Origin: Bolinopsis microptera
Taxonomy: Eukaryota; Ctenophora; Tentaculata; Lobata; Bolinopsidae
Length of the DNA stretch: 64,000 nt
Reading direction: 5' to 3'
Assembly: GCF_026151205.1 (NCBI RefSeq)
Contig: NC_087075.1
Span: forward strand, 9,167,303 to 9,231,302
The position numbers and the translations under genes were made by a program. Positions 1-64,000 of this stretch are shown here, one piece after another (the first letter of the stretch is position 1; each line of letters begins with the position of its first letter). The notes beneath the pieces are model-generated. The model was given only the letters and a program-made list of their open reading frames with translations, searched no databases and was not told where the DNA came from.

Positions 1-582
1 GTCATGCAGACACCATTTCATGATTTTGTTATACCGCATATTTTCAGGATGAGCAGGGATATCCGAGGAAGAAACAGCGTACTTCGTAATTATCTGCTAG
101 TTCTTGAATTACAGCAGGTGGAATTAAGCGTCTTTTGTTAATTCCCTGGATACGCCAGGACAATTGAGCAACAGCTAAACAGGGATATGGATTATGGACG
201 GAGGAAGGGTGGTACAGTCTATAAATGAGACAGATACGGGCTGAGGAGAACAATCTGGTAATCTACTGTAAAGTGGAGGTCAACAGAGAGTACGGGTTAC
301 ATTCCTTAGCAAGGAATGTCTCGACTTTGCCAAACTGTTTATTTAAAATACTTCACGACGAAATCAAAAAGTTAAAGTAAGAGTTAAGTGGGAGAAAGAA
401 GAAAAGTGAAAGTGAAAGTGAATTATGGATAGTTTTTTAGTTTGGTGCTCGCTAGAGTTGACGAGAGAAAAAGAACAGTTCAAAACACGGGGCGTGTTTA
501 ATTGTAAATATTACAGTAAGTATTAAAGTTAAAGTAGTCGGCGGTGTTAATGATGGTGTGAAGTTGAAAGAGTGCATGAAAA
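1..582. other. Unassigned AT-rich DNA, no gene seen
   Basis: No open frame with coding character, RNA gene or transposon end was recognised here. The one short minus-strand frame has no splice signals or recognisable motif. Confidence 0.4.
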
Positions 583-754
583 GAGTAACTTGTCGAGTAA
601 CTTCTTAACTTGTTGAGTAACTTGTTGAGTAACTTGTTCAGTAACTTGTTGAGTAACTTGTTGAGTAACTTGTTGAGTAACTTGTTGAGTAACTTGTTCA
701 GTAACTTGTTGAGTAACTTGTTCAGTAACTTGTTGAGTAACTTGTTGAGTAACT
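583..754. repeat. 12-bp minisatellite
   Basis: About 14 head-to-tail copies of GAGTAACTTGTT, with a few CAGTAACTTGTT variants. The 12-bp period keeps a reading frame open on the minus strand as a QVTQ/EQVT repeat. That is a consequence of the period and not evidence of a protein. Confidence 0.95.
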
Positions 755-1584
755 AGTAAAGTCACTACTCACTAGTTAAGAAGTAAGGATAAGACAAGAA
801 AGATACTAACTACATTCTTTTGGTCGTGTTTTATGAGAACTGCAATCAAAGTTTAGGGTTTTATTAAAGTTTATGGTCTGGTAAAACTTTTTTAGTTTTA
901 GGGTTGTGGTTTGTTCTAGGGATTGGATTTACAGAAAGGGTTGGCTCCTAACTGAAGGTTGTATCAATGATCACATTATGGGGTCAGGAATATTTGGGGG
1001 TTATCAACGTATACTAATCTATCAGGCCTTCTCACCTAATTGCGATGGTTGACTGAGTAGCGGTTGCCATGGTGAACTATACCTAACGTACCAAATACAC
1101 AACAACAACACAGCTCAGAAAAAACATAAAAAGTGCTGAGTGCTGTTAAAATAGACACTTAGTTGTTGAGTAGCTCCCCCAGTTCCCTGGACGCACGGGC
1201 CTCATGTGTCAAATAGTTCACCGGTAGTCTGTGTGAAGTCCCAGGGTAGCAGGACGCTGTTGTTAATGAACAGGGGGAACCAGGAGGGGAACTCCATCAC
1301 CTGGGCTTGTTAGCTAGATTAATAATTATGAGACAGTGTTGCAGTAGGAGGGGGAGGAAGAGGGGGTTTAACATGTAGCTTCATGAGGACACCTGCACAA
1401 CCTAGGTGTCAGGATAGCTTGGTGGAGGGCGGCACTAAGGGCGGCACTTGAGGTGGCACTAGGGCGGCACCTGCCTGTTTAACTATGCGATTAGGTGTTG
1501 CTAACGTAAAGGTAATGTAGTGTGTTGAGGGGCTTCTTTTTGTAGTTCACACGTTGAGGGTGCTTGTCACCTTGCCCATGTGTC
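755..1584. other. No gene seen; short GGCGGCACT repeats
   Basis: Mostly unassigned sequence. Around 1428-1472 there are four loose copies of a GGCGGCACT-type unit. Nothing coding was recognised. Confidence 0.35.
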
Positions 1585-1894
1585 GGACAACAGTTGTCGT
1601 GGAGACTGTTCTTAGGAGACAGATAAAAGTTGTCGTGGAGACAGTTCTAAGGAGACAGATAATAGTTGTCACGGAGACTGTTCTTAGGAGACAGACAACA
1701 GTTGTCGTGGAAACTGTTCTTAAGAGACAGATAACAGTTGTCGTGGAGACTGTTCTTAAGAGACAGACAACAGTTGTCATGGAGACTTTTCTTAAGAGAC
1801 AGACAACAGTTGTCGTGGAAACTGTTCTTAAGAGACAGATAACAGTTGTAGTGGAGACTGTTCTTAAGAGACAGACAACAGTTGTCATGGAGAC
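1585..1894. repeat. 36-bp minisatellite with internal palindromes
   Basis: About 8.5 copies of a 36-bp unit containing GACAACAGTTGTC (an inverted repeat) and CTTAAGAGAC. Copies differ by single bases (AGGAGAC/AAGAGAC, GTCGTGG/GTCATGG). Three overlapping frames stay open on both strands only because the unit is a multiple of three. Confidence 0.95.
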
Positions 1895-2390
1895 AACCAA
1901 ATAACAAAATAAGTGTCCTTATATTAATACTTTACCATGCCTTACAAAAAAGCAAAAGGTCTAGCCAATCCACAACAACGTACACAATAACAAATAATCC
2001 TCAAACTCTCATCGCTTAGAAAATCTTTATGCTTAATTCATATCAAGAACAAAAAACAATCAGTAAGGTCCAACATAAACCAAAAATAAACGAGATGAAA
2101 GGCGTGTTTGTGCGACAGCTGGCGAGGAGTAAACCTAAAGCATATCTCGAGATTATGATTATACTATATACACACTGCATCACCGTCATAACACCTATAT
2201 CCCCGTGATAATATTATATAGTCTATTTTTATGCTTCTTTTTTGTTGGCGCTTAATACAAGCAGGCTGAATTTTGCAATATAAGGTATTTTAATTCAGCA
2301 CCACTTAAAATTCCGACCATCAGATTCTCGGCATGACTTTATAAATAGACAAATATCAAATTAGCGAGGGGTCCGATATTGTAGTTTAAC
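1895..2390. other. No gene seen
   Basis: AT-rich DNA between two minisatellites. No coding, RNA or transposon feature was recognised. Confidence 0.35.
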
Positions 2391-2560
2391 AACACCCTAC
2401 AACACTCTACAACACTCTACAACACTCTACAACACTCTACAACACTCTACAACACTCTACAACACTCTACAACACTCTACAACACTCTTAGAGTGTTGTA
2501 GAGTGTTGTAGAGTGTTGTAGAGTGTAATACTCTACAACACTCTACAACACACACACATG
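2391..2560. repeat. 10-bp minisatellite that switches orientation
   Basis: About ten copies of AACACTCTAC are followed at about 2488 by three to four copies of the reverse complement (GAGTGTTGTA). At about 2526 the array returns to the original orientation. The first junction is almost perfectly palindromic, so the array can fold into a long hairpin. Confidence 0.95.
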
Positions 2561-3718
2561 GCCAGGTTTTTATGTTACAGAAAAGATAGAAAATCCGTCG
2601 ACAAAATCAAAGTGGCAATTTAAGAATTTACAGTTGCAGTCGTTAATCTACATCCCTGAAACTTTGCTGAGAGGGAGGCTATATTTATAACACACATGCA
2701 AACTCGGTGGGTAGGGTGGAGAAAATAAGTGGATTATAGCACACACAAGCTTAGTACTTTAGTAGGTCGAGCTTAGAGTCGCAGCAAATGTCTAAACTTG
2801 GACCATAGGCTAGGTGTATAAATCTTAATATACTGCAACCAATCAGCATCCAGTATTAATCACCATTAACCAATCAGCGTCCAGATTGATCAGTATCACC
2901 CAGGATCACTGTCACGACACAGTACTGGAAGTGAGATTTCTAAAAGAGATACTGACAAGTAACCAGGTCGTCCCAGTTGCTAGAAAACCCTGCTGATTTC
3001 CTATCTGCACTTTAACAACAGTTGATATTAGAGGTTATTGGCCGATATTTCAACACTTAACATGATTGACCTGGTGAATATTCTGTAGAAATCGTACTAC
3101 TACTTTCTAACCCATCGAATATATAAGAGTTTTAATACTTTCAACACTACTATATAACAAATAATTTGAGTAAATGGCATTCAACATGGCCGCTGGATTA
3201 TTGATGACAACTGCTTAAAGACAGACGAAACTATAGTATAAAAGGCTGCGAAGAGTGTGACGAATCGGAATTTATTTATTGTTTTTTCTGAATCTGGTGT
3301 AGTATCATTGCTTCATTGGCTTTATTGAAATGATGAATGGCCCAAACATCGAATATATAAGCTAGGAAATCCTTCACGACCTCTCAATTCGAAAGTACTA
3401 ATTAACAGCAACCAGCTGTACACACACCAACGTATGTTTGCTGACTTTTAGCCCACCCACTATTTGCACAGTACTACAGACACGTGGAGAGAGCTGAACA
3501 GCTTAGTAGCCTTCTTGTAGACAATCAAATAGTATTGCTATGGTAACACTACCTTAAAAGGTATTGCATTCAGCAGCTTGGGCTTATTAACGATTGAACT
3601 GTGTCACTATAAGATCGAGTAATCAAATTCGTAGGATCCTTTGCAATTCAGAAGACTCTTAAAAACTACGTCGCCAAATATAATTTAACAGAGTACTAAG
3701 TAATATACGTTTATACGA
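2561..3718. other. No gene seen
   Basis: Unassigned AT-rich sequence. Around 2835-2905 a CCAATCAGCRTCCAG motif is repeated. A single TGGTAACACTACCTTA copy at about 3541 is related to the repeat that follows. Confidence 0.35.
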
Positions 3719-3980
3719 TCAGTGTTACTATAGTGACACTACCTTATATGGCAGTGTTACTATAGTGACACTACCTTATAAGGAAATGTAAGGTATGATA
3801 AACACTTTTTACGATCGGTATTCAGTAGACTGACTTCCTAGATAAGGTGCTGCAGACAGGGCACCAGATGTTTAGGTACTACAATACCGGGTAGGTCACT
3901 ACCTTATATGGCAGTGTTACTATGGTGACACTACCTTATATGGCAGTGTTACTATGGTGACACTACCATATAAGGAGATA
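3719..3980. repeat. 32-bp repeat in two clusters
   Basis: Units of about 32 bp with core GTGTTACTATAGTGACAC, a near-perfect palindrome, followed by TACCTTATATGGCA. Two clusters occur (about 3719-3782 and 3896-3980), separated by unrelated sequence. Both end in the same AAGGTATGA-like flank, so the cluster itself appears duplicated. Confidence 0.8.
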
Positions 3981-4116
3981 TAAGGTATGACAGACAGCAA
4001 AGAGTACCGGGTAAAGTTAACAGACTCACACGAGCTAATAGCGACTATACAAATGACGGTGGTTGGTTTATTGTGAGTTGTAGAGTAATGTTTGTGTTAG
4101 GAGGAATACCTGTTTA

Positions 4117-4236
4117 CAGGGACAAAAGGAAATCGCGATTTTTCTCATTATTTGCAACAAATTTTATGTATAGTCTGTTAAAAATCGCGGTATCGCGATT
4201 TTTGGGCAAAATAATTGCGATTTTTTTGTGTCCCTG
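4117..4236. mobile_element. hAT-type MITE, family with CAGGGACAAAAGG ends
   Basis: A 120-bp element begins CAGGGACAAAAGGAAATCGC and ends with an imperfect inverted copy finishing in GTGTCCCTG. It is flanked by 8-bp sequences CCTGTTTA and CCTGGTTA (7 of 8 identical), as expected for a hAT target-site duplication. A second copy lies at 37591-37739. There is no transposase, so it is non-autonomous. The open frame across it is incidental. Confidence 0.85.
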
Positions 4237-4244
4237 CCTGGTTA

Positions 4245-6239
4245 GTTCTGAGGATCATTGATTTTAAGGAGGATTTTTCAGACGAACATTTTACTATGGG
4301 GCGAGGAGGGGTTTTTCCATGATATACGCCTCTAAAACCAGAAAGTTTACCTTAGTAACTGTGGTGTTACCCCAGGTATAAACTTAACACGTGACTATAC
4401 AACTCCCGGTAGACACTGTACCAGACATAGGTGGTAAGATTTAGTAGGACCAGGAGCTGTGGTAATCTTCAAAATGCTAAAAATAATAATATTACGTCTA
4501 CAATGCTGTCGAGGGAAAACTTAAAATGCAATAAAATAATATTATGATGTCAAGAGAGAGAAAAACTCCGAAATGTTTTAAAGTCGGGGATTTTTATTAC
4601 AGTTGGGAAATAATGATATTACTTATTCTATGTTGTCGAGAGAAAAATTAAAAAGCTAAATAATAATGATATTACGGCAACTACAAAAAAAACACTGCTA
4701 CGAAATATCTTTAAGTCGGAGATTTTTCATTAAAAAATAAAAAATAATGATATCTCATTGCCAAAAGAAAAAATAAATGCCAAAAACTCTCTTTCAGAAG
4801 AGAACACACTGGTACGAAATAGAAAATTGAGATATTGTTTACCGTGCAGACAGAAGAAGGGAGCGGTAGTAGGTCCATGAAGACCGAACCCATAGAAAGT
4901 TATTAACAGGTTAATCAAAGATAAAGTAGTCTGCAAGGCGAGAGGTTTAACTCTGATGGAGGGGGAAGGGGGGGGGGGGGGGGGGACTTGTTTTTTAATT
5001 ATGAATCGGAAATCGTTAAAAGTGGTCGTAGAAATCGAATAGGAGGCACAATATAAAACTGTTCACGAGTTGAAAGCAACACAAGGAGACATGATAACAC
5101 CAGATTAATACGAATTCGCTGATTAATATTTTCCAGGGTGTTGGCATTGAACACTACTGAATATCGTGTAGGTTTATCATCGGAAATTTAATAATCACAC
5201 GAGTTAGTGGCAAGATTTTTGCCATATTATCGATATCCTGCGGGAGTGAGAATTATACTAACTTACTAACATTTGGAATTGTATATCAGCTGTACCCAGA
5301 TCTTCAATACATCAGAAAATAAGCATAAAGCGTGGTGGAATTGAACGGTTTTGGCGGAATTGAACGGGTTTGACTACCTATAAAATGAAACACTGAAATT
5401 GACTGAAACTTCCAAATGTGATAATTAGTTGATGTAACCATGGTCACTGATGGTGGCTGGAAAGTCTACGTGGGGGTCAATCCCAATTCAGGCTAGAAAG
5501 TGTTTAATTATTAATTATGCCTAATTCCTATGCTGTAAACTATGGTTGCTTTAATATTATTATATCAGATTAACTAATTGTTAAAACGGCCTGAATGACA
5601 ATTAAAATTAAAATAGATGTGCAATGAAGGTGCTATCGAAATTAATTAAAATTTAAATATGCCAAAAACAGGCAACTGGAATGGGCCATAGTTATCAACA
5701 GTCTTCCCTCCTTCAAAATGATTATACGAACATGAGGTGGTTAGAATAACCCCGCCCCCCCCCCCTTCTTACAGTCCTGAAGTTCTGTGCTACCTTAACG
5801 CAGAGTTACGTAAACTATATGGATCATGTCAGGCTTCACAGACTGTTCTAAGTAACTTCATACTTTACTCAGAGACAGTTCCGAGAGTATTCTATCTACA
5901 CCACATTTTAAAATTAGACACGTCTACTGAGGGTTTTATTGTCCTGTTAACTTATTAACTCGGTGAAAAAGTGCAGCGTAGTTCTGAGAAAGTGCTGCAG
6001 TTTGGAGAAACGAAAAGAATTTTAAATGAATTAGCGATAACACGTTTCAGACAGAGTTCCAGATCTAAACAGGAATTTAACATGAAGTATGGCAGAATGC
6101 ATCGTCTGTAACTATGCACTAGATTGTTTAGTCAGCTTGTAAAGCAAAACCGCGGATCAGGAGTACAACAACACCATATATGGTAGAGTTAAACAGGAAC
6201 CTGCACGCTCCCGCACGATGTATGAAGTTGCCGAACAGA
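4245..6239. other. No gene seen; poly-G tract
   Basis: AT-rich sequence with loosely repeated ATAATAATATTAC-type segments at 4480-4760. There is an 18-base G run at 4968-4985 and a C run at about 5753-5765. No open frame looks coding. Confidence 0.35.
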
Positions 6240-7060
6240 AACTCAATTTTAACTTGTCAAACCAACTAACCAAGCTTTCTGTCATCTCCAAATAATCAGA
6301 AGTATTTAGCTAAACCTTCCTGTTATCGTATGGTACATAAACATGGTTGATGTTGAAACGTTATTGATAGTCGACTTGAAAAGCTAGGAGAAGGATCGGA
6401 AGGATTTTGTGAAGCCGTGAATTTATTTAAAGTCTCACTGAATGAGAGAATGATCTCGTTTTAAAAATGTCTGAAGACAAAATGCTATTGGATATTAAAA
6501 GTCACGTTACAATTTCCAACGGTCATACCACTTTATGAACTACAACAAAAATTGTGTCCCTCCCGACGCGTCACATCTAACCAAAACTACTGATTGATTG
6601 TCTAAAGAGTCTAACTAAAACTTTCCTGCCATCGTTTGATACATGATTGACAGTTGACTTGAAAAGTTAGGAGGCGGATTAGTAGCTGACCAGATAAATA
6701 AGAAGTACGTTAAAAAAAAAAAAAAAAAAAACCCGACACGTGTTTTAGAGCAAAACAAAGACTGTTAGTTAAATTAGAAAGCTGGGAGGCAGATTAGAAG
6801 TGTTTGTTACAGCCGTGAACTGTCTCACTTATACTGTCACACTGTTACACTTGTACTGAACTCAAGGATACGAGTCTCCTGTGGAGATACCGCTAGACCA
6901 CGTGACATGACGTCACGGCAGTTGCCACTTTTTACGAGATACTTATTATCATGTAGAGATTCATACTGAAAATAAAGCAGCACGGTACTATGGAACAAAG
7001 GAACATAGGAACATTATTGATAGTTAGCTCGAATAGCTGGGAGGCAAATCAGATGCGTGG
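6240..7060. repeat. Diverged local duplications
   Basis: A motif of the type GACTTGAAAAGCTAGGAG followed by a GGATTAGAAG-like segment and a GCCGTGAA segment recurs near 6375, 6655, 6775 and 7020. The copies are strongly diverged and no coding content is seen. An A-run lies at about 6712-6730. Confidence 0.5.
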
Positions 7061-7490
7061 TAGACCAAACTAGACCGCGACTGTCATATGACGTCACACC
7101 AAGTGACATGACGACACACCACGTGACCTGACGTCACATCACATGTTATCATATAGTGATAAGTCACGTGATTAAAGTAGTGATTCATGTCCAGAGACAC
7201 ACATTCACCCTGTTTGGTTCCCGTAATTACTGTTGAAATCCGGACATGATACTGGTAATATGGTGCTATAGTTTTGTACCTGGAGCCGATAGACTTGGAG
7301 ACGGGAATATTAAATCAGATACTTTATACTTTGTATCTACACTTCTGACAGAAGTTTACCTGGAGCCGATAGACTTGGAGACGGGAATATTAAATCAGAT
7401 ACTTTATACTTTGTATCTACACTTCTGACAGAAGTTTGAACAGACCGTGAGACCGTAACATGACGTCACACCACGTGATATGACGTCATA
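6898..7490. repeat. CACGTGACATGACGTCAC motif cluster
   Basis: Repeated copies of an E-box-like CACGTG joined to TGACGTCA-like cores occur at about 6898, 7066-7145 and 7447-7490. Related clusters are found at 9318-9358, 12988-13090 and 20740-20790. The same composite word recurs at separate loci. Whether it is bound by bZIP or bHLH factors cannot be told from sequence. Confidence 0.7.
7278..7437. repeat. Perfect 80-bp tandem duplication
   Basis: Two adjacent 80-bp copies (7278-7357 and 7358-7437) beginning ACCTGGAGCCGATAGACTTG appear identical. This indicates a very recent duplication, or possibly an assembly artefact. The open frame spanning them carries no recognisable protein. Confidence 0.95.
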
Positions 7491-7676
7491 CCATATGAAC
7501 TTTTGAATCTTGTTATAAGCATCGCTGAGATGAATATTGAACCAGCTCGATCGGCCACTGATCGAATGGACCTCATTAACTAGGAGACGTAAACTAGGAT
7601 CAGGCGCATAACTCTCAGTTATTCAGTTAATACGGTAGAACTATACTAGTGCTAGTAATGTAGATTGTAGTACTAT

Positions 7677-8135
7677 AAGTAGACAACAACAACTCATTTT
7701 TGAACTTAATGGACCTCTTTGTCTCCCACCAGTTAAAAATGACGATGGTCTGGTACTGTGAATTTGGTTTGGGACAAACCAAATCCTGGCTGTCTGCCAA
7801 CGTCTGGCAGTCTGGCAGTCTGCACTTCCCATTCATTGAGAAATTAAGTGGGTTCTAAGATTCACACTTGTACATAACACAAGCTGAAAATGGGGTGTTC
7901 GGACTTCGGCAATAAGCATTCTAATGTTAAATAAATTCAACAGTAGACAAAATATTATTTTTGAACTTAATAGGTCTCTTAGCTTCGCGTTGGTTTAAAA
8001 AGTCTGTCTACCAACTTCTGGCTGTTTGTCAACTTCTTGCTGTCTCTCAATTGGTGAGTCAGCAATGAAGTGAATTTTCAGGTACACAGCTTTGTCCTAT
8101 ACGTTTACAAAACGCAGGCTGAAATTGGGGTGTTG
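7677..8135. repeat. Diverged tandem duplication of about 230-260 bp
   Basis: The block at 7677-7905 and the block at 7944-8135 share GTAGACAA, TTTTTGAACTTAAT, CTGGCTGT and GCTGAAAWTGGGGTGTT in the same order. They are old, diverged copies without coding character. Confidence 0.65.
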
Positions 8136-8770
8136 GATAATGTCCCCAGTGCAGCTATACCCTTGACAACCACAGTACTGTACCCTTGACAACCACCTTC
8201 CAATTCCATCCAATAATCTGATTTCTTGTCACGACACCTAGATGCGTGGCGCGCATGAGCTGCATCTCAGTTAGTTAACATAACGGAACACAAGGTTTTA
8301 ATCAGTATTTTACACGAGGAGCTGTTACTTTTAATGGGGAACATGTTAGTGGGTTTAATTGTAGCAAGAATCCTGTTAAACACATCCTTGTAGGTCTTCT
8401 CAGGCTGGACTATCTTTTCAGAAGAAGCACTAAAGAAGCACCTGCTATAAATTGGCACGATGCAAAATTTTCACGTCGAATTTCCTGACCCTAAACCTTG
8501 GCTGCACGTAATGTAAATGTGGGTGTAGGACTTGAGACTTCGCATTTCTAGTCACGTGGGCGAAAGACTTTTCATTTCGAGTCACGTGGGCCCGATTTTA
8601 CTCGTCAGTCACGTACCTTGATTTTCAGTCGCGTGATTTCTCACTTAAGTTGTCAGTGAGTCTTTTACTTTACTGACTTATCGTGAAGCGTCATTTATAA
8701 ATTTAGTCGGTATTTTAATATCGTGTCTGAAGTATTTACTCCCTCAGCAAGTATAATTTCACCTAAAAAC
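8136..8770. other. No supported gene
   Basis: A 63-codon minus-strand frame (8267-8458) has no recognisable domain. Around 8540-8640 a short TCACGTGGGC-type motif repeats. Nothing else was recognised. Confidence 0.3.
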
Positions 8771-8771
8771 A

Positions 8772-8830
8772 AAGAAAAAGAGAAGAAAAGAGAAGAAAAA
8801 GAGAAGAAAAGAGAAGAAAAAGAGAAGAAG
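8772..8830. repeat. Purine-rich GAAAAGA microsatellite
   Basis: Repeated AGAAGAAAAG units form an all-purine strand about 60 bases long. Confidence 0.9.
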
Positions 8831-9317
8831 ATACACATACTATAATATTATGTGGGTACGACTTCTCTCGTATTAGTTATTACCTTCACTTGGCAGACTT
8901 GTAGAAATTTGGAAGCTTACCTTGGTCCAACTTTTGTGTACATCTAAAAATGCCAGAATCCAGATATGATCCTTACTAAGAGAGGAAAAAAGAAACAAAC
9001 TGACTTATCGCAGGGTAAAGCAACCTATTGTCCGCAAGAGGAACTGATCCTTATATTGGGGCAGTATCCTCTAATATTGTTATCCAGGGTAGTTAATAAT
9101 AAGTTACAGACAGTCACTAGTCACTAATCCTACCTTGATAACTAGTGAGTACTGACTGTTAAATACCAAGATGAGGTTTGGTACAGCTGATAATCGACTA
9201 AAAACGTAGTGACCTAGCGGTTTTTATAATATACCACTCCTTCTTCTTAAAAAAAGTACAAAACTTAAGACAGCCCAGATGCGGGTTATAAGTGCTTAAA
9301 CCCACCTAAATCATCAC

Positions 9318-9358
9318 CACGTGACATGACGTCACACCACGTGACATGACGTCACCAC
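9318..9358. repeat. CACGTGACATGACGTCAC repeat, two copies
   Basis: Two head-to-tail copies of the roughly 20-bp composite motif also seen near 7.1 and 13.0 kb. Confidence 0.85.
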
Positions 9359-9359
9359 G

Positions 9360-11120
9360 TTGCTAAGTGCTTGTACCCACCTGAAACTCGGATCCTCCCG
9401 TCTTGGCATGGGAGAGAGAATCATCCTGAAATTGCACTACTGAACTGACAAGTTCTACTTTATCCTTCTGTGTGATCCACTGTCTAAGTCTTCACTCAGC
9501 AATAATTTGTCGTTAAGGAATGGAGAGTAGAATAACCAGTGTCTCATTCAGGTATCATATCTACCCGACAGTTTCTTCTTCTTCTTTTTCTCCTTCTTAT
9601 GAAATGGCCAGTTTCTGGCTTAAAACCGAATTAAAGGACGTCTCACTAGCACAAGCGCAACGGAAACGAAACACTTACAACGAGCTAAGCGAAAACTAGC
9701 CAGTAGCCAAACTGCCGTTTCCAAAGTTGCAACTCGTCCAGCCTAGCGGTAGGAACGGAAGCAGAACACTAGAGTATAGACGTCAAAGATAAACGATAAC
9801 TGAGAGCTGCACTTCTACAGTAGTTTACCTTACTTCTGAGAGTAAATTGGCCGACTATAAACACTCTCTACTTGGACATTAGGAAGATAAACTCAGGCAC
9901 GTGACGACTCCTCCTTCATTCCAATTACTTAGTTAATTAGTAACTATTAGAGGGAGGGAAAGTGCAGTTACCAGGTAAACTAGATGTAGAACTTGATACA
10001 GGAACTCTGCCAAATGTTGCTGTCTGGCGTGTATTTTGATCTATCTTACTATCTTATCTCTTAGTTTTAACCAGTTGTAATCTCCTTACTGCCTGCAGTG
10101 CACAGTCAGATGTGTTGTAAGCTATTACTCTATTACAGTTTTCTGTCTCAGAACTTCTTTCTTGCTAATTAGTAGCTATTAGAGAGAAGGAAAGTCCAAT
10201 TACCAGGTAAACTAGATGCAGAACTTGATACAAGATAAGAACTTATAGATACAGATACAGGATAAGATATAGGAGCCCTCTATGATATATTTGTTTAGTG
10301 TAGTGTTCTTTTGGTATTTAATATTATACTTAAGTACTAACTATTAAGTTTCGACAGCTAGTGTAATCGATTTATGAATGGGGGGGGGGGGGGGGGGGGC
10401 TCTTCTGACTGAATATTTAAATCATATTTAAATCATGACTGGAAGCGGTTTCAAAAGTAGTAGGGGAACAAAAATAATTGTAGAAAACATAAAACTGAAC
10501 TAGGATAGAAATATAATTTGTAAAATTAAGCATCCTCTATCTCACAGACTTTAAACTTATAACTTTGTAAGCTATGAACGAGATGATGAACCAATACACA
10601 AAGATAAAAAAGGGATTTATAAATCAACTTATAAAATATTGATTATGGGGAAGTCATGTGTCGGTCTAATTGATTTCCGATAGAATTGTGTAAGTTTTCT
10701 TGATAAAGGCGTCCTGGTGATGAAGAAACCACGATAACGAAGGAATAAATAATTGAATAATTATCAATACGTAATTATCAATACCGTAAATGAATCGATC
10801 AATGTTCTCCCTTATTTTATACGAAGGGAAAATAATATCCCTCTCATATCCACAATTTAATCATGATGAATTAGAATCGGGTATTATCTTGTTAATTAGT
10901 ATTTTCACTAATGAAATCATCCTTACTGCCATTGATATCTTATAAATATTAATTTGTATCAGTGAGCGTGGTTACCCGAATAATGCGATCATTCAAGGAT
11001 TAAATAACGAATTAAAATAAAGTTCTCCTGATTGGGCGAATAAATTATTAATATTTGTCTGAATCTGAACTTCTATTATGCTGGAACAGCATTAAATTTA
11101 TCTATTTGATGTTTGAAGCC
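9360..11120. other. No gene seen; diverged duplication and poly-G run
   Basis: Segments at about 9912-10010 and 10155-10240 share CTATTAGAGRGARGGAAAGT and CCAGGTAAACTAGATG, so they are a local duplication. A 19-base G run lies at 10381-10399. The remainder is AT-rich without coding signals. Confidence 0.45.
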
Positions 11121-11136
11121 AAGTAACTTGCACTAA

Positions 11137-11648
11137 CTCGACTCGACTTACTCGACTTAGGGCGGCTTCAACGTCCGAACAGAGATAGTTTTTTTCCAAA
11201 TCTGTCTTTCCAGCATGAGTTTGTTAATCTCCTTACTGTCGTCAACCCCGTGTCCTTCCGAAGGATGTCAATATATGTGAGGTGTGGTCTTCCCCTTCGA
11301 CGATGTCCTTGAAGGGGTTCCCAGAAGAGAAGTTGATGACTCAGAAGTTCTTCATGTCTGGCTAGATGAGCTGCGAGTCTCATCCTCCGTTCAGCTATCT
11401 TATCAGATGCTTTGATGAGGTGTCCATATACCTTGGCGTTAGTCTGCCGCTCTTTCCAGTCTATGTTAAGTGCCATCCTCAGCATTCTCGTATAACATCC
11501 ATCAATACGTTTTGCGAGGGTCTGGCTGACAGTCCATGTTTGATATCACTACGCATATCCGACTTCCATACAAGCTTCATCTGGTGACACGCTCCCCATG
11601 CCTTAGCTTTCCTCACATCATTCCTCATTATTCCTCAAATTATTCCTC
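11137..11648 (-). mobile_element. 5'-truncated non-LTR retrotransposon (RTE-like), copy 2
   Basis: A 512-bp minus-strand insertion is closely related to the copy at 24014-24947. It carries only the C-terminal part of the reverse transcriptase ORF. It is flanked by an 11-bp target-site duplication, ACTTGCACTAA at 11126-11136 and 11649-11659. Its 3' end after the stop codon is a short AAGTCGAG-type repeat, as is common for RTE-type elements. At the truncated 5' end there are about 37 bases of GAGGAATAAT-like repeats not present in the other copy, which could be filler added at insertion. Confidence 0.85.
11168..11610 (-). pseudogene. Truncated retrotransposon reverse transcriptase C-terminus
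   Basis: The reading frame matches the plus-strand copy at 24 kb, with the motifs RMLRMALNIDWKERQTNAKV, RRMRLAAHLARHEE and GHRRRGRPHLTYIDILRKD. These belong to the region after the polymerase domain in many non-LTR elements. The frame is interrupted upstream of residue 1 of the open segment (GCYTRML has become GCYTRML with a stop or shift near 11486), and there is no catalytic domain, so it is dead. After LRKDTGL the sequence reads TTVRRL where the other copy has DDSKEI, which marks a one-base frameshift. Confidence 0.8.
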
Positions 11649-11724
11649 ACTTGCACTAAAAACCCGGTAATTCGCATTAAATACCCCCATTTAAAGGATT
11701 AATTAATATAAATGTAAAACACAT

Positions 11725-11935
11725 GTTAACCTATGATGAGATGTCCTTATAGAAATAGGTAGGAAACTCCTCAGCTCGAAGGTCCCTGACCCACAACTCC
11801 TAGAAGAGGAGGTGGAGGTTGTGGAGCCGGTCCTCCTGAGGGAGGTTCGTTCCGTTCGTAGCTCTGTGAGCTTGTCCAGCGGCTCTGTCGAGCCTGTTGT
11901 ACTGCTGCAGTGTGCTCTCTTTTGGTTGTACGGGA
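11725..11935 (-). pseudogene. Possible decayed coding trace
   Basis: On the minus strand one frame reads as plausible protein (…LQQYNRLDRAAGQAHRAT… then …ELWVRDLRAEEFPTYFYKD…), with one in-frame TAG between the halves. The TAG is preceded by a pyrimidine-rich stretch (CTCCACCTCCTCTTCTAG), so it could instead be a 3' splice site before a terminal exon. GC content is higher than the surroundings. No family was recognised. Either an exon or a relic of a retroelement is possible. Confidence 0.25.
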
Positions 11936-11954
11936 TCATTTAGAATAGAGAGTG

Positions 11955-12305
11955 GGGGTAGTGAGGAAATGAGAGCGCCAGTTGGAGGTAGTGGAGAGTT
12001 TCAGTAGTGAAGAGCTCTAGTTGGGGGTAGCGGAGAGTTTCAGTAGTGAAGAGCTCTAGTTGGGGGTAGCGGAGAGTTTCAGTAGTGAAGAGCTCTAGTT
12101 GGGGGTAGTGGGGAGTTTCAGTAGTTAAGAGCTCTAGTTGGGGGTAGTGGAGAGTTTCAGTAGTGAAGAGCTCTAGTTGGGAGTAGTGGGGAGTTTCAGT
12201 AGTGAAGAGCTCTAGTTGGGGTAGTGGAGAGTTTCAGTAGTGAAGAGCTCTAGTTAGGGGTAGTGGGGAGTTTCAGTAGTGAAGAGCTCAAGTTGAGGGT
12301 AGTGG
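11955..12305. repeat. 39-bp minisatellite
   Basis: About eight to nine copies of a 39-bp unit, GTAGTGGAGAGTTTCAGTAG followed by TGAAGAGCTCTAGTTGGGG. The copies are very similar, with GGAGAG/GGGGAG variants, and include the palindrome GAGCTC. Confidence 0.95.
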
Positions 12306-12987
12306 AGTGTTTTCGTTGAGCAGCAAAACTTTATAAAGAACTTCGATCTAACAACAAAAATTACGACTAAACTTGGTTTATTATAGTATTATCCCTGCAG
12401 AGAGAGATGGTTTGTGAGGTCAGTGTGGTTAATTACATATCTTATTGCATACTTTATGAAGGAGCCGGATAGTCGGGCAGCACCTTGTAACAGTAACTAA
12501 TCGTGCGTGCATTTTATACCGGAGTCTTTACTTACCTGATTAGAACCAAATTATCAGCTACTTAATTAGCTACTTAATTAGCTTCTTAATTAGCTATTTT
12601 ATTAGCTTCTTAATCAGTAACCTAATTAGCAGCCTAATTAACTACCTAATTTAAGAGCTGTAAATTAGTGGCTCAACGAGGGATAGAGCTCTTTATCCTA
12701 AGTTATGTTATATTTATTTAATTAGCCATGCTTAGTTGGAAGCGTAAACGCAACAACATGAACTTAATATTTAGAGGAGTACAATTACCGACCCGTCAAC
12801 GACCAAGACCTCATTATCAAATTTCCTGAGTCTTTTGATTTTACTTTACTTTGGTAAAAGACTGTTATATAAATGGCAAAACGATGTAAGTAATTTAAAT
12901 ACACAACAGTAGTTTTGTTTATGACAAATCCCCAAGATTCAAGTGATCAATTATAACCAGCATCAGTATCACCACCGATCTCAAAAC
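12306..12987. other. No gene seen
   Basis: AT-rich. A short CTTAATTAGCTA-type tandem repeat occupies about 12555-12650. No coding signal. Confidence 0.4.
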
Positions 12988-13090
12988 ATCACGTGACATG
13001 ACGTCGCACCACGTGACATTACATCACACCACGTGGTATGACGTCACACCACGTGGTATGACGTCATATCACATGACGTCACACCACATG
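12988..13090. repeat. CACGTG-TGACGTCA repeat, about five copies
   Basis: Five imperfect copies of a CACGTGRYATGACGTCACAC unit in tandem. This is the largest cluster of this motif in the window. Confidence 0.85.
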
Positions 13091-13554
13091 TAGACCTCCC
13101 TCACTAACCACCAACTCCACCACTCCACCATCATAAGAACAAGACAGATCCAACTCAGTACTTAGCATGTTTAATTAAATGGTTAATTAAGTGATTAATT
13201 AACAATCCTCCCAGCTGATCTCTAGCCTATACATTCTAACTAGCTGGGTAGCTTGTAGTTCAGAGTATTGTGAGTAATTGTATTGTTGCTATCTACAATA
13301 AAGATCTGGACTGGATACATCAATTGTATTACGATTCTGGGGTAAATTTCTGTTGTTCCCGTTCATTATTATTAATCAACTATATACAGCAAACACAAGA
13401 TAATATAAATTAAATCATAAAATCGAGTGGCCGAGTAGTCTCGACTCACCCATAACTTCTCCAAAGGCGTCTATCATGAGCTTTGTACACTAAATCGTTG
13501 AAATTACTTAAACTAAATCTTTTATTTACAATCACAATAATTTGTTTTGTCATA

Positions 13555-13950
13555 ATGTCTTTTAATAATAAATCAAATAAATTTGAACGAGGTTCATTAT
13601 TACGACAAGGAAAAGGCTCTTATCAGGATAAGGAACTAAAGAAATGGTCTATTCAATGTAACAACATTCATGATCACAAATTATTTGTTATATTGTATTA
13701 CGACCACGGACAGGTTTTGGAACATAAAAGTGATAAGTTGGTCCCAGGAATGAGACCTTTATACAGTTGTGACGTTATAAAAACTGAAAATACATTGAAA
13801 AGATACAAAACAGTAAAGAAAGTTAATTGGATCCCCGATTTTTTGAAGGAAAGAATTGACAGCAAAAGCCACAAAAATAAAAAATACAAAAAATCAGACA
13901 GTACAATACGAACATTTGGGAAAGCCACCAGAGATGACGAGAAACTTTAA
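13555..13950 (+). CDS. Hypothetical basic protein, 131 codons, intronless frame
   Basis: An ATG at 13555 opens a 131-residue frame ending in TAA, with AATAAA immediately after the stop as a possible polyadenylation signal. The protein begins MSFNNKSNKFERGSLLRQ and is rich in Lys and Arg, with a basic C-terminal third (HKNKKYKKSD). No signal peptide follows this ATG. The frame is open a further 24 codons upstream with hydrophobic content (LLFTITIICFVI), but there it lacks an ATG. Amino-acid composition looks protein-like (WSIQCNN, VILYYDHGQVLEHK), yet I recognise no family. It may be a small retrocopy or a single exon of a larger gene. Confidence 0.4.
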   Translation: MSFNNKSNKFERGSLLRQGKGSYQDKELKKWSIQCNNIHDHKLFVILYYDHGQVLEHKSDKLVPGMRPLYSCDVIKTENTLKRYKTVKKVNWIPDFLKERIDSKSHKNKKYKKSDSTIRTFGKATRDDEKL

Positions 13951-15285
13951 AATAAAAAGATGGTCGTGACACTGGGATTTTATCGTATATTTGAGTGCAT
14001 AACAAATAGTAAGTTATCACAGTACTTAACTGAAAATGTATTATATTAAACACGACATTCAGCTGAAAAAGAAAATGCCTACTTCGCATATTCAAGACAA
14101 AATACAAGCGTTAAATCCGGATTTCCACGTTTAAAAAAATAGCACAAATAAAAACAACAAAAGACATAATAATGAAAAACTATATGATAAAAAACATAAT
14201 ATAAAGATATAATAAAACTGAATAGTGAATACTGAACAGTCAACATGGATTACTCGACGTATGATCTATCAGAGCATACCACCACAATTTATTAAACACG
14301 ATCCTCAACAAAAGATAACACAACCACCAGAACCCTCCGCAAGCAATACAACATGTATACCACTAACTCACTAATACTCCGAGGGGGGTATGGGAAACAA
14401 CAGAAATTAATAAAGAATTTCAAGCGTGGTGAATATTGTTGACGGGTGGTTGGTTCATCCGTTAACCAGCACAAGAGAACGAGATGCCGTGTGAATGCGG
14501 AGAACTCATGCCCCACAAGTAGTCCCTAGGTTAGGTGACCCTCATATCATCAGGATTCAGGCCCTTATCATCAGTTTCTACAGATTCCAGGGACCCAGAA
14601 ATGGTTCCGTGCCCCTTACGAGTACGCAGTGATAATTAAAATACTTTACTTATTTGATTAAATACTTTACTTATTTGATCACAGTAATTAATATCTGCTG
14701 GGAAGTGGCTAAATAGTCAGATGTTTGTTGGGAGCTAAACCAATCGACTGATATCTGTGGAAAATAACAGGGGGTCTCACTATTGACGTGTAATAAATTT
14801 TATGGTAATCAAATTTGTGCTACTGTAAAACAAGATGGAAAGTTGACCATATTTTTCAAAGAAATACCCAACATAATGCGTGGTAGAAATCCCACTGTAT
14901 AACGAGATAAACAATAAAGCATTCAGCAGGCTAGAATTAGTGGCAAAGTGGAGAATAGTGGAGAATTAGTGGCAAAGGCCCCGGAAAGCAGCTGGATTAT
15001 GAGCATCCGGGATACTAAATAAGCCGTTAACTCGCTATAATACCTCCGTTTTAGCCTACTCAAAGAGTTAAAGTGTAGCTAGGCAACTGTATCTAGGTTA
15101 CTGTAACTAAAGTGTGACTAAACGTGTGATAACTGTACCTAAATGTGTGATATATCCTGGGTAGTATAAGTAATATTATAACTCGTGCTAATTCCCAGTG
15201 GTCTGGTGAGTATTGTAGTGACAAAGGAAAGTATAAGTGTGACAGTTAATGGTGGACCATGTTGTTGGTACGATGGCAGCTTGCT
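13951..15285. other. No gene seen
   Basis: AT-rich sequence containing several short open frames without splice signals or motifs. Nothing else was recognised. Confidence 0.35.
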
Positions 15286-15289
15286 GCAG

Positions 15290-15832
15290 TTTGGTAACTG
15301 TAGCTAGGTAGCGACAGTACCTAGGTAACTGTAGATTGGTTACTTATAGAGGTAAGTGTAGCGGGTAACCAGGTAACTGTTGCTAGGTAACTGTAGATTG
15401 GTTGGTTACTTATAGAGGTAAGTGTAGCGGGTAACCAGGTAAATGTATCTAGGTAACTGTAGATTGGTTACTTATAGAGGTAAGTGTAGCGAGTAACCAG
15501 GTAAATGTTGCTAGGTAACTGTAAATTGGTTACTTATAGGGGTAAATGTAGCGGGTAACCAGGTAAATGTTGCTAGGTAACTGTAAATTGGTTACTTATA
15601 GAGGTAAGTGTAGCGGGTAACCAGGTAACTGTATCTAGGTAACTGTAGATTGGTTACATATAGAGGTAAGTGTAGCGGGTAACCATGTAACTGTTGCTAG
15701 GTAACTGTAGATTGGTTACTTATAGAGGTAAGTGTAGCGGGTAACCAGGTAAATGTTGCTAGGTAACTGTAAATTGGTTACTTATAGGGGTAAGTGTGGC
15801 GGGTAACCAGGTAACTGTAGCTAGGTAACTGT
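15290..15832. repeat. 62-bp minisatellite
   Basis: About eight copies of a unit of about 62 bp containing GGTAACTGTAGATTGGTTAC, TTATAGAGGTAAGTGTAGCG and GGTAACCAGGTAACTGTTGC. Units vary in GTAACTG/GTAAATG and GAGG/GGGG. GGTAAGTG resembles splice donors but lies in a repetitive non-coding context. Confidence 0.95.
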
Positions 15833-16547
15833 ATAAATCCATCTCTAGCAGTCTGGTAAATAGTGTAACAAAGGCAGCAGAGACACACTGGTAGTTAATC
15901 GTGGTACCCCCCTCTGACGAGCTAGTAGTCCCCTGATATATTTGATTGTATTGGTCATTGAGCATTCATGATATAACATGATAATCACGGTACAGAATAT
16001 AGTCGTGACTTGTCGTCATGTTCATGATATGCTGTGTTAGTGACAAACGTATTCGCGTTCATGATAACCGCGGTGTCTTTATACTGACTACAAGCCCAAG
16101 CAGTCATTGTTGGTAACAGTAATAGTAATGGTTGTGTTCATGGTGCAGGTTTGCTTGTCCGTGGTAACTGACGTTATTTATTAGCGATCGCTCATGTTGG
16201 CGCATGACTTTTAGAGTCATATCAAGTGTTTATTTAATGGGAACCTGGCAATGTGACACAGGATGTCCACGGTAAGGTGAGGTGAGGGACCGGTCCACCT
16301 TGGATCTCTCAAAGGATGAAAATCGTGATTCGTGATTCATACTAAACCCCTTTAGTCATATATATGTTTTAATTTTTTAATCTTATTCAGTATTTCTTTA
16401 AAATTTCTTTTATTGTTCATTTTAGTATTTTGAATAGGAGCTAATGCAAGGGTTAATTCTTTAAAGTTATTTACTGAAAATATAGTCTGGCTCATAGCCA
16501 GATTAGGTCATTAGGTCAGAACAGAGAGTTAGAGTCCTAAAGATCAC
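15833..16547. other. No gene seen
   Basis: Unassigned sequence. Repeated TTCATGATA words occur at 15960-16070. Confidence 0.35.
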
Positions 16548-16830
16548 AGGATTTAGTCACGTGACACAAACCAATCAATCAGAACACAGGATTTAGTCAC
16601 GTGACACGAACCAACCAATCGGAACATAGGATTTAAGCTGCAGATGTTTGGTATTGCACTCACTAAATTGTGAACAAACTCTAGTAAAAGATGTCTCACC
16701 TTGTAGTTGTAGTGGATACCGGATCCTAAGCCATCCTCTAATCACACTATAGACACTAACAGTCACTTTTCTGAGATTAAACCAACAAGGATTTATTCAC
16801 GTGACACAAAACCAAACAATCAGAACACTT
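16548..16830. repeat. Dispersed repeat of about 40 bp
   Basis: Three to four imperfect copies of AGGATTTAGTCACGTGACAC followed by RAACCAAYCAATCRGAACA, two adjacent (about 16548-16632) and one diverged near 16790-16830. Confidence 0.75.
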
Positions 16831-18350
16831 TTCTGAGATTAAATCCAACAAGCTGCACTCAACGTACAAACACAACTTTAACAGCAGCGGTTGGTAAAAT
16901 ACAACGTCTCTAACATATGATGTGTAACATAACAAATTTTAATTATAATTTACGTTTAGTGTCCGTGCAGCTAGGAACTGAGTACCGACAAGTGGGATTA
17001 CAAAAACGTGGTGGTGGTGTGGTAATCACATACGTACTGTTATAGTACGTGATTAATAGAGTTTCACAGGGATCAGTGCAATCCTGGCTCTGTTATAATA
17101 CGTGATTAAACTAGTTTCTTCTTGCAGGTATTTACAGGGATGCACAATAAGTGATAGTATGAGTTGTAAGGTGGACGGATCTGGTGGAAGTTTGATCCAC
17201 TTATTTATTATTTATTCGAAATTTCTATTATATGACTAACGAAAAAATAAAAATTATTCCGCTCTATTTTCATAATTGTTTCACATTGGATAAAAATGAT
17301 ATTTTGTTTTTCTCTCAATTTCGATGAACAATTTTTAAAGGATAAATGAAAAAAACAAACTTTGCCGCTGTATTTCTAAATTTTCCCCACAAAAATGCTG
17401 CCTACTAGGTCTAAGAGTATTAAAATTTAAATCTAACATTTGAAGTTGAATTGCTCAGCTTAAACATTTACTGTCTTTCGTCGTAATAAACCCGACATTA
17501 CTTCGGGTAATTTAATTGTAAAGCCTTAAAATTAATCTTTTGTCTTAAAAGTTACACCATGTCTCACAAGTTACGGTCGTAAAGAGTCTTCTTGTAAACC
17601 CATAATGCCCAGACATACCAGAGGGTAGAATGCTTGCGGAGGGTAGATTGCTTGCAGAGTGAGCGGCATTCTGTGCAGCGTCTAAATATTTACCCTCAGC
17701 AGCAGTATATCATGACGGTCGAGACATTTTGTAGCTGCAGATCACAGGGTAACATAGCTTTATACCCACAATAATGTCTAAAGGGTGACATGTTGCGACT
17801 GTAACAGTATAAAATAGCTATACTATTCTACTACTCTTTGAAATATTTATTTATTTTTGAATATCGCAGACGGGTACGTATCTTAAAATTTGTGGACAAT
17901 GGTGAGTACCAGGATGAATCTGTTGCCGCGAGTCTGACTTTTAGGAAAAATTCAATTCATTGGATATAGACATACCAGACATCAGATATACGCATATCAG
18001 ACATACCAGACCTTCATACAAACCTCAATTTGTGTTATTGAAAGAGGAAACAATGAATAAGACTGCGACTTACTCTACTATTGGACTCAAAAGCAAAGGG
18101 TTCATTTTCTCTTATCAGTACACAACCTCCACTATAAGCCCACAGCAAATACTACAAAATTATGCGAAAATTTATGAGGTTAAGCATATAATATTTGCAT
18201 AAGAAAATCATAGTAAACCCACGGTCCAATAAAACAAAGCTGATAACTATTTCCCCTTTTGACCTCAGATTCGTTAATTATACGTGATTAACAACTACTC
18301 TGAAGCTGATAACAGTAAACAAGATTAAAGAAAACCTGAAGATTATAACT
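16831..18350. other. No gene seen
   Basis: AT-rich. Small repeats such as ATACCAGACATCAGATATA occur at 17965-18010. An 80-codon frame here has no coding character. Confidence 0.35.
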
Positions 18351-18353
18351 AAT

Positions 18354-18510
18354 CCCACGTGGGCTGATCACGTGATGACGTGATCACGTGCGCTGTCACT
18401 TGATGACGTGATGACGTGAGCACGTTGGCTGATGACGTGAGCACGTTGGCTGATGACGTGATCACGTGGGCTGATCACGTGATCACGTGGGCTGATCACG
18501 TGATCACGTG
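18354..18510. repeat. GATCACGTG/GATGACGTG palindromic minisatellite
   Basis: Alternating GTGATCACGTGGGCT and TGATGACGTGAGCACGT units. Nearly the entire block is made of palindromic CACGTG, GATC and GACGTG words, so it can form multiple small hairpins. Confidence 0.85.
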
Positions 18511-19016
18511 TTGGGAGTAGTTAATGTGAATGTTAGATTCGTTAATTGGATAGGATTTGTGGTGAGATTCCAATAACTGACAATTTCTCAGCCGCGCTAC
18601 ATGAAAAGTACTACAGAGCCGGAAATGGACTGGATAATAACGTACCTGATACATAATTGCAGGGCAATTTACTGAAAAAACGTTGATTATTGTAAAATTC
18701 ACGATTCTTTCCAGCGGTGCGCGATGAATTCAAGAGCGATGGCACTCAATGTAAGAAATATTGAAAGAATAGTTAAGACTTATTTTAAGATATGATCATA
18801 CTTTTAAATGCTTTTAGGGAACATTTGTCGTGTAAAACATTGTACGTGGGCACGATGGGATCATCTGAAGTTAATGTTAATTAACCAGCTCCTTTCTTCC
18901 TACAGCACTTATATCGTTTGTGGTCACTGTAAAAATCAGTAGCAATCTTGAAAAAAGGGCTGTTTCAATTATATGACTTTAAAATTACTTCATACATGCA
19001 CATATTACTTACTTAC

Positions 19017-19452
19017 ATGCAGTCCCGTATAATGCTACTAGAACCACCAGAAAGTGTAACAAGAACATTACTGGTAGTGTAACAAGTAACAGGAAGACAA
19101 ACAAACAACCCCCTACATACCCTATATTGTTGAGTAGTCCCTCGAAAGAGTCCTCCCCCAACCCGGCCTCCTGCGTCTCATCATCATCCACCCAGGCTGC
19201 ATCCTCAAATATAGTAGTACACGTGCTAGGCCGTCTGGTACCATGGAAACTGTGTCTCTTCTCCGCAGTAACAGGTGAGCCTGGTACTTGTATTGCTCCG
19301 ACTACGTTGGAGGGAGATTTAGTTGAGAGGGATTTATCCGGATGGAGATATCTGTAGTTTCCCTTGTAGACTTCTCCCATTGCGAGGCTGAAGCGAGTTC
19401 TTTTACGGGCTCTGTTGCGTTTAGTGGTGTACACGCTGGATGCAAGGATCAT
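19017..19452 (-). CDS. First coding exon of a membrane protein, unknown family
   Basis: A minus-strand ATG at 19452 opens 145 codons, followed by a strong donor (GCAT|GTAAGTAAGT) giving a phase-1 exon end at 19017. The protein has a basic start (TTKRNRARKRTRFS), a Ser/Thr/Pro-rich middle and an acidic stretch (WVDDDETQEAGLGEDSFEG). A hydrophobic segment of about 28 residues follows (residues about 112-140, GGCLFVFLLLVTLPVMFLLH region), probably a transmembrane helix. There is no signal peptide at the start, so the N-terminus is probably cytosolic. GC content and CpG are higher than in the flanks. No later exon was found on the left side of the window. I do not recognise the family. Confidence 0.6.
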
Positions 19453-19469
19453 GGTGATGGGGGTGGTTG

Positions 19470-19690
19470 GTGATTGTAGCTGAGTTGCTAGGTTAATGTA
19501 GCTGAGTTGCTAGGTGATTACAGCTGAGTTGCTAGGTAGTGGGGAACTGTATCTAGGCAACCATGAAGCTATGTAACCGTTACTTGTTGACTGCACCTTT
19601 GTAACCGTTGGTAACTGTAGCAGGTTGCTGGGTAACAAGTATCTCGATAACTGTAGCAGAGTAGCTAGGTTACTGTTGGTAACTGTAGAT
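19470..19690. repeat. TAGCTGAGTTGCTAGGT / GGTAACTGTAGC repeats
   Basis: Imperfect tandem copies of a roughly 25-bp unit directly upstream (5') of the minus-strand exon at 19017-19452. The words GTAACTG and GCTAGGTA also make up the 15.3-15.8 kb array. Confidence 0.6.
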
Positions 19691-20121
19691 CAACGAGAAA
19701 CTCGTACAACTGATGACTGGAATAAAGCGGTGTCTACATCTTCACTGAACACATAAAATAAGGCAATATTAATCTAATATTTAAGTATATTTCCAGTTGC
19801 TTAATCGCCAATGCGGTCGTCATTGATTGCTGGTTTTGGAAAAGCAGGAAAAGCGGAGAATAAAGTAATACTAGATAAGACGCTCACAACAAATTCAAAT
19901 CTTTTGTTTTTTGAAACATTTTTTTTCATGAATCAAAGCTGAGAAAATATCAAAAATTCATCAAATTCCATTCTCTACTAACGAGTTCCTTATTCAATTC
20001 TAAAAATAAAATTGAAACTAAATCGCACAAAGAGCTATCATCGCACTGCAGGCGATCACACAATCTACAGAAGAATGTGGCAGAGAGTCAACAGATAAAG
20101 GCAAAGCTGATACAAATCATT
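19691..20121. other. No gene seen
   Basis: AT-rich. The segment ATCACACAATCTACAGAAGA at 20055 is a diverged direct copy of a segment at about 20305. Confidence 0.35.
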
Positions 20122-20868
20122 ATTACTACTAGACAGCTGTGTGTGTGTGTGTCTGTGTGTGTAGGATCTTCTATAATTCTAGTTAATTCCTAATTGCTCA
20201 TCTGCGGTTACATAATGCCCTGTTCACGCACTGTCACGTGCCGTCATCACACTGTCACGTGCCGTCATCACACTGTCACGTGCCGTCATCCTTCAATAAC
20301 AAATATCACACAATTTACAGAGGAATGCAGCAGAGAGTGGAGAGAATAGAGCTGAATTTATTCTGCAGAAAGCGCCCAGAAATTTTGGCGTATGCCAGTT
20401 GTTCCACCCTGATTAATGTGTTGCTGTAATTGTGTAAATTAATGTCCTGTAGGTAGGACGTGCGTGATTACGAGACATTATACACACGATCATTTAATTA
20501 ATTAAGGTATTAAGTTATTATGAGCTACGATCACTGGATTTGTAGAGCGTGAAACTGAGGAAGTTAATTAATGCGGGTTTAATTAGGAATTATTTATTAG
20601 GAAAGTGTATCTAGTTTAGTTTTACAAGTCAACCAATATGAAATTTGTCGAGTGAAGGAATTGTAACAACTAACAACATCGGATTTGTAGCGTGATTGTG
20701 GCCTACAACTTGTGGGTGCGTGATAATTGTACTATGACGTCACGTGACAGTGTGATAACGTCACGTGACAGTGCGTGAACAGGGTAGAATGTAACTGCAA
20801 ATGAGTAGTTAGGAATTATCTAGGATTCTACAAGATCGTACACAACTGTCTACTGTCTAGTAATACTG
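20122..20868. mobile_element. Inverted-repeat element with arms of about 130-170 bp
   Basis: The left arm (about 20122-20290) and the right arm (about 20736-20868) are imperfect reverse complements. They share TATTACTA-TAGACAG, AGGATCTT, TTAATTCCTAA and a TGTTCACGCACTGTCACGTG segment. The left arm adds a (TG)n stretch and three copies of a 21-bp CTGTCACGTGCCGTCATCACA unit. The intervening roughly 450 bp encode nothing recognisable. It resembles a foldback or MITE-like element. Target-site duplications were not resolved. Confidence 0.65.
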
Positions 20869-20869
20869 C

Positions 20870-21398
20870 TCTTCTTTACAAGTTAAAGCTAGACAGCTAA
20901 TGTTGACCTGTAACAATAAAGTCTGACTTATGAACTCATATGAAGGGTCTGCGACTATAATGGTTTATAAAAGGTCCCCAGGGATAAAGATGGTGGTGAT
21001 TAGGTGCTCGCACAATTAACTCACTAATTACGGATGAAAGAAGGGGTTTGTTTACAAGTTCACAGTGGTGAGAGATATGTTATACTTTATTCATGAGATA
21101 AATGGGGGTATTGTTAGGTATCTAATGCGGCCAGAAAGAGATGAGACATTAATAATTCATAAGACACCTATTGTGTTGTGGATTGTTATCTTATCTTGCG
21201 TCACAAATCCACAAGCGGGTTGTAAGAACGTCTACCTCAAAACACGTTCCATACACATTCTTTACACGTGTGATGTTGTCTATCTCATTACAAAATCATT
21301 AATTAAACGAGATTCGTTTTTGTGAGAACTGAGAAAGTCTAGATTCGTTCTGAGAAAGTCTACTTTATTGGATTCAACCCTGTCTTAGATGCTCTGAT
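20870..21398. other. No supported gene
   Basis: An 86-codon plus frame (21065-21325) has no recognisable motif and sits in AT-rich DNA. No other feature. Confidence 0.3.
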
Positions 21399-21452
21399 AG
21401 TGTGACAGTGTGACAGTGTGACAGTGTGACAGTGTGACAGTGTGACAGTGTG
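21399..21452. repeat. 10-bp GTGTGACAGT microsatellite
   Basis: About five and a half perfect copies of a 10-bp unit. Confidence 0.95.
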
Positions 21453-22005
21453 CTAAGTACGATATATAAATTGGAGATTAAAAGCTTGTAAAAGGTAAAA
21501 AACAAGACATAATATTAATACTAAATCGCAAAACAGCTAGACACTAGTTCGTAGTCACATAGCAACTGTTGCTAGGTTACACTGTATCAATCAAAGGTCT
21601 GATCAGTGATGATATGCTGGTTAGGCTGCTAGGCGGCGTTAATAATCCGACTAAAACAATAAGCAAAGTGATGTAAAATGTATATACGCATATAGGCATA
21701 TGTTTCAAAGTGATGTTGGAGTTTCTTCAACGTAAAATGTATATAGGCATATTATGTTTCATCAGAAACATCACAACGTAAAAACCTTCTATTTCGATGT
21801 TGACTCTAGCAAGTATAAAATATATATTCTGATAACTGACAAGCGAACAGAAGTACACAACCTTATATTCCTAACTCGAGATACAAGCAAGTAAAGTCTA
21901 TTATGAGTCCTGACTGAATCTGCAAAGATTAAACAGGCATTAAACATGAGACTCAGTGACGCAGAAGGAATATCTGGTGAACGTCTATGGGATGACTACG
22001 GATCT
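21453..22005. other. No gene seen
   Basis: AT-rich. A GTAAAATGTATATA-GCATAT segment is repeated at about 21673 and 21731. Confidence 0.35.
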
Positions 22006-22945
22006 TGTAACACTGACAGTGACACCCAAGGAACGTGTAACACTGACAGTGACACCCAAGGAACGTGTAACACTGACAGTGACACCCAAGGAACGTGTAA
22101 CACTGACAGTGACACCCAAGGAACGTGTAACACTGATAGTGCAGACACCCAAGGAACGTGTAACACTGACAGTGACACCCAAGGAACGTGTAACACTGAC
22201 AGTGACACCCAAGGAACGTGTAACACTGACAGTGACACCCAAGGAACGTGTAACACTGATAGTGCAGACACCCAAGTAACGTGTAACACTGACAGTGACA
22301 CCATAGGAACGTGTAACACTGACAGCGACACCATAGGAGCGTGTAACACTGGCAGTGACACCCAAGGACCGTGTAACACTGATAGTGACACCCAAGGAAC
22401 TTGAAACACTGACAGCGACACCCAAGGAACTTGAAACACTGACAATGACACCCAAGGAACGTGTAACCCTGACAGTGACACCCAAGGAACTTGAAACACT
22501 GACAGTGACACCCAAGGAACTTGTAACACTGACAGTGACACCATAGGAGCGTGTAACACTGACAGTGACACCACAGGAATGTGTAACACTGACAGTGACA
22601 CCCAAGGAACGTGTAACACTGACAGTGACACCCAAGGAACGTGTAACACTGACAGTGACACCCAAGGAACGTGTAACACTGACAGTGACACACAAGGAAC
22701 GTGTAACACTGACAGTGACACCCAAGGAACGTGTAACCCTGACAGTGACACCCAAGGAACGTGTAACACTGACAGTGACACCCAAGGAACGTGTAACACT
22801 GACAGCGACACCCAAGGAACGTGTAACACTGACAGTGACACCCAAGGACCGTATAAAACTGACAGTGACACCCAAGGCCGTGTAACACTGGCAGTGACAC
22901 CCAAGGAACTTGTAACACTGACAGTGACACCCAAGGAGCGTGTAA
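22006..22945. repeat. 30-bp minisatellite, about 31 copies
   Basis: Units of CACTGACAGTGACACCCAAG followed by GAACGTGTAA, with a few 33-bp variants (GTGCAGACA), substitutions (CACCATAGGAGC) and one shorter unit. On the plus strand one frame gives the decapeptide GTCNTDSDTQ, broken by TGA where GTGTAA has become CTTGAA. On the minus strand three frames are open for 296-350 codons. There is no start context, splice signal or composition change, so I read it as a satellite. It is followed by GGAACTTGTAA repeats to about 22980. Confidence 0.9.
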
Positions 22946-22980
22946 GGAACTTGTAAGGAACTTGTAAGGAACTTGTAAGG

Positions 22981-24000
22981 AATATATGTGTTTACGAGCT
23001 GCCATTAGCTCAAAAGAAATTATGTAACATGGTTTGGGATAGAGTGTTTAGATTCAATTCTAAAGGTGAAACGAAAGGATACGGTTAGAATCGCGTGAGG
23101 GCTGAAAAGTAATATTTCTAGTGTATCTTGACAAGAATGATTCTAAAATGAATTAATACCATATTGTATCTACACGTTTACTAGCCCGCTCAAGAAGAAA
23201 ATAATCACACTGGCATTTCGGAAGATGAGGTCGGTGGCGAGGGAGAGTTAAACAGTCAGCTGTAACTCTGACTGTTTTCCAATCGAAACTAAATCATTGC
23301 ATTAGACTTTGGCAATTTTAAGCATCCCTAAGCATGCTCAAGCGGAAAACAACAAAAACAGCAGTTCGGGAAAAAGATCAATATTTCGGGAAAACAAAGT
23401 CGGTACTCGAATTAACACCAAGTTTTGTCGAAACTAATTGTGCGATAGACTTGATTAACTCCGTTTAGGACATGTCATGTGTGCGGTAAAGCTGACAATA
23501 ACCGCGTGAATCCTGAACGCATCACACAAGTTTATACTGTACTACTAGCGATACTAATACACTGATACTGGATATCGCGGAGAGAAGCAATCAGATCATA
23601 TCTCTACCAGCCACAGGATCACTACATTTACAACTGGAGCAATCCAATATAGCTGAGGACTGATCCAATATATCTGGGGACTGATCCAATATATGTGGGA
23701 CTGCTGCTGCATCATTAGTGTAATTCTAGTTTGTTTACTATTCATACGTTATATAGCCTGGTGATCATAGGGTTCGTATTAAGATATCAACTAAGGTGAT
23801 TAGGCAGTGTATCTGGGAGAGAGAGAGACGTATTGGGTCGGTATTGACAGGAGTAGACGAGTTATCTTGTTATTGATGTGATACTAAACTGAAGCTTTTC
23901 AACGACTATGGGGAGTCTTGAGAGGAATAATTGAGGGAGCATTGTTTGTGGCAAGTGATTATTGACCTAGGTGTTTAGTTGGTGCGTATTTGTGACAGAC
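22981..24000. other. No gene seen
   Basis: Unassigned. GGACTGATCCAATATA is repeated three times at about 23655-23705. Confidence 0.35.
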
Positions 24001-24013
24001 GTTAGGGTCATTC

Positions 24014-24947
24014 TAGCAGGAGTGATGCAGGGAGACACTTTGGCGCCCTACCTATTCATTATCGTAATTGACTACATTATGAGGGTGTCCCTAGAGGGTA
24101 GGGACTTTGGGTTTACTCTACACCCTAGAAGAAGCCGTCGCTATCCGGCAGTCAAGGTCACTGATGCGGACTTTGCTGACGACCTTGCTCTTATAACAGA
24201 TAGTGTTGCGGAGGCACAAGATTTCCTCAGGAGTCTGGAACTGGCGGCCAACTCAGTTGGACTCCACCTCAACGAGGGGAAAACTAAGTACATGGGAATC
24301 AACATAAGAGATGATGATAACCCGACTCTGGTTGCTGGGAGTGGGAAGAACATTGAGAAAGTCGATGACTTTGTATATTTGGGTAGTAGAATGAAGAGTT
24401 CGGAGAAGGACTTCGAAGTGAGGAAAGCTAAGGCATGGGGAGCGTGTCACCAGATGAAGCTTGTATGGAAGTCGGATATGCGTAGAGATCTCAAGATACG
24501 ACTGTTCCTGGCTACAGTCGAGTCCATCCTTCTATATGGCTCTGAAACATGGACTGTCAGCCAGACCCTCGCAAAACGTATTGATGGATGTTATACGAGA
24601 ATGCTGAGGATGGCACTGAACATTGACTGGAAAGAGCGGCAGACTAACGCCAAGGTGTATGGACACCTCATCAGAGCATCTGATAAGATAGCTGAACGGA
24701 GGATGAGACTCGCAGGTCATCTAGCCAGACATGAAGAACTATTGAGTCATCAACTTCTCTTCTGGCAACCCCTTCAAGGACATCGTCGAAGGGGAAGACC
24801 ACATCTCACATACATTGACATCCTTCGGAAGGACACGGGGCTTGACGACAGCAAAGAGATTAACAAACTCATGCTGGATAGACAGATTTGGAAGAAGACT
24901 ATTTCTGTTCGGACGCTGAAGCCGCCCTAAGTCGAGAAGTAAGTCGA
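24014..24947 (+). mobile_element. 5'-truncated non-LTR retrotransposon (RTE-like), copy 1
   Basis: A 934-bp insertion is flanked by a perfect 13-bp target-site duplication, GTTAGGGTCATTC at 24001-24013 and 24948-24960. It starts inside the reverse transcriptase and runs through the stop codon to a short AAGTCGAG-type 3' tail. Such 5' truncation and tail match target-primed reverse transcription. The copy at 11137-11648 is the same family, shorter and inverted. A family name (RTE versus a neighbouring clade) needs a tree. Confidence 0.9.
24026..24930 (+). pseudogene. Reverse transcriptase, C-terminal half, open frame
   Basis: The frame is intact from MQGDTLAPYLFIIVIDYIMR (palm motif region) through the catalytic FADD box (24172-24183) preceded by DADFADDLAL. 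Next come the HLNEGKTKYM segment, the VDDFVYLGS thumb motif, ILLYGSETWT and the terminal RRRGRPHLTYIDILRKDTGL. The endonuclease and the N-terminal half of the polymerase are missing because of 5' truncation. The first roughly 17 codons of the longest open frame (23971-24013) are host flank. The lack of stops suggests a young insertion. It cannot make an active enzyme. Confidence 0.9.
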
Positions 24948-24960
24948 GTTAGGGTCATTC

Positions 24961-25330
24961 CTGATCATATCTGGAATAAAATTAATAATAACATCAAACA
25001 TGACCGTACTCTTGAAGTATGTATGTAATATAATTATTATTAGGTTTCTACCAAAAGTACGCTTTCAACGAGTCTAAAATGAAATCCGTATAATAGTGAA
25101 ATGACGATTGCCAGCCTCCTAATTATAACGTTACACTACTATCTACTTGAACTAAACTGTGAATATTCGTCTACCAAAAGTGAGTGAAGGATAAAAGCAG
25201 TTGTAGTCCAAACTTCCAGAGGGTTCTGAAGAATTGTAAAGTGATGAAACTGTGACTGGGTTCAGGGAATTAATGTTACTCAGTAGGTGCGAGTTAAAAG
25301 AACTTTCTGTACTAAAATCAGGGGAATATT
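24961..25330. other. No gene seen
   Basis: AT-rich DNA without recognised features. Confidence 0.35.
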
Positions 25331-25339
25331 TTACTGCAG

Positions 25340-27010
25340 GTTGAACCTTTAAAACTTAAGGAATTTCCGAAGACCCAACAAAAACGGACCAAAAGCTGAA
25401 ACAAAAGAATTCGTTCAACAAATGTCAATTAATTATCAAGTAGATGCGACAAAGAGGAACTTTAAACAGACACCTGAATTCCTTTAACGGCATGAAAACT
25501 TATCATCACCAAGTTGCAACATTTATACCGATTGAGACCTTAGAGCATGTGTGAATCTTCTGTCTAATCTTGTTTATTAGGTACCGCGGTTAAAGATTAT
25601 TATGTTAATTCTTAAAAATGTGAAACATGATCTGTAGAAATGCGCATAATTTAATCTGAATTATCATTTAATCTGAGTTTTTATCAGTTTTAGAGCAAGT
25701 TCAAGGTGAGCCTTTGAGTATGAAAACAATACCAAGTCTGACTGAAATGCAAATGAGTGCTTCTACTGCATTGCTGTGGTGAAAAAGGCCGTTAGACATC
25801 GCTCCAAAGATAATGTTATCATTTTTAGATACATATGGAAGTAACTTGATTTTAAAATTAAGGACCGGTCTTGCAACAATGTTCTGATTAGAATCAATAA
25901 TTATACTTGCATAATTTAACAAGACGAAAATTAACAAGACAACAGTGAATCAGCACTAGAGTTTTCTTTATTTACGAATATAAGTGCTTGTTAAAATATA
26001 TATAAATTTTTTTAATCAAAGGCTCTTTCATCGGAATGTTTTAAGAAGAAATATAAATAGTAACACGACCAAATCAGGCTTTCTGTCCGATAAAAATTTT
26101 AATTGCACTCTTTCCCTAAACTCCTATAAAAACCTCGAATCCTCATTAATACATGGTCTTGCAAAGTATTGATGCTTTTCATACAAACAAGTTAAACCAA
26201 ATTCTTTATGTCATGTATCCTGGGTTTGGACAGAATATGCCCGCTTAAAATACTTCCATCGCGTTACATTACATAATTCTCAATAAATGTAATAAATTTG
26301 TAGTGTTGTAATTAGTTTAAAACTATGTATGTTACTTTCTGGTTCAAAGCGTTTGAATTAGCGCTCAAAGAAACCAAAAAGTGCGATTACATTGCGGCTT
26401 GATTTTACAAATAGTTCCACTTTCAGGAACTACTGTTATTTAATCAGAGTTCTAAGAAGTTTTGGTACTAAAATTGTTCTAACTTCTTTCGATTCCAGGA
26501 GTCTGTGGTATATAAAAAAATAAGAGTATAAGGGCCCTGGTGTTAAACTGTTGAAATTTGAAGCATTCCTGAAGATCCAATGAAAAACGGACCAAAACCT
26601 AAAGCAAAAATGTCGCCCAATAAATACCTAACTACCATTATAATCTGAATCAAATCGGTATAACTACAAAAAGGAATTTTGTAAAGCAAACCGGCCAAAA
26701 TTCCATTGAATAGAAATTCTTCTCAAAAAAATCAAAAATATTTTAGAAACAAGAGTAACGCCAGTTTTGGCCACGAAGAGGGTGAGGATTCTTCCAATTA
26801 CATTCACAACTAGTTCACGTTTATTAAGGACCCTTTCAATTTCTCCCAACAACTTCAAATAGCAAAAACATTACAGAACAGAAACCCGTCCAGCATTTTA
26901 GAAACAAGAGTGACGCCGCTCTTGGACATATTTCGGACGCAAACAAGATTCTAATTACAACCTCTCGAACTAAATTCACGCAAAGTTCACGCAAAGAGCC
27001 CTCAAACCTT
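25340..27010. repeat. Diverged local duplications
   Basis: Segments at about 25340-25455 and 26540-26655 share GGACCAAAA-CTRAAACAAAA and neighbouring words. Segments at about 26740-26850 and 26895-27005 share TTTTAGAAACAAGAGTRACG and AATTACA. A 64-codon minus frame (26664-26858) and a 78-codon minus frame (25701-25937) look weakly protein-like, but have no family match or supporting signals. A decayed repeat element is the simplest reading. Confidence 0.45.
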
Positions 27011-27840
27011 ATACTAAAAACAGAGTAAGTTAGTTCACGGTGAATATATCACAGTTCACGTTCTATCAGAATATATCACGTAAACTATCGGTATGTTCAG
27101 CTATCATGAGTGGTATGTTCAGGCATTCCGTTCAGGTTAGGAACCCAGTCAAGAGCATAGTTCACACAGAGCGTCCTGTTTGCGTTCTGTTATAATATAT
27201 ACGACAGTAACCCACCTTTGGTGTGAACAGCAGCTGACTATGCAAATTACTTAGTTTTTACCATACAAATAAAACTATATTTTGCACAGTTCTTTACTAT
27301 AGAAATTAGAAATACTATACAAACTTATGTTTTATATACTTCTTACATAATATTTATGGAGTTTACATTGTACAGCCAGTGAACACACCCGGTTATCTTA
27401 TTACAGTTTAGACTACTAGTCTACTGCTTAATGATATTTGATAAACATCGCGAAATTGGAGTTGTCATCAACTGGTTATAGCTTTATAGAAACAATTATT
27501 ATATATTACATATCAGTTGTGATACCATGAGGTAATAATATATATCAGTTGTGATACCAGGTATTGGAATTGTCGTGAAAAAACAAAAAAAACAACAGAT
27601 AAAATACAACGAAAAGGAGTCGAGTGAAGCAGATTGTCAAAAGGAACTCTGGAAAATGTATGTTTTGTAGTACTAGTCATGACTAGAAGAGTATATGTGT
27701 GACGTTAGTATACCGACATACAATGGCGTTGCCGCGGTTTTAGCATGGTGTATTTCAGTCTACATTGTAGTCTACATTGTAGCACTACAAAGTGCTCGAC
27801 TAGGTTGTATCACGTGTGAAGTAACGAGGTAACAAGTGAA
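27011..27840. other. No gene seen
   Basis: AT-rich. TATATCAGTTGTGATACCA is repeated at about 27508 and 27540. Confidence 0.35.
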
Positions 27841-28262
27841 ACCATACCATATATGGTAAGACATCATACCATATATGGTAAGACATCATACCATATATGG
27901 TAAGACATCATACCATATATGGTAAGACATTATACCATATATAGTAAAAACATCATACCATATATGGTAAAACTTCATACCATACATGCGGTAAAACATC
28001 ATACCATACATGGTAAAACATCATACCATATATGGTAAAACATCATACCATACATGGTAAAACATCATACCATACACGGTAAAAACATCATATCATACAC
28101 GGTAAAGCATCATACCATATATGGTAAGACATCATACCATATATGGTAAGACATTATACCATATATGGTAAAAACATCATACCATATATGGTAAAACATC
28201 ATACCATACATGGTAAAACATCATACCATACATGGTAAAACATCATACCATACATGGTATGA
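27841..28262. repeat. 22-bp palindromic satellite ACCATATATGGTAAAACATCAT
   Basis: About 19 copies of a roughly 22-bp unit whose core ACCATATATGGT is a perfect palindrome. Variants include CATACATGGTA and an extra A. The TACCATATATGG box was also seen singly at about 6173. Confidence 0.95.
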
Positions 28263-28640
28263 AACCATACCATGGTCTACTACTATATACCTATATTATT
28301 ACTACCAATCTAATGTACTGTAGCGACTGGAGATGTTACGAAAAGTCTTGAGAAAGCGGCTAATTGGTTTGTGCGTAACATCTTATTCAATTTTATAGCG
28401 CGAAATTTAAAGAGACGTGTAAAGTGCACATTTGACAGATTATCAAGCAGCAAGCCCAAAACAATTGCTCCGTTAGCCAAAAGTAGTCTGATAACTTTAA
28501 GACAACTTTCTTTACTGAATTTGATTACAAAATCGTAGATCACCGTGGGAGCAAATCAAGCTGTAGCTGATCGCTAGTTTCAAAGCATGCGAATAATTTC
28601 AATCACTCATCTGGAAATTAAATGAAATTGTTGGCTAGAT
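28263..28640. other. No supported gene
   Basis: A 77-codon minus frame (28310-28543) has no recognisable motif. Nothing else was seen. Confidence 0.3.
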
Positions 28641-28648
28641 AGTAAAAG

Positions 28649-29340
28649 TTGAAGATGAGCAAGTGTTACCAGTTACCTACCTCTAATCAGTTGGATAAGC
28701 TGACCAGTTTAAGACCCGAGAGGCTGAGATATCAAACTGCTAATTCTATAATTAGGAACACTTTTGGCACACAGTGGCGTAACGTTGCCTGTTGGCGCCC
28801 CCCTGCCGAAAAAAAGCGCCCCCCTGTTGGCGCCCCCTCCCCTTTTGGTGCCCCTCCCTAAAATTGAACAAATTAGGTGATTTTAAAGAATACGCCGGTA
28901 AAATCTCTAAAAAAGTGTGTATCTAGAGCAAAACGCGCAGTTTTGCTAGTACTTTAGTTAAGTTTTCGAAATTGTCCCACATTCAAACGACGATTTGGCG
29001 CCCCCCTAAGACGGCGCCCCCCTGCACAGCGGGGTCAGCAGGGCCTTTCGTTACGCCACTGTTGGCACACCCAGCACGAACAACTTTTGCTTCGATTTAG
29101 GGAAAATGCAGAACAACTTTTGGTTCGATCAAGGGAAAATGAAAAGTATGGATAATTTCTGGGAAATGCAGAAGAGTTTAAGTATGCCAGTGATTTGTGT
29201 AGACGTTATAAAATTACGACCGTCTAAAATCTGAATTATCGCCGATAAATAACCATAATGACACTAGCGACGCTGTGAAAATGGGTTTACGTGTCCTCGA
29301 GGAGATGTTGGAGGTTATTCATAATAACCGAGAGTAGAAT
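28649..29340 (+). pseudogene. Decayed coding-like segment split by a MITE
   Basis: If the MITE at 28772-29061 and one target copy are ignored, plus-strand frames on both sides look protein-like but switch phase. On the left is QLPTSNQLDKLTSLRPERLR. On the right are EQLLLRFRENAEQLLVRSRE, then NAEEFKYASDLCRRYKIT, then VKMGLRVLEEMLEVIHNNRE before a stop. The latter pieces could be helical or coiled coil. Several stops and frame changes separate them. I recognise no family. It could be the relic of a gene or of a transposon ORF. Confidence 0.3.
28772..29061. mobile_element. hAT-type MITE, family with CAGTGGCGTAACG ends, copy 1
   Basis: A 290-bp element with inverted ends CAGTGGCGTAACG and CGTTACGCCACTG, flanked by a perfect 8-bp duplication TTGGCACA (28764-28771 and 29062-29069). 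The interior is GC-rich near the ends (repeated GGCGCCCCCCT) and AT-rich in the middle. A second copy lies at 45982-46219. Open frames starting outside run into it by chance. Confidence 0.95.
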
Positions 29341-29649
29341 TAACTTGTTTTGCAGCGTATATATATATAGTACGAGCATATTTTGTCGGAATGAATTGAA
29401 ATTATAGCACATGTCCGTGTCATTAAACCTGTCAGAATATCTAATTATCTGATTAAATATCTTATCATCAATTAACAGGACACTCGTAAACAGGTAAACA
29501 GGTGTTTTCGACTAATCAGGACTGAGAGGACGGATATAAATATTACGACTATCTGACTATAAAGTTATAGATATAGTTCGTCCACTGATGCGGGACAGGA
29601 TTATAGGAGGAGAGAGTTAACTGGTATAGATCGGACTTAGTTCCATAAT

Positions 29650-29800
29650 TAACAACTTAAAAAACTTAGCAGATAAAACTTTACAACTCATCCTATAAAT
29701 AGCTTAACGAATAATGAAAAACTTAACAAACATAGCAGATACAAATTTACAAATCACCCTATAAATAACTTCGCTAATAATAAAAAAAAACTTAACAACT
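29650..29800. repeat. Imperfect repeat of about 63 bp, two to three copies
   Basis: Units with AACTTAACAAACATAGCAGA, TTTACAAMTCAYCCTATAAAT and a variable AATAAT end. Immediately after, at about 29918-29966, a 22-bp GAAGAATGCCGCACTTTATGCT unit repeats about twice. Confidence 0.7.
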
Positions 29801-30325
29801 CATGCAGACATAAATACTGGAGCTGGAGAATTATTAATTAGCAAGCAACAAATATCCAAGCTGATCCACGTTTACAGGCCTTTACCTACTACAGTTACGG
29901 CATTATTCTACCGAAGAATTCCGCACTTTATGCTGAAGAATGCCGCACTTTATGCTGAAGAATGCATCACATTCTGAAGAAACCATCATGAGACGTCAGG
30001 TTAGCAGGACTGAATCTCAGGTTTCCCGTGAGATTCCACTGCGTTCCACTCTGTTACAAGTTCTATAACAGCTAATTTAACAAACAGTTACCTGGTTTAA
30101 CTTAACTGAGTAAGTGAGAAAAAGAGGAGGGAGTTATTAACATCTAACACTGATTCATGATAATATAACCAAGCTGAAGGTATTGAACTGCTATAATACT
30201 TTGAAAACTTCAAACACGACTACAAAACATTTTTGAAAATGCAGAGCAAAGTTGAATAGTTTTAGGGCAACCTTCTGGATGGTAGGAGACGAAGTCAGTA
30301 CTTATACTAACCGCACAAAAGAACA

Positions 30326-30430
30326 CCAGGTAATAACAAATAGCAACGTATAAACCTCAGCAGTAATAACAAATAGCAACGTATAAACCTCAGCAGTAAT
30401 AACAAATAGCAACGTATAAACCTCAGCAGC
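30326..30430. repeat. 33-bp tandem repeat, three copies
   Basis: Three near-identical copies of AGTAATAACAAATAGCAACG followed by TATAAACCTCAGC. Confidence 0.95.
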
Positions 30431-30986
30431 ACACGTTTGTGCTACAGGAGACTCTTTTTACTGTTGTAGATGCGCGAGACATATCAGACAGATTACAAGC
30501 TATAGATTGTAGACCCTCAAACAGACTACATAGCACTGTATGCACGAATGAACATAGCTGAGTCTGCTGTTTAGTTTGAGGAGGCTAATAAAACTTAATG
30601 AGTTTTGAAGGGGTTCTAATTGTAAAAACGTGTTAGAATGACATTAGAACGTGTTAGGGTAGCGTGTGACAGTTTCCTTATTCTCGTCAGGGCATTGTAA
30701 GGGAATAAGTTGTCAGGGTAAATGGTCTGGTAAGTGAATGTTGTCAGGGTAAATGGTCTGATAATTAGTGAATATGGTATATGGTCTGGGAATTAGGGGA
30801 TTGTTATACTATACATTTTTCTGGAGGATACTCGGCATTGGCTCGTTGCTCGTTCCGGAGGTTGATAATCATGGTTTGTTAATTTTTGTTCGGAACAGAT
30901 AAAAGTTATCGTATTTTAATCGTTATTGATCGGCAGTATTTAAAGCATACATTTTTCTCGCCTTCATACTCGAAGACTTGAAAAAT
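30431..30986. other. No gene seen
   Basis: Unassigned. TTGTCAGGGTAAATGGTCTG is repeated at about 30710 and 30740. Confidence 0.35.
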
Positions 30987-31352
30987 TTAATATCTGTGCA
31001 GTTCAGTTAACATGACACGGACAAAAACTATATCAGTGTAAACTGTAAAAAGTGCAACACTGATTGTGATGCAGGTACATATTAACGTTTTATGTCCTCT
31101 GCCAATCACAGAAAGTGGCCTGACTAAAGCTTTTGAGACGGTAAATTTGTTTTGCCGAACAGTAGCATGAACAAAGAGACAACAACAGTAGAAAACCGAC
31201 AGTAGCAAATTAAGAGTCACCAGCATAATGTAGACGAGTGAGACTGCGAAGCATGAGACTGAGAGTAGCACAATTAAATATATTTGAATCAAGTGAAGTG
31301 GAGATGTGAGTGGAGAGTGGCAGTGAGATACAAATAACTTATTTATGGACAT
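30987..31352 (-). CDS. Hydrophobic multi-pass protein fragment (possibly GPCR-like), 121 codons
   Basis: A minus-strand ATG at 31352 opens a 121-residue frame with two strongly hydrophobic stretches. The first (IYLIVLLSVSCFAVSLVYIM and on to NLLLSVFYCCCLFV) could hold one or two membrane helices. The second (KTLICTCITISVALFTVYTD) follows a basic loop (HATVRQNKF…GRGHKTL). A long helix, a basic cytosolic loop and another helix resemble helices 5-6 of a rhodopsin-type receptor, but no diagnostic motif (DRY, NPxxY, CWxP) is present. It could be a receptor pseudogene, one exon of a channel or receptor, or a chance frame. The upstream stop and the lack of splice signals are unexplained. Confidence 0.35.
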   Translation of the reverse strand: MSINKLFVSHCHSPLTSPLHLIQIYLIVLLSVSCFAVSLVYIMLVTLNLLLSVFYCCCLFVHATVRQNKFTVSKALVRPLSVIGRGHKTLICTCITISVALFTVYTDIVFVRVMLTELHRY

Positions 31353-31862
31353 TCCTTAGTATTACTGCAGCTATATGCGGTTGTATGAAGTAAGAATATG
31401 TCAGTGAATTTATTACTTAATAGAGCAATATGTTTTGGCAAAATGACAGAATCGGTTTGAAAATAAAGTATTTGATGATGGAGGCGATGGTGGTAGCAAA
31501 TTAAACAGATTTAAATGAATTTTAACATAATATTTAGAATTTGATATGCAACATTACGTCTATATTTTTTCGCATCGCGCAACCGCAAGCAAACAAATGT
31601 CATGAATTGTCAAACGTAGTGAAGGTAAGCAAGATTACGTGTTGACCGTTGAACTAAAACAGTCGATGATCAAAGATTTCGTGTACTTGAAGTGTTGATA
31701 TTTTGCGGCTGCTGAAAGTCACTCAATCGGATCAGATAATTGCAAAAACTAAATCAACCCTTAAAGTTGATCTGAAATGATGAGCTCAACAAATGTGATA
31801 AATGGGCCCGATTCTGCGTGGAATTCAAGATATTTCAGGATTATATGCAGCGATGAACGGAA
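31353..31862. other. No gene seen
   Basis: AT-rich DNA without recognised features. Confidence 0.35.
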
Positions 31863-32180
31863 ATTATTCAATTAATCTATGCCATCAAATGCTAGGTAGA
31901 GAGGAAAAATATCAAAAAGAACTAGCGAAGCCTCAAAAAACTTCATAAACAGGGTGAACTAATCTCATCGTAAAAATAAAATTTGGATAATTAGTTTAAT
32001 TTTTAATAAAAATTGTTAATTTTCATTAACAATTAAACGAATTATCCTAATATCCAGGTGTTCTTTTGTCTTAATATTTGATTTAAGTCAATAATAATAT
32101 AACAATAATTATAATAATAAATACACTCTGTGTAGGATTGTTCGAATCTCTATTTGCTAAGTTATATATAACTTATATAT
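31863..32180. repeat. 318-bp direct repeat, left copy
   Basis: By eye this matches 35326-35643 essentially base for base. It starts ATTATTCAATTAATCTATGCC and ends TATATATAACTTATATAT. It contains a TTAATTTTTAATAAAAATTG / CATTAACAATTAA inverted segment. The ends lack the TG…CA of LTRs. Confidence 0.9.
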
Positions 32181-32633
32181 CACAATGCTGGCAAGCATTA
32201 CCGTCGCCCTTATATTCACAATACTATTTACCCCCTATACTAGTATATCCCCTTTATTGTTTTCCAGGCATTAAGACTCATCGAAAGTAGTTCAGCAGGC
32301 ATATTTAAGTTCAAAACATTCTAATTCAATGTTAAAGATGACAGGAATAAGAAATAGTTATGTGGAGGTTTTTAAGAAATTTGCGCAAAATACGCGCCAG
32401 CATGTTATACGAAATTAGGTAAAAAACCCAAAATCGCCATATTCAGGTGCCTTAAAAACCATGTTAAAATTGAGTTAGAGATATGAAACTTTGCAGGGCG
32501 TCTAGACCTTGTCCAAATCGACTGTAAAAAAAATTTCATGTTTCAGGAGTATCGGGAAGTGGGTTTTCTGGAACCCCTGTTTTACAACAGATTGTTGTGA
32601 AGTATATATATGTATATATATATGTATATATGT
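32181..32633. other. Interior of the repeat-bounded block, no gene seen
   Basis: AT-rich sequence with a (TATATG)n stretch at about 32602-32633. No coding content. Confidence 0.4.
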
Positions 32634-32902
32634 ACTTTAAAAGCCAAAGATATCTTACTACCTTACTTCATAGACAATTTTAAAATTGGGACGGACACAA
32701 TAAACTGTTTTTTTGGAAATTTTGTAAATTTTGATAATTTTGAAAATCTTTCATGATCGATAAAAATTATTTTATAAAGGAGCAACATGTCATAGCGCTA
32801 CAATTCATTATTCTATTTGACACTGATGATTGGTATTGTTTTTATACATATCATGAAACGGATCGTTTGCCCGCCAATTTGATTTGTTTCAATTGTTCGA
32901 AT
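32634..32902. repeat. 269-bp near-identical direct repeat, copy 1
   Basis: Starts ACTTTAAAAGCCAAAGATAT. It matches 33122-33390 with only a few differences (for example TTTTAAAATTGGG versus TTTTGAAATTGGG). Copy 1 is preceded, and copy 2 followed, by GTATATATGTA sequence. Confidence 0.9.
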
Positions 32903-33121
32903 TATAATGCTCCTGCTTAACTGCAGTCGAGCACTCTCTTTGGGAAACCAAACAACAACTATTTATTAGTTATGCTCCTTCGACTCGTCGTTGTTGAGCA
33001 CTCTCGTTTGATAACCAGAATCAACAATTAACTCTCAAATACGGATCCTAATTCTACCAGCTTCACGGAACTCAGTAAAGAATTTTCCTCTACCACTACA
33101 CGAAGGCCAACGCAGTTTACA

Positions 33122-33390
33122 ACTTTAAAAGCCAAAGATATCTTACTACCTTACTTCATAGACAATTTTGAAATTGGGACGGACACAATAAACTGTTTTT
33201 TTGGAAATTTTGTAAATTTTGATAATTTTGAAAATCTTTCATGATCGATAAAAATTATTTTATAAAGGAGCAACATGTCATAGCGCTACAATTCATTATT
33301 CTATTTGGCACTGATGATTGGTATTGTTTTTATACATATCATGAAACGGATCGTTTGCCCGCCAATTTGATTTGTTTCAATTGTTCGAAT
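33122..33390. repeat. 269-bp near-identical direct repeat, copy 2
   Basis: Second copy of the 32634-32902 segment, offset 488 bp. The intervening sequence contains two GAGCACTCTCK-TTGRKAACCA segments related to one at about 51040. Confidence 0.9.
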
Positions 33391-34285
33391 GTATATATGT
33401 ATGTATAGACGCTTTTGCAGTCAATTATAGCCTACATTTAAGTGTCCGTAGATTCAAAAGTATAAAAGATACAGTCATTTCGAACCACAGGTCTTGAAGA
33501 TAATCGTTTACACTCCAGTTTCCATTATATTACAAAATAATTTAACGTCATCATCATCACTTGATGACGTCATCAAGTTAAGTGTTTTTAAAACTTGGTT
33601 TTTAACAAAATAACAACTTTTCAAATCGATTTTAAACCATTTAATTAAGGAGTAATTTTATTCAAAATCTGAGGACATTTTTATCTTAGATAATTGTTCA
33701 AGCATTCTGAAAATCTACCGGAAAATTTTCCTACCTTGCTCCTTCATAAAGATATGCGCTATTGAAGTTAGTGCTTTTTTGAAGAATAATTTTATAAAAA
33801 TACAAAAGTTGTGAATTAGTATTCTCTGGTGTTGGGCCATCCCTTGGGTTGTGGAGCTCGATTGTGCTTCCTAAAGGTCTAAATTGTGTTATAGGCTAGA
33901 TTTAAAGTTGAAAATCGAAAAGTTGCACACGTGGGGACACGCCCAAATTGATAGAAAATTGCTAAAATTACTGAAAATTGCTGTTTTCACCATTTTTATC
34001 AACTTTGGAGTCCCGTTGTGATCCAAGTTCTATATGAAATCTTCTGAAACTTTGCTTGCTTATTAAATTATATATAAAATACTGATATGCAAAAATTTAC
34101 GGTGATTCAATATTGTATGCGCACGCAAAGTCCGCTCAAAGTTTGCACGTGCGAAAGGTGAGAATTTTGCTCATTCGTGATCACGATTTCGAATAAATTC
34201 TGCTTTCTCGCGATATTTAAATGGAATTATATATGAATTTAATGCCAACTTGAATGAGTAAAAAGTGCCATATTCAGTCAGGTAA
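33391..34285. other. No gene seen
   Basis: AT-rich. A CATCATCACTTGATGACGTC palindromic stretch lies at about 33549. No coding frame was recognised. Confidence 0.4.
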
Positions 34286-34341
34286 AATTTCGAAATCGAT
34301 GAAATTACCTCCTAATTATTAATATAAATATTAATGAAGTT

Positions 34342-34732
34342 GAATGAACTTGATATTGCTCATCGCAAACACCTCCGAAGAATCCTCAACATCAGATGGC
34401 CTACTGGGGTTATTTCTAATGAGGCACTCTATGCTCGTTGTTATGTCACTCCCTTGTCTGTGAGAGTCTCTAAGTTTCGATGGAGAATGTTAGGACATAT
34501 CTTAAGAGGACAGGAAGACTCACCAGCATACACCTCTATGTTATTTGCTATAAATTCTGATATTTTTATGGAAGGGAGACGGGGTAGACCATGTTTAAAC
34601 TTATTAGATGTTATTAGAAAAGACTTGACTAGTAGAAATCTTGATATTAGACTTAAGAATTTGACTGATTTCGAAGACCTTAGATTTTTAGCTTTAGATA
34701 GGGAGGAGTGGAAGAAGTTAGAAGATGGTTGA
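34342..34732 (+). pseudogene. C-terminal fragment of a LINE ORF2
   Basis: About 130 codons stay open with hallmarks of the post-polymerase region: HRKHLRRILNIRWP, SKFRWRMLGHILRGQEDSPA and RRGRPCLNLLDVIRKDL, then a stop. The apparent start ATG at 34334 belongs to the target-site duplication and not to the element, so the frame is not a gene. No endonuclease or catalytic motif remains. Confidence 0.85.
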
Positions 34733-34830
34733 TGTTTTTTTGTTTTCTTTTTTATGCGTTTTGATATCTATAAGGTGCCTAGGATGCTCTTTTAAAGAGA
34801 TATTTCGTACTTTGAAAGATTTACTACTAC
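34342..34830 (+). mobile_element. 5'-truncated non-LTR retrotransposon inserted in the foldback arm
   Basis: The insertion is bounded by a perfect 13-bp duplication, TATTAATGAAGTT at 34329-34341 and 34831-34843. It ends in a TACTACTAC microsatellite tail (about 34821-34830), typical of some LINE clades. It differs in sequence from the copies at 11.1 and 24.0 kb, so it is a second LINE family. It must be younger than the foldback element it interrupts. Confidence 0.9.
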
Positions 34831-35325
34831 TATTAATGAAGTTATGAGTTTACATTTCGGCTTTGTAAATTATCCTGACATTATATATAATCAAAAAGAG
34901 ATGATATTTGACCAAAACCCATAATCATGGGTAGAGTGTACCGCTGCCAGTGTCTCTCTTTTCCAAACAAAAGGAAATGATATTAATTTGAATAACCGTC
35001 CGCAAATGCAAATTGATACCGAGAATGAAATCGGTCGCTCGCTTTTTCCATTCGATTACGGCTTACGAATTGTAATAAAGCTTATTGATTGGAAAAAGCG
35101 AGCGACCGATTTCATTCTCGGTATCAATTTGCATTTGCGGACGGTTATTCAAATTAATATCATTTCCTTTTGTTTGGAAAAGAGAGACACTGGCAGCGGT
35201 ACACTCTACCCATGATTATGGGTTTTGGTCAAATATCATCTCTTTTTGATTATAATGTCAGGATAATTTACACAGTCGAAACTTCATTAACAAGGAGGTA
35301 ATTTCGACGATTTCGAAATTATTCA

Positions 35326-35643
35326 ATTATTCAATTAATCTATGCCATCAAATGCTAGGTAGAGAGGAAAAATATCAAAAAGAACTAGCGAAGCCTCAAA
35401 AAACTTCATAAACAGGGTGAACTAATCTCATCGTAAAAATAAAATTTGGATAATTAGTTTAATTTTTAATAAAAATTGTTAATTTTCATTAACAATTAAA
35501 CGAATTATCCTAATATCCAGGTGTTCTTTTGTCTTAATATTTGATTTAAGTCAATAATAATATAACAATAATTATAATAATAAATACACTCTGTGTAGGA
35601 TTGTTCGAATCTCTATTTGCTAAGTTATATATAACTTATATAT
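35326..35643. repeat. 318-bp direct repeat, right copy
   Basis: Partner of 31863-32180, offset exactly 3463 bp. It starts six bases after the foldback element ends. Confidence 0.9.
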
Positions 35644-35965
35644 ATATATTATAAACTTTGTGATTGTTTCTCCCGTTTTTCTTCCCTTGCGTTGCAAGAT
35701 ACACACAGTCTCTACACCTTTATCCTCTGGTCCCTAGGGTCAGCTGACTCCGGGCCAGAGGAAAATTACCGATTGCCAAGGTTTGATGCCTAGGCAGTCG
35801 AGACCTCTTATTGAGACCCGATATTATTATTGGCGCAGCAGGGTGTTCAGCTAATTTGAGGTTGCTCTCAAATCTCCCGATAAGCCGTGACCTTCACCAT
35901 TTGTCACCACTTTTGATTGATACAAATAGTTGATTGTTTCACAACAAATTCTTTAAATCTTTTCC
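35644..35965. other. No gene seen
   Basis: Unassigned. The CCGGGCCAGAGGAAAATTACC area has somewhat higher GC but no coding frame. Confidence 0.35.
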
Positions 35966-36309
35966 ATCCTGTAGTACAAAGAGGAGACGTACTTCTGGTA
36001 ATGAATGTTCTTTTTACTAGGTCTTACCGACTACTACATTAACATACGCTTTGCAGACTAGCGGAACAAATACAGAAATACGATTTTGGACAATTTGAAG
36101 TTACTAACATCTAACAAATTTGATAAAGGAGCAAAACTCTGTATCCTAAAGAACAAATACTCAGAGAAGCACTTAATTTCAGTTAAACACGTTTGGTACC
36201 TTAGTCGACTGGAGATTCGAACGTGCCCCAAGGACTAAATTGTTCCATTCTAGTCAAAGCAACAGCCACTACCATACCCGAAGTACGTCTCCTCTCTGTA
36301 CTACAGGAT
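35966..36309. mobile_element. Short inverted-repeat element (MITE-like)
   Basis: Ends ATCCTGTAGTACAAAGAGGA…ACTTCTGGTA (35966-36000) and its near-perfect reverse complement (36275-36309), about 35 bp each, enclose some 275 bp without coding content. Target-site duplication was not resolved, so the superfamily is unknown. Confidence 0.75.
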
Positions 36310-37582
36310 TAAAAGAATGTGTCTACATATTATTACTTTGGGTTGGACGAAGATAACATTGCACAGCAGTGGCTTTTCAAATCCTATACGGACGTCTGTA
36401 CTCTAACATTCCACGTAGTTTCCCGGTTTACATAACAATTACAACTGATAAAAATGACAAAATACCCCAACTCACCGGGTAGTTGCACTCACCGGGTAGT
36501 TGCAGCCGTGACATGATTCCCGTGATCCTGTTGGGCTGCTTGTGAAGCCGACAAGGCACTCTTTAAAGACGATATAAACACGTTCATTCCACTGTAGGAG
36601 GAGAGCTAGAAGGAGAGAGCTAGGCGTTTCTTTGTATAACTTTACAAGCACGAAGTAAACACGAAATATCACCAAACTAAAATAGCTATGTTGACTGGTG
36701 CTGAATTATTCCGTGTTGTCTGTTTAACATACAGCCGTCGTGAGTTGTGGTTTAACTTAGTAACTGCCGAATTATCTCAATATTTTCGAGACCACAAATC
36801 AGAAAAGCGAAATTATTTCCATACTTTAAAGGTCACGTGCAAAGAAAAATTACCACTGCTCAATGCAAACAATATTTGGAGAAGTGAGAAATAAATACAT
36901 AAAGTCGAATATTATTTTAATGTTTCTGAGACCACTCACAAGAACTAAAGTGGAATAATTTTAACATTTTCAAGACCACAAAGAGAAAACTGTATGACAC
37001 AGGAGAGTACATTACGGGCTGTAATTGATCAGCTAATTCGTTCCTGCTAACCTAAACCACAATTCATTGCAGGACCAATTAAGAGGTTGAGTGTGTAGAG
37101 AGTTGTAAATACAAAGAGAAAAGAGAAAATAGGGTTAGAACCTCTGTTCTATAGTATATAGGTCATAAACCGGTCATAAGACAGTAATTTACAGGCTGGA
37201 GTCCGAGTATCGACCGGCTAACAAACGGTGACAAACTGGGTACTGAGTATTGAATGGCTAATGGAAGTTAATATACTAAAAGCCCTTATATTACATTAAA
37301 TCATGATAATATTCATTGTTCTATATCATTGTTCTATATCATGATAATGATAATCAGATAAAGTTATAAGAACTTAAAGCATGCCATTAATATCCTGGCC
37401 GATTAGTTCTGCGTTACTGTAAAAGTAGAAATTCGATTATCTAGAGAGTATAAGTACTTAATAAAGTCGGTAATATATAAGAAATACGTAATAAAGTACG
37501 CATAGAAAGAAAGTAATGAATTACGTGTAGAAAGTAGGTATAAGTTGCTCTTCGACACTACACGGTAGATTAGGGGTGATCA
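36310..37582. other. No supported gene
   Basis: AT-rich. A short ACTCACCGGGTAGTTGCA duplication lies at 36473-36505. Two 67-68 codon frames show no motif. Confidence 0.35.
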
Positions 37583-37590
37583 CTGTTGAA

Positions 37591-37739
37591 TAGGGACAAA
37601 AGGAAATCGCGGCATGTACGGAATCGCGATTTTTCCCATTATTTGCGACAAATTTTATGTATAGTTTAATGTATAGTCTGTTAAAATTCGCAATATCGCG
37701 ATTTTTGGCCAAAATAATCGCGAAATCCTTTTGTCCCTG
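37591..37739. mobile_element. hAT-type MITE, CAGGGACAAAAGG family, copy 2
   Basis: A 149-bp relative of the element at 4117-4236, with ends TAGGGACAAAAGGAAATCGC and …CCTTTTGTCCCTG. It is flanked by a perfect 8-bp duplication CTGTTGAA (37583-37590, 37740-37747). Confidence 0.9.
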
Positions 37740-37747
37740 CTGTTGAA

Positions 37748-38740
37748 AGAAACTGACTTCTACTCGAGAAGGTGAGGGAGTGAGCATTAACAGTTAAAAG
37801 TGGCTTAGTCTGACTAGGAGTTGGATAATACGATTACCTACCACTCTAGTAACATAATAGGATTAACTACAATCTTATAGTTACTTATTAACAATTCTCT
37901 CACCATTTTACTTAAGAAAATGATTCTGACTAGAGAGAGAGTGAGAAAGAGTGAGTGAGAAAGTATAGCTCAGACTAACTTGAAGTGGGATAATATTTAA
38001 TAGGATTACGTTATTCTCTTACTAATATATAGATATAATATGATATATAATAGGATTAACTACCAAGCAATACAATTACATGAAATCTTACTAACTGAAC
38101 AAGTAAGTCTCTCTCCGCGCGCGCCTGATTATATTCCTATTTCTTGATCAAATTATTTTAAATAGCATGACTCATTGAATTAAAGATGTGGATTATTTTT
38201 AGCTGAATTGGAATTTGTATGCTGTACAGACACTTTTGGGGAACGGAATGGTGAATCTGTTCAAATCGCCCAGATATATCTTTTATGCGGAAACTAAAGC
38301 TTCAACCATTCTCCAACTAGTTCATCCAACCAGCCACTTTTAAAAGTGAGCACAGCCATAGAAATGGCATACTCGTATATCCACCCATTCGAGCAACTAG
38401 CAAAGTAACTCATAAACTGAGCTCAGTATAATTAATAGATGACGTGTTCGACATTCACATAATCAATAGCAATATATATTAATATATATAGTATGAAGGA
38501 GTATAATTGATGACATGTCCTTCCTGTACGGCGTACGCATCCTATCATAAAGGCAGCATTTTAATTATATGGGCTGATTAAGGAGCTAATTAAATCTTGG
38601 TTCAGTGATCACGCGTACTCATGTAACGATTCACTGCGCCCTGATATACCGCAGGGCCCAGCCATTCCATTCCTCCGATTGGGCTGTACATACTTGTGCG
38701 ATCAATTAAAAACCCGATTGTATTATATACTACCATGAAT
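37748..38740. other. No gene seen
   Basis: AT-rich DNA with small local repeats (GAGTGAGAAAG, TAATAGGATTA). No coding frame was recognised. Confidence 0.35.
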
Positions 38741-38741
38741 A

Positions 38742-38860
38742 CCCAAAAATTGGGTAAAGTGGACCGTGCCGGTTACAGTCATCCTTCTTCAAAACAAAAA
38801 GTAATGACATTTTATATTGAAAAGACTGTTCACAAATGACACCGAGAATGAAATTTAGTA
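38742..38860. mobile_element. Diverged arm of the foldback family
   Basis: CCCAAAAATTGGGTAAAGTG, CAAAACAAAAAGTAATGACA and ACACCGAGAATGAAAT line up in order with the foldback arm at 34910-35030. Only one arm was found, and it is clearly old. Confidence 0.65.
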
Positions 38861-39018
38861 TTCATTTATTAACCGGGCTATGAGTTCATGATTATAGTAT
38901 TTCCCCCTTTTATTGATTGACATAAACCCTCAAATCTATCATGCAGTTCTAGCTCAATAATGACTCTCAATTACTCCCCAACTATCAGTAATGATGTGCT
39001 TTGTAGGATGATGATTAA

Positions 39019-39763
39019 GGGGGCATACACCAAACCTGTCCAACCCAAATGACGTCATAGGCAGTTCAGCGACATTCTAGCGCACCGTTTCCACACAAAA
39101 AAATTATTTTGAGAATGCCTATTTTTGTAATCGAGCATTTCCTGGTTAAAGTGGAATTTTGATATCGTATCTAAAAAGGCTGGTGTGTTATAAATTTTTA
39201 AAGTCAAAAAGCTGAAATTGTCCTTTTCAGGCTTATTTTAACCAATAAGTCAGTCAGGGAAGATCGGATTGATTTGATGCTTGACATGAAATTGTTCTCT
39301 GACTTCTGGCGCAGTTTTTGGTCCCCTCAAAAAGTTTTGACTCATTTTTCTTCAGATCTATTGGACCTCATATCAAAGCCAAACAACAAATTTAGGCACA
39401 TTTTTCGTTTTTCATATTTACCGATTTTTCTAAAATTTTGATAGGAATGTGCTAGTGACTTTTTGAAGGGTGCAAAATAACCGCAACTAGCCCATTTATA
39501 TATGAGTTATGAACAACAAAACACCCTAAAATGCTTCCCTTTGAAGTTATTGTAAACAAAGTCATTTTTTATCTGCGAAGCCAAAAAAACACATTTTCTC
39601 CAAATGTGAAATTCCGATCTAACCAGGAAATGCTCGATTACAAAAATAGGCATTCTCAAAATAATTTTTTTTGGTGTGGAAACGGTGCGCTAGAAGGTCA
39701 CTGAACTGCCTATGAGGTCATTTGGGTTGGACGGCACTAACCACTGTTTTGGTGTATGCCCCC
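39019..39763. mobile_element. Inverted-repeat DNA element flanked by TTAA
   Basis: The left end GGGGGCATACACCAAA and the right end …TTTTGGTGTATGCCCCC are inverted, and the homology extends inward for well over 100 bp in blocks (CGGTGCGCTAGAA/TTCTAGCGCACCG, GGCATTCTCAAAATAATTTT, AGCATTTCCTGGTTA). TTAA lies on both sides, consistent with a piggyBac-type duplication. A TA duplication with slightly longer ends (mariner-type) is also possible, since TGATTAAG is itself shared. The roughly 490-bp interior has no transposase, so it is non-autonomous. Confidence 0.85.
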
Positions 39764-39800
39764 TTAATCACTCTACACTCGACGGTCACGTGTCTGTCCA

Positions 39801-39860
39801 TAACCAACCCTAACCCTAACCCAATCCTTAACAAAAGCATATGCTGAAACCCTAACCCTA
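39801..39860. repeat. Interstitial CCCTAA telomere-like runs
   Basis: Two short runs, ACCCTAACCCTAACCC at 39808-39822 and AACCCTAACCCTA at 39848-39860. They are too short to be a telomere. They could be a repair scar or chance. Confidence 0.6.
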
Positions 39861-39869
39861 GCGAGAAAT

Positions 39870-40215
39870 TAGACTTACTTCCTTATACGGTCATATCACG
39901 TGATCGAGACAGTTTTTCGCCAATATCTCGTCAGGGGAGCATTTTAACCCTATGTCATGGGGGTGATTCGGAATCAGCGTCCGAAAATCATCGATCGAAG
40001 TTGGTTTCAACTGTCGGGGGCCCTTTTAGAACAATCTCAAGGATCGACTGTAGAGTGATTTAGCACGCTCGTGCTTCGTATGCAACTTATAATAAAAACA
40101 ACTTACTCCTCGTAGAAATTCTTAAAGGAGCTTCCGCGTGAGTTTTCCAGCTTGATCCTGCCCGTAGCAGAGTATCTCTTCTTTCTGATATGACCTCTCA
40201 TGGGGTCTTATATCT
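39870..40215. other. No gene seen
   Basis: Unassigned. GACTGTAGAGTGATTTAG at 40049 loosely mirrors TAATCACTCTACACTCGACG at 39765. Confidence 0.35.
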
Positions 40216-41287
40216 GGGGGTCCTTTCCGAAATGAAACTTAGTAGTAAATATTGCTTAGTTTTCCCTTTTTTGCTAAAATCCGTTCCGAAAACCAACTTA
40301 AGTAACAAATTTAGCAAATTTTCAAGCAAAATTTTTGAATTAAGTTTTTACTTCGATTTTTGCTTAGTTTCAACTTAAGAGCTATTTTTTGCTTAAGTTG
40401 CTTCCAATTTTTCATTTTTTGCTAATTTTTTTAAGTTTGGTTCAGACCAACCTTAGAATTGTAAGTTTTTACTTAATATCCCAAATTTCATTGCAAGTTG
40501 ATTGAATTGAACAATTTGAACAATAATTCAGTGTTCATAAAAGGATTTTCTTTAGATTTGTTTGGAGAGGCGAATCATACACAGCTTAGGTTCTAAAAAG
40601 GATTTTAAAGTTATCATTTATCAAGAAAAGTAATCATTAACAATATTATTCCGTACATTAATTCCTTTTCTGATTTCTTCCGCCTCGTTCGGCTGCCTTG
40701 GAGGGGCAGCCCGCCGGGATTGTTCAGCTTGCTCTTCTCTCATATCTTGAAGAATGTGTGGCAAAATTTCTGGATCACGAATTCTCCTATTACGGCAGTA
40801 ATTATGAAATACAACGCATGCAGCAATTGTTTCAGTTTGTGTCTGGGACAGAACGATGGTTGTTGTTCTTCTAGCTGTGCCTGCTGATGTATGCAGTGCA
40901 GATTCGAATTTCAATAGTGAATATTAGAACTCATAAAATTAACATTTATTGATTATCAAATTCAAATTGCGATATCAAATTCAACTCAACATGAATGGTT
41001 ATATTTATGATAACAAAATCCATGGCACACCAACAAGCACGTGATCGCACCAACAAGCAATTGCATGACGAATTACGTCATCAGAGTTTTTGCGCGCATT
41101 TTAGGCGCGTATTTGTTACTTGCACGTGTAAATTTGTAACTTTGACGCGTTTCGTAAACACTTTAAGTATAAGTTTCGAAAACGCTGCACTTTACTTAAG
41201 TAGTGTTTCGGTAAGGACAAACATGATTTTACTTGGCGATTACTTAAACTAAGTAAGAACTTAAGTTTCATTTCGGAAAGGACCCCC
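40216..41287. mobile_element. PIF/Harbinger-like element, internally decayed
   Basis: The left end GGGGGTCCTTTCCGAAATGA and the right end …TCATTTCGGAAAGGACCCCC are perfect inverted repeats of about 26 bp (through AAACTTA). The 1.07-kb interior contains the transposase relic at 40621-40914 on the minus strand. The many AACTTAAGT-type words near both ends look like subterminal repeats. A 3-bp TWA duplication expected for Harbinger was not evident. Confidence 0.8.
40621..40914 (-). pseudogene. Harbinger-type transposase, C-terminal fragment
   Basis: About 97 open codons on the minus strand contain TIAACVVFHNYCRNRRIRDP, which resembles the conserved end of the DDE_Tnp_4 nuclease domain (an 'ACxxLHN' block). 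A charged tail (REEQAEQSRRAAPPRQPNEA) and a stop follow. The open frame begins without ATG and the catalytic acidic residues upstream are missing, so this is a deletion remnant. Confidence 0.7.
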
Positions 41288-42639
41288 TGATGAACAACAA
41301 TCCAACAAAAAGAAGCTATCTTCACTTCAACAACAACAAAAGTTTACAAGTTACTATTTTATAACAAAACTCAGTCCCCAAAACAGTAAAGTTTGATAAA
41401 AAGGAGCGACTTCTTTATCAAACCCACCCCATACCAGAAACTTAATACTAGAAACAAAACTGGAAACGGGCCGCTGAAAACAATGGGTTAAACGGCCCCG
41501 CATAAATATTATAGCCTGGAAATGAAATACAAATATATACAAAGATTCCAGAGCTGTTACAAGTAATGAGTGTTATGATAAAGTTACTAATACAAGTGTA
41601 ATACAAGTAAATAGTTTAAGGATTCAGTTCCCAATACTCTAATAGTAGGGGGGGGGGGGGGGGGGGGGTATTAGTGTGTATTAGTGTGGCACCTTGGTCG
41701 GGTTATAAGTAGGGTAGAACTATGAAGAAGAGAGGGAGGGGGGGGGGAGAGACTACATGTTTACACTGATCATCATTGATCGTTAGTCTATTTTGGTGCT
41801 GCTCTTCCAATCTCACTAGGTTGTAATATGAATATCTAACTATCAACCAACTATCAACCGGCTATCAACCGGTCATAAACAGGGCATAAACAGGGCATTG
41901 ACCGCGGCTTATATCTGGCAGTAGTCAACTAATGAGTAATGGCCTTAATTGTAATTGATTGTGCGGTGTTCAAAAACTGGCTATCCTCTTTTCCAATGAA
42001 TACTAATACTATAGCCATGATCAAGTTTGTAGTTAAATTGATTGTTCACACCAAAATTATTTGACCGTAAATCTTCATCTCCTGATTTTTGGGTCAACTC
42101 CAAAAGACAAGTCATGGTCACTAGACACTTTATAAAATTTGACAGTACCTAACAAATTGACCAGGGTTTTACTACATGTCCTTGGTCTTTATCCCAACCG
42201 ACAATAAAGCACCGCAGGTATTAGCTTTGACAAATCAGTCATTTCAGTCAATCGTAAGGTCAATCCAATACGCTAGGTTACTATATAGACGCTTTATTAA
42301 ATTTCATGGTACTTAAACAGTTTAACAGACTTATATTTGCTAGATTAGATTGTTAAACCGCCCCTCCACTTCCGCGAACCCAACACCGCAGGTATTACCC
42401 GTGTCAACTGAGTCATCAGTCATTACGGAAGGGACTCGAGTGACAGTTAAAGTGAGGCTAACGAGTATCGACTATCAATTAAATGAATTAAAGTACAATT
42501 TCCAAGTATGTGCTTTGTCGTTAATCTAATTTGTCATTAACGTAACCTAATCAAATATATTAACAGCACTTAACGTATTTCAATAGTGTTGAATCTACTG
42601 ATCTGTTATAATATACTGATGGGAGGTACCACTTGTGGA
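41288..42639. other. No gene seen; poly-G tract
   Basis: A 21-base G run lies at 41648-41668, with a shorter one at about 41739. CAACCGGCTATCAACCGG-type repeats occupy 41845-41895. GACTGAGTCATCAGTCATT-like words near 42240 and 42400 suggest an old duplication of about 160 bp. No coding frame. Confidence 0.4.
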
Positions 42640-42980
42640 ATTTTCTTATTGTCGATTATAATCGCTTAATAAGCGGTCAAGAGGCGCTTTTCTTAAAAAT
42701 ACGGCGTTTAAAAACGCTTACAAATCGCTAATTACGAGTGATTTTTAAGTAAGCGATTATAATCACTATTCCAAAACAGAAAAGCAATTTTATAATTGCT
42801 TATAATTGCTTATAATTACTTATAATTGCTTACAATTGCTTATAATTGCTTATAATTGCTTATAATTGCTTATAAAAATCGCAAATAAGCGATTATTATT
42901 GGAATGTTCACCCAGGGAGTCGAGCTGTTTATAAGCCATTATTTAACGCTTATAAGCGTTAAAAATAACTTATAATCGCT
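42640..42980. repeat. Palindrome-rich block with 10-bp TTGCTTATAA array
   Basis: Eight to nine copies of ATTGCTTATA (42791-42875) lie between segments rich in GCGATTATAATCGCTT-type words. The two flanks (about 42650-42770 and 42875-42975) are partly inverted relative to each other. This suggests a decayed inverted-repeat element whose centre has become a minisatellite. Confidence 0.65.
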
Positions 42981-43477
42981 TTTCTAAAAGTCAATCTAAC
43001 TGGTTTGTAACGCTTTTCTAAACCAACCTTCGACCGGTTTAGACTAGCGGGTGCCGTACTAGTGCCGTAGCGGCCGGTGCCGTACTCATAGTCACTAATC
43101 CCGTAATAATAACACCTACTTACCACTATCAGGTCAGAGCTGCGACAAAACAAATTACGCTCCAAATGAACGTCATGAAATCGATTTATTATTTAGAAAA
43201 TTACTCAAAACAATATTTTTATTTTTTAATGAGCGTTATATTTATAGTGAACTCTTATCGTAAATCGTTAAACTGAGCCACCGATCCCTCTTGAAAACCA
43301 GTGTGCTTATACTAGGCTCCACCTGGCCCCTTTTTGGCCATATTTTGACTCTTGTATTAGTCGATTTAATCATTGCCATAATATTGGTATCTTAAAACTG
43401 GGGTTGTATTTCACAGCCTCATAAGAGATTTATCAAAACATTTTCATATTTTGTAAGCACTCAATCGCAGTTAAAAT
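42981..43477. other. No gene seen
   Basis: Short repeated word GCCGTACTAGTGCCGTAG at about 43050. No supported gene. Confidence 0.35.
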
Positions 43478-43575
43478 TACTTTTTAAACCAAAACCCAAA
43501 ATTGAGTAGAGTAGACTGTCGCCAGTGACTCCTTTTTCCAAACAAAAAGAAATGTTATCAATTTAAATTAATGTT
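43478..43575. mobile_element. Diverged arm of the foldback family
   Basis: CCAAAACCCAAAATTGAGTA, CGCCAGTGACTCCTTTTTCC and AAACAAAAAGAAATG line up with 34913-34990 of the foldback element. Confidence 0.65.
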
Positions 43576-43579
43576 ACTG

Positions 43580-44700
43580 TACCTAAACGCTACTCAAATA
43601 ACCGAGATAGCAATCATGAACAGTTAATTCATTACGGATTCCTCAAATGAGTAATTACAGTATACCATCTGCAAAGTTACAGGTCTAAAATATGAAACAT
43701 GGCTATGTTATATATTATATAAAGAACCAACGTATGTGTACTGACTTTGCCGACCCCCCCCGCCCCCTTACATTTATAACTAAAGGATTACCTGACATTA
43801 GGATTTGAAAAGCGATGTTTGGTCTTAGGTTTAGCACTGCGGTACATGGAACTCTTCATGTTCGGGTGGGATCGTGTGTGGTACTCTTATCAGCTTTTAT
43901 CAGTGTAGTGGTATCAGATCAGATCTTATTAGTTGTCAATTCTCAGCTTATCAGTCAGCTTATCAACAGAAATCTGATTCTGAACCCGGAGCGTTACCAG
44001 TCTCTATCAAATGTTATCTGATAGCCTTATCTGCGTTTTCAGTGATATGTTCCCCTTGTAACTGATTCCCTTCTTTCCGTTTTCAGTAAAATATCCCCCT
44101 GGTAACTGATTTTTCTTTCTATTCACCACGTCCTTGTATCACTGACCTTTTTAGGAGAACCCTAACATCCAGGGATTCTGGAAACTTGAGAAAACTTCAC
44201 TTCTAACAATAGACTTGATATCTGTTGTAGAACGTAGGGCAATAATATGAACAAGCAATTGTAAAATCTCCAGCTGAAAGTTACAGATGTCGGCAATTAC
44301 AGAGATCTCAATCTAGAATCTGATTATGTTCATACTCCATTCAGGGCTTATTACTGTTCTGGTGCTTGAGCTGGAAGTTGAGATGTTGGGTAGATTGATT
44401 TGGATAGCCGTTTCCTGGTGTTAAAGTTTTTAGGCATTAATTAGTAAATAACGTTAAAAATATCAAGTACAATGGAGACATTATCAACCAGTACAGAAAC
44501 ATAATCTCAATAACGATCACAAATCAGACACGTAAAAATTCCGATCGTTGGCAAGAAATTCCGATTATTAACAACAAAAAAGTTTAAAAGAAGGACATTC
44601 CTAGTCAAGAAGGCCTGGTACACTACTCTAGTACTTTAGTTCTACAACAATACAAAACCTTTAGAAGGTGGTTACGAGCCAAAACTTAAATCAAATTCTT
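43580..44700. other. No supported gene
   Basis: Two overlapping plus frames of 63-68 codons near 43815-44065 have no recognisable motif. CAGTGATATGTTCCCCTTGT is repeated imperfectly at about 44040 and 44085. Confidence 0.3.
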
Positions 44701-44709
44701 TTAAATTGA

Positions 44710-44886
44710 CTACCGTCAGCAGAACTGCAAAACGATGAAAAAATTTATAGAGGAGTAGAGGATAATGGTATTAAAAGGCCGACTGAGCTTTTTGTTCATA
44801 TACTGAGGGAAATTGGGACAAACTCTAAAGAGGAACTGCGAACCCTAATGCGGACAGGGATGTATGGAGTAGGTTATTTGGCGTAG
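44710..44886 (+). pseudogene. Decayed coding-like segment, unknown family
   Basis: A plus-strand frame without ATG reads LPSAELQNDEKIYRGVEDNG then RPTELFVHILREIGTNSKEE and LRTLMRTGMYGVGYLA before TAG. It has a protein-like composition. A related stretch lies at about 45900-46320, where GGGGACTAACTTTAAAGAG and ACAGGGATGTA recur and a hAT MITE is inserted. This is probably the relic of a repeat-borne ORF or of a duplicated gene. Confidence 0.3.
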
Positions 44887-44889
44887 ATC

Positions 44890-45980
44890 GGACTCGGTCC
44901 AACCTAGTGGTAGTGGTAGTATGGTATGGTATTACGAGCCAAAACCTAAACTAACGTCTATTAAGTTGTTACACTGTTAGACTAGTACAATACAAGCCGA
45001 CCACCAGCTCGATTACCTAAGTGCTGTAAGAGTAAGTAGGAGTAAGAGACCAGCTGTGAGAGTTATAGTTACTGTAACAGCACTGTAAGAGTTAGTTACG
45101 CCGCGTACTCTGGAAGTAACACAGAAGGAGCTGAAACAAATACCATGTGTGGTAATGGCATTGTTCTGCCCGAACAATTAGTTTCAGGATCAAACTGAAG
45201 TGGGATGGAAGAGTGAAAGAGCCTCAGCTTGTTCGCTGTTGTTTTTGAGGCGGTGTTTGCATGAAAATCAAAATATAGTTCCAGTTTTCAAGCCAAAATC
45301 AGCACGTTGGCTGGAAACATCGTCAGCGGCGTTTGTCGGCGGCGTTTAACACGACTACATACCTTGTAACACGACTAGAACCGGGGCTGAAATGTTGCGC
45401 TGTTGAGTTGAACCAACTCAGCGAGCAGATGATCACAACAAAGTGGTGTCTACTACATACATCCTCCTCTTGTAAATACTCCCCTTATACCCTCCTCCTC
45501 GGCCCTCGGGGAGAGGGTTTCTGTCTTTAGTGCATGTATAATGATCATCAGATGATTTAAACGTGAAGCTACTGATAACCCTTACTACAGAGAAAAAGAG
45601 AAGAAGAAGATAGAACTAAAACTCTAAAATAACTCCGTACTAACGACCCTGTTATTACGTTCAGGTCTAGTTTCACAGTGGTCTGCCCTGTAATTCCTAC
45701 AATTACACAAGGGGTTTCCGGGTCTGTTGCACTTCTCTACTGGCATTCAGAGGACAGTTCCCTGGTAGGAACAACCGGGGAAATAACCACTTCTCAGAGA
45801 TGAACCTACAGAGAAGTGACCACTTTTCGGCTGAGTAAGAGGCTAGAGACAAGTTTTGAGTCTGCCTCGCTCCAGGAAAAGAGACAGGGGAAGTAATCCC
45901 CCTAACAACGGACCGAAATGAAGCTATATTTCTCTAGATCACAAAAGGAAGTTGGGGACTAACTTTAAAGAGTATCTACA
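44890..45980. other. No supported gene
   Basis: Mixed sequence with short repeats (AGTAAGAGACCAGCTGTGAGAG). A 65-codon plus frame at 45333 starts without ATG and was not accepted. Confidence 0.3.
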
Positions 45981-45981
45981 G

Positions 45982-46219
45982 CAGTGGCGTAACGTTGCCT
46001 GTTGCGCCCCCGCTGAAAAAACGCCCTCCTGTTGGCGCCCCCTCCCATTTTGGTGCCCCTCACTAAAATTGGACAAATTAGATGATTTTAGAGGATACGC
46101 CTGTAAAATCTCTAAAAAAATTGTCCCACATTCAAATGACGATTTGGCGGCCCCCTAAGATGCCCCCCCCCCCTGCACAGCGGGGTCGGCGGGGCCGGGG
46201 TCCCTTCGTTACGTTACTG
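45982..46219. mobile_element. hAT-type MITE, CAGTGGCGTAACG family, copy 2
   Basis: A 238-bp relative of 28772-29061 with ends CAGTGGCGTAACG and …CGTTACGTTACTG. It is flanked by a perfect 8-bp duplication ATCTACAG (45974-45981, 46220-46227). It has an internal deletion relative to copy 1. Confidence 0.95.
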
Positions 46220-46227
46220 ATCTACAG

Positions 46228-47180
46228 GCCTCGATTCAGACTCTAAAAAGTTTCTAATACAAGCCTCGATTGAGGACAGGGATGTAAGAAGAAGAATTTT
46301 ATTTGACGTAGATCACCGTTAGTTCCGTTAACTTTTATTAGCAGTGAACGGTTAAGTACCCTGACAACAGCTGTAACCACAAACACTAAGACATTTTGTA
46401 TAGTATAAAAGTACATTATACCTGTACCTGAGCTGTATTTCTCTAGGTTACTAAATGAACCAATTGTATAATATATGGGTTTGTGGCATGATTATGCACA
46501 GTTAGATGGAGTATGGTATTTGAATTACTGCTATGTTGGAGGATTGTGCAGCACTAAGAGATCTGTAAGGAGTAGTTTCATTACGTTCAGCATTAGTTTC
46601 AACATACTTGTTCCAACATACTAGTTTCAACATACTAGTTTCAACATACTACATAAGAGGTGATCATTGACGTGATTGTTAGAAAATGTATATTATCAGG
46701 TTGTATCAGCTGCCGACAAGCAGTAAAAGAGCAAAACGTACGGACGAATAACGCTCATCTTAAACCTTTGAGCCTGTTTAATAGTTTAAACTTTTCTAAG
46801 TTTCTAGTTCCTTTGATTTATTGGCACATATCACATCCCAGGTAATGCATTTATTGTTAAGTCTTATCGAAATATGCAGTTACATAATATTGATTGAATT
46901 GAGGCTTTATTAATTTCAGATTGAATTAAAATAGAACATTTCCGTTTACTATAAGACATAAGACCTAAATTCTGATTGACAAACAAAGTTCTTCCCATCC
47001 CTAACACATGTTCACACCTTACTAAAACAAAACAACAATTAAATTTCAACGTTATAACGAAACAAAGAGAAAAAACCCCTGCAACAATCCAGTTCACTAT
47101 TATAATAAACAGGATCATATCTCGATCTGAACAGCAATTAAATCATTATCTCCGTCCTCTAACGAACAGATAATTCGTAC
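46228..47180. other. No gene seen
   Basis: AT-rich. TAGTTTCAACATAC is repeated three times at about 46600-46650. No coding frame was recognised. Confidence 0.35.
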
Positions 47181-47328
47181 ATGACACGCAATGACCTAGA
47201 CATAAGGTCTAGACCAATCATGTTAGAGAACCACACCCACGTGATCACCATTGACCATGTTGACATGTGTGCGCGGCTCCTCTTTCAACTGCCAGTGAAA
47301 ATGACTTACTCACTATTGGACAAAGCAC
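47181..47328 (+). CDS. Possible coding exon, unknown protein
   Basis: ATG at 47181 opens 49 codons ending at a good donor (AAAGCAC|GTAAGTTA), phase 1. The peptide (RPIMLENHTHVITIDHVDMC, then ARLLFQLPVKMTYSLLDKA) has even codon composition and higher GC than the flanks, which is why it was kept. There is no family match and no partner exon found, so it may be spurious. Confidence 0.25.
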
Positions 47329-47372
47329 GTAAGTTATACTATACACCTATCAAGATGAAACTTAATTATTAA

Positions 47373-48898
47373 GAGTTGCTGAGCTCGGCTATATTAATTA
47401 TATTATGTTAATTATAAAAGATTTTTATCGGGGATTGGGCTGGACGGTTTTAAGAGAATTGACACAGGTACTTGACATCCAAATACATTAAACTTGTAAG
47501 CCAGTGAAAGCGAGCTTCCAGACGAATCGTCTGTTGTAGACCTATAATACCGGGTAAGGTAGACCTATACCATGATAGATTATCCTAAAATGTTGATTCC
47601 TAATGTTGAAACTAGCTTATTAAGAGATTAAGGAACTGAGCATTTTTCTGGCATGGTCCCAAGATTTCTTAGCCGTGCTAATGTGGGAATTTAGCAGGGA
47701 TTGGGTCGGTTTCTTGTATTATTAGTCGCTGCCATATAGATGAGGTTCTGACAGGCTTTGGGCTGAAACATACTATGTAGTATGTACTGAAAACTAGATG
47801 CATGGCAAAGAAAATTGAGGAATTTTATTCGAGAATACAGAAGTCATATTGATATTGATATAGTACAGGCTCTACTAATAATGGCCGTAATGAAAACATG
47901 GCACAGAGAGTCACAATGGAAAGCCGTCAATTTAATGAAAGTTCAACAGTCTATAATAATAGACCTACAGCTCGATCCAGAGATCAGTATTTATTGGAAA
48001 TTTAGTCTGCTTATTATAACTGGAGAGAGCTCATCGTTTATTCAGAACTGTTTGTGTTCATCACTTCATGCTTAGACTATATTCCTGGTAAATATATCAT
48101 AATATTAACCGGGAAATTGGCCGATAAGTTAAAGGCCAATAAATATGGCCATTGCAATTTGCTGTTTAAGTAAAACAGTCCATTGAACAATAATTAGTAA
48201 CATCAATTATACTGATACGGCCTACTTACGGCTCATAAGCTCATAGTCATACAACTAGTTAAACAGTATGACCCCAAAATCCGGGCTTTAACCAATTTCA
48301 TGGATGAAAGTTACAAATTTAATAATTGAGCATCTATTTTAAGGTGAATTAACCCCGTGTCTACCCCTTGTGTCAAGTTCGTGTAATCGAACACATAATG
48401 GAAATATAAAATTATTAGTGTAACCCGTGCCTACGGCCGGGACTTCACTATCGCAGTTGAAATGCAAAATGTATAAACCCGCCTATTATATTCGAAAACC
48501 CGCATAACATTGTCGTATGAAAGTATTAACTCTCTCTACAGTCCAAACTCCAAACAGACCGCAATGAGTGCCCCTCCCTTATAAGGTTATAGTATAATAT
48601 GACAGTGAATATTACGCGGCTAACCTAATTATGATTCATGTACCAACGCTACATATGCAGCTACATATGCAGCTACATATGCAGTAATGGGAAAGAGAGC
48701 GAGGAGGGAGAAAAAGAGAGCCATTTTTTGTCACATTTGTGGTACAAAACCATTAATCAAACCACTTACCACCGACCGATTTAAAAAACCTTTATTATTT
48801 GGCTTTGTCAGAGTTTACCGAAAAAACCAGTCCCATAACTCTTACCGTTTTCTTGATTAAGCCGGAAATTACACGCTCGGAAATTACACGCGCACACA
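47373..48898. other. No supported gene
   Basis: An 86-codon plus frame (47815-48075) lacks a proper start and motif. AGCTACATATGC is repeated three times at about 48648-48683. Nothing else. Confidence 0.3.
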
Positions 48899-48907
48899 CA
48901 GACAGAA

Positions 48908-49220
<313 letters not shown>

Positions 49221-49249
49221 CACATACAGAAATTATTGTTCAAGATAAT

Positions 49250-50129
49250 CTGCATCGAACAATTCATTTTCTATTTTATTTACAAGTTTAAGATACCACA
49301 TGAAAGTACAATTATTAGGTACCATTTGAAAATATAATTTTAAGGTACCACTTGAAGGTACATTTCAAACTTAAACTACATCGCAGATTACAGCCCTGAA
49401 CTTGAAAAAACCTCTTAAACTCGACAGCTTAACAAGAAAAACAGTTCAAAACCTCTTTGAACAACTGAAGAAGGAAATTAGAACTCTGCAGCAGAGGGTT
49501 ACAATAACATATGATCTAGGCTGCCACAATCAGGCTCTTAAAGAATGTGTTTAGGTGTTTATAACACGGCAGGATACAAGAAATCTAGAACATTACCCTG
49601 ACCAGATCCGGAGACTTTCCGTCTCTGTAGTCCGGCGTGTCAACTGGTGCTGGACTCTTTCGCATTTACGAGTTATTTAATTAATTAATCATTTTTGGAC
49701 ACTGTACGTGGATCAGCAAAGATCAGCCACTTCGGCCCGACCTGAAAAGCTGAAACATTTTAATGGAAGGAGGTGTGTCACGCGATCTGACACAAGTTGT
49801 TAGTAATTGTTGTTGTTGTAAACCCGGGCTTCAATTTACAAACATAAATAAAATGATAATTAGAAAGGGAAAAAACCCTATTAAATTAAAAACTTCAATG
49901 AAATTAAGAAAGCGTTTTTTGCACTCCAAATTACATTTGATTTCTGAACACTCAACACCTTGTCAAATATAGTGATCCTAAAAAGCTAAAAACAGGGTAA
50001 GTCCCACGCGCAAACAAATTAAAAAACGAAAACTCAACGTATTTGGAAAGCACCGACGCATTCTCGCCACGTACTAAGATATAGTAGAAACAATTTCACC
50101 ACGAACATATTGTTTTTATGATGAATTAC
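49250..50129. other. No supported gene
   Basis: AGGTACCAYTTGAA repeats lie at about 49315-49365. A 69-codon plus frame at 49763 has no motif. Confidence 0.3.
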
Positions 50130-51094
50130 TGATTGCAAATAATTAGAGCTAAAAACCAAAAGAAGAGAGCAAAGAGTCGGTTAAACTTCTAAATTCATTA
50201 AAGGTTATATTTTTGAGGTCACTTGACGACCTGATTATTTAAAAACGTGAAATTTGTATTCAGTTGATCATTACATTTACAGCTCCATTGTTGATATTTA
50301 TTTATCAATTATCATGGATATATTATGATTTATCATTATTATATAATTAACCTTACCACATTGTACGGAGCCACAGTTTAATGGATCGTTAACAATACTA
50401 TGTACTGCTGAACCCATCATTAAAAATATGTTTACGCAACTCTCGCATCTTTTGTCGGTGAAAATGTTTTTGATACCTGCAGTAGCGCGCGACAGCCATA
50501 CGGCGACAATATTAAATTAAATTACGAAATTTACGAAATGTATACGTAGACGTATACATTTAGTTAAATGGAGTACCCCACAAGCTGAAAAATGAATAAT
50601 CTGGGCGCGGTTATGAAGAGGTAATTAGCGATAGTTTTTATAACGATCATGTATGATGATTGATCATTACTTCAGATTTGACTATTTTACGTCAAATATG
50701 AACACGCGTTACATTTTGCTTCTGGTGCGCTACTATTTATTTTTAGTTTTAGCGTTTATCATGCCGGCGGGATCGCTTCGCATGTGCAATAAGACAGCCA
50801 TACAATATATCTATGGGACAGCAGACAGTAGATTTAGGAATGCAGCTGAGTCACATGGCTGAACACTAAATAGTCATAAAAAAGATCTGATCCCGGTTTC
50901 AGATGTATTTTAATTCCTGGCTGAATTATTATTTAAAATTTGACAGAGTCATCATAACAAGATTCAAATGTGGCTTCATGTTTTTAGGTTTCTTCCAACT
51001 AATTTAAGTGTTTCAAACAAACAAAATTCTTTTACAGTTGAGCACTCGTTGGGAAACCAAGCAACAACTAATTATTATTAATTCCTCTACTTAC

Positions 51095-51390
51095 GTAGAT
51101 TCAGGGTTGTGAAGCTTTTTAAGTTTCTCCGACAGCGTTGGGGAGTTCCGTAAGGAATCAATTGAGTCATTCTGCACAAGGATAGGAGATCCTGATTTCT
51201 GTAAAGGTTTCGGAGAATCCCATAATGATTTTTTTGAGTCATCCCTTTGCAGATGAGGTGTCATTTGAAACTTAGGAGAGAATCTGGGACTAAACAGCCT
51301 GGGATTAATCGGACTTGAATTAAACGAACCACTTTCTTCATTTTCTTCTCTGATTGTGGAGGATCGGATGAGGCCGAATATTGCAGCCAT
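51095..51390 (-). CDS. First coding exon of a Ser/Pro-rich protein, unknown family
   Basis: A minus-strand ATG at 51390 opens 98 codons, ending with a consensus donor (CTAC|GTAAGT), phase 2, at 51095. The protein begins MAAIFGLIRSSTIREENEES and continues with many Ser-Pro pairs (SSPINPRLFSPRFSPKF, WDSPKP, SGSP, RNSP). It is probably disordered and a likely target of proline-directed kinases. No signal peptide or domain is seen. The frame is open further upstream (to 51492) in hydrophobic but probably untranslated sequence. Downstream exons were not found between 51094 and the left. A decayed second copy of this exon lies at about 52950-53120. Confidence 0.55.
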
Positions 51391-52255
51391 CTGTATAAGG
51401 TAGTTTAGACGGTTTAGAATAATTTGTATAAGTATGTAAAACTTATTCAACTTACATTTGCATCCCAACCAAGAGCAAAGAAAAATACTCAAAATTTAAA
51501 ACGATATGATGTCTGTTGTAGTTAATGAATTTCGATCGAATTGTCGAACAAAAATTAGAAGAAATCAATAAATAAACATAGGAAAAAACTCATTAACCAA
51601 AATATAAATATAATTGTATCGCAAAATGATTTAATATCTTAACTAAGCAACAGAGGGGTAAAGTTATACTTAATTAACGTCGCATTTCTTAGAATCCTGT
51701 ATAAATGTGATATAAATATAATTACTGATACTGATAGCAAATAATTGAAGCCAAAAACCAAATGCTGAGGGCAAAGAAGAGAACAAAGAAAAAGTAAAGA
51801 AAAGATCAAAGAGGTGGAAAATCTTAAGTTTATTAAAATTATATTTACAAGGTCACTCGACGAACTGATCATAAAACATCTTTCATCAGTGAAAGAACGT
51901 TTTTGGTACTTGCAGTAGCGCGCGCCAAATTAAATTATTAAAAAGGCGCTTCACAAACATGAAAAAACGTAAATACATGTACACCAAAACACCTGGGTAA
52001 ATGAATCATCTCAAAAGCTAATGAATAAATGATCTGGGCTGTATGGGTTGGTAGTTAAAAGCGTTTTTACAACGATAAAGTTTGATAATAAAATCAGATG
52101 CGTGCGTGATAAAAGTAACATATAACGTGTGGCAACTTCAGCTCTTTATACTTGAAACTTGCCAGTCAGTTTCATTACGTATTTAAGGGACAATGGATAA
52201 TAAATCAAGGCCAACCTAAAGATACGAAGTTAGCAGGCTGGATAGTAAATACAAA

Positions 52256-52429
52256 AGATCTGGACCTGGTTTAGTAGGTGATTAAATTCTTTGTTTACAA
52301 TCTGAACCTGGTTTAGTAGCTGTTTAAATTCCTAATTTACAATCTGAACCTGGTTTAGTAGGTGATTAAATTCTTTGTTTACAATCTGAACCTGGTTTAG
52401 TAGGTATAATTTAAATTCTTTGTTTACAA
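52256..52429. repeat. 42-bp tandem repeat, four copies
   Basis: Four copies of AATCTGAACCTGGTTTAGTA followed by GGTGATTAAATTCTTTGTTTAC, with small differences. Confidence 0.95.
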
Positions 52430-52483
52430 TTTGACCGTGACTAGTCTTACTCTTAACAAGATTAAATGATTTATTTTTTGGTA

Positions 52484-52895
52484 TACAGGGTGTTCACGAT
52501 ATATTGAAACGGTTTTAAATGTCTATACATTTTTTTATGAAGGAGCAGCTCAATATTTGTTGAAATGTGATTGTGACTAAGGCAAAAAAACCACAAAAAA
52601 CGTTAAAATTTACTTATATCTCAGTTTTCGTCTTTCACAAGAGCGAATTCGCTCAATTCGTAATTAATTCTCCATTCCTTAATATTTTCGCATGAAATTT
52701 TCTGAGTCAATAAAGAATCGTATTTTGACTTCACACTATTAGTCAGATTTTATATTAAGGCCCAATGAAAAATTTTGGGGCCAATTTTCAAACTAGTTCT
52801 GGCAGAAACATTCGTCACAGTTGTAGCACAATATTTGAAATTTTGAGAATTGTGAGACATTAAAAACCGTTTCAATGTTTCGTGAACACCTTGTA
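52484..52895. mobile_element. mariner/Tc1-type MITE
   Basis: Inverted ends TACAGGGTGTTCACGA-TATTGAAACGGTTTTAAATGTC and its counterpart …GACATTAAAAACCGTTTCAATG-TTCGTGAACACCTTGTA, about 40 bp, flanked by TA on both sides (TATA at both junctions). TACAGGGTGT ends are common in mariner-like elements. The interior of some 330 bp is non-coding. Confidence 0.85.
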
Positions 52896-53760
52896 TATGC
52901 CTCTTTGTTTATGTTACAAGCAAACATTTACATAATTCGTTTACTAGCACGTAGATTCAGGACCTTTTTCGGTGAGTTCCATAATTGTCTTTTTGAGTCA
53001 TCCCGTAGAAGAGGTGTCTCTGTCTTTTAGGATAAAATGAAGACCGACTACTCCAGCCGCTATCTAGTGGAAGGGTAATTTGGACGGTTTATACATAACT
53101 TATGTGAGAATGTAAAACTTATCTAACTTACAAATACAGACTAGAGAAACGCTTGAACCAAAATACAAATATAGGTGCGATCAGAATGATTTAATATCTT
53201 AACTTAGTAATATAATTATAACTGAAAGATGATCAAGTTATACTCAATTGACGTTTTTTAGAATCCTAGTAAAAATAAATATTAATGTGAGTTATGATTA
53301 ATGTGATCGAAACCATGAAGTACCATTGAATTTGAGACAAGAGAAACAACATTTTGGGACGTTTATAGGACTCTTAGTCCTCATGGAGTCCTAGAATTAG
53401 ATCTCCTCCAACTTGTTTGAATAAGATGATTATGATGTCAAGACAATTAAAAAACACATGACAAAACCTATGCTTGTGGCACTACTGCTTTTAAATTGTT
53501 GCTTCGAATATTGAAAAAAAAATGGACAATAACATGAAAATAATGAATTTTGAATGAACTAAACTTCGGAGAAATTTATAAATTTCAAAAAGCTGAGTAA
53601 CCAAAATATTTTCCCACAAGTGTGCCCACGAAGCACGTCTAAGACACTACGACCATGAAGTCAACAAAATACAAATATAAGTGCATCAGAATGATTTAAT
53701 ATCTTAATTTAATAGCAGCAACGTAATGTTATACTCAATTGACGTCACATTTCTTAAATT

Positions 53761-54184
53761 TGCTAGTGAAATAGGGAATTTAAATGGTGATTAATGTGAT
53801 CAATTACCATCAATTACTATTAATAACCATTATAAGGTATTTCTGAGTCCTTATTGGTTATTTGACATAGAAAAGCTAACTATTTGATACTCGTTAATAA
53901 AATAAGTAATTTAATAAAACCTTGATCCTTATATCAGTATTATTCTTGTATGGCTCGTATCTATCAGGTAATCTAATTAAACTAGTGCTTGAAATAACGA
54001 TGGAACCTGATAAGGCTGAAACTTTCAAATTTTGGCAATATTTTATAAATTTGAAGTTTCTACAGAATTATAACTGTATTTAAAGTTAGTTATCAGTACG
54101 CACGAACACAAAATGTATTTGTTGGTAAAAGCCGTGACAAAGAACGTGATGCGGTTAACAATAGATAAAAGCTAGGCGAGAATT
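53761..54184. other. No gene seen
   Basis: AT-rich DNA without recognised features. Confidence 0.35.
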
Positions 54185-54276
54185 GGAGGGGTAGGGTAGG
54201 GTGGGGTGGAGTGGGGTGGGGCGGTGTGGGGTGGGGCGGGATGTTGTGAAGTGGGGTGGGGTGGGGTGGGACGGTG
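54185..54276 (+). repeat. GGGGT-rich minisatellite
   Basis: Repeated GGGGTGGGGTGGAGTGGGGT-type pentamers with many G3-4 runs on the plus strand. It could form G-quadruplexes. Confidence 0.9.
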
Positions 54277-54369
54277 CACTATGTCGATGTAAATGGTAAA
54301 TTTGTATCACTTTAAAATATATTTTAACTCAAATTTTATAAATTTGACATTGCTGCGGTGGGACTACTT

Positions 54370-54860
54370 CAGTGATGCACGCCGCCGCCGGACGCCGCCG
54401 CGCCGGCACATTTTCACACGCCGCCACGCCGATACCTCTCAAGTCGGCGTGGCGTGAAAATTAAAAAAAATTTCAAGGCAAATTTTTTTGGACGATTGCA
54501 ATTTAGAAAAATATAATTTTAGGGCACGCGCAGCCGGGCAAACTAGAGTTTTCTGATGGTAGCATTGATAATTGTAGTTCAGCGGGTGGATGTCGTATTT
54601 TATGGGGCTACTCGCTGCTATGAGGCCACTTCGTTACGTTCATCATCACATTCAGCCACGTTTTCGCCATAAATGCTGTAAAAACCACACTTATTACATC
54701 ATTATTTCATGATCGCAAGTACGCCACAATTTTTGTGGGCCTGGAAATTCAAACCTAAATTTTGACAAAATTATGTTCCACGCCGCCGAACGCCGCCACG
54801 CCGGGCTATTTTGGGCACGCCGCCGCCGGTTGGCGAAAAATGAACCGGCGTGCATCACTG
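54370..54860. mobile_element. hAT-type MITE with CAGTGATGCACGCCG ends
   Basis: A 491-bp element with inverted ends CAGTGATGCACGCCG and …CGGCGTGCATCACTG, flanked by a perfect 8-bp duplication GACTACTT (54362-54369, 54861-54868). Subterminal regions are CpG-rich with CGCCGCCACGCCG repeats and the middle is AT-rich. There is no transposase. The open frame 54762-55097 starts inside it by chance. Confidence 0.95.
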
Positions 54861-54868
54861 GACTACTT

Positions 54869-55939
54869 ATGTGTTCATTTTAATATAAACACTATTTCTA
54901 ACACGCGGTGTTACGCAAATTGGAGTTCCTATAGAATTCATGATCCTGCAGGAATAACTATTCAATTTCAATGCAACTCTACCAATAACTACTCAAGTAT
55001 CAACTTACAAACTACCTTTGGAATAGAAATTACGTTCATGTTTGCTAATTATTACATCTTTGTGACCAAAAGTGTTTTGACTTTTGAGATACAATGATGT
55101 GTCATATGTTGCATTCTGTAAGCTGATCAATTATAGAATTACAAGCAGTAAGCCATTTTAACAAATAAGGAAATGGGAATGACGTACGAGATCTTATTGG
55201 TACTATAGGCACTGTTCTCCCAGCTACTCACATGTTGTCTAAGCTTTTCTCTCTGTTCCACACCCAGCTGACACTTAAGCGTACCATCATGAATCACATG
55301 AATCACCCCCCCTCATAAAACTTACCATCATCCTCCATTATACTTTCTCATTTCTCTGGCATCCTCCCCTAGGACTGCCACACCTCAGAGGCAGGCAAAG
55401 CATCACATGTTATCCTCCCAGGCACAGCCTCTCTTTAAAAAACACCGTTCTAGTGTTCTCCTACTAATACTTGTGCCCGGCCCCCGTAGTTCTACTCAAG
55501 GTTAAGATAGCTGTAAACCAATGCTGTGAACTTGTTTACTCGTCACTGCCTTTTCTTTATTGCTCATACACTTAGTATTATTTGTATCTCCTCTGCCTTA
55601 CTCTTAGTTACCATGTATAATGGTTAATTAATATAAGTATAACAAGTAATAAAACATTAATTTCTGAGAGTATTACTTATTATATATATGTATATATATG
55701 TAATATATATAATATGTATATAGCAGAAGATAACCTCTCATAATAATATAATAATATATACAAGGCTGCAATCGTCCTTTATAAAATGAGCAGCACCGTA
55801 AACATTATCTAGATTCTAGATGACGTAATTGGCGGGATTGCTTTAAAAATATTGTTCATTTTTCTTTAAAATGAATATTTCTGATGCGGTGCATCATAAA
55901 AAGTAGTATAGCTGTTAGTATAAAAGTTTGGTAGAGTTT
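54869..55939. other. No gene seen
   Basis: AT-rich sequence with a (TATATG)n/(TA)n tract at about 55677-55760. The 55240-55440 stretch is pyrimidine-rich without a coding frame. Confidence 0.4.
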
Positions 55940-56240
55940 GCCGCTCAGTGGCCATGTTGGTTACTGGTCCTGAGGTTACGAGTTTGAATCACAGTCAGGC
56001 CAAGATCTCAAAACTAAAGGGCAGTCATCACCCACCAAACTATGGTGTGAATGGTAGTTGCTCTCATTAGAGCTGGGAAAATAAAACGAGTGCATATGCT
56101 TGGGGTTGCGTCCCGACTATGCTGCAGGGAAATCTGTACCGAAAGGACCGTGGCCGTACCACATAAGAAAAGGAGATCGGCCCCTCGTTGCTAGCCTGCT
56201 AGGTTCGTCCTGCTGTTTTGTTGGTCGAGTTTTCTAAAAA
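55940..56240 (+). mobile_element. tRNA-derived SINE, plus strand
   Basis: The head CCGCTCAGTGGCCATGTTGG carries an A-box-like CTCAGTGG, and CGAGTTTGAATCACAG about 40 bases on matches a pol III B box. A non-tRNA body of about 200 bp follows. It includes GAAAAGGAGATCGGCCCCTC, a segment shared with the SINE at 59410-59657 (GAAAAGGAGATAAGCACCTC). It lies just upstream of the signal-peptide exon of the Ig-like gene. The 3' limit is approximate. Confidence 0.6.
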
Positions 56241-56350
56241 CATTTTGTTGTGTTCAATTGCTTGATGATGGTATCACACAAATTATCTTCATATGCAAAC
56301 TACTCGTGTAGATTGTTATGTAATACTGCACAAGTGAAATAGACTGAGCT

Positions 56351-56408
56351 ATGATACTCTTCTTCTTATCTTTCCTTCTCTTCACTGGAGCAGCTGCTAC
56401 TGACGAAG
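56351..56408 (+). CDS. Ig-like array gene, exon 1 (signal peptide)
   Basis: This is the start of a multi-exon gene running to at least 63200. The 58-nt exon encodes MILFFLSFLLFTGAAATDE, a clear signal peptide with cleavage likely near AAA-TDE, and ends in phase 1 at GAAG|GTACGT. It is phase-compatible with the exon at 57669. Proposed exons: 56351-56408, 57669-57925, 58276-58375, 58595-58791, 59747-60064, 60233-60568, 60793-61098, 61267-61608, 61838-62152, 62321-62662, 62886-63200 and beyond. The product would be secreted, or membrane-bound if a helix lies outside the window. Splicing is inferred from GT-AG sites and phase. The family is not named. Confidence 0.7.
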
Positions 56409-56562
56409 GTACGTACTACAGTGCAGGAACTAGTTCATCGCTACAATATAGTAGGATTATCGCAAATATTAATTCATTATATTTTTAAAAAATGTCCAAT
56501 GGTACGGTAATACTTACAAAAACATGACCATTACCGATTACAATTTTTTGGCAAAGTTGTAG

Positions 56563-57028
56563 TTATTTCGTAATGCAATTTCTGGCTGGATTGATGGGAT
56601 TGCATATAAAATGATTGATTTTGACTTGGAGAACACACCTCTTCAAATAAAGACGAGCAAAGGAACGATCAGCGATATAGGTTTGCGGTTTTACGACGAA
56701 AGTGATATAGAAGCAGGAGAGATCTATCTCTTCGATGCAACATCTTCTGTCAGCTCACAATACATGATTGAATACTGCATGACTCAGTACATCGCTACTA
56801 ATTTTGTCCCGCCAATTGATAGTGATAATGTGTGGACCATCACAAAGAAGTCCCCTGGACCAACAATATAAACAGTACAGTGTAACGAGGTAACAGTATA
56901 GTGACGCACTCTGTCGGATGAGGTGTGTACTAATGAAAACTGGAGAAATCAATGTAGTAAAAATGTGGTGAAGATATTCATTGAGTTCGATCACTTTGAC
57001 TCCACGTACTACAGACCCAAACCACCAG
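56563..57028 (+). pseudogene. Decayed exon in intron 1, second domain type
   Basis: One frame reads RNAISGWIDGIAYKMIDFDL, GLRFYDESDIEAGEIYLFDA, QYMIEYCMTQYIATNFVPPI and NVWTITKKSPGPTI. After a TAA it continues in the same frame as TVQCNEVTV, then TAG TGA, then DEVCTNENWRNQCSKNVVKI and FDSTYYRPKPP. It ends at a donor-like G|GT in phase 1. The pattern 'W-x-(I/V)-x-K … QCN-x-V … VVxxI … YYRPKP' resembles a beta-rich extracellular domain I associate with such invertebrate secreted proteins, but I cannot name it. Three in-frame stops make it dead. The phase of its left boundary also does not fit exon 1. Confidence 0.6.
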
Positions 57029-57668
57029 GTTACAAGGAGACAATCGATTCTTTTTTAAACCGTGAAATATAAGAAATCGTATCACTAAAAATGTTCTAAG
57101 GCAATATAGTGCCGTTCGTAGCCAATTAAGTGCCACTTTTCAATTTTAGCAGATGATTTTTTAATTAATTTTTATAAAGACAGTAAGCACAAAAAGCAGT
57201 CGTTAATCAGCAGTAAACATGTTGAATGTTGATATAATTTAGTCCGATGATAGAAATATAAATTGACCGATATTAAAAAGTAATCTTATCCTAGATAATA
57301 AGTTCGCAGTGGAATACTTTTGGGAAAGAATTTCAATTGAATTTGATTTGGACGGACCGTTAACGGACAGGCCTTATTCGAACAAACATTTAAAATGAAC
57401 GCTAGTAGAGCCTCCAGCATCCGATTAGTTTCCGTTCAAATAAAAGTATTTATTTCAGATATACTTAATTTTAGTTTTAACTAAAATTATATCATGCACA
57501 ATGGGCGTTAAACGGTTAAACGTCAGCATTGTACGAAGTGACCTTGTACACCTTGTATTATACTTGTATTATACATAGTATTATATTTGACCTTGTACAC
57601 CTTGACCTTGTATTATACTTGATTTTACTTAAATCAAATATAATACTAATCTATCTCTGTTTGATCAG
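57029..57668. other. Intron sequence, nothing recognised
   Basis: AT-rich. TGACCTTGTACACCTTGTAT-type words repeat just before the 57669 acceptor (TTTGATCAG). Confidence 0.4.
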
Positions 57669-57925
57669 TGGAGAACAAAGTGTCGATCAAAGTGTCGATC
57701 AGAACAGCCGACACTGCTCACGCCGGGACACGTTCCCCCCTCTTCTTCACCTTCATCGGAACAGAGGACAGAACAGAAGAGTACAGGGCAGAGAACAGTG
57801 GAACTCACGACAAGGACCGCACGTTAGTGGAGACCTGGACCTTCTCCAATGTGACGTATACTGCAGGGGAGTTTAGATGTGTTAGAGTCAGGGTTGGTGG
57901 CGACGATGCTTTCAATTTTGAAGAG
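57669..57925 (+). CDS. Ig-like array gene, exon 2 (PLAT-like domain, first part)
   Basis: The acceptor TTTGATCAG joins in phase 1 and the donor GAAGAG|GTATTT leaves in phase 0. The peptide starts VENKVSIKVSIRTADTAHAG, has TRSPLFFTFIGTED and ends …ETWTFSNVTYTAGEFRCVRV then GDDAFNFEE. Together with exon 3 this fits a PLAT/LH2-type beta-sandwich: an AGT turn, 'FxxFxG', 'TFxxxxxxxGxxxxVRV' and 'D-F-x-x-x-I-x-V'. Such domains often bind lipids or proteins at membranes. The assignment is from pattern only and is moderate. Confidence 0.65.
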
Positions 57926-58275
57926 GTATTTATGATAAATATGAAATATTTTATCAGAAATTATTTGTGTGGAAATTTTGTGGACGGACATAATTTTGGG
58001 CGAACACATTTATGAACGTAAACATTTCTTTGAACACATATTGTAGCTAAACGTCCCACTCAAGCGCTCACGTAATATCCGATCAAATAAAGTGCTATAA
58101 GGTACTTACTCTGCTCCGATAGTAATTATATTATATATTTATTACGCATAATTAGTTATAGTTAACTAAATAATATGAACATCTGCATAGTGATTGGATA
58201 TTTTCAACGCTCTCTACATCTTAGAAAGAAGAAAATATTTACACTATGAACTGTGGATTCACACTATTCTCCTAG

Positions 58276-58375
58276 ATTGATGTGGAAGTGAATGGAACCC
58301 TGCAACCGAAAATAACGAACGAAATTGGCTGGATTGATAACCGAACGGACGTTGCTTTCTGTATTCCTCGGTTCG
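58276..58375 (+). CDS. Ig-like array gene, exon 3 (PLAT-like domain, last part)
   Basis: The acceptor TTCTCCTAG and donor TTCG|GTACGT enclose 100 nt (phase 0 in, phase 1 out). The peptide IDVEVNGTLQPKITNEIGWI then DNRTDVAFCIPRF completes the beta-sandwich. Two N-glycosylation sequons (NGT and NRT) support an extracellular location. The intron before it (57926-58275) holds nothing else. Confidence 0.65.
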
Positions 58376-58594
58376 GTACGTTAGATTTAATACGGATTCT
58401 AAATTTTAACACTGATTCATAAATTAATGCCACAATCAGAAATGAATTAATTGTAACGATCCTAAAATTAGCACCGTAGATTTCATTACAACTTTTCCGT
58501 TACGTCCAAATCAGTGAACGGACGCACAAAGTCTCACTATTACACATATCGGCTGCTTTTGTACTGACGATTAATTGCAGTCTCACCTTTACAG

Positions 58595-58791
58595 ACAACG
58601 GCCTGTTTTGCCCTGAAGACCATCCCTATTCCTTCTACGGACATAGCATGTGTTGTTCGAGTGATAAAGAGGGAACAAAAACGAATTACTTGGAGATATT
58701 TGCGAAGGTACCAGGACCCTAGACATATCTTCCTTGTGTTGTAATGGAACAGAGGTGCGATGTTCAGCTGTCCCCTGTGTCAACTATCCAG
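58595..58791 (+). CDS. Ig-like array gene, exon 4 (Cys-rich module) with apparent frameshift
   Basis: The acceptor CACCTTTACAG and donor ATCCAG|GTAAAA are both good, but the exon is 197 nt where a phase 1-1 exon needs a multiple of three. The first frame gives DNGLFCPEDHPYSFYGHSMC then CSSDKEGTKT. After the AACAAAAACG run the frame offset by one base gives NELLGDICEGTRTLDISSLC then CNGTEVRCSAVPCVNYP. The combined pattern CP…HPY…CC…C…CC…C…PC is that of a compact disulphide-rich module. Neither frame is open across the whole exon. A missing base in the A-run, either a real mutation or an assembly error, explains this best. Confidence 0.6.
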
Positions 58792-59409
58792 GTAAAATTG
58801 TGTTTGGTCCGGTACCTGTGGCACCTGTTTTTAGGTATAGTACCACTAGGTACAGGGTCTTTAAAAAGTCTTGCTTCTTTTTGAATGATCTTGTATCTAT
58901 TTGCCTAAACTTCATTCTGTAAAGAGTAATTGTTAGTTTTAAGGTTTGATGGTGCCATCTGAATTTTGCACGTCGCTATGGCCACCATAGCAACCACATC
59001 AGTCGCCTTAAAACCCTGTAACTGTTTCAAGCCAATTTTAATATTCCTGCTAAACATCATAGTAGATATCCTGATTCCTCCATCATATTATACTTTACCC
59101 GATAAGGTAAACCAAATGTGGTACTAGTTATCAGTTTACATTTCGACTTTGTAAAGTACCCCGACATTAATCAAAAAGAGGTGCTATACGAATTGTATAA
59201 ATAAGTTTTGATTAATTACACCAATGCTGTAAATGATGCCGTTGTCAGCTTCCTTCTTCCAGTAAGTTTGGACTTGGGAGGGTTTTTAAATTCACAATGA
59301 ATGATAATTTCTAATGTATTCTGTGTAAAATTATATTTATCCCGGTTACTGCGACAAGTAAAATAGTATGTAGTAACTAGTAAAAGACCACGATAAAACA
59401 AAATGCAAG
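58792..59409. other. Intron 4, left part; piece of foldback family
   Basis: At about 59120-59195, TATCAGTTTACATTTCGACT and CCCCGACATTAATCAAAAAG match the outer foldback arm (34843-34905). Otherwise nothing was recognised. Confidence 0.5.
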
Positions 59410-59657
59410 TGCAGGTCTCTCCCTAACGTTTGGATGGCCTGAGGTGCTTATCTCCTTTTCATTAACCCTAACCAACCCTGTGCCGAAGCACTATACTAAC
59501 TGTAGGGGATTAGTCCTACGAGCCAGAGAGTGTGTATCACCAGCCGAAGCTGTACAAAATCACAGCTTGGTAACTGGCTGACTTGCATCTGACCGGATTT
59601 GAACCCAGGCCTTCTGCTTGGGAGGCGATCGTGTTACCACTACACCACCTGGCCGAT
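59410..59657 (-). mobile_element. tRNA(Gly)-like SINE, minus strand
   Basis: On the minus strand the head GCCAGGTGGTGTAGTGGTAA (A box) and CCTGGGTTCAAATCCGG (B box) match a tRNA. The anticodon-arm region CGCCTCCCAAGCAG resembles tRNA-Gly with CCC. The sequence then departs from tRNA into a body with a GAAAAGGAGATAAGCACCTC segment shared with the SINE at 55940. A possible AAGTGCAG target duplication flanks it (about 59409 and 59674). It lies in intron 4 in antisense orientation. Confidence 0.65.
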
Positions 59658-59746
59658 GGGATCTACTAATTGGTTAAGTGCAGTTCCTGCACAATACTGT
59701 TGATATTTTTTATTGCGGGCTTATTTTAAAGGACTGATTGTTTCAG

Positions 59747-60064
59747 GTATAGAAGCTAAGGGTAGCGAAGTGCTGACAAACACAGAAGCTACAATATCTT
59801 GTGTAATAAGTGGTTTGACTAAGCAGCTGGAGGCGGTAACATGGGAGAAACCTAGTTCGGGTGGTGTTATAACTGACGGTACTAACAGCTATCAGATTGA
59901 TATTGGAACTTACCTACCTGAGACCAACATTCAAACTACAATTCTGACCGTACCTGCTGGTGAAAACACGGCTGATGCTGTTTTCACATGTGTAATTTTT
60001 TTTGACGAGCATGCAAAAACATCAGCGTCTCCAGAAAAGACTGATGTCAACTCGAAGGTTTTCA
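59747..60064 (+). CDS. Ig-like array gene, exon A1
   Basis: A 318-nt exon, phase 1 at both ends (acceptor GATTGTTTCAG, donor TTTTCA|GTGAGT). It encodes one Ig-like domain of about 106 residues. It starts GIEAKGSEVLTNTEATISCV, has the core Trp in LEAVTWEKP and the second Cys in ADAVFTCVI. The Cys-Trp-Cys spacing and 'QTTILTVPAGENT' strand are typical of an extracellular V/I-like fold. The most divergent A copy (TNSYQIDIGTYLPETNIQ; CVIFFDEH). Confidence 0.8.
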
Positions 60065-60232
60065 GTGAGTAATCTTGATACATTTTGAGAACCACAATGT
60101 GTATAACGAAGTCTTATCAGAATTTTGCAGCAGTAATCATTCTTAATTTAGGCTATTTTAGTTACAACTACATGTAATGATACTTTAACATACCAAATGT
60201 TTTGTGAGTTTGAAAGAATCAAATTATTTTAG

Positions 60233-60568
60233 CCGTCGTTCCGGAGACTCCTAAAAAAGCCACCACCGCTGTGACTCAGACATTAACTTGTGATATTGGA
60301 GATGTGGTTACAGATGTCACTGTGTCGTGGAAGGATACTGGTGGGGTCGATATAACAACTGGTAGTGGAGGGTACACCATCACACAGGGATCAGCTGGCC
60401 CTGCTACCAAAATTCAGAAATCAACTCTGACCATTGATGTTGGCACTCTTACAAGTGTAGCTGTAGCTGCGAATCCCACGACATACACATGTGCTGCGCA
60501 ATCTGTAGAATATTCGGATTCAGCAACATCTACTTTCAAAGAAATTGTTGTCAACTTCCTTACTTTCG
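60233..60568 (+). CDS. Ig-like array gene, exon B1
   Basis: A 336-nt phase 1-1 exon encoding the second Ig-like type. It starts TVVPETPKKATTAVTQTLTC, with Trp in VTVSWKDTGG and the second Cys in TTYTCAAQSVEYSD, ending FKEIVVNFLTF. Acceptor ATTATTTTAG, donor TTTCG|GTAAGT. It is two residues shorter than B2 and B3 (AANPTTYTC versus AANGSPVTYKC). Confidence 0.8.
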
Positions 60569-60792
60569 GTAAGTTTCTTGGGACTTGGTGGGTATTTATA
60601 ACTGCCCATAAATGATGCTCTGCTGTTTTAACTTTATCTCTAAGATAACTTGTTACATCCTACTGTTAAAACAAAATTAAACTCATCATAGGACCCAGTG
60701 AATTAAGTTGAGAAAGTTCAATGATTCAGTTCCTGTACAATACTGTTGATATTTTTTATTGCGGGCTTATATTAAATGACTGATTGTTTCAG

Positions 60793-61098
60793 ATGTAGAA
60801 GCTAAGGGTAGCGAAGTGCTGACAAACACAGAAGCTACAATATCTTGTGTAGTAAGTGGTTTGAGTAAGCAGCTGGATGCGGGAACATGGAAGGAACCTT
60901 CGGGTGATCCTATAACTGACGGTACTGACAGCTATGCTATTGAGATTGGAACTTACGTTCCTGGCACCAAGATTCAAACTACAATTCTGACCGTACCTGC
61001 TGGTGAAAACACGGCTGATGCTCTTTTCACCTGTGTCATTCAATCTGACGAGCATGTAAAAACATCAGAAGAGACTGCTGTCAACTCGAATGTTTTCA
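60793..61098 (+). CDS. Ig-like array gene, exon A2
   Basis: A 306-nt phase 1-1 copy of the A domain (DVEAKGSEVLTNTEATISCV, LDAGTWKEPSGDPITD, DALFTCVIQSDEHVKTSEET). It lacks a few residues near the end relative to A1, A3 and A4. The donor is TTCA|GTGAGC. The flanking introns are near copies of those around A3 and A4. Confidence 0.8.
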
Positions 61099-61266
61099 GT
61101 GAGCAATTTTGATACATTTTGAGAACCACAATGTGTATAACGAGGTCTTATTCGAATTTTGCAGCAGTAATCTTTCTTAATTTAGGCTATTTTAATTACA
61201 ACTACATGCAATGATATTTTAACATACCAAATGTTTTGTGAGTTTGAAAGAATCAAATTATTTTAG

Positions 61267-61608
61267 CCGTCGTTCCGGAGACTCCTAAAAAAGCCACCAC
61301 CTCTGTGGCTCAGACATTGACTTGTGATATCGGGGATGTGATTACAGATGTCACTGTGTCGTGGAAGGATAATGGTGGGGTCGATATAACAACCGGTAGT
61401 GGAGGGTACACCATCGCACAGGGATCAGCTGACCCTGCTACTAAAATTCAGACATCAACTCTGACCATTGATGTTGCCAGTCTTACAAGTGTAGCTGGAG
61501 CTGCGAATGGGTCACCTGTGACATACAAATGTGCTGCGCAATCTGTAGAATATTCGGATTCAGCAACATCTACTTTCAAAGAAATTGTTGTCAACTTCCT
61601 TACTTTTG
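61267..61608 (+). CDS. Ig-like array gene, exon B2
   Basis: A 342-nt phase 1-1 exon, almost identical to B3. The domain contains VSWKDNGGVDITTGSGGY, AQGSADPATKIQTSTLTI and NGSPVTYKCAAQSVEYSD, with a possible NGS glycosylation site in the B2/B3 type. Confidence 0.85.
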
Positions 61609-61837
61609 GTAAGTTTCTTAGGACTTGGTGGGTATTTATAACTGCCCACAAATGATGCTCTGCTGTTTTAACTTTTTTCAAGATAACTTGTTACATCCTA
61701 CTGTTAAAACAAAATTAAACTCATTATAGGATCTAGTGAATTTAGTTGAGAAAGTTCAATGATTCAGTTCCTACTTCCTGTACAATACTGATGATATTTT
61801 TTATTGCGGGCTTATTTTAAATGACTGATTGTTTCAG

Positions 61838-62152
61838 GTGTAGAAGCTAAGGGTAGCGAAGTGCTGACAAACACAGAAACTACAATATCTTGTGTAGTAA
61901 GTGGTTTAAGTAAGCAGCTGGAGGCGGTTACATGGAAGGAACCTTCGGGTGATGCTATAACTGACGGTACTGACAGCTATGCTATTGAGATTGGAACTTA
62001 CGATTCTGGTTCAAACAGTCAAACTACAATTCTGACCGTACCTGCTGGTGAAAACACGGCTGATGCTCTTTTTACCTGTGTCATTCAATCTGACGAGCAT
62101 GCAAAAACATCATCGTCTCCAGAAAAGACTAATGTAAACTCGAACGTTTTCA
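61838..62152 (+). CDS. Ig-like array gene, exon A3
   Basis: A 315-nt phase 1-1 exon, nearly identical to A4. It contains LEAVTWKEPSGDAITD, IGTYDSGSNSQTTILTV and CVIQSDEHAKTSSSPEKT. Confidence 0.85.
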
Positions 62153-62320
62153 GTGAGTAATCTTGATACATTTTGAGAACCACAATGTGTATAACAAGGT
62201 CTTATTCGAATTTTGCAGCAGTAACCTTTCTTAATTTAGGCTATTTTAGTTACAACTACATGTAATGATATTTTAACATACCAAATATTTTGTGAGTTTG
62301 AAAGAATCAAATTATTTCAG

Positions 62321-62662
62321 CCGTCGTTCCGGAGACTCCTAAAAAAGCCACCACCTCTGTGGCTCAGACATTGACTTGTGATATCGGAGATGTGATTACA
62401 GATGTCACTGTGTCGTGGAAGGATAATGGTGGGGTCGATATAACAACCGGTAGTGGAGGGTACACCATCGCACAGGGATCAGCTGACCCTGCTACCAAAA
62501 TTCAGACATCATCTCTGACCATTGATGTTGCCACTCTTACAAGTGTAGCTGGAGCTGCGAATGGGTCACCTGTGACATACAAATGTGCTGCGCAATCTGT
62601 AGAATATTCGGATTCAGCAACATCTACTTTCAAAGAAATTGTTGTCAACTTCCTTACTTTTG
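62321..62662 (+). CDS. Ig-like array gene, exon B3
   Basis: A 342-nt phase 1-1 exon differing from B2 by very few residues (TSSLTIDVATLTS versus TSTLTIDVASLTS). Confidence 0.85.
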
Positions 62663-62885
62663 GTAAGTTTCTTAGGACTTGGTGGGTATTTATAACTGCC
62701 CATAAATGATGCTCTGCTTTTTTAACTTTATTCTAAGATAACTTGTTACATCCTACTGTTAAAACAAAATTAAACTCATCATAGGATTCAGTGAATTTAG
62801 TTGAGAAAGTTCAATGATTCAGTTCCTGTACAATACTGTTGATATTTTTTATTGCGGGCTTATTTTAAATGACTGATTGTTTCAG

Positions 62886-63200
62886 ATGTAGAAGCTAAGG
62901 GTAGCGAAGTGCTGACAAACACAGAAACTACAATATCTTGTGTAGTAAGTGGTTTGAGTAAGCAGCTGGAAGCGGTAACATGGAAGAAACCTTCGGGTGA
63001 TGCTATAACTGACGGTACTGACAGCTATGCTATTGAGATTGGAACTTACGATTCTGGTTCAAACAGTCAAACTACAATTCTGACCGTACCTGCTGGTGAA
63101 AACACGGCTGATGCTCTTTTCACCTGTCTCATTCAATCTGACGAGCATGCAAAAACATCAGCGTCTCCAGAAGAGACTGTTGTCAACTCAAACGTTTTCA
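62886..63200 (+). CDS. Ig-like array gene, exon A4 (last visible)
   Basis: A 315-nt phase 1-1 exon, nearly identical to A3 (VTWKKPSGDAITD, CLIQSDEHAKTSASPEET). Its donor TTTTCA|GTGAGT requires another exon. By the array pattern this would be a B exon, but the following intron is invaded by the palindromic satellite and the window ends. The gene is therefore open-ended here. Confidence 0.8.
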
Positions 63201-63324
63201 GTGAGTAATCTTGATACATTTTGAGAACCACAATCTGTATAACGAGGGCTTATTCGAATTTTGCAGCAGCAATCATTCTCAATTTAGGCCATTTTTGTTA
63301 CAATTACATGCAATGATATTTTGG

Positions 63325-63990
63325 TTCTTTTGCGATAGTCAAAACGCGACAACTAGCGCTGGATGGCGACAACTAGCGCTATCCAGCGCTAGTTGTCGCC
63401 ATCCAGCGCTAGTTGTCGCTATCCAGCGCTGGATAACGCTGGCCAGCGCAAAATATATATGTTCGATAATTGTCGCCATCCAGCGCTAGTTGTCGCCATC
63501 CAGCGCTAGTTGTCGCCATCCAGCGCTAGTTGTCGCCATCCAGCGCTAGTTGTCGCTGGCTATGCGACACTGTCGCACGCGATAGTTTGCGATGGCCAGC
63601 GCAACTGGCCATCGCAGAAAACAGTTCGATAGCTAGCGCTGGATAGCGACAACTAGCGCTGGATAGCGACAACTAGCGCTGGATAGCGACAACTAGCGCT
63701 GGCCAGCGCTGGCCATCGATATCCAGCGCAAAATTTTTACGCTTTTACTCGTCAGCTAGCGCTGGCCAGCGCTAGCCAGCGCTAACCAGCGCTAGCCAGC
63801 GCTAACCAGCGCTAGCCAGCGCTAACCAGTGCTAGCCAGCGCTAACCAGTGCTAGCCAGCGCTAATTAGCGCTAGCCAGCGCTAACCAGCGCTAACCAGC
63901 GCTAGCCAGCGCTGGCCAGCGCTAGCTGACGAGTAATTTCAGTAATATCGCAACTATATTGCGCTGGCCAGCGCTGGCTGACGAGTAATA
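63325..63990. repeat. GC-rich AGCGCT palindromic satellite
   Basis: At about 63320 the conserved intron sequence (CAATGATATTTT) breaks off and GC-rich DNA begins. It is built of AGCGCTGGATGGCGACAACT, its reverse complement (AGTTGTCGCCATCCAGCGCT), and shorter GCTAGCCAGCGCTAACCAGC units. Blocks alternate in orientation, and GCTGACGAGTAA occurs at 63924-63936 and 63978-63989 with its inverse TTACTCGTCAGC at 63746-63757. Most of the 650 bp is self-complementary. It runs to the window edge. No ORF in it is meaningful. Confidence 0.9.
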
Positions 63991-64000
63991 CTAATATCGA

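Follow-up and report, generated by a model that had tools for sequence, protein, structure and literature searches.

Two-immunoglobulin exon cassettes in tandem arrays of ctenophore genes: probable turnover within large extracellular proteins of Bolinopsis microptera

Allorecognition receptors such as Hydractinia Alr and fester decide between fusion and rejection through their polymorphism. Arthropod Dscam, a membrane protein with mutually exclusive exons, shares with the ctenophore array described here the possession of tandem immunoglobulin (Ig)-coding exons within one gene, but the ctenophore array consists of exon pairs, is homogenised, and lies in a gene whose hand-built model has no membrane segment that we found. 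In the sperm bindin of the oyster Crassostrea gigas, the number of tandem F-lectin repeats ranges from one to five, and the repeats diversify and recombine via an intron, according to excerpts of the account (PMC5712786). The ctenophore arrays are similar to the bindin of these excerpts in that tandem domain repeats differ in number; however, their repeat is an Ig pair rather than a single F-lectin domain, and their cassette is spread over no fewer than 12 loci, the largest with 28 listed A exons, rather than being confined to a few single-copy genes. In addition, alternative splicing and a gamete role have been demonstrated for the oyster protein, whereas the ctenophore arrays are known here from genome sequence alone. 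Abalone VERL is also an extracellular protein built of tandem domain repeats, which in the part of the source available are ZP-N domains (PMC13361971); the ctenophore repeats are Ig pairs, with no ZP match in the gene studied and a ZP module in a sister gene. The SpTransformer (Sp185/333) family of sea urchins changes rapidly by duplication, ectopic insertion and indels, and as described in extracts of that work (PMC8634487) what varies is whole small genes; in the ctenophore it is exon cassettes of two Ig domains, which lie within large genes. A survey of ctenophores that included B. microptera reported I-set and V-set genes in the hundreds and, in the portion available, went on with TIR2, NACHT, SRCR and CTLD (PMC11797021); we found neither tandem arrays of cassettes nor concerted evolution mentioned in that portion. 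The best-ranked papers of the open-licence literature yielded no account of tandem Ig cassettes in ctenophores, and we found no ctenophore gene described in that literature for self/non-self or gamete recognition.

The stretch of DNA analysed, hereafter the window, comprises 64,000 nucleotides (C4:9167303-9231302) of the B. microptera genome (264,652,675 bases in 232 contigs). Loci are labelled by chromosome and letter, C4w being the array of the window gene. A preliminary description had proposed seven symmetric exons of two alternating Ig-like types, A and B, and their coordinates, borders and phases were all confirmed; each exon has AG/GT borders, phase 1 at both ends and a length divisible by 3.

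59747-60064, + strand: exon A1, Ig-like, phase 1-1
60065-60232, + strand: A1-B1 intron, 168 bp
60233-60568, + strand: exon B1, Ig-like, phase 1-1
60793-61098, + strand: exon A2
61267-61608, + strand: exon B2
61838-62152, + strand: exon A3
62321-62662, + strand: exon B3
62886-63200, + strand: exon A4

The repeat period of 1045-1048 bp given for the A-intron-B-intron unit also held, with A exons starting 1046, 1045 and 1048 bp apart and all three A-B introns in the window measuring 168 bp. When identities were computed with gaps left out, A3 and A4 (95.9% in DNA, 95.2% in protein) and B2 and B3 (98.8% and 98.2%) proved as nearly identical as had been stated, while A1 (88.6-89.5% DNA and 78.2-78.8% protein identity to A2-A4) and B1 (89.2% protein identity to B2 and B3) are indeed more distinct. 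Overall DNA identity is 88.6-95.9% among the A exons of the window and 94.0-98.8% among its B exons. The introns had been called as well conserved as the exons; they are conserved (94.6-97.3% identical), but the claim was an understatement, since A exon identities start at 88.6% and the introns are thus kept better than most A exon pairs. No RNA family reached the Rfam gathering threshold anywhere in the window, so no known RNA accounts for this conservation.

The gene around the array was modelled by hand from consistent exon phases, a prediction from sequence only, and begins with four probable exons.

56351-56408, + strand: probable exon 1, signal-peptide-like (19-residue hydrophobic maximum 1.63; hand model), ending in phase 1
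57669-57925, + strand: probable exon 2, phase fitting, no Pfam match and no known domain
58276-58375, + strand: probable exon 3, phase fitting, no Pfam match and no known domain
58595-58791, + strand: probable exon 4, cysteine-rich (hand model), frame interrupted in the assembly

The interruption in exon 4 may be a real break, an assembly error or the result of a wrong border. A PLAT domain was considered for the N-terminal exons and rejected, as there was no Pfam match and a single solved-structure match at chance level (E 1.1). The array runs past position 63200, and 3' of the window lie B4, A5, a frame-broken B5 and four type-2 A-B pairs, then a 1756-bp exon holding several Ig domains, two further exons and a stop. 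The downstream part of the gene matches Pfam Ig_3 with 84.2 bits (cut-off 30; E 9.4e-24), and among the parts scanned with Pfam, to the apparent end, neither ZP nor F-lectin was found. As modelled, the gene spans about 18 kb, of which the window holds the 5' half, and includes nine A-B pairs, which belong to two unit types. Nowhere in its last 60 residues is there a hydrophobic segment (the highest 19-residue mean being 0.16), and the product is therefore probably secreted, without a membrane anchor at the apparent end; together with the signal-peptide-like first exon, this hand model agrees with the original designation as a secreted protein gene.

It is likely that the A and B exons encode an Ig fold, a conclusion that draws on several lines of support, each modest by itself. 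The seven-domain window protein scores 63 bits against Pfam C1-set (cut-off 21), whereas exons A3 and B3 taken singly score 15.8 and 15.2 bits, so that the Ig profile expected of each exon was recovered from the joined array and not from these two separately. The Cys, Trp and Cys columns are invariant in all 56 A and all 56 B exons examined, and most matches of a phmmer search with A3-B3 were to constant domains of immunoglobulins (lowest E 0.005). Structure prediction gave a pLDDT of 37.5 for one A exon alone and 69.5 for A3 modelled from the alignment of the seven window exons; nearly all the PDB matches shown for the A3 model are to Ig domains, the lowest E-value being 4.6e-3, with no match reaching 0.001.

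The intron between A4 and B4 is split by an inserted element, the left part of which is window 63323-64000, with the remainder outside the window.

63323 to L010:1822 (C4:9230625-9233124), no strand assigned: 2.5-kb repetitive element with inverted ends, 8-bp target duplication at 63315-63322

The 5' end of this element has at least 39 other near-identical copies in the genome (best 40 of 442 candidates scored), and it is hAT-like only in the length of its target duplication (8 bp). Other repeats in the window include a 42-bp minisatellite of 4.1 copies (52258-52434) and a long simple repeat with a 4-base unit (about 48860-49240), which reads TDRQ in several frames.

The cassette is widely dispersed. 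A 1054-bp unit from the window has at least 115 matches in its own genome, many with E = 0, which shows that the unit is not a chance pattern, and the cassette with its introns is 89-93% identical on other chromosomes. Searching the genome with the A3 protein (best 150 of 841 candidates, with locus counts tallied by hand) gave, among the matches listed, at least 117 A exons, which lie on six chromosomes at no fewer than 12 loci and number 2 to 28 per locus (C4w 9, C3a 3, C3b 4, C9a 10, C10a 4, C9c 11, C10c 2, C1 9, C9b 11, C9d 5, C7 21, C4b 28). The cassette is thus not private to the window gene. C4b (C4:3526370-3552335), with its 28 type-2 A exons among the matches listed, lies on the same chromosome as the window; most of it, and all of C9c and C9d, is known from search matches alone. 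The remaining listed A3 matches are one C1 fragment and 32 A-like copies of 45-53% identity clustered within about 50 kb of C5 (C5:15996715-16045298). A and B alternate in a 7.1-kb piece of this cluster, which shows that the A-B layout also occurs outside uniform arrays, and the C5 array is apparently older and less homogenised. Separately, a genome-wide I-set scan (at least 145 matches; best 150 of 593 candidates scored) placed clusters of matches at C9:9199324-9247933, C2:14244793-14330999, C7:14692333-14776048, C10:2907012-2960898 and C11:12900779-12921638, which are possible further Ig gene clusters.

For comparison among loci, 57 A-B units were extracted from nine loci, exon pairs that contained large insertions or lacked recognised borders being excluded; the unit C4w_u4, with its frame-broken B, enters no statistic. 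On a tree of 56 units, the nine locus labels require 9 changes (minimum 8), while shuffled labels required a mean of 34.9 and none of 200 shuffles was as low as 9. The units of C9b and of C1 each form a fully supported group, C7 forms a weaker one (74/78), and those of C4w fall into two groups that correspond to its two unit types. This clustering is incomplete, with C9a needing 4 changes and C3a and C10a 2 each. By tree position, then, units are most like others of their own locus, a pattern of concerted evolution to which C9a, C3a and C10a are exceptions. The PHI statistic (30 haplotypes, 164 sites) was 0.246 as against a mean of 0.312 in 300 shuffles, none of them as low, and by this measure the cassette sequences are mosaic. 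The window array had been presented as a recent expansion but is not the youngest, since C7, C9b and C4b have units with few or no differences among them: 10 of the 14 C7 units agree throughout A, intron and B, and two of three comparisons between neighbouring 950-bp segments in C4b gave no difference at all, the third, which reaches the array end, giving 123.

Such uniformity could also arise if the arrays were largely a satellite-like amplification of a coding fragment, compounded by assembly effects, with most copies having little function. The identical C4b neighbours would fit this explanation, as would the 3.8 kb 3' of that array, where no further A or B exon was recognised, one C4b A copy with three stops, and the frame-broken exons, which number 6 of the 70 B exons in the loci read and include B5 of the window gene. 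Four of these are in C7 (C7:10778057, 10779008, 10779961 and 10784721), and the break falls at the same position in all four, where the length of the intact B variants varies, as though recombination or the assembler had fused two of them. According to the excerpted assembly paper (PMC10232365), a single adult of an F3 culture supplied the genome, which was built with wtdbg, gap-closed, and polished with pilon using Illumina reads; this method may have affected array uniformity, the number of units and the six B exons with broken frames. However, 137 of the 143 exons in the loci read (73 A, 70 B) were matched in one frame, the Cys-Trp-Cys pattern is invariant in 56 of 56 units, and the window units differ by up to 11% and so are not collapsed copies; being different enough from each other, they are secure. 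Amplification of this kind is therefore very improbable as the main explanation.

The sequences surrounding the arrays point to turnover of the units. The C1, C3a, C3b and C10c genes have downstream exons in common, and in the pairs compared (C1/C10c, C3b/C3a and C3b/C10c) flanking blocks are 88-99.6% identical, while the hand-counted A exons number 2 in C10c, 3 in C3a, 4 in C3b and 9 in C1. Similarly, C7 and C9b share a 5.39-kb 3' block at 94.5% identity, but C9b has type-1 units and C7 mainly type-2. The window gene joins both types, its second part being 92.5% identical to C7 over 3.85 kb. Near-identical flanks combined with differing A exon numbers and unit types indicate quicker turnover in the arrays than in the genes that surround them, and the suggestion that array length can change is borne out by these paralogues. 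The cassettes sit in different gene backbones, one of which, in the C10c gene as spliced by hand, is of Sushi-ZP type (Sushi 21.6 bits, cut-off 20.7; ZP-N 38.7 and ZP-C 68.5 bits, both over cut-off). Downstream of this gene (L037:5871-8000), open frames resemble, by eye, a LINE-type retroelement.

Between loci, type-1 exons diverge more than their introns, with a ratio of 1.61 (1.29-2.01) over 310 pairs from 28 of the 34 type-1 units (the 6 without a second intron being left out), and divergence peaks at 0.254 around A codons 42-56. For A and B together, the 456 pairs that leave out C10a and type-2 units gave dN 0.129, dS 0.102 and intron divergence 0.066, or a dN/dS of 1.27 (0.94-1.80), in intervals that resample codons and ignore shared ancestry. 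The ratio was 1.43 (1.02-2.08) for one unit from each of six loci, hand-picked and without C3a, which is close to C3b; this is the one sampling in which the interval excludes 1. Three disjoint pairs gave 1.34 (0.93-2.04), and units within C9a, where introns differ more than exons, 1.24 (0.87-1.81). Inclusion of C10a gave 1.05 for A and 0.91 for B, and the corresponding values were 0.88 and 0.51 between type-2 units of C7 and C4w, 0.69 and 0.35 within C1, and 1.02 and 0.68 within the window's own three type-1 units. When dN/dS was computed regionally by Ig strand, the interval included 1 in every A region. The comparison of copies that had been proposed thus gave ratios near or above 1 between loci, but most intervals include 1 and some subsets fall below it. 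The pattern is one of marked amino-acid diversification within what appears to be a retained fold, and is not proof of positive selection.

These values also bear on a serious rival, namely that the cassettes build a structural or adhesive extracellular protein (of mesoglea, mucus, tentacle glue or egg coat) in which Ig pairs supply length, elasticity or stickiness, and array variation is ordinary tandem-repeat variation without recognition. The long uniform arrays at C4b and C7 are consistent with such a use, as are dN/dS ratios not clearly above 1 and the ZP module that ends the sister gene C10c, ZP modules being matrix builders elsewhere according to excerpts of one source (PMC13361971). 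Exon divergence that exceeds intron divergence between loci and peaks in one A segment is unlike a constrained mechanical repeat, and we regard a purely structural role as rather unlikely, though it is the strongest of the alternatives. Alternatively, the array could act as a Dscam-like isoform generator, in which alternative splicing selects or skips units and a single gene yields many proteins. Since all exons are in phase 1-1, any unit or single exon could be skipped in frame; however, the near-identical units at C7, C9b and C4b would yield almost no isoform diversity, making this explanation improbable.

The reading that we favour, with somewhat better than even confidence, is that the two-Ig units of these large extracellular proteins are continually replaced through unequal exchange and conversion, and that the proteins serve recognition or adhesion. 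Counting against it are the interrupted frames of exon 4 and B5 in the window gene, the incomplete clustering by locus, the C9a introns that differ more than the exons, the dN/dS intervals that mostly include 1 with some subsets below it, and an assembly method that may have made the arrays more uniform. With every exon in phase 1-1 and introns that scarcely differ, unequal crossing-over and gene conversion would add, remove or replace whole two-domain units with the frame intact, while exchange between loci would be rarer than exchange within a locus. The function would be multivalent extracellular recognition or adhesion, to which a secreted Ig array with continual replacement of its units would be suited, and array length, together with the stretch of the A domain that follows the conserved Trp, would set avidity or specificity. 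As a first guess, the role may be non-self or gamete/self recognition; for the C10c sister gene, a coat or matrix setting is plausible given its ZP backbone.

If it is true that the arrays differ among individuals, the locus would be a candidate for self/non-self or gamete recognition in ctenophores. Even without individual variation, it offers a clear and testable case of domain-array turnover in which cassettes are homogenised locus by locus, and the presence of uniform (C4b, C7) and diverged (C5) arrays in one genome means that the process could be modelled.
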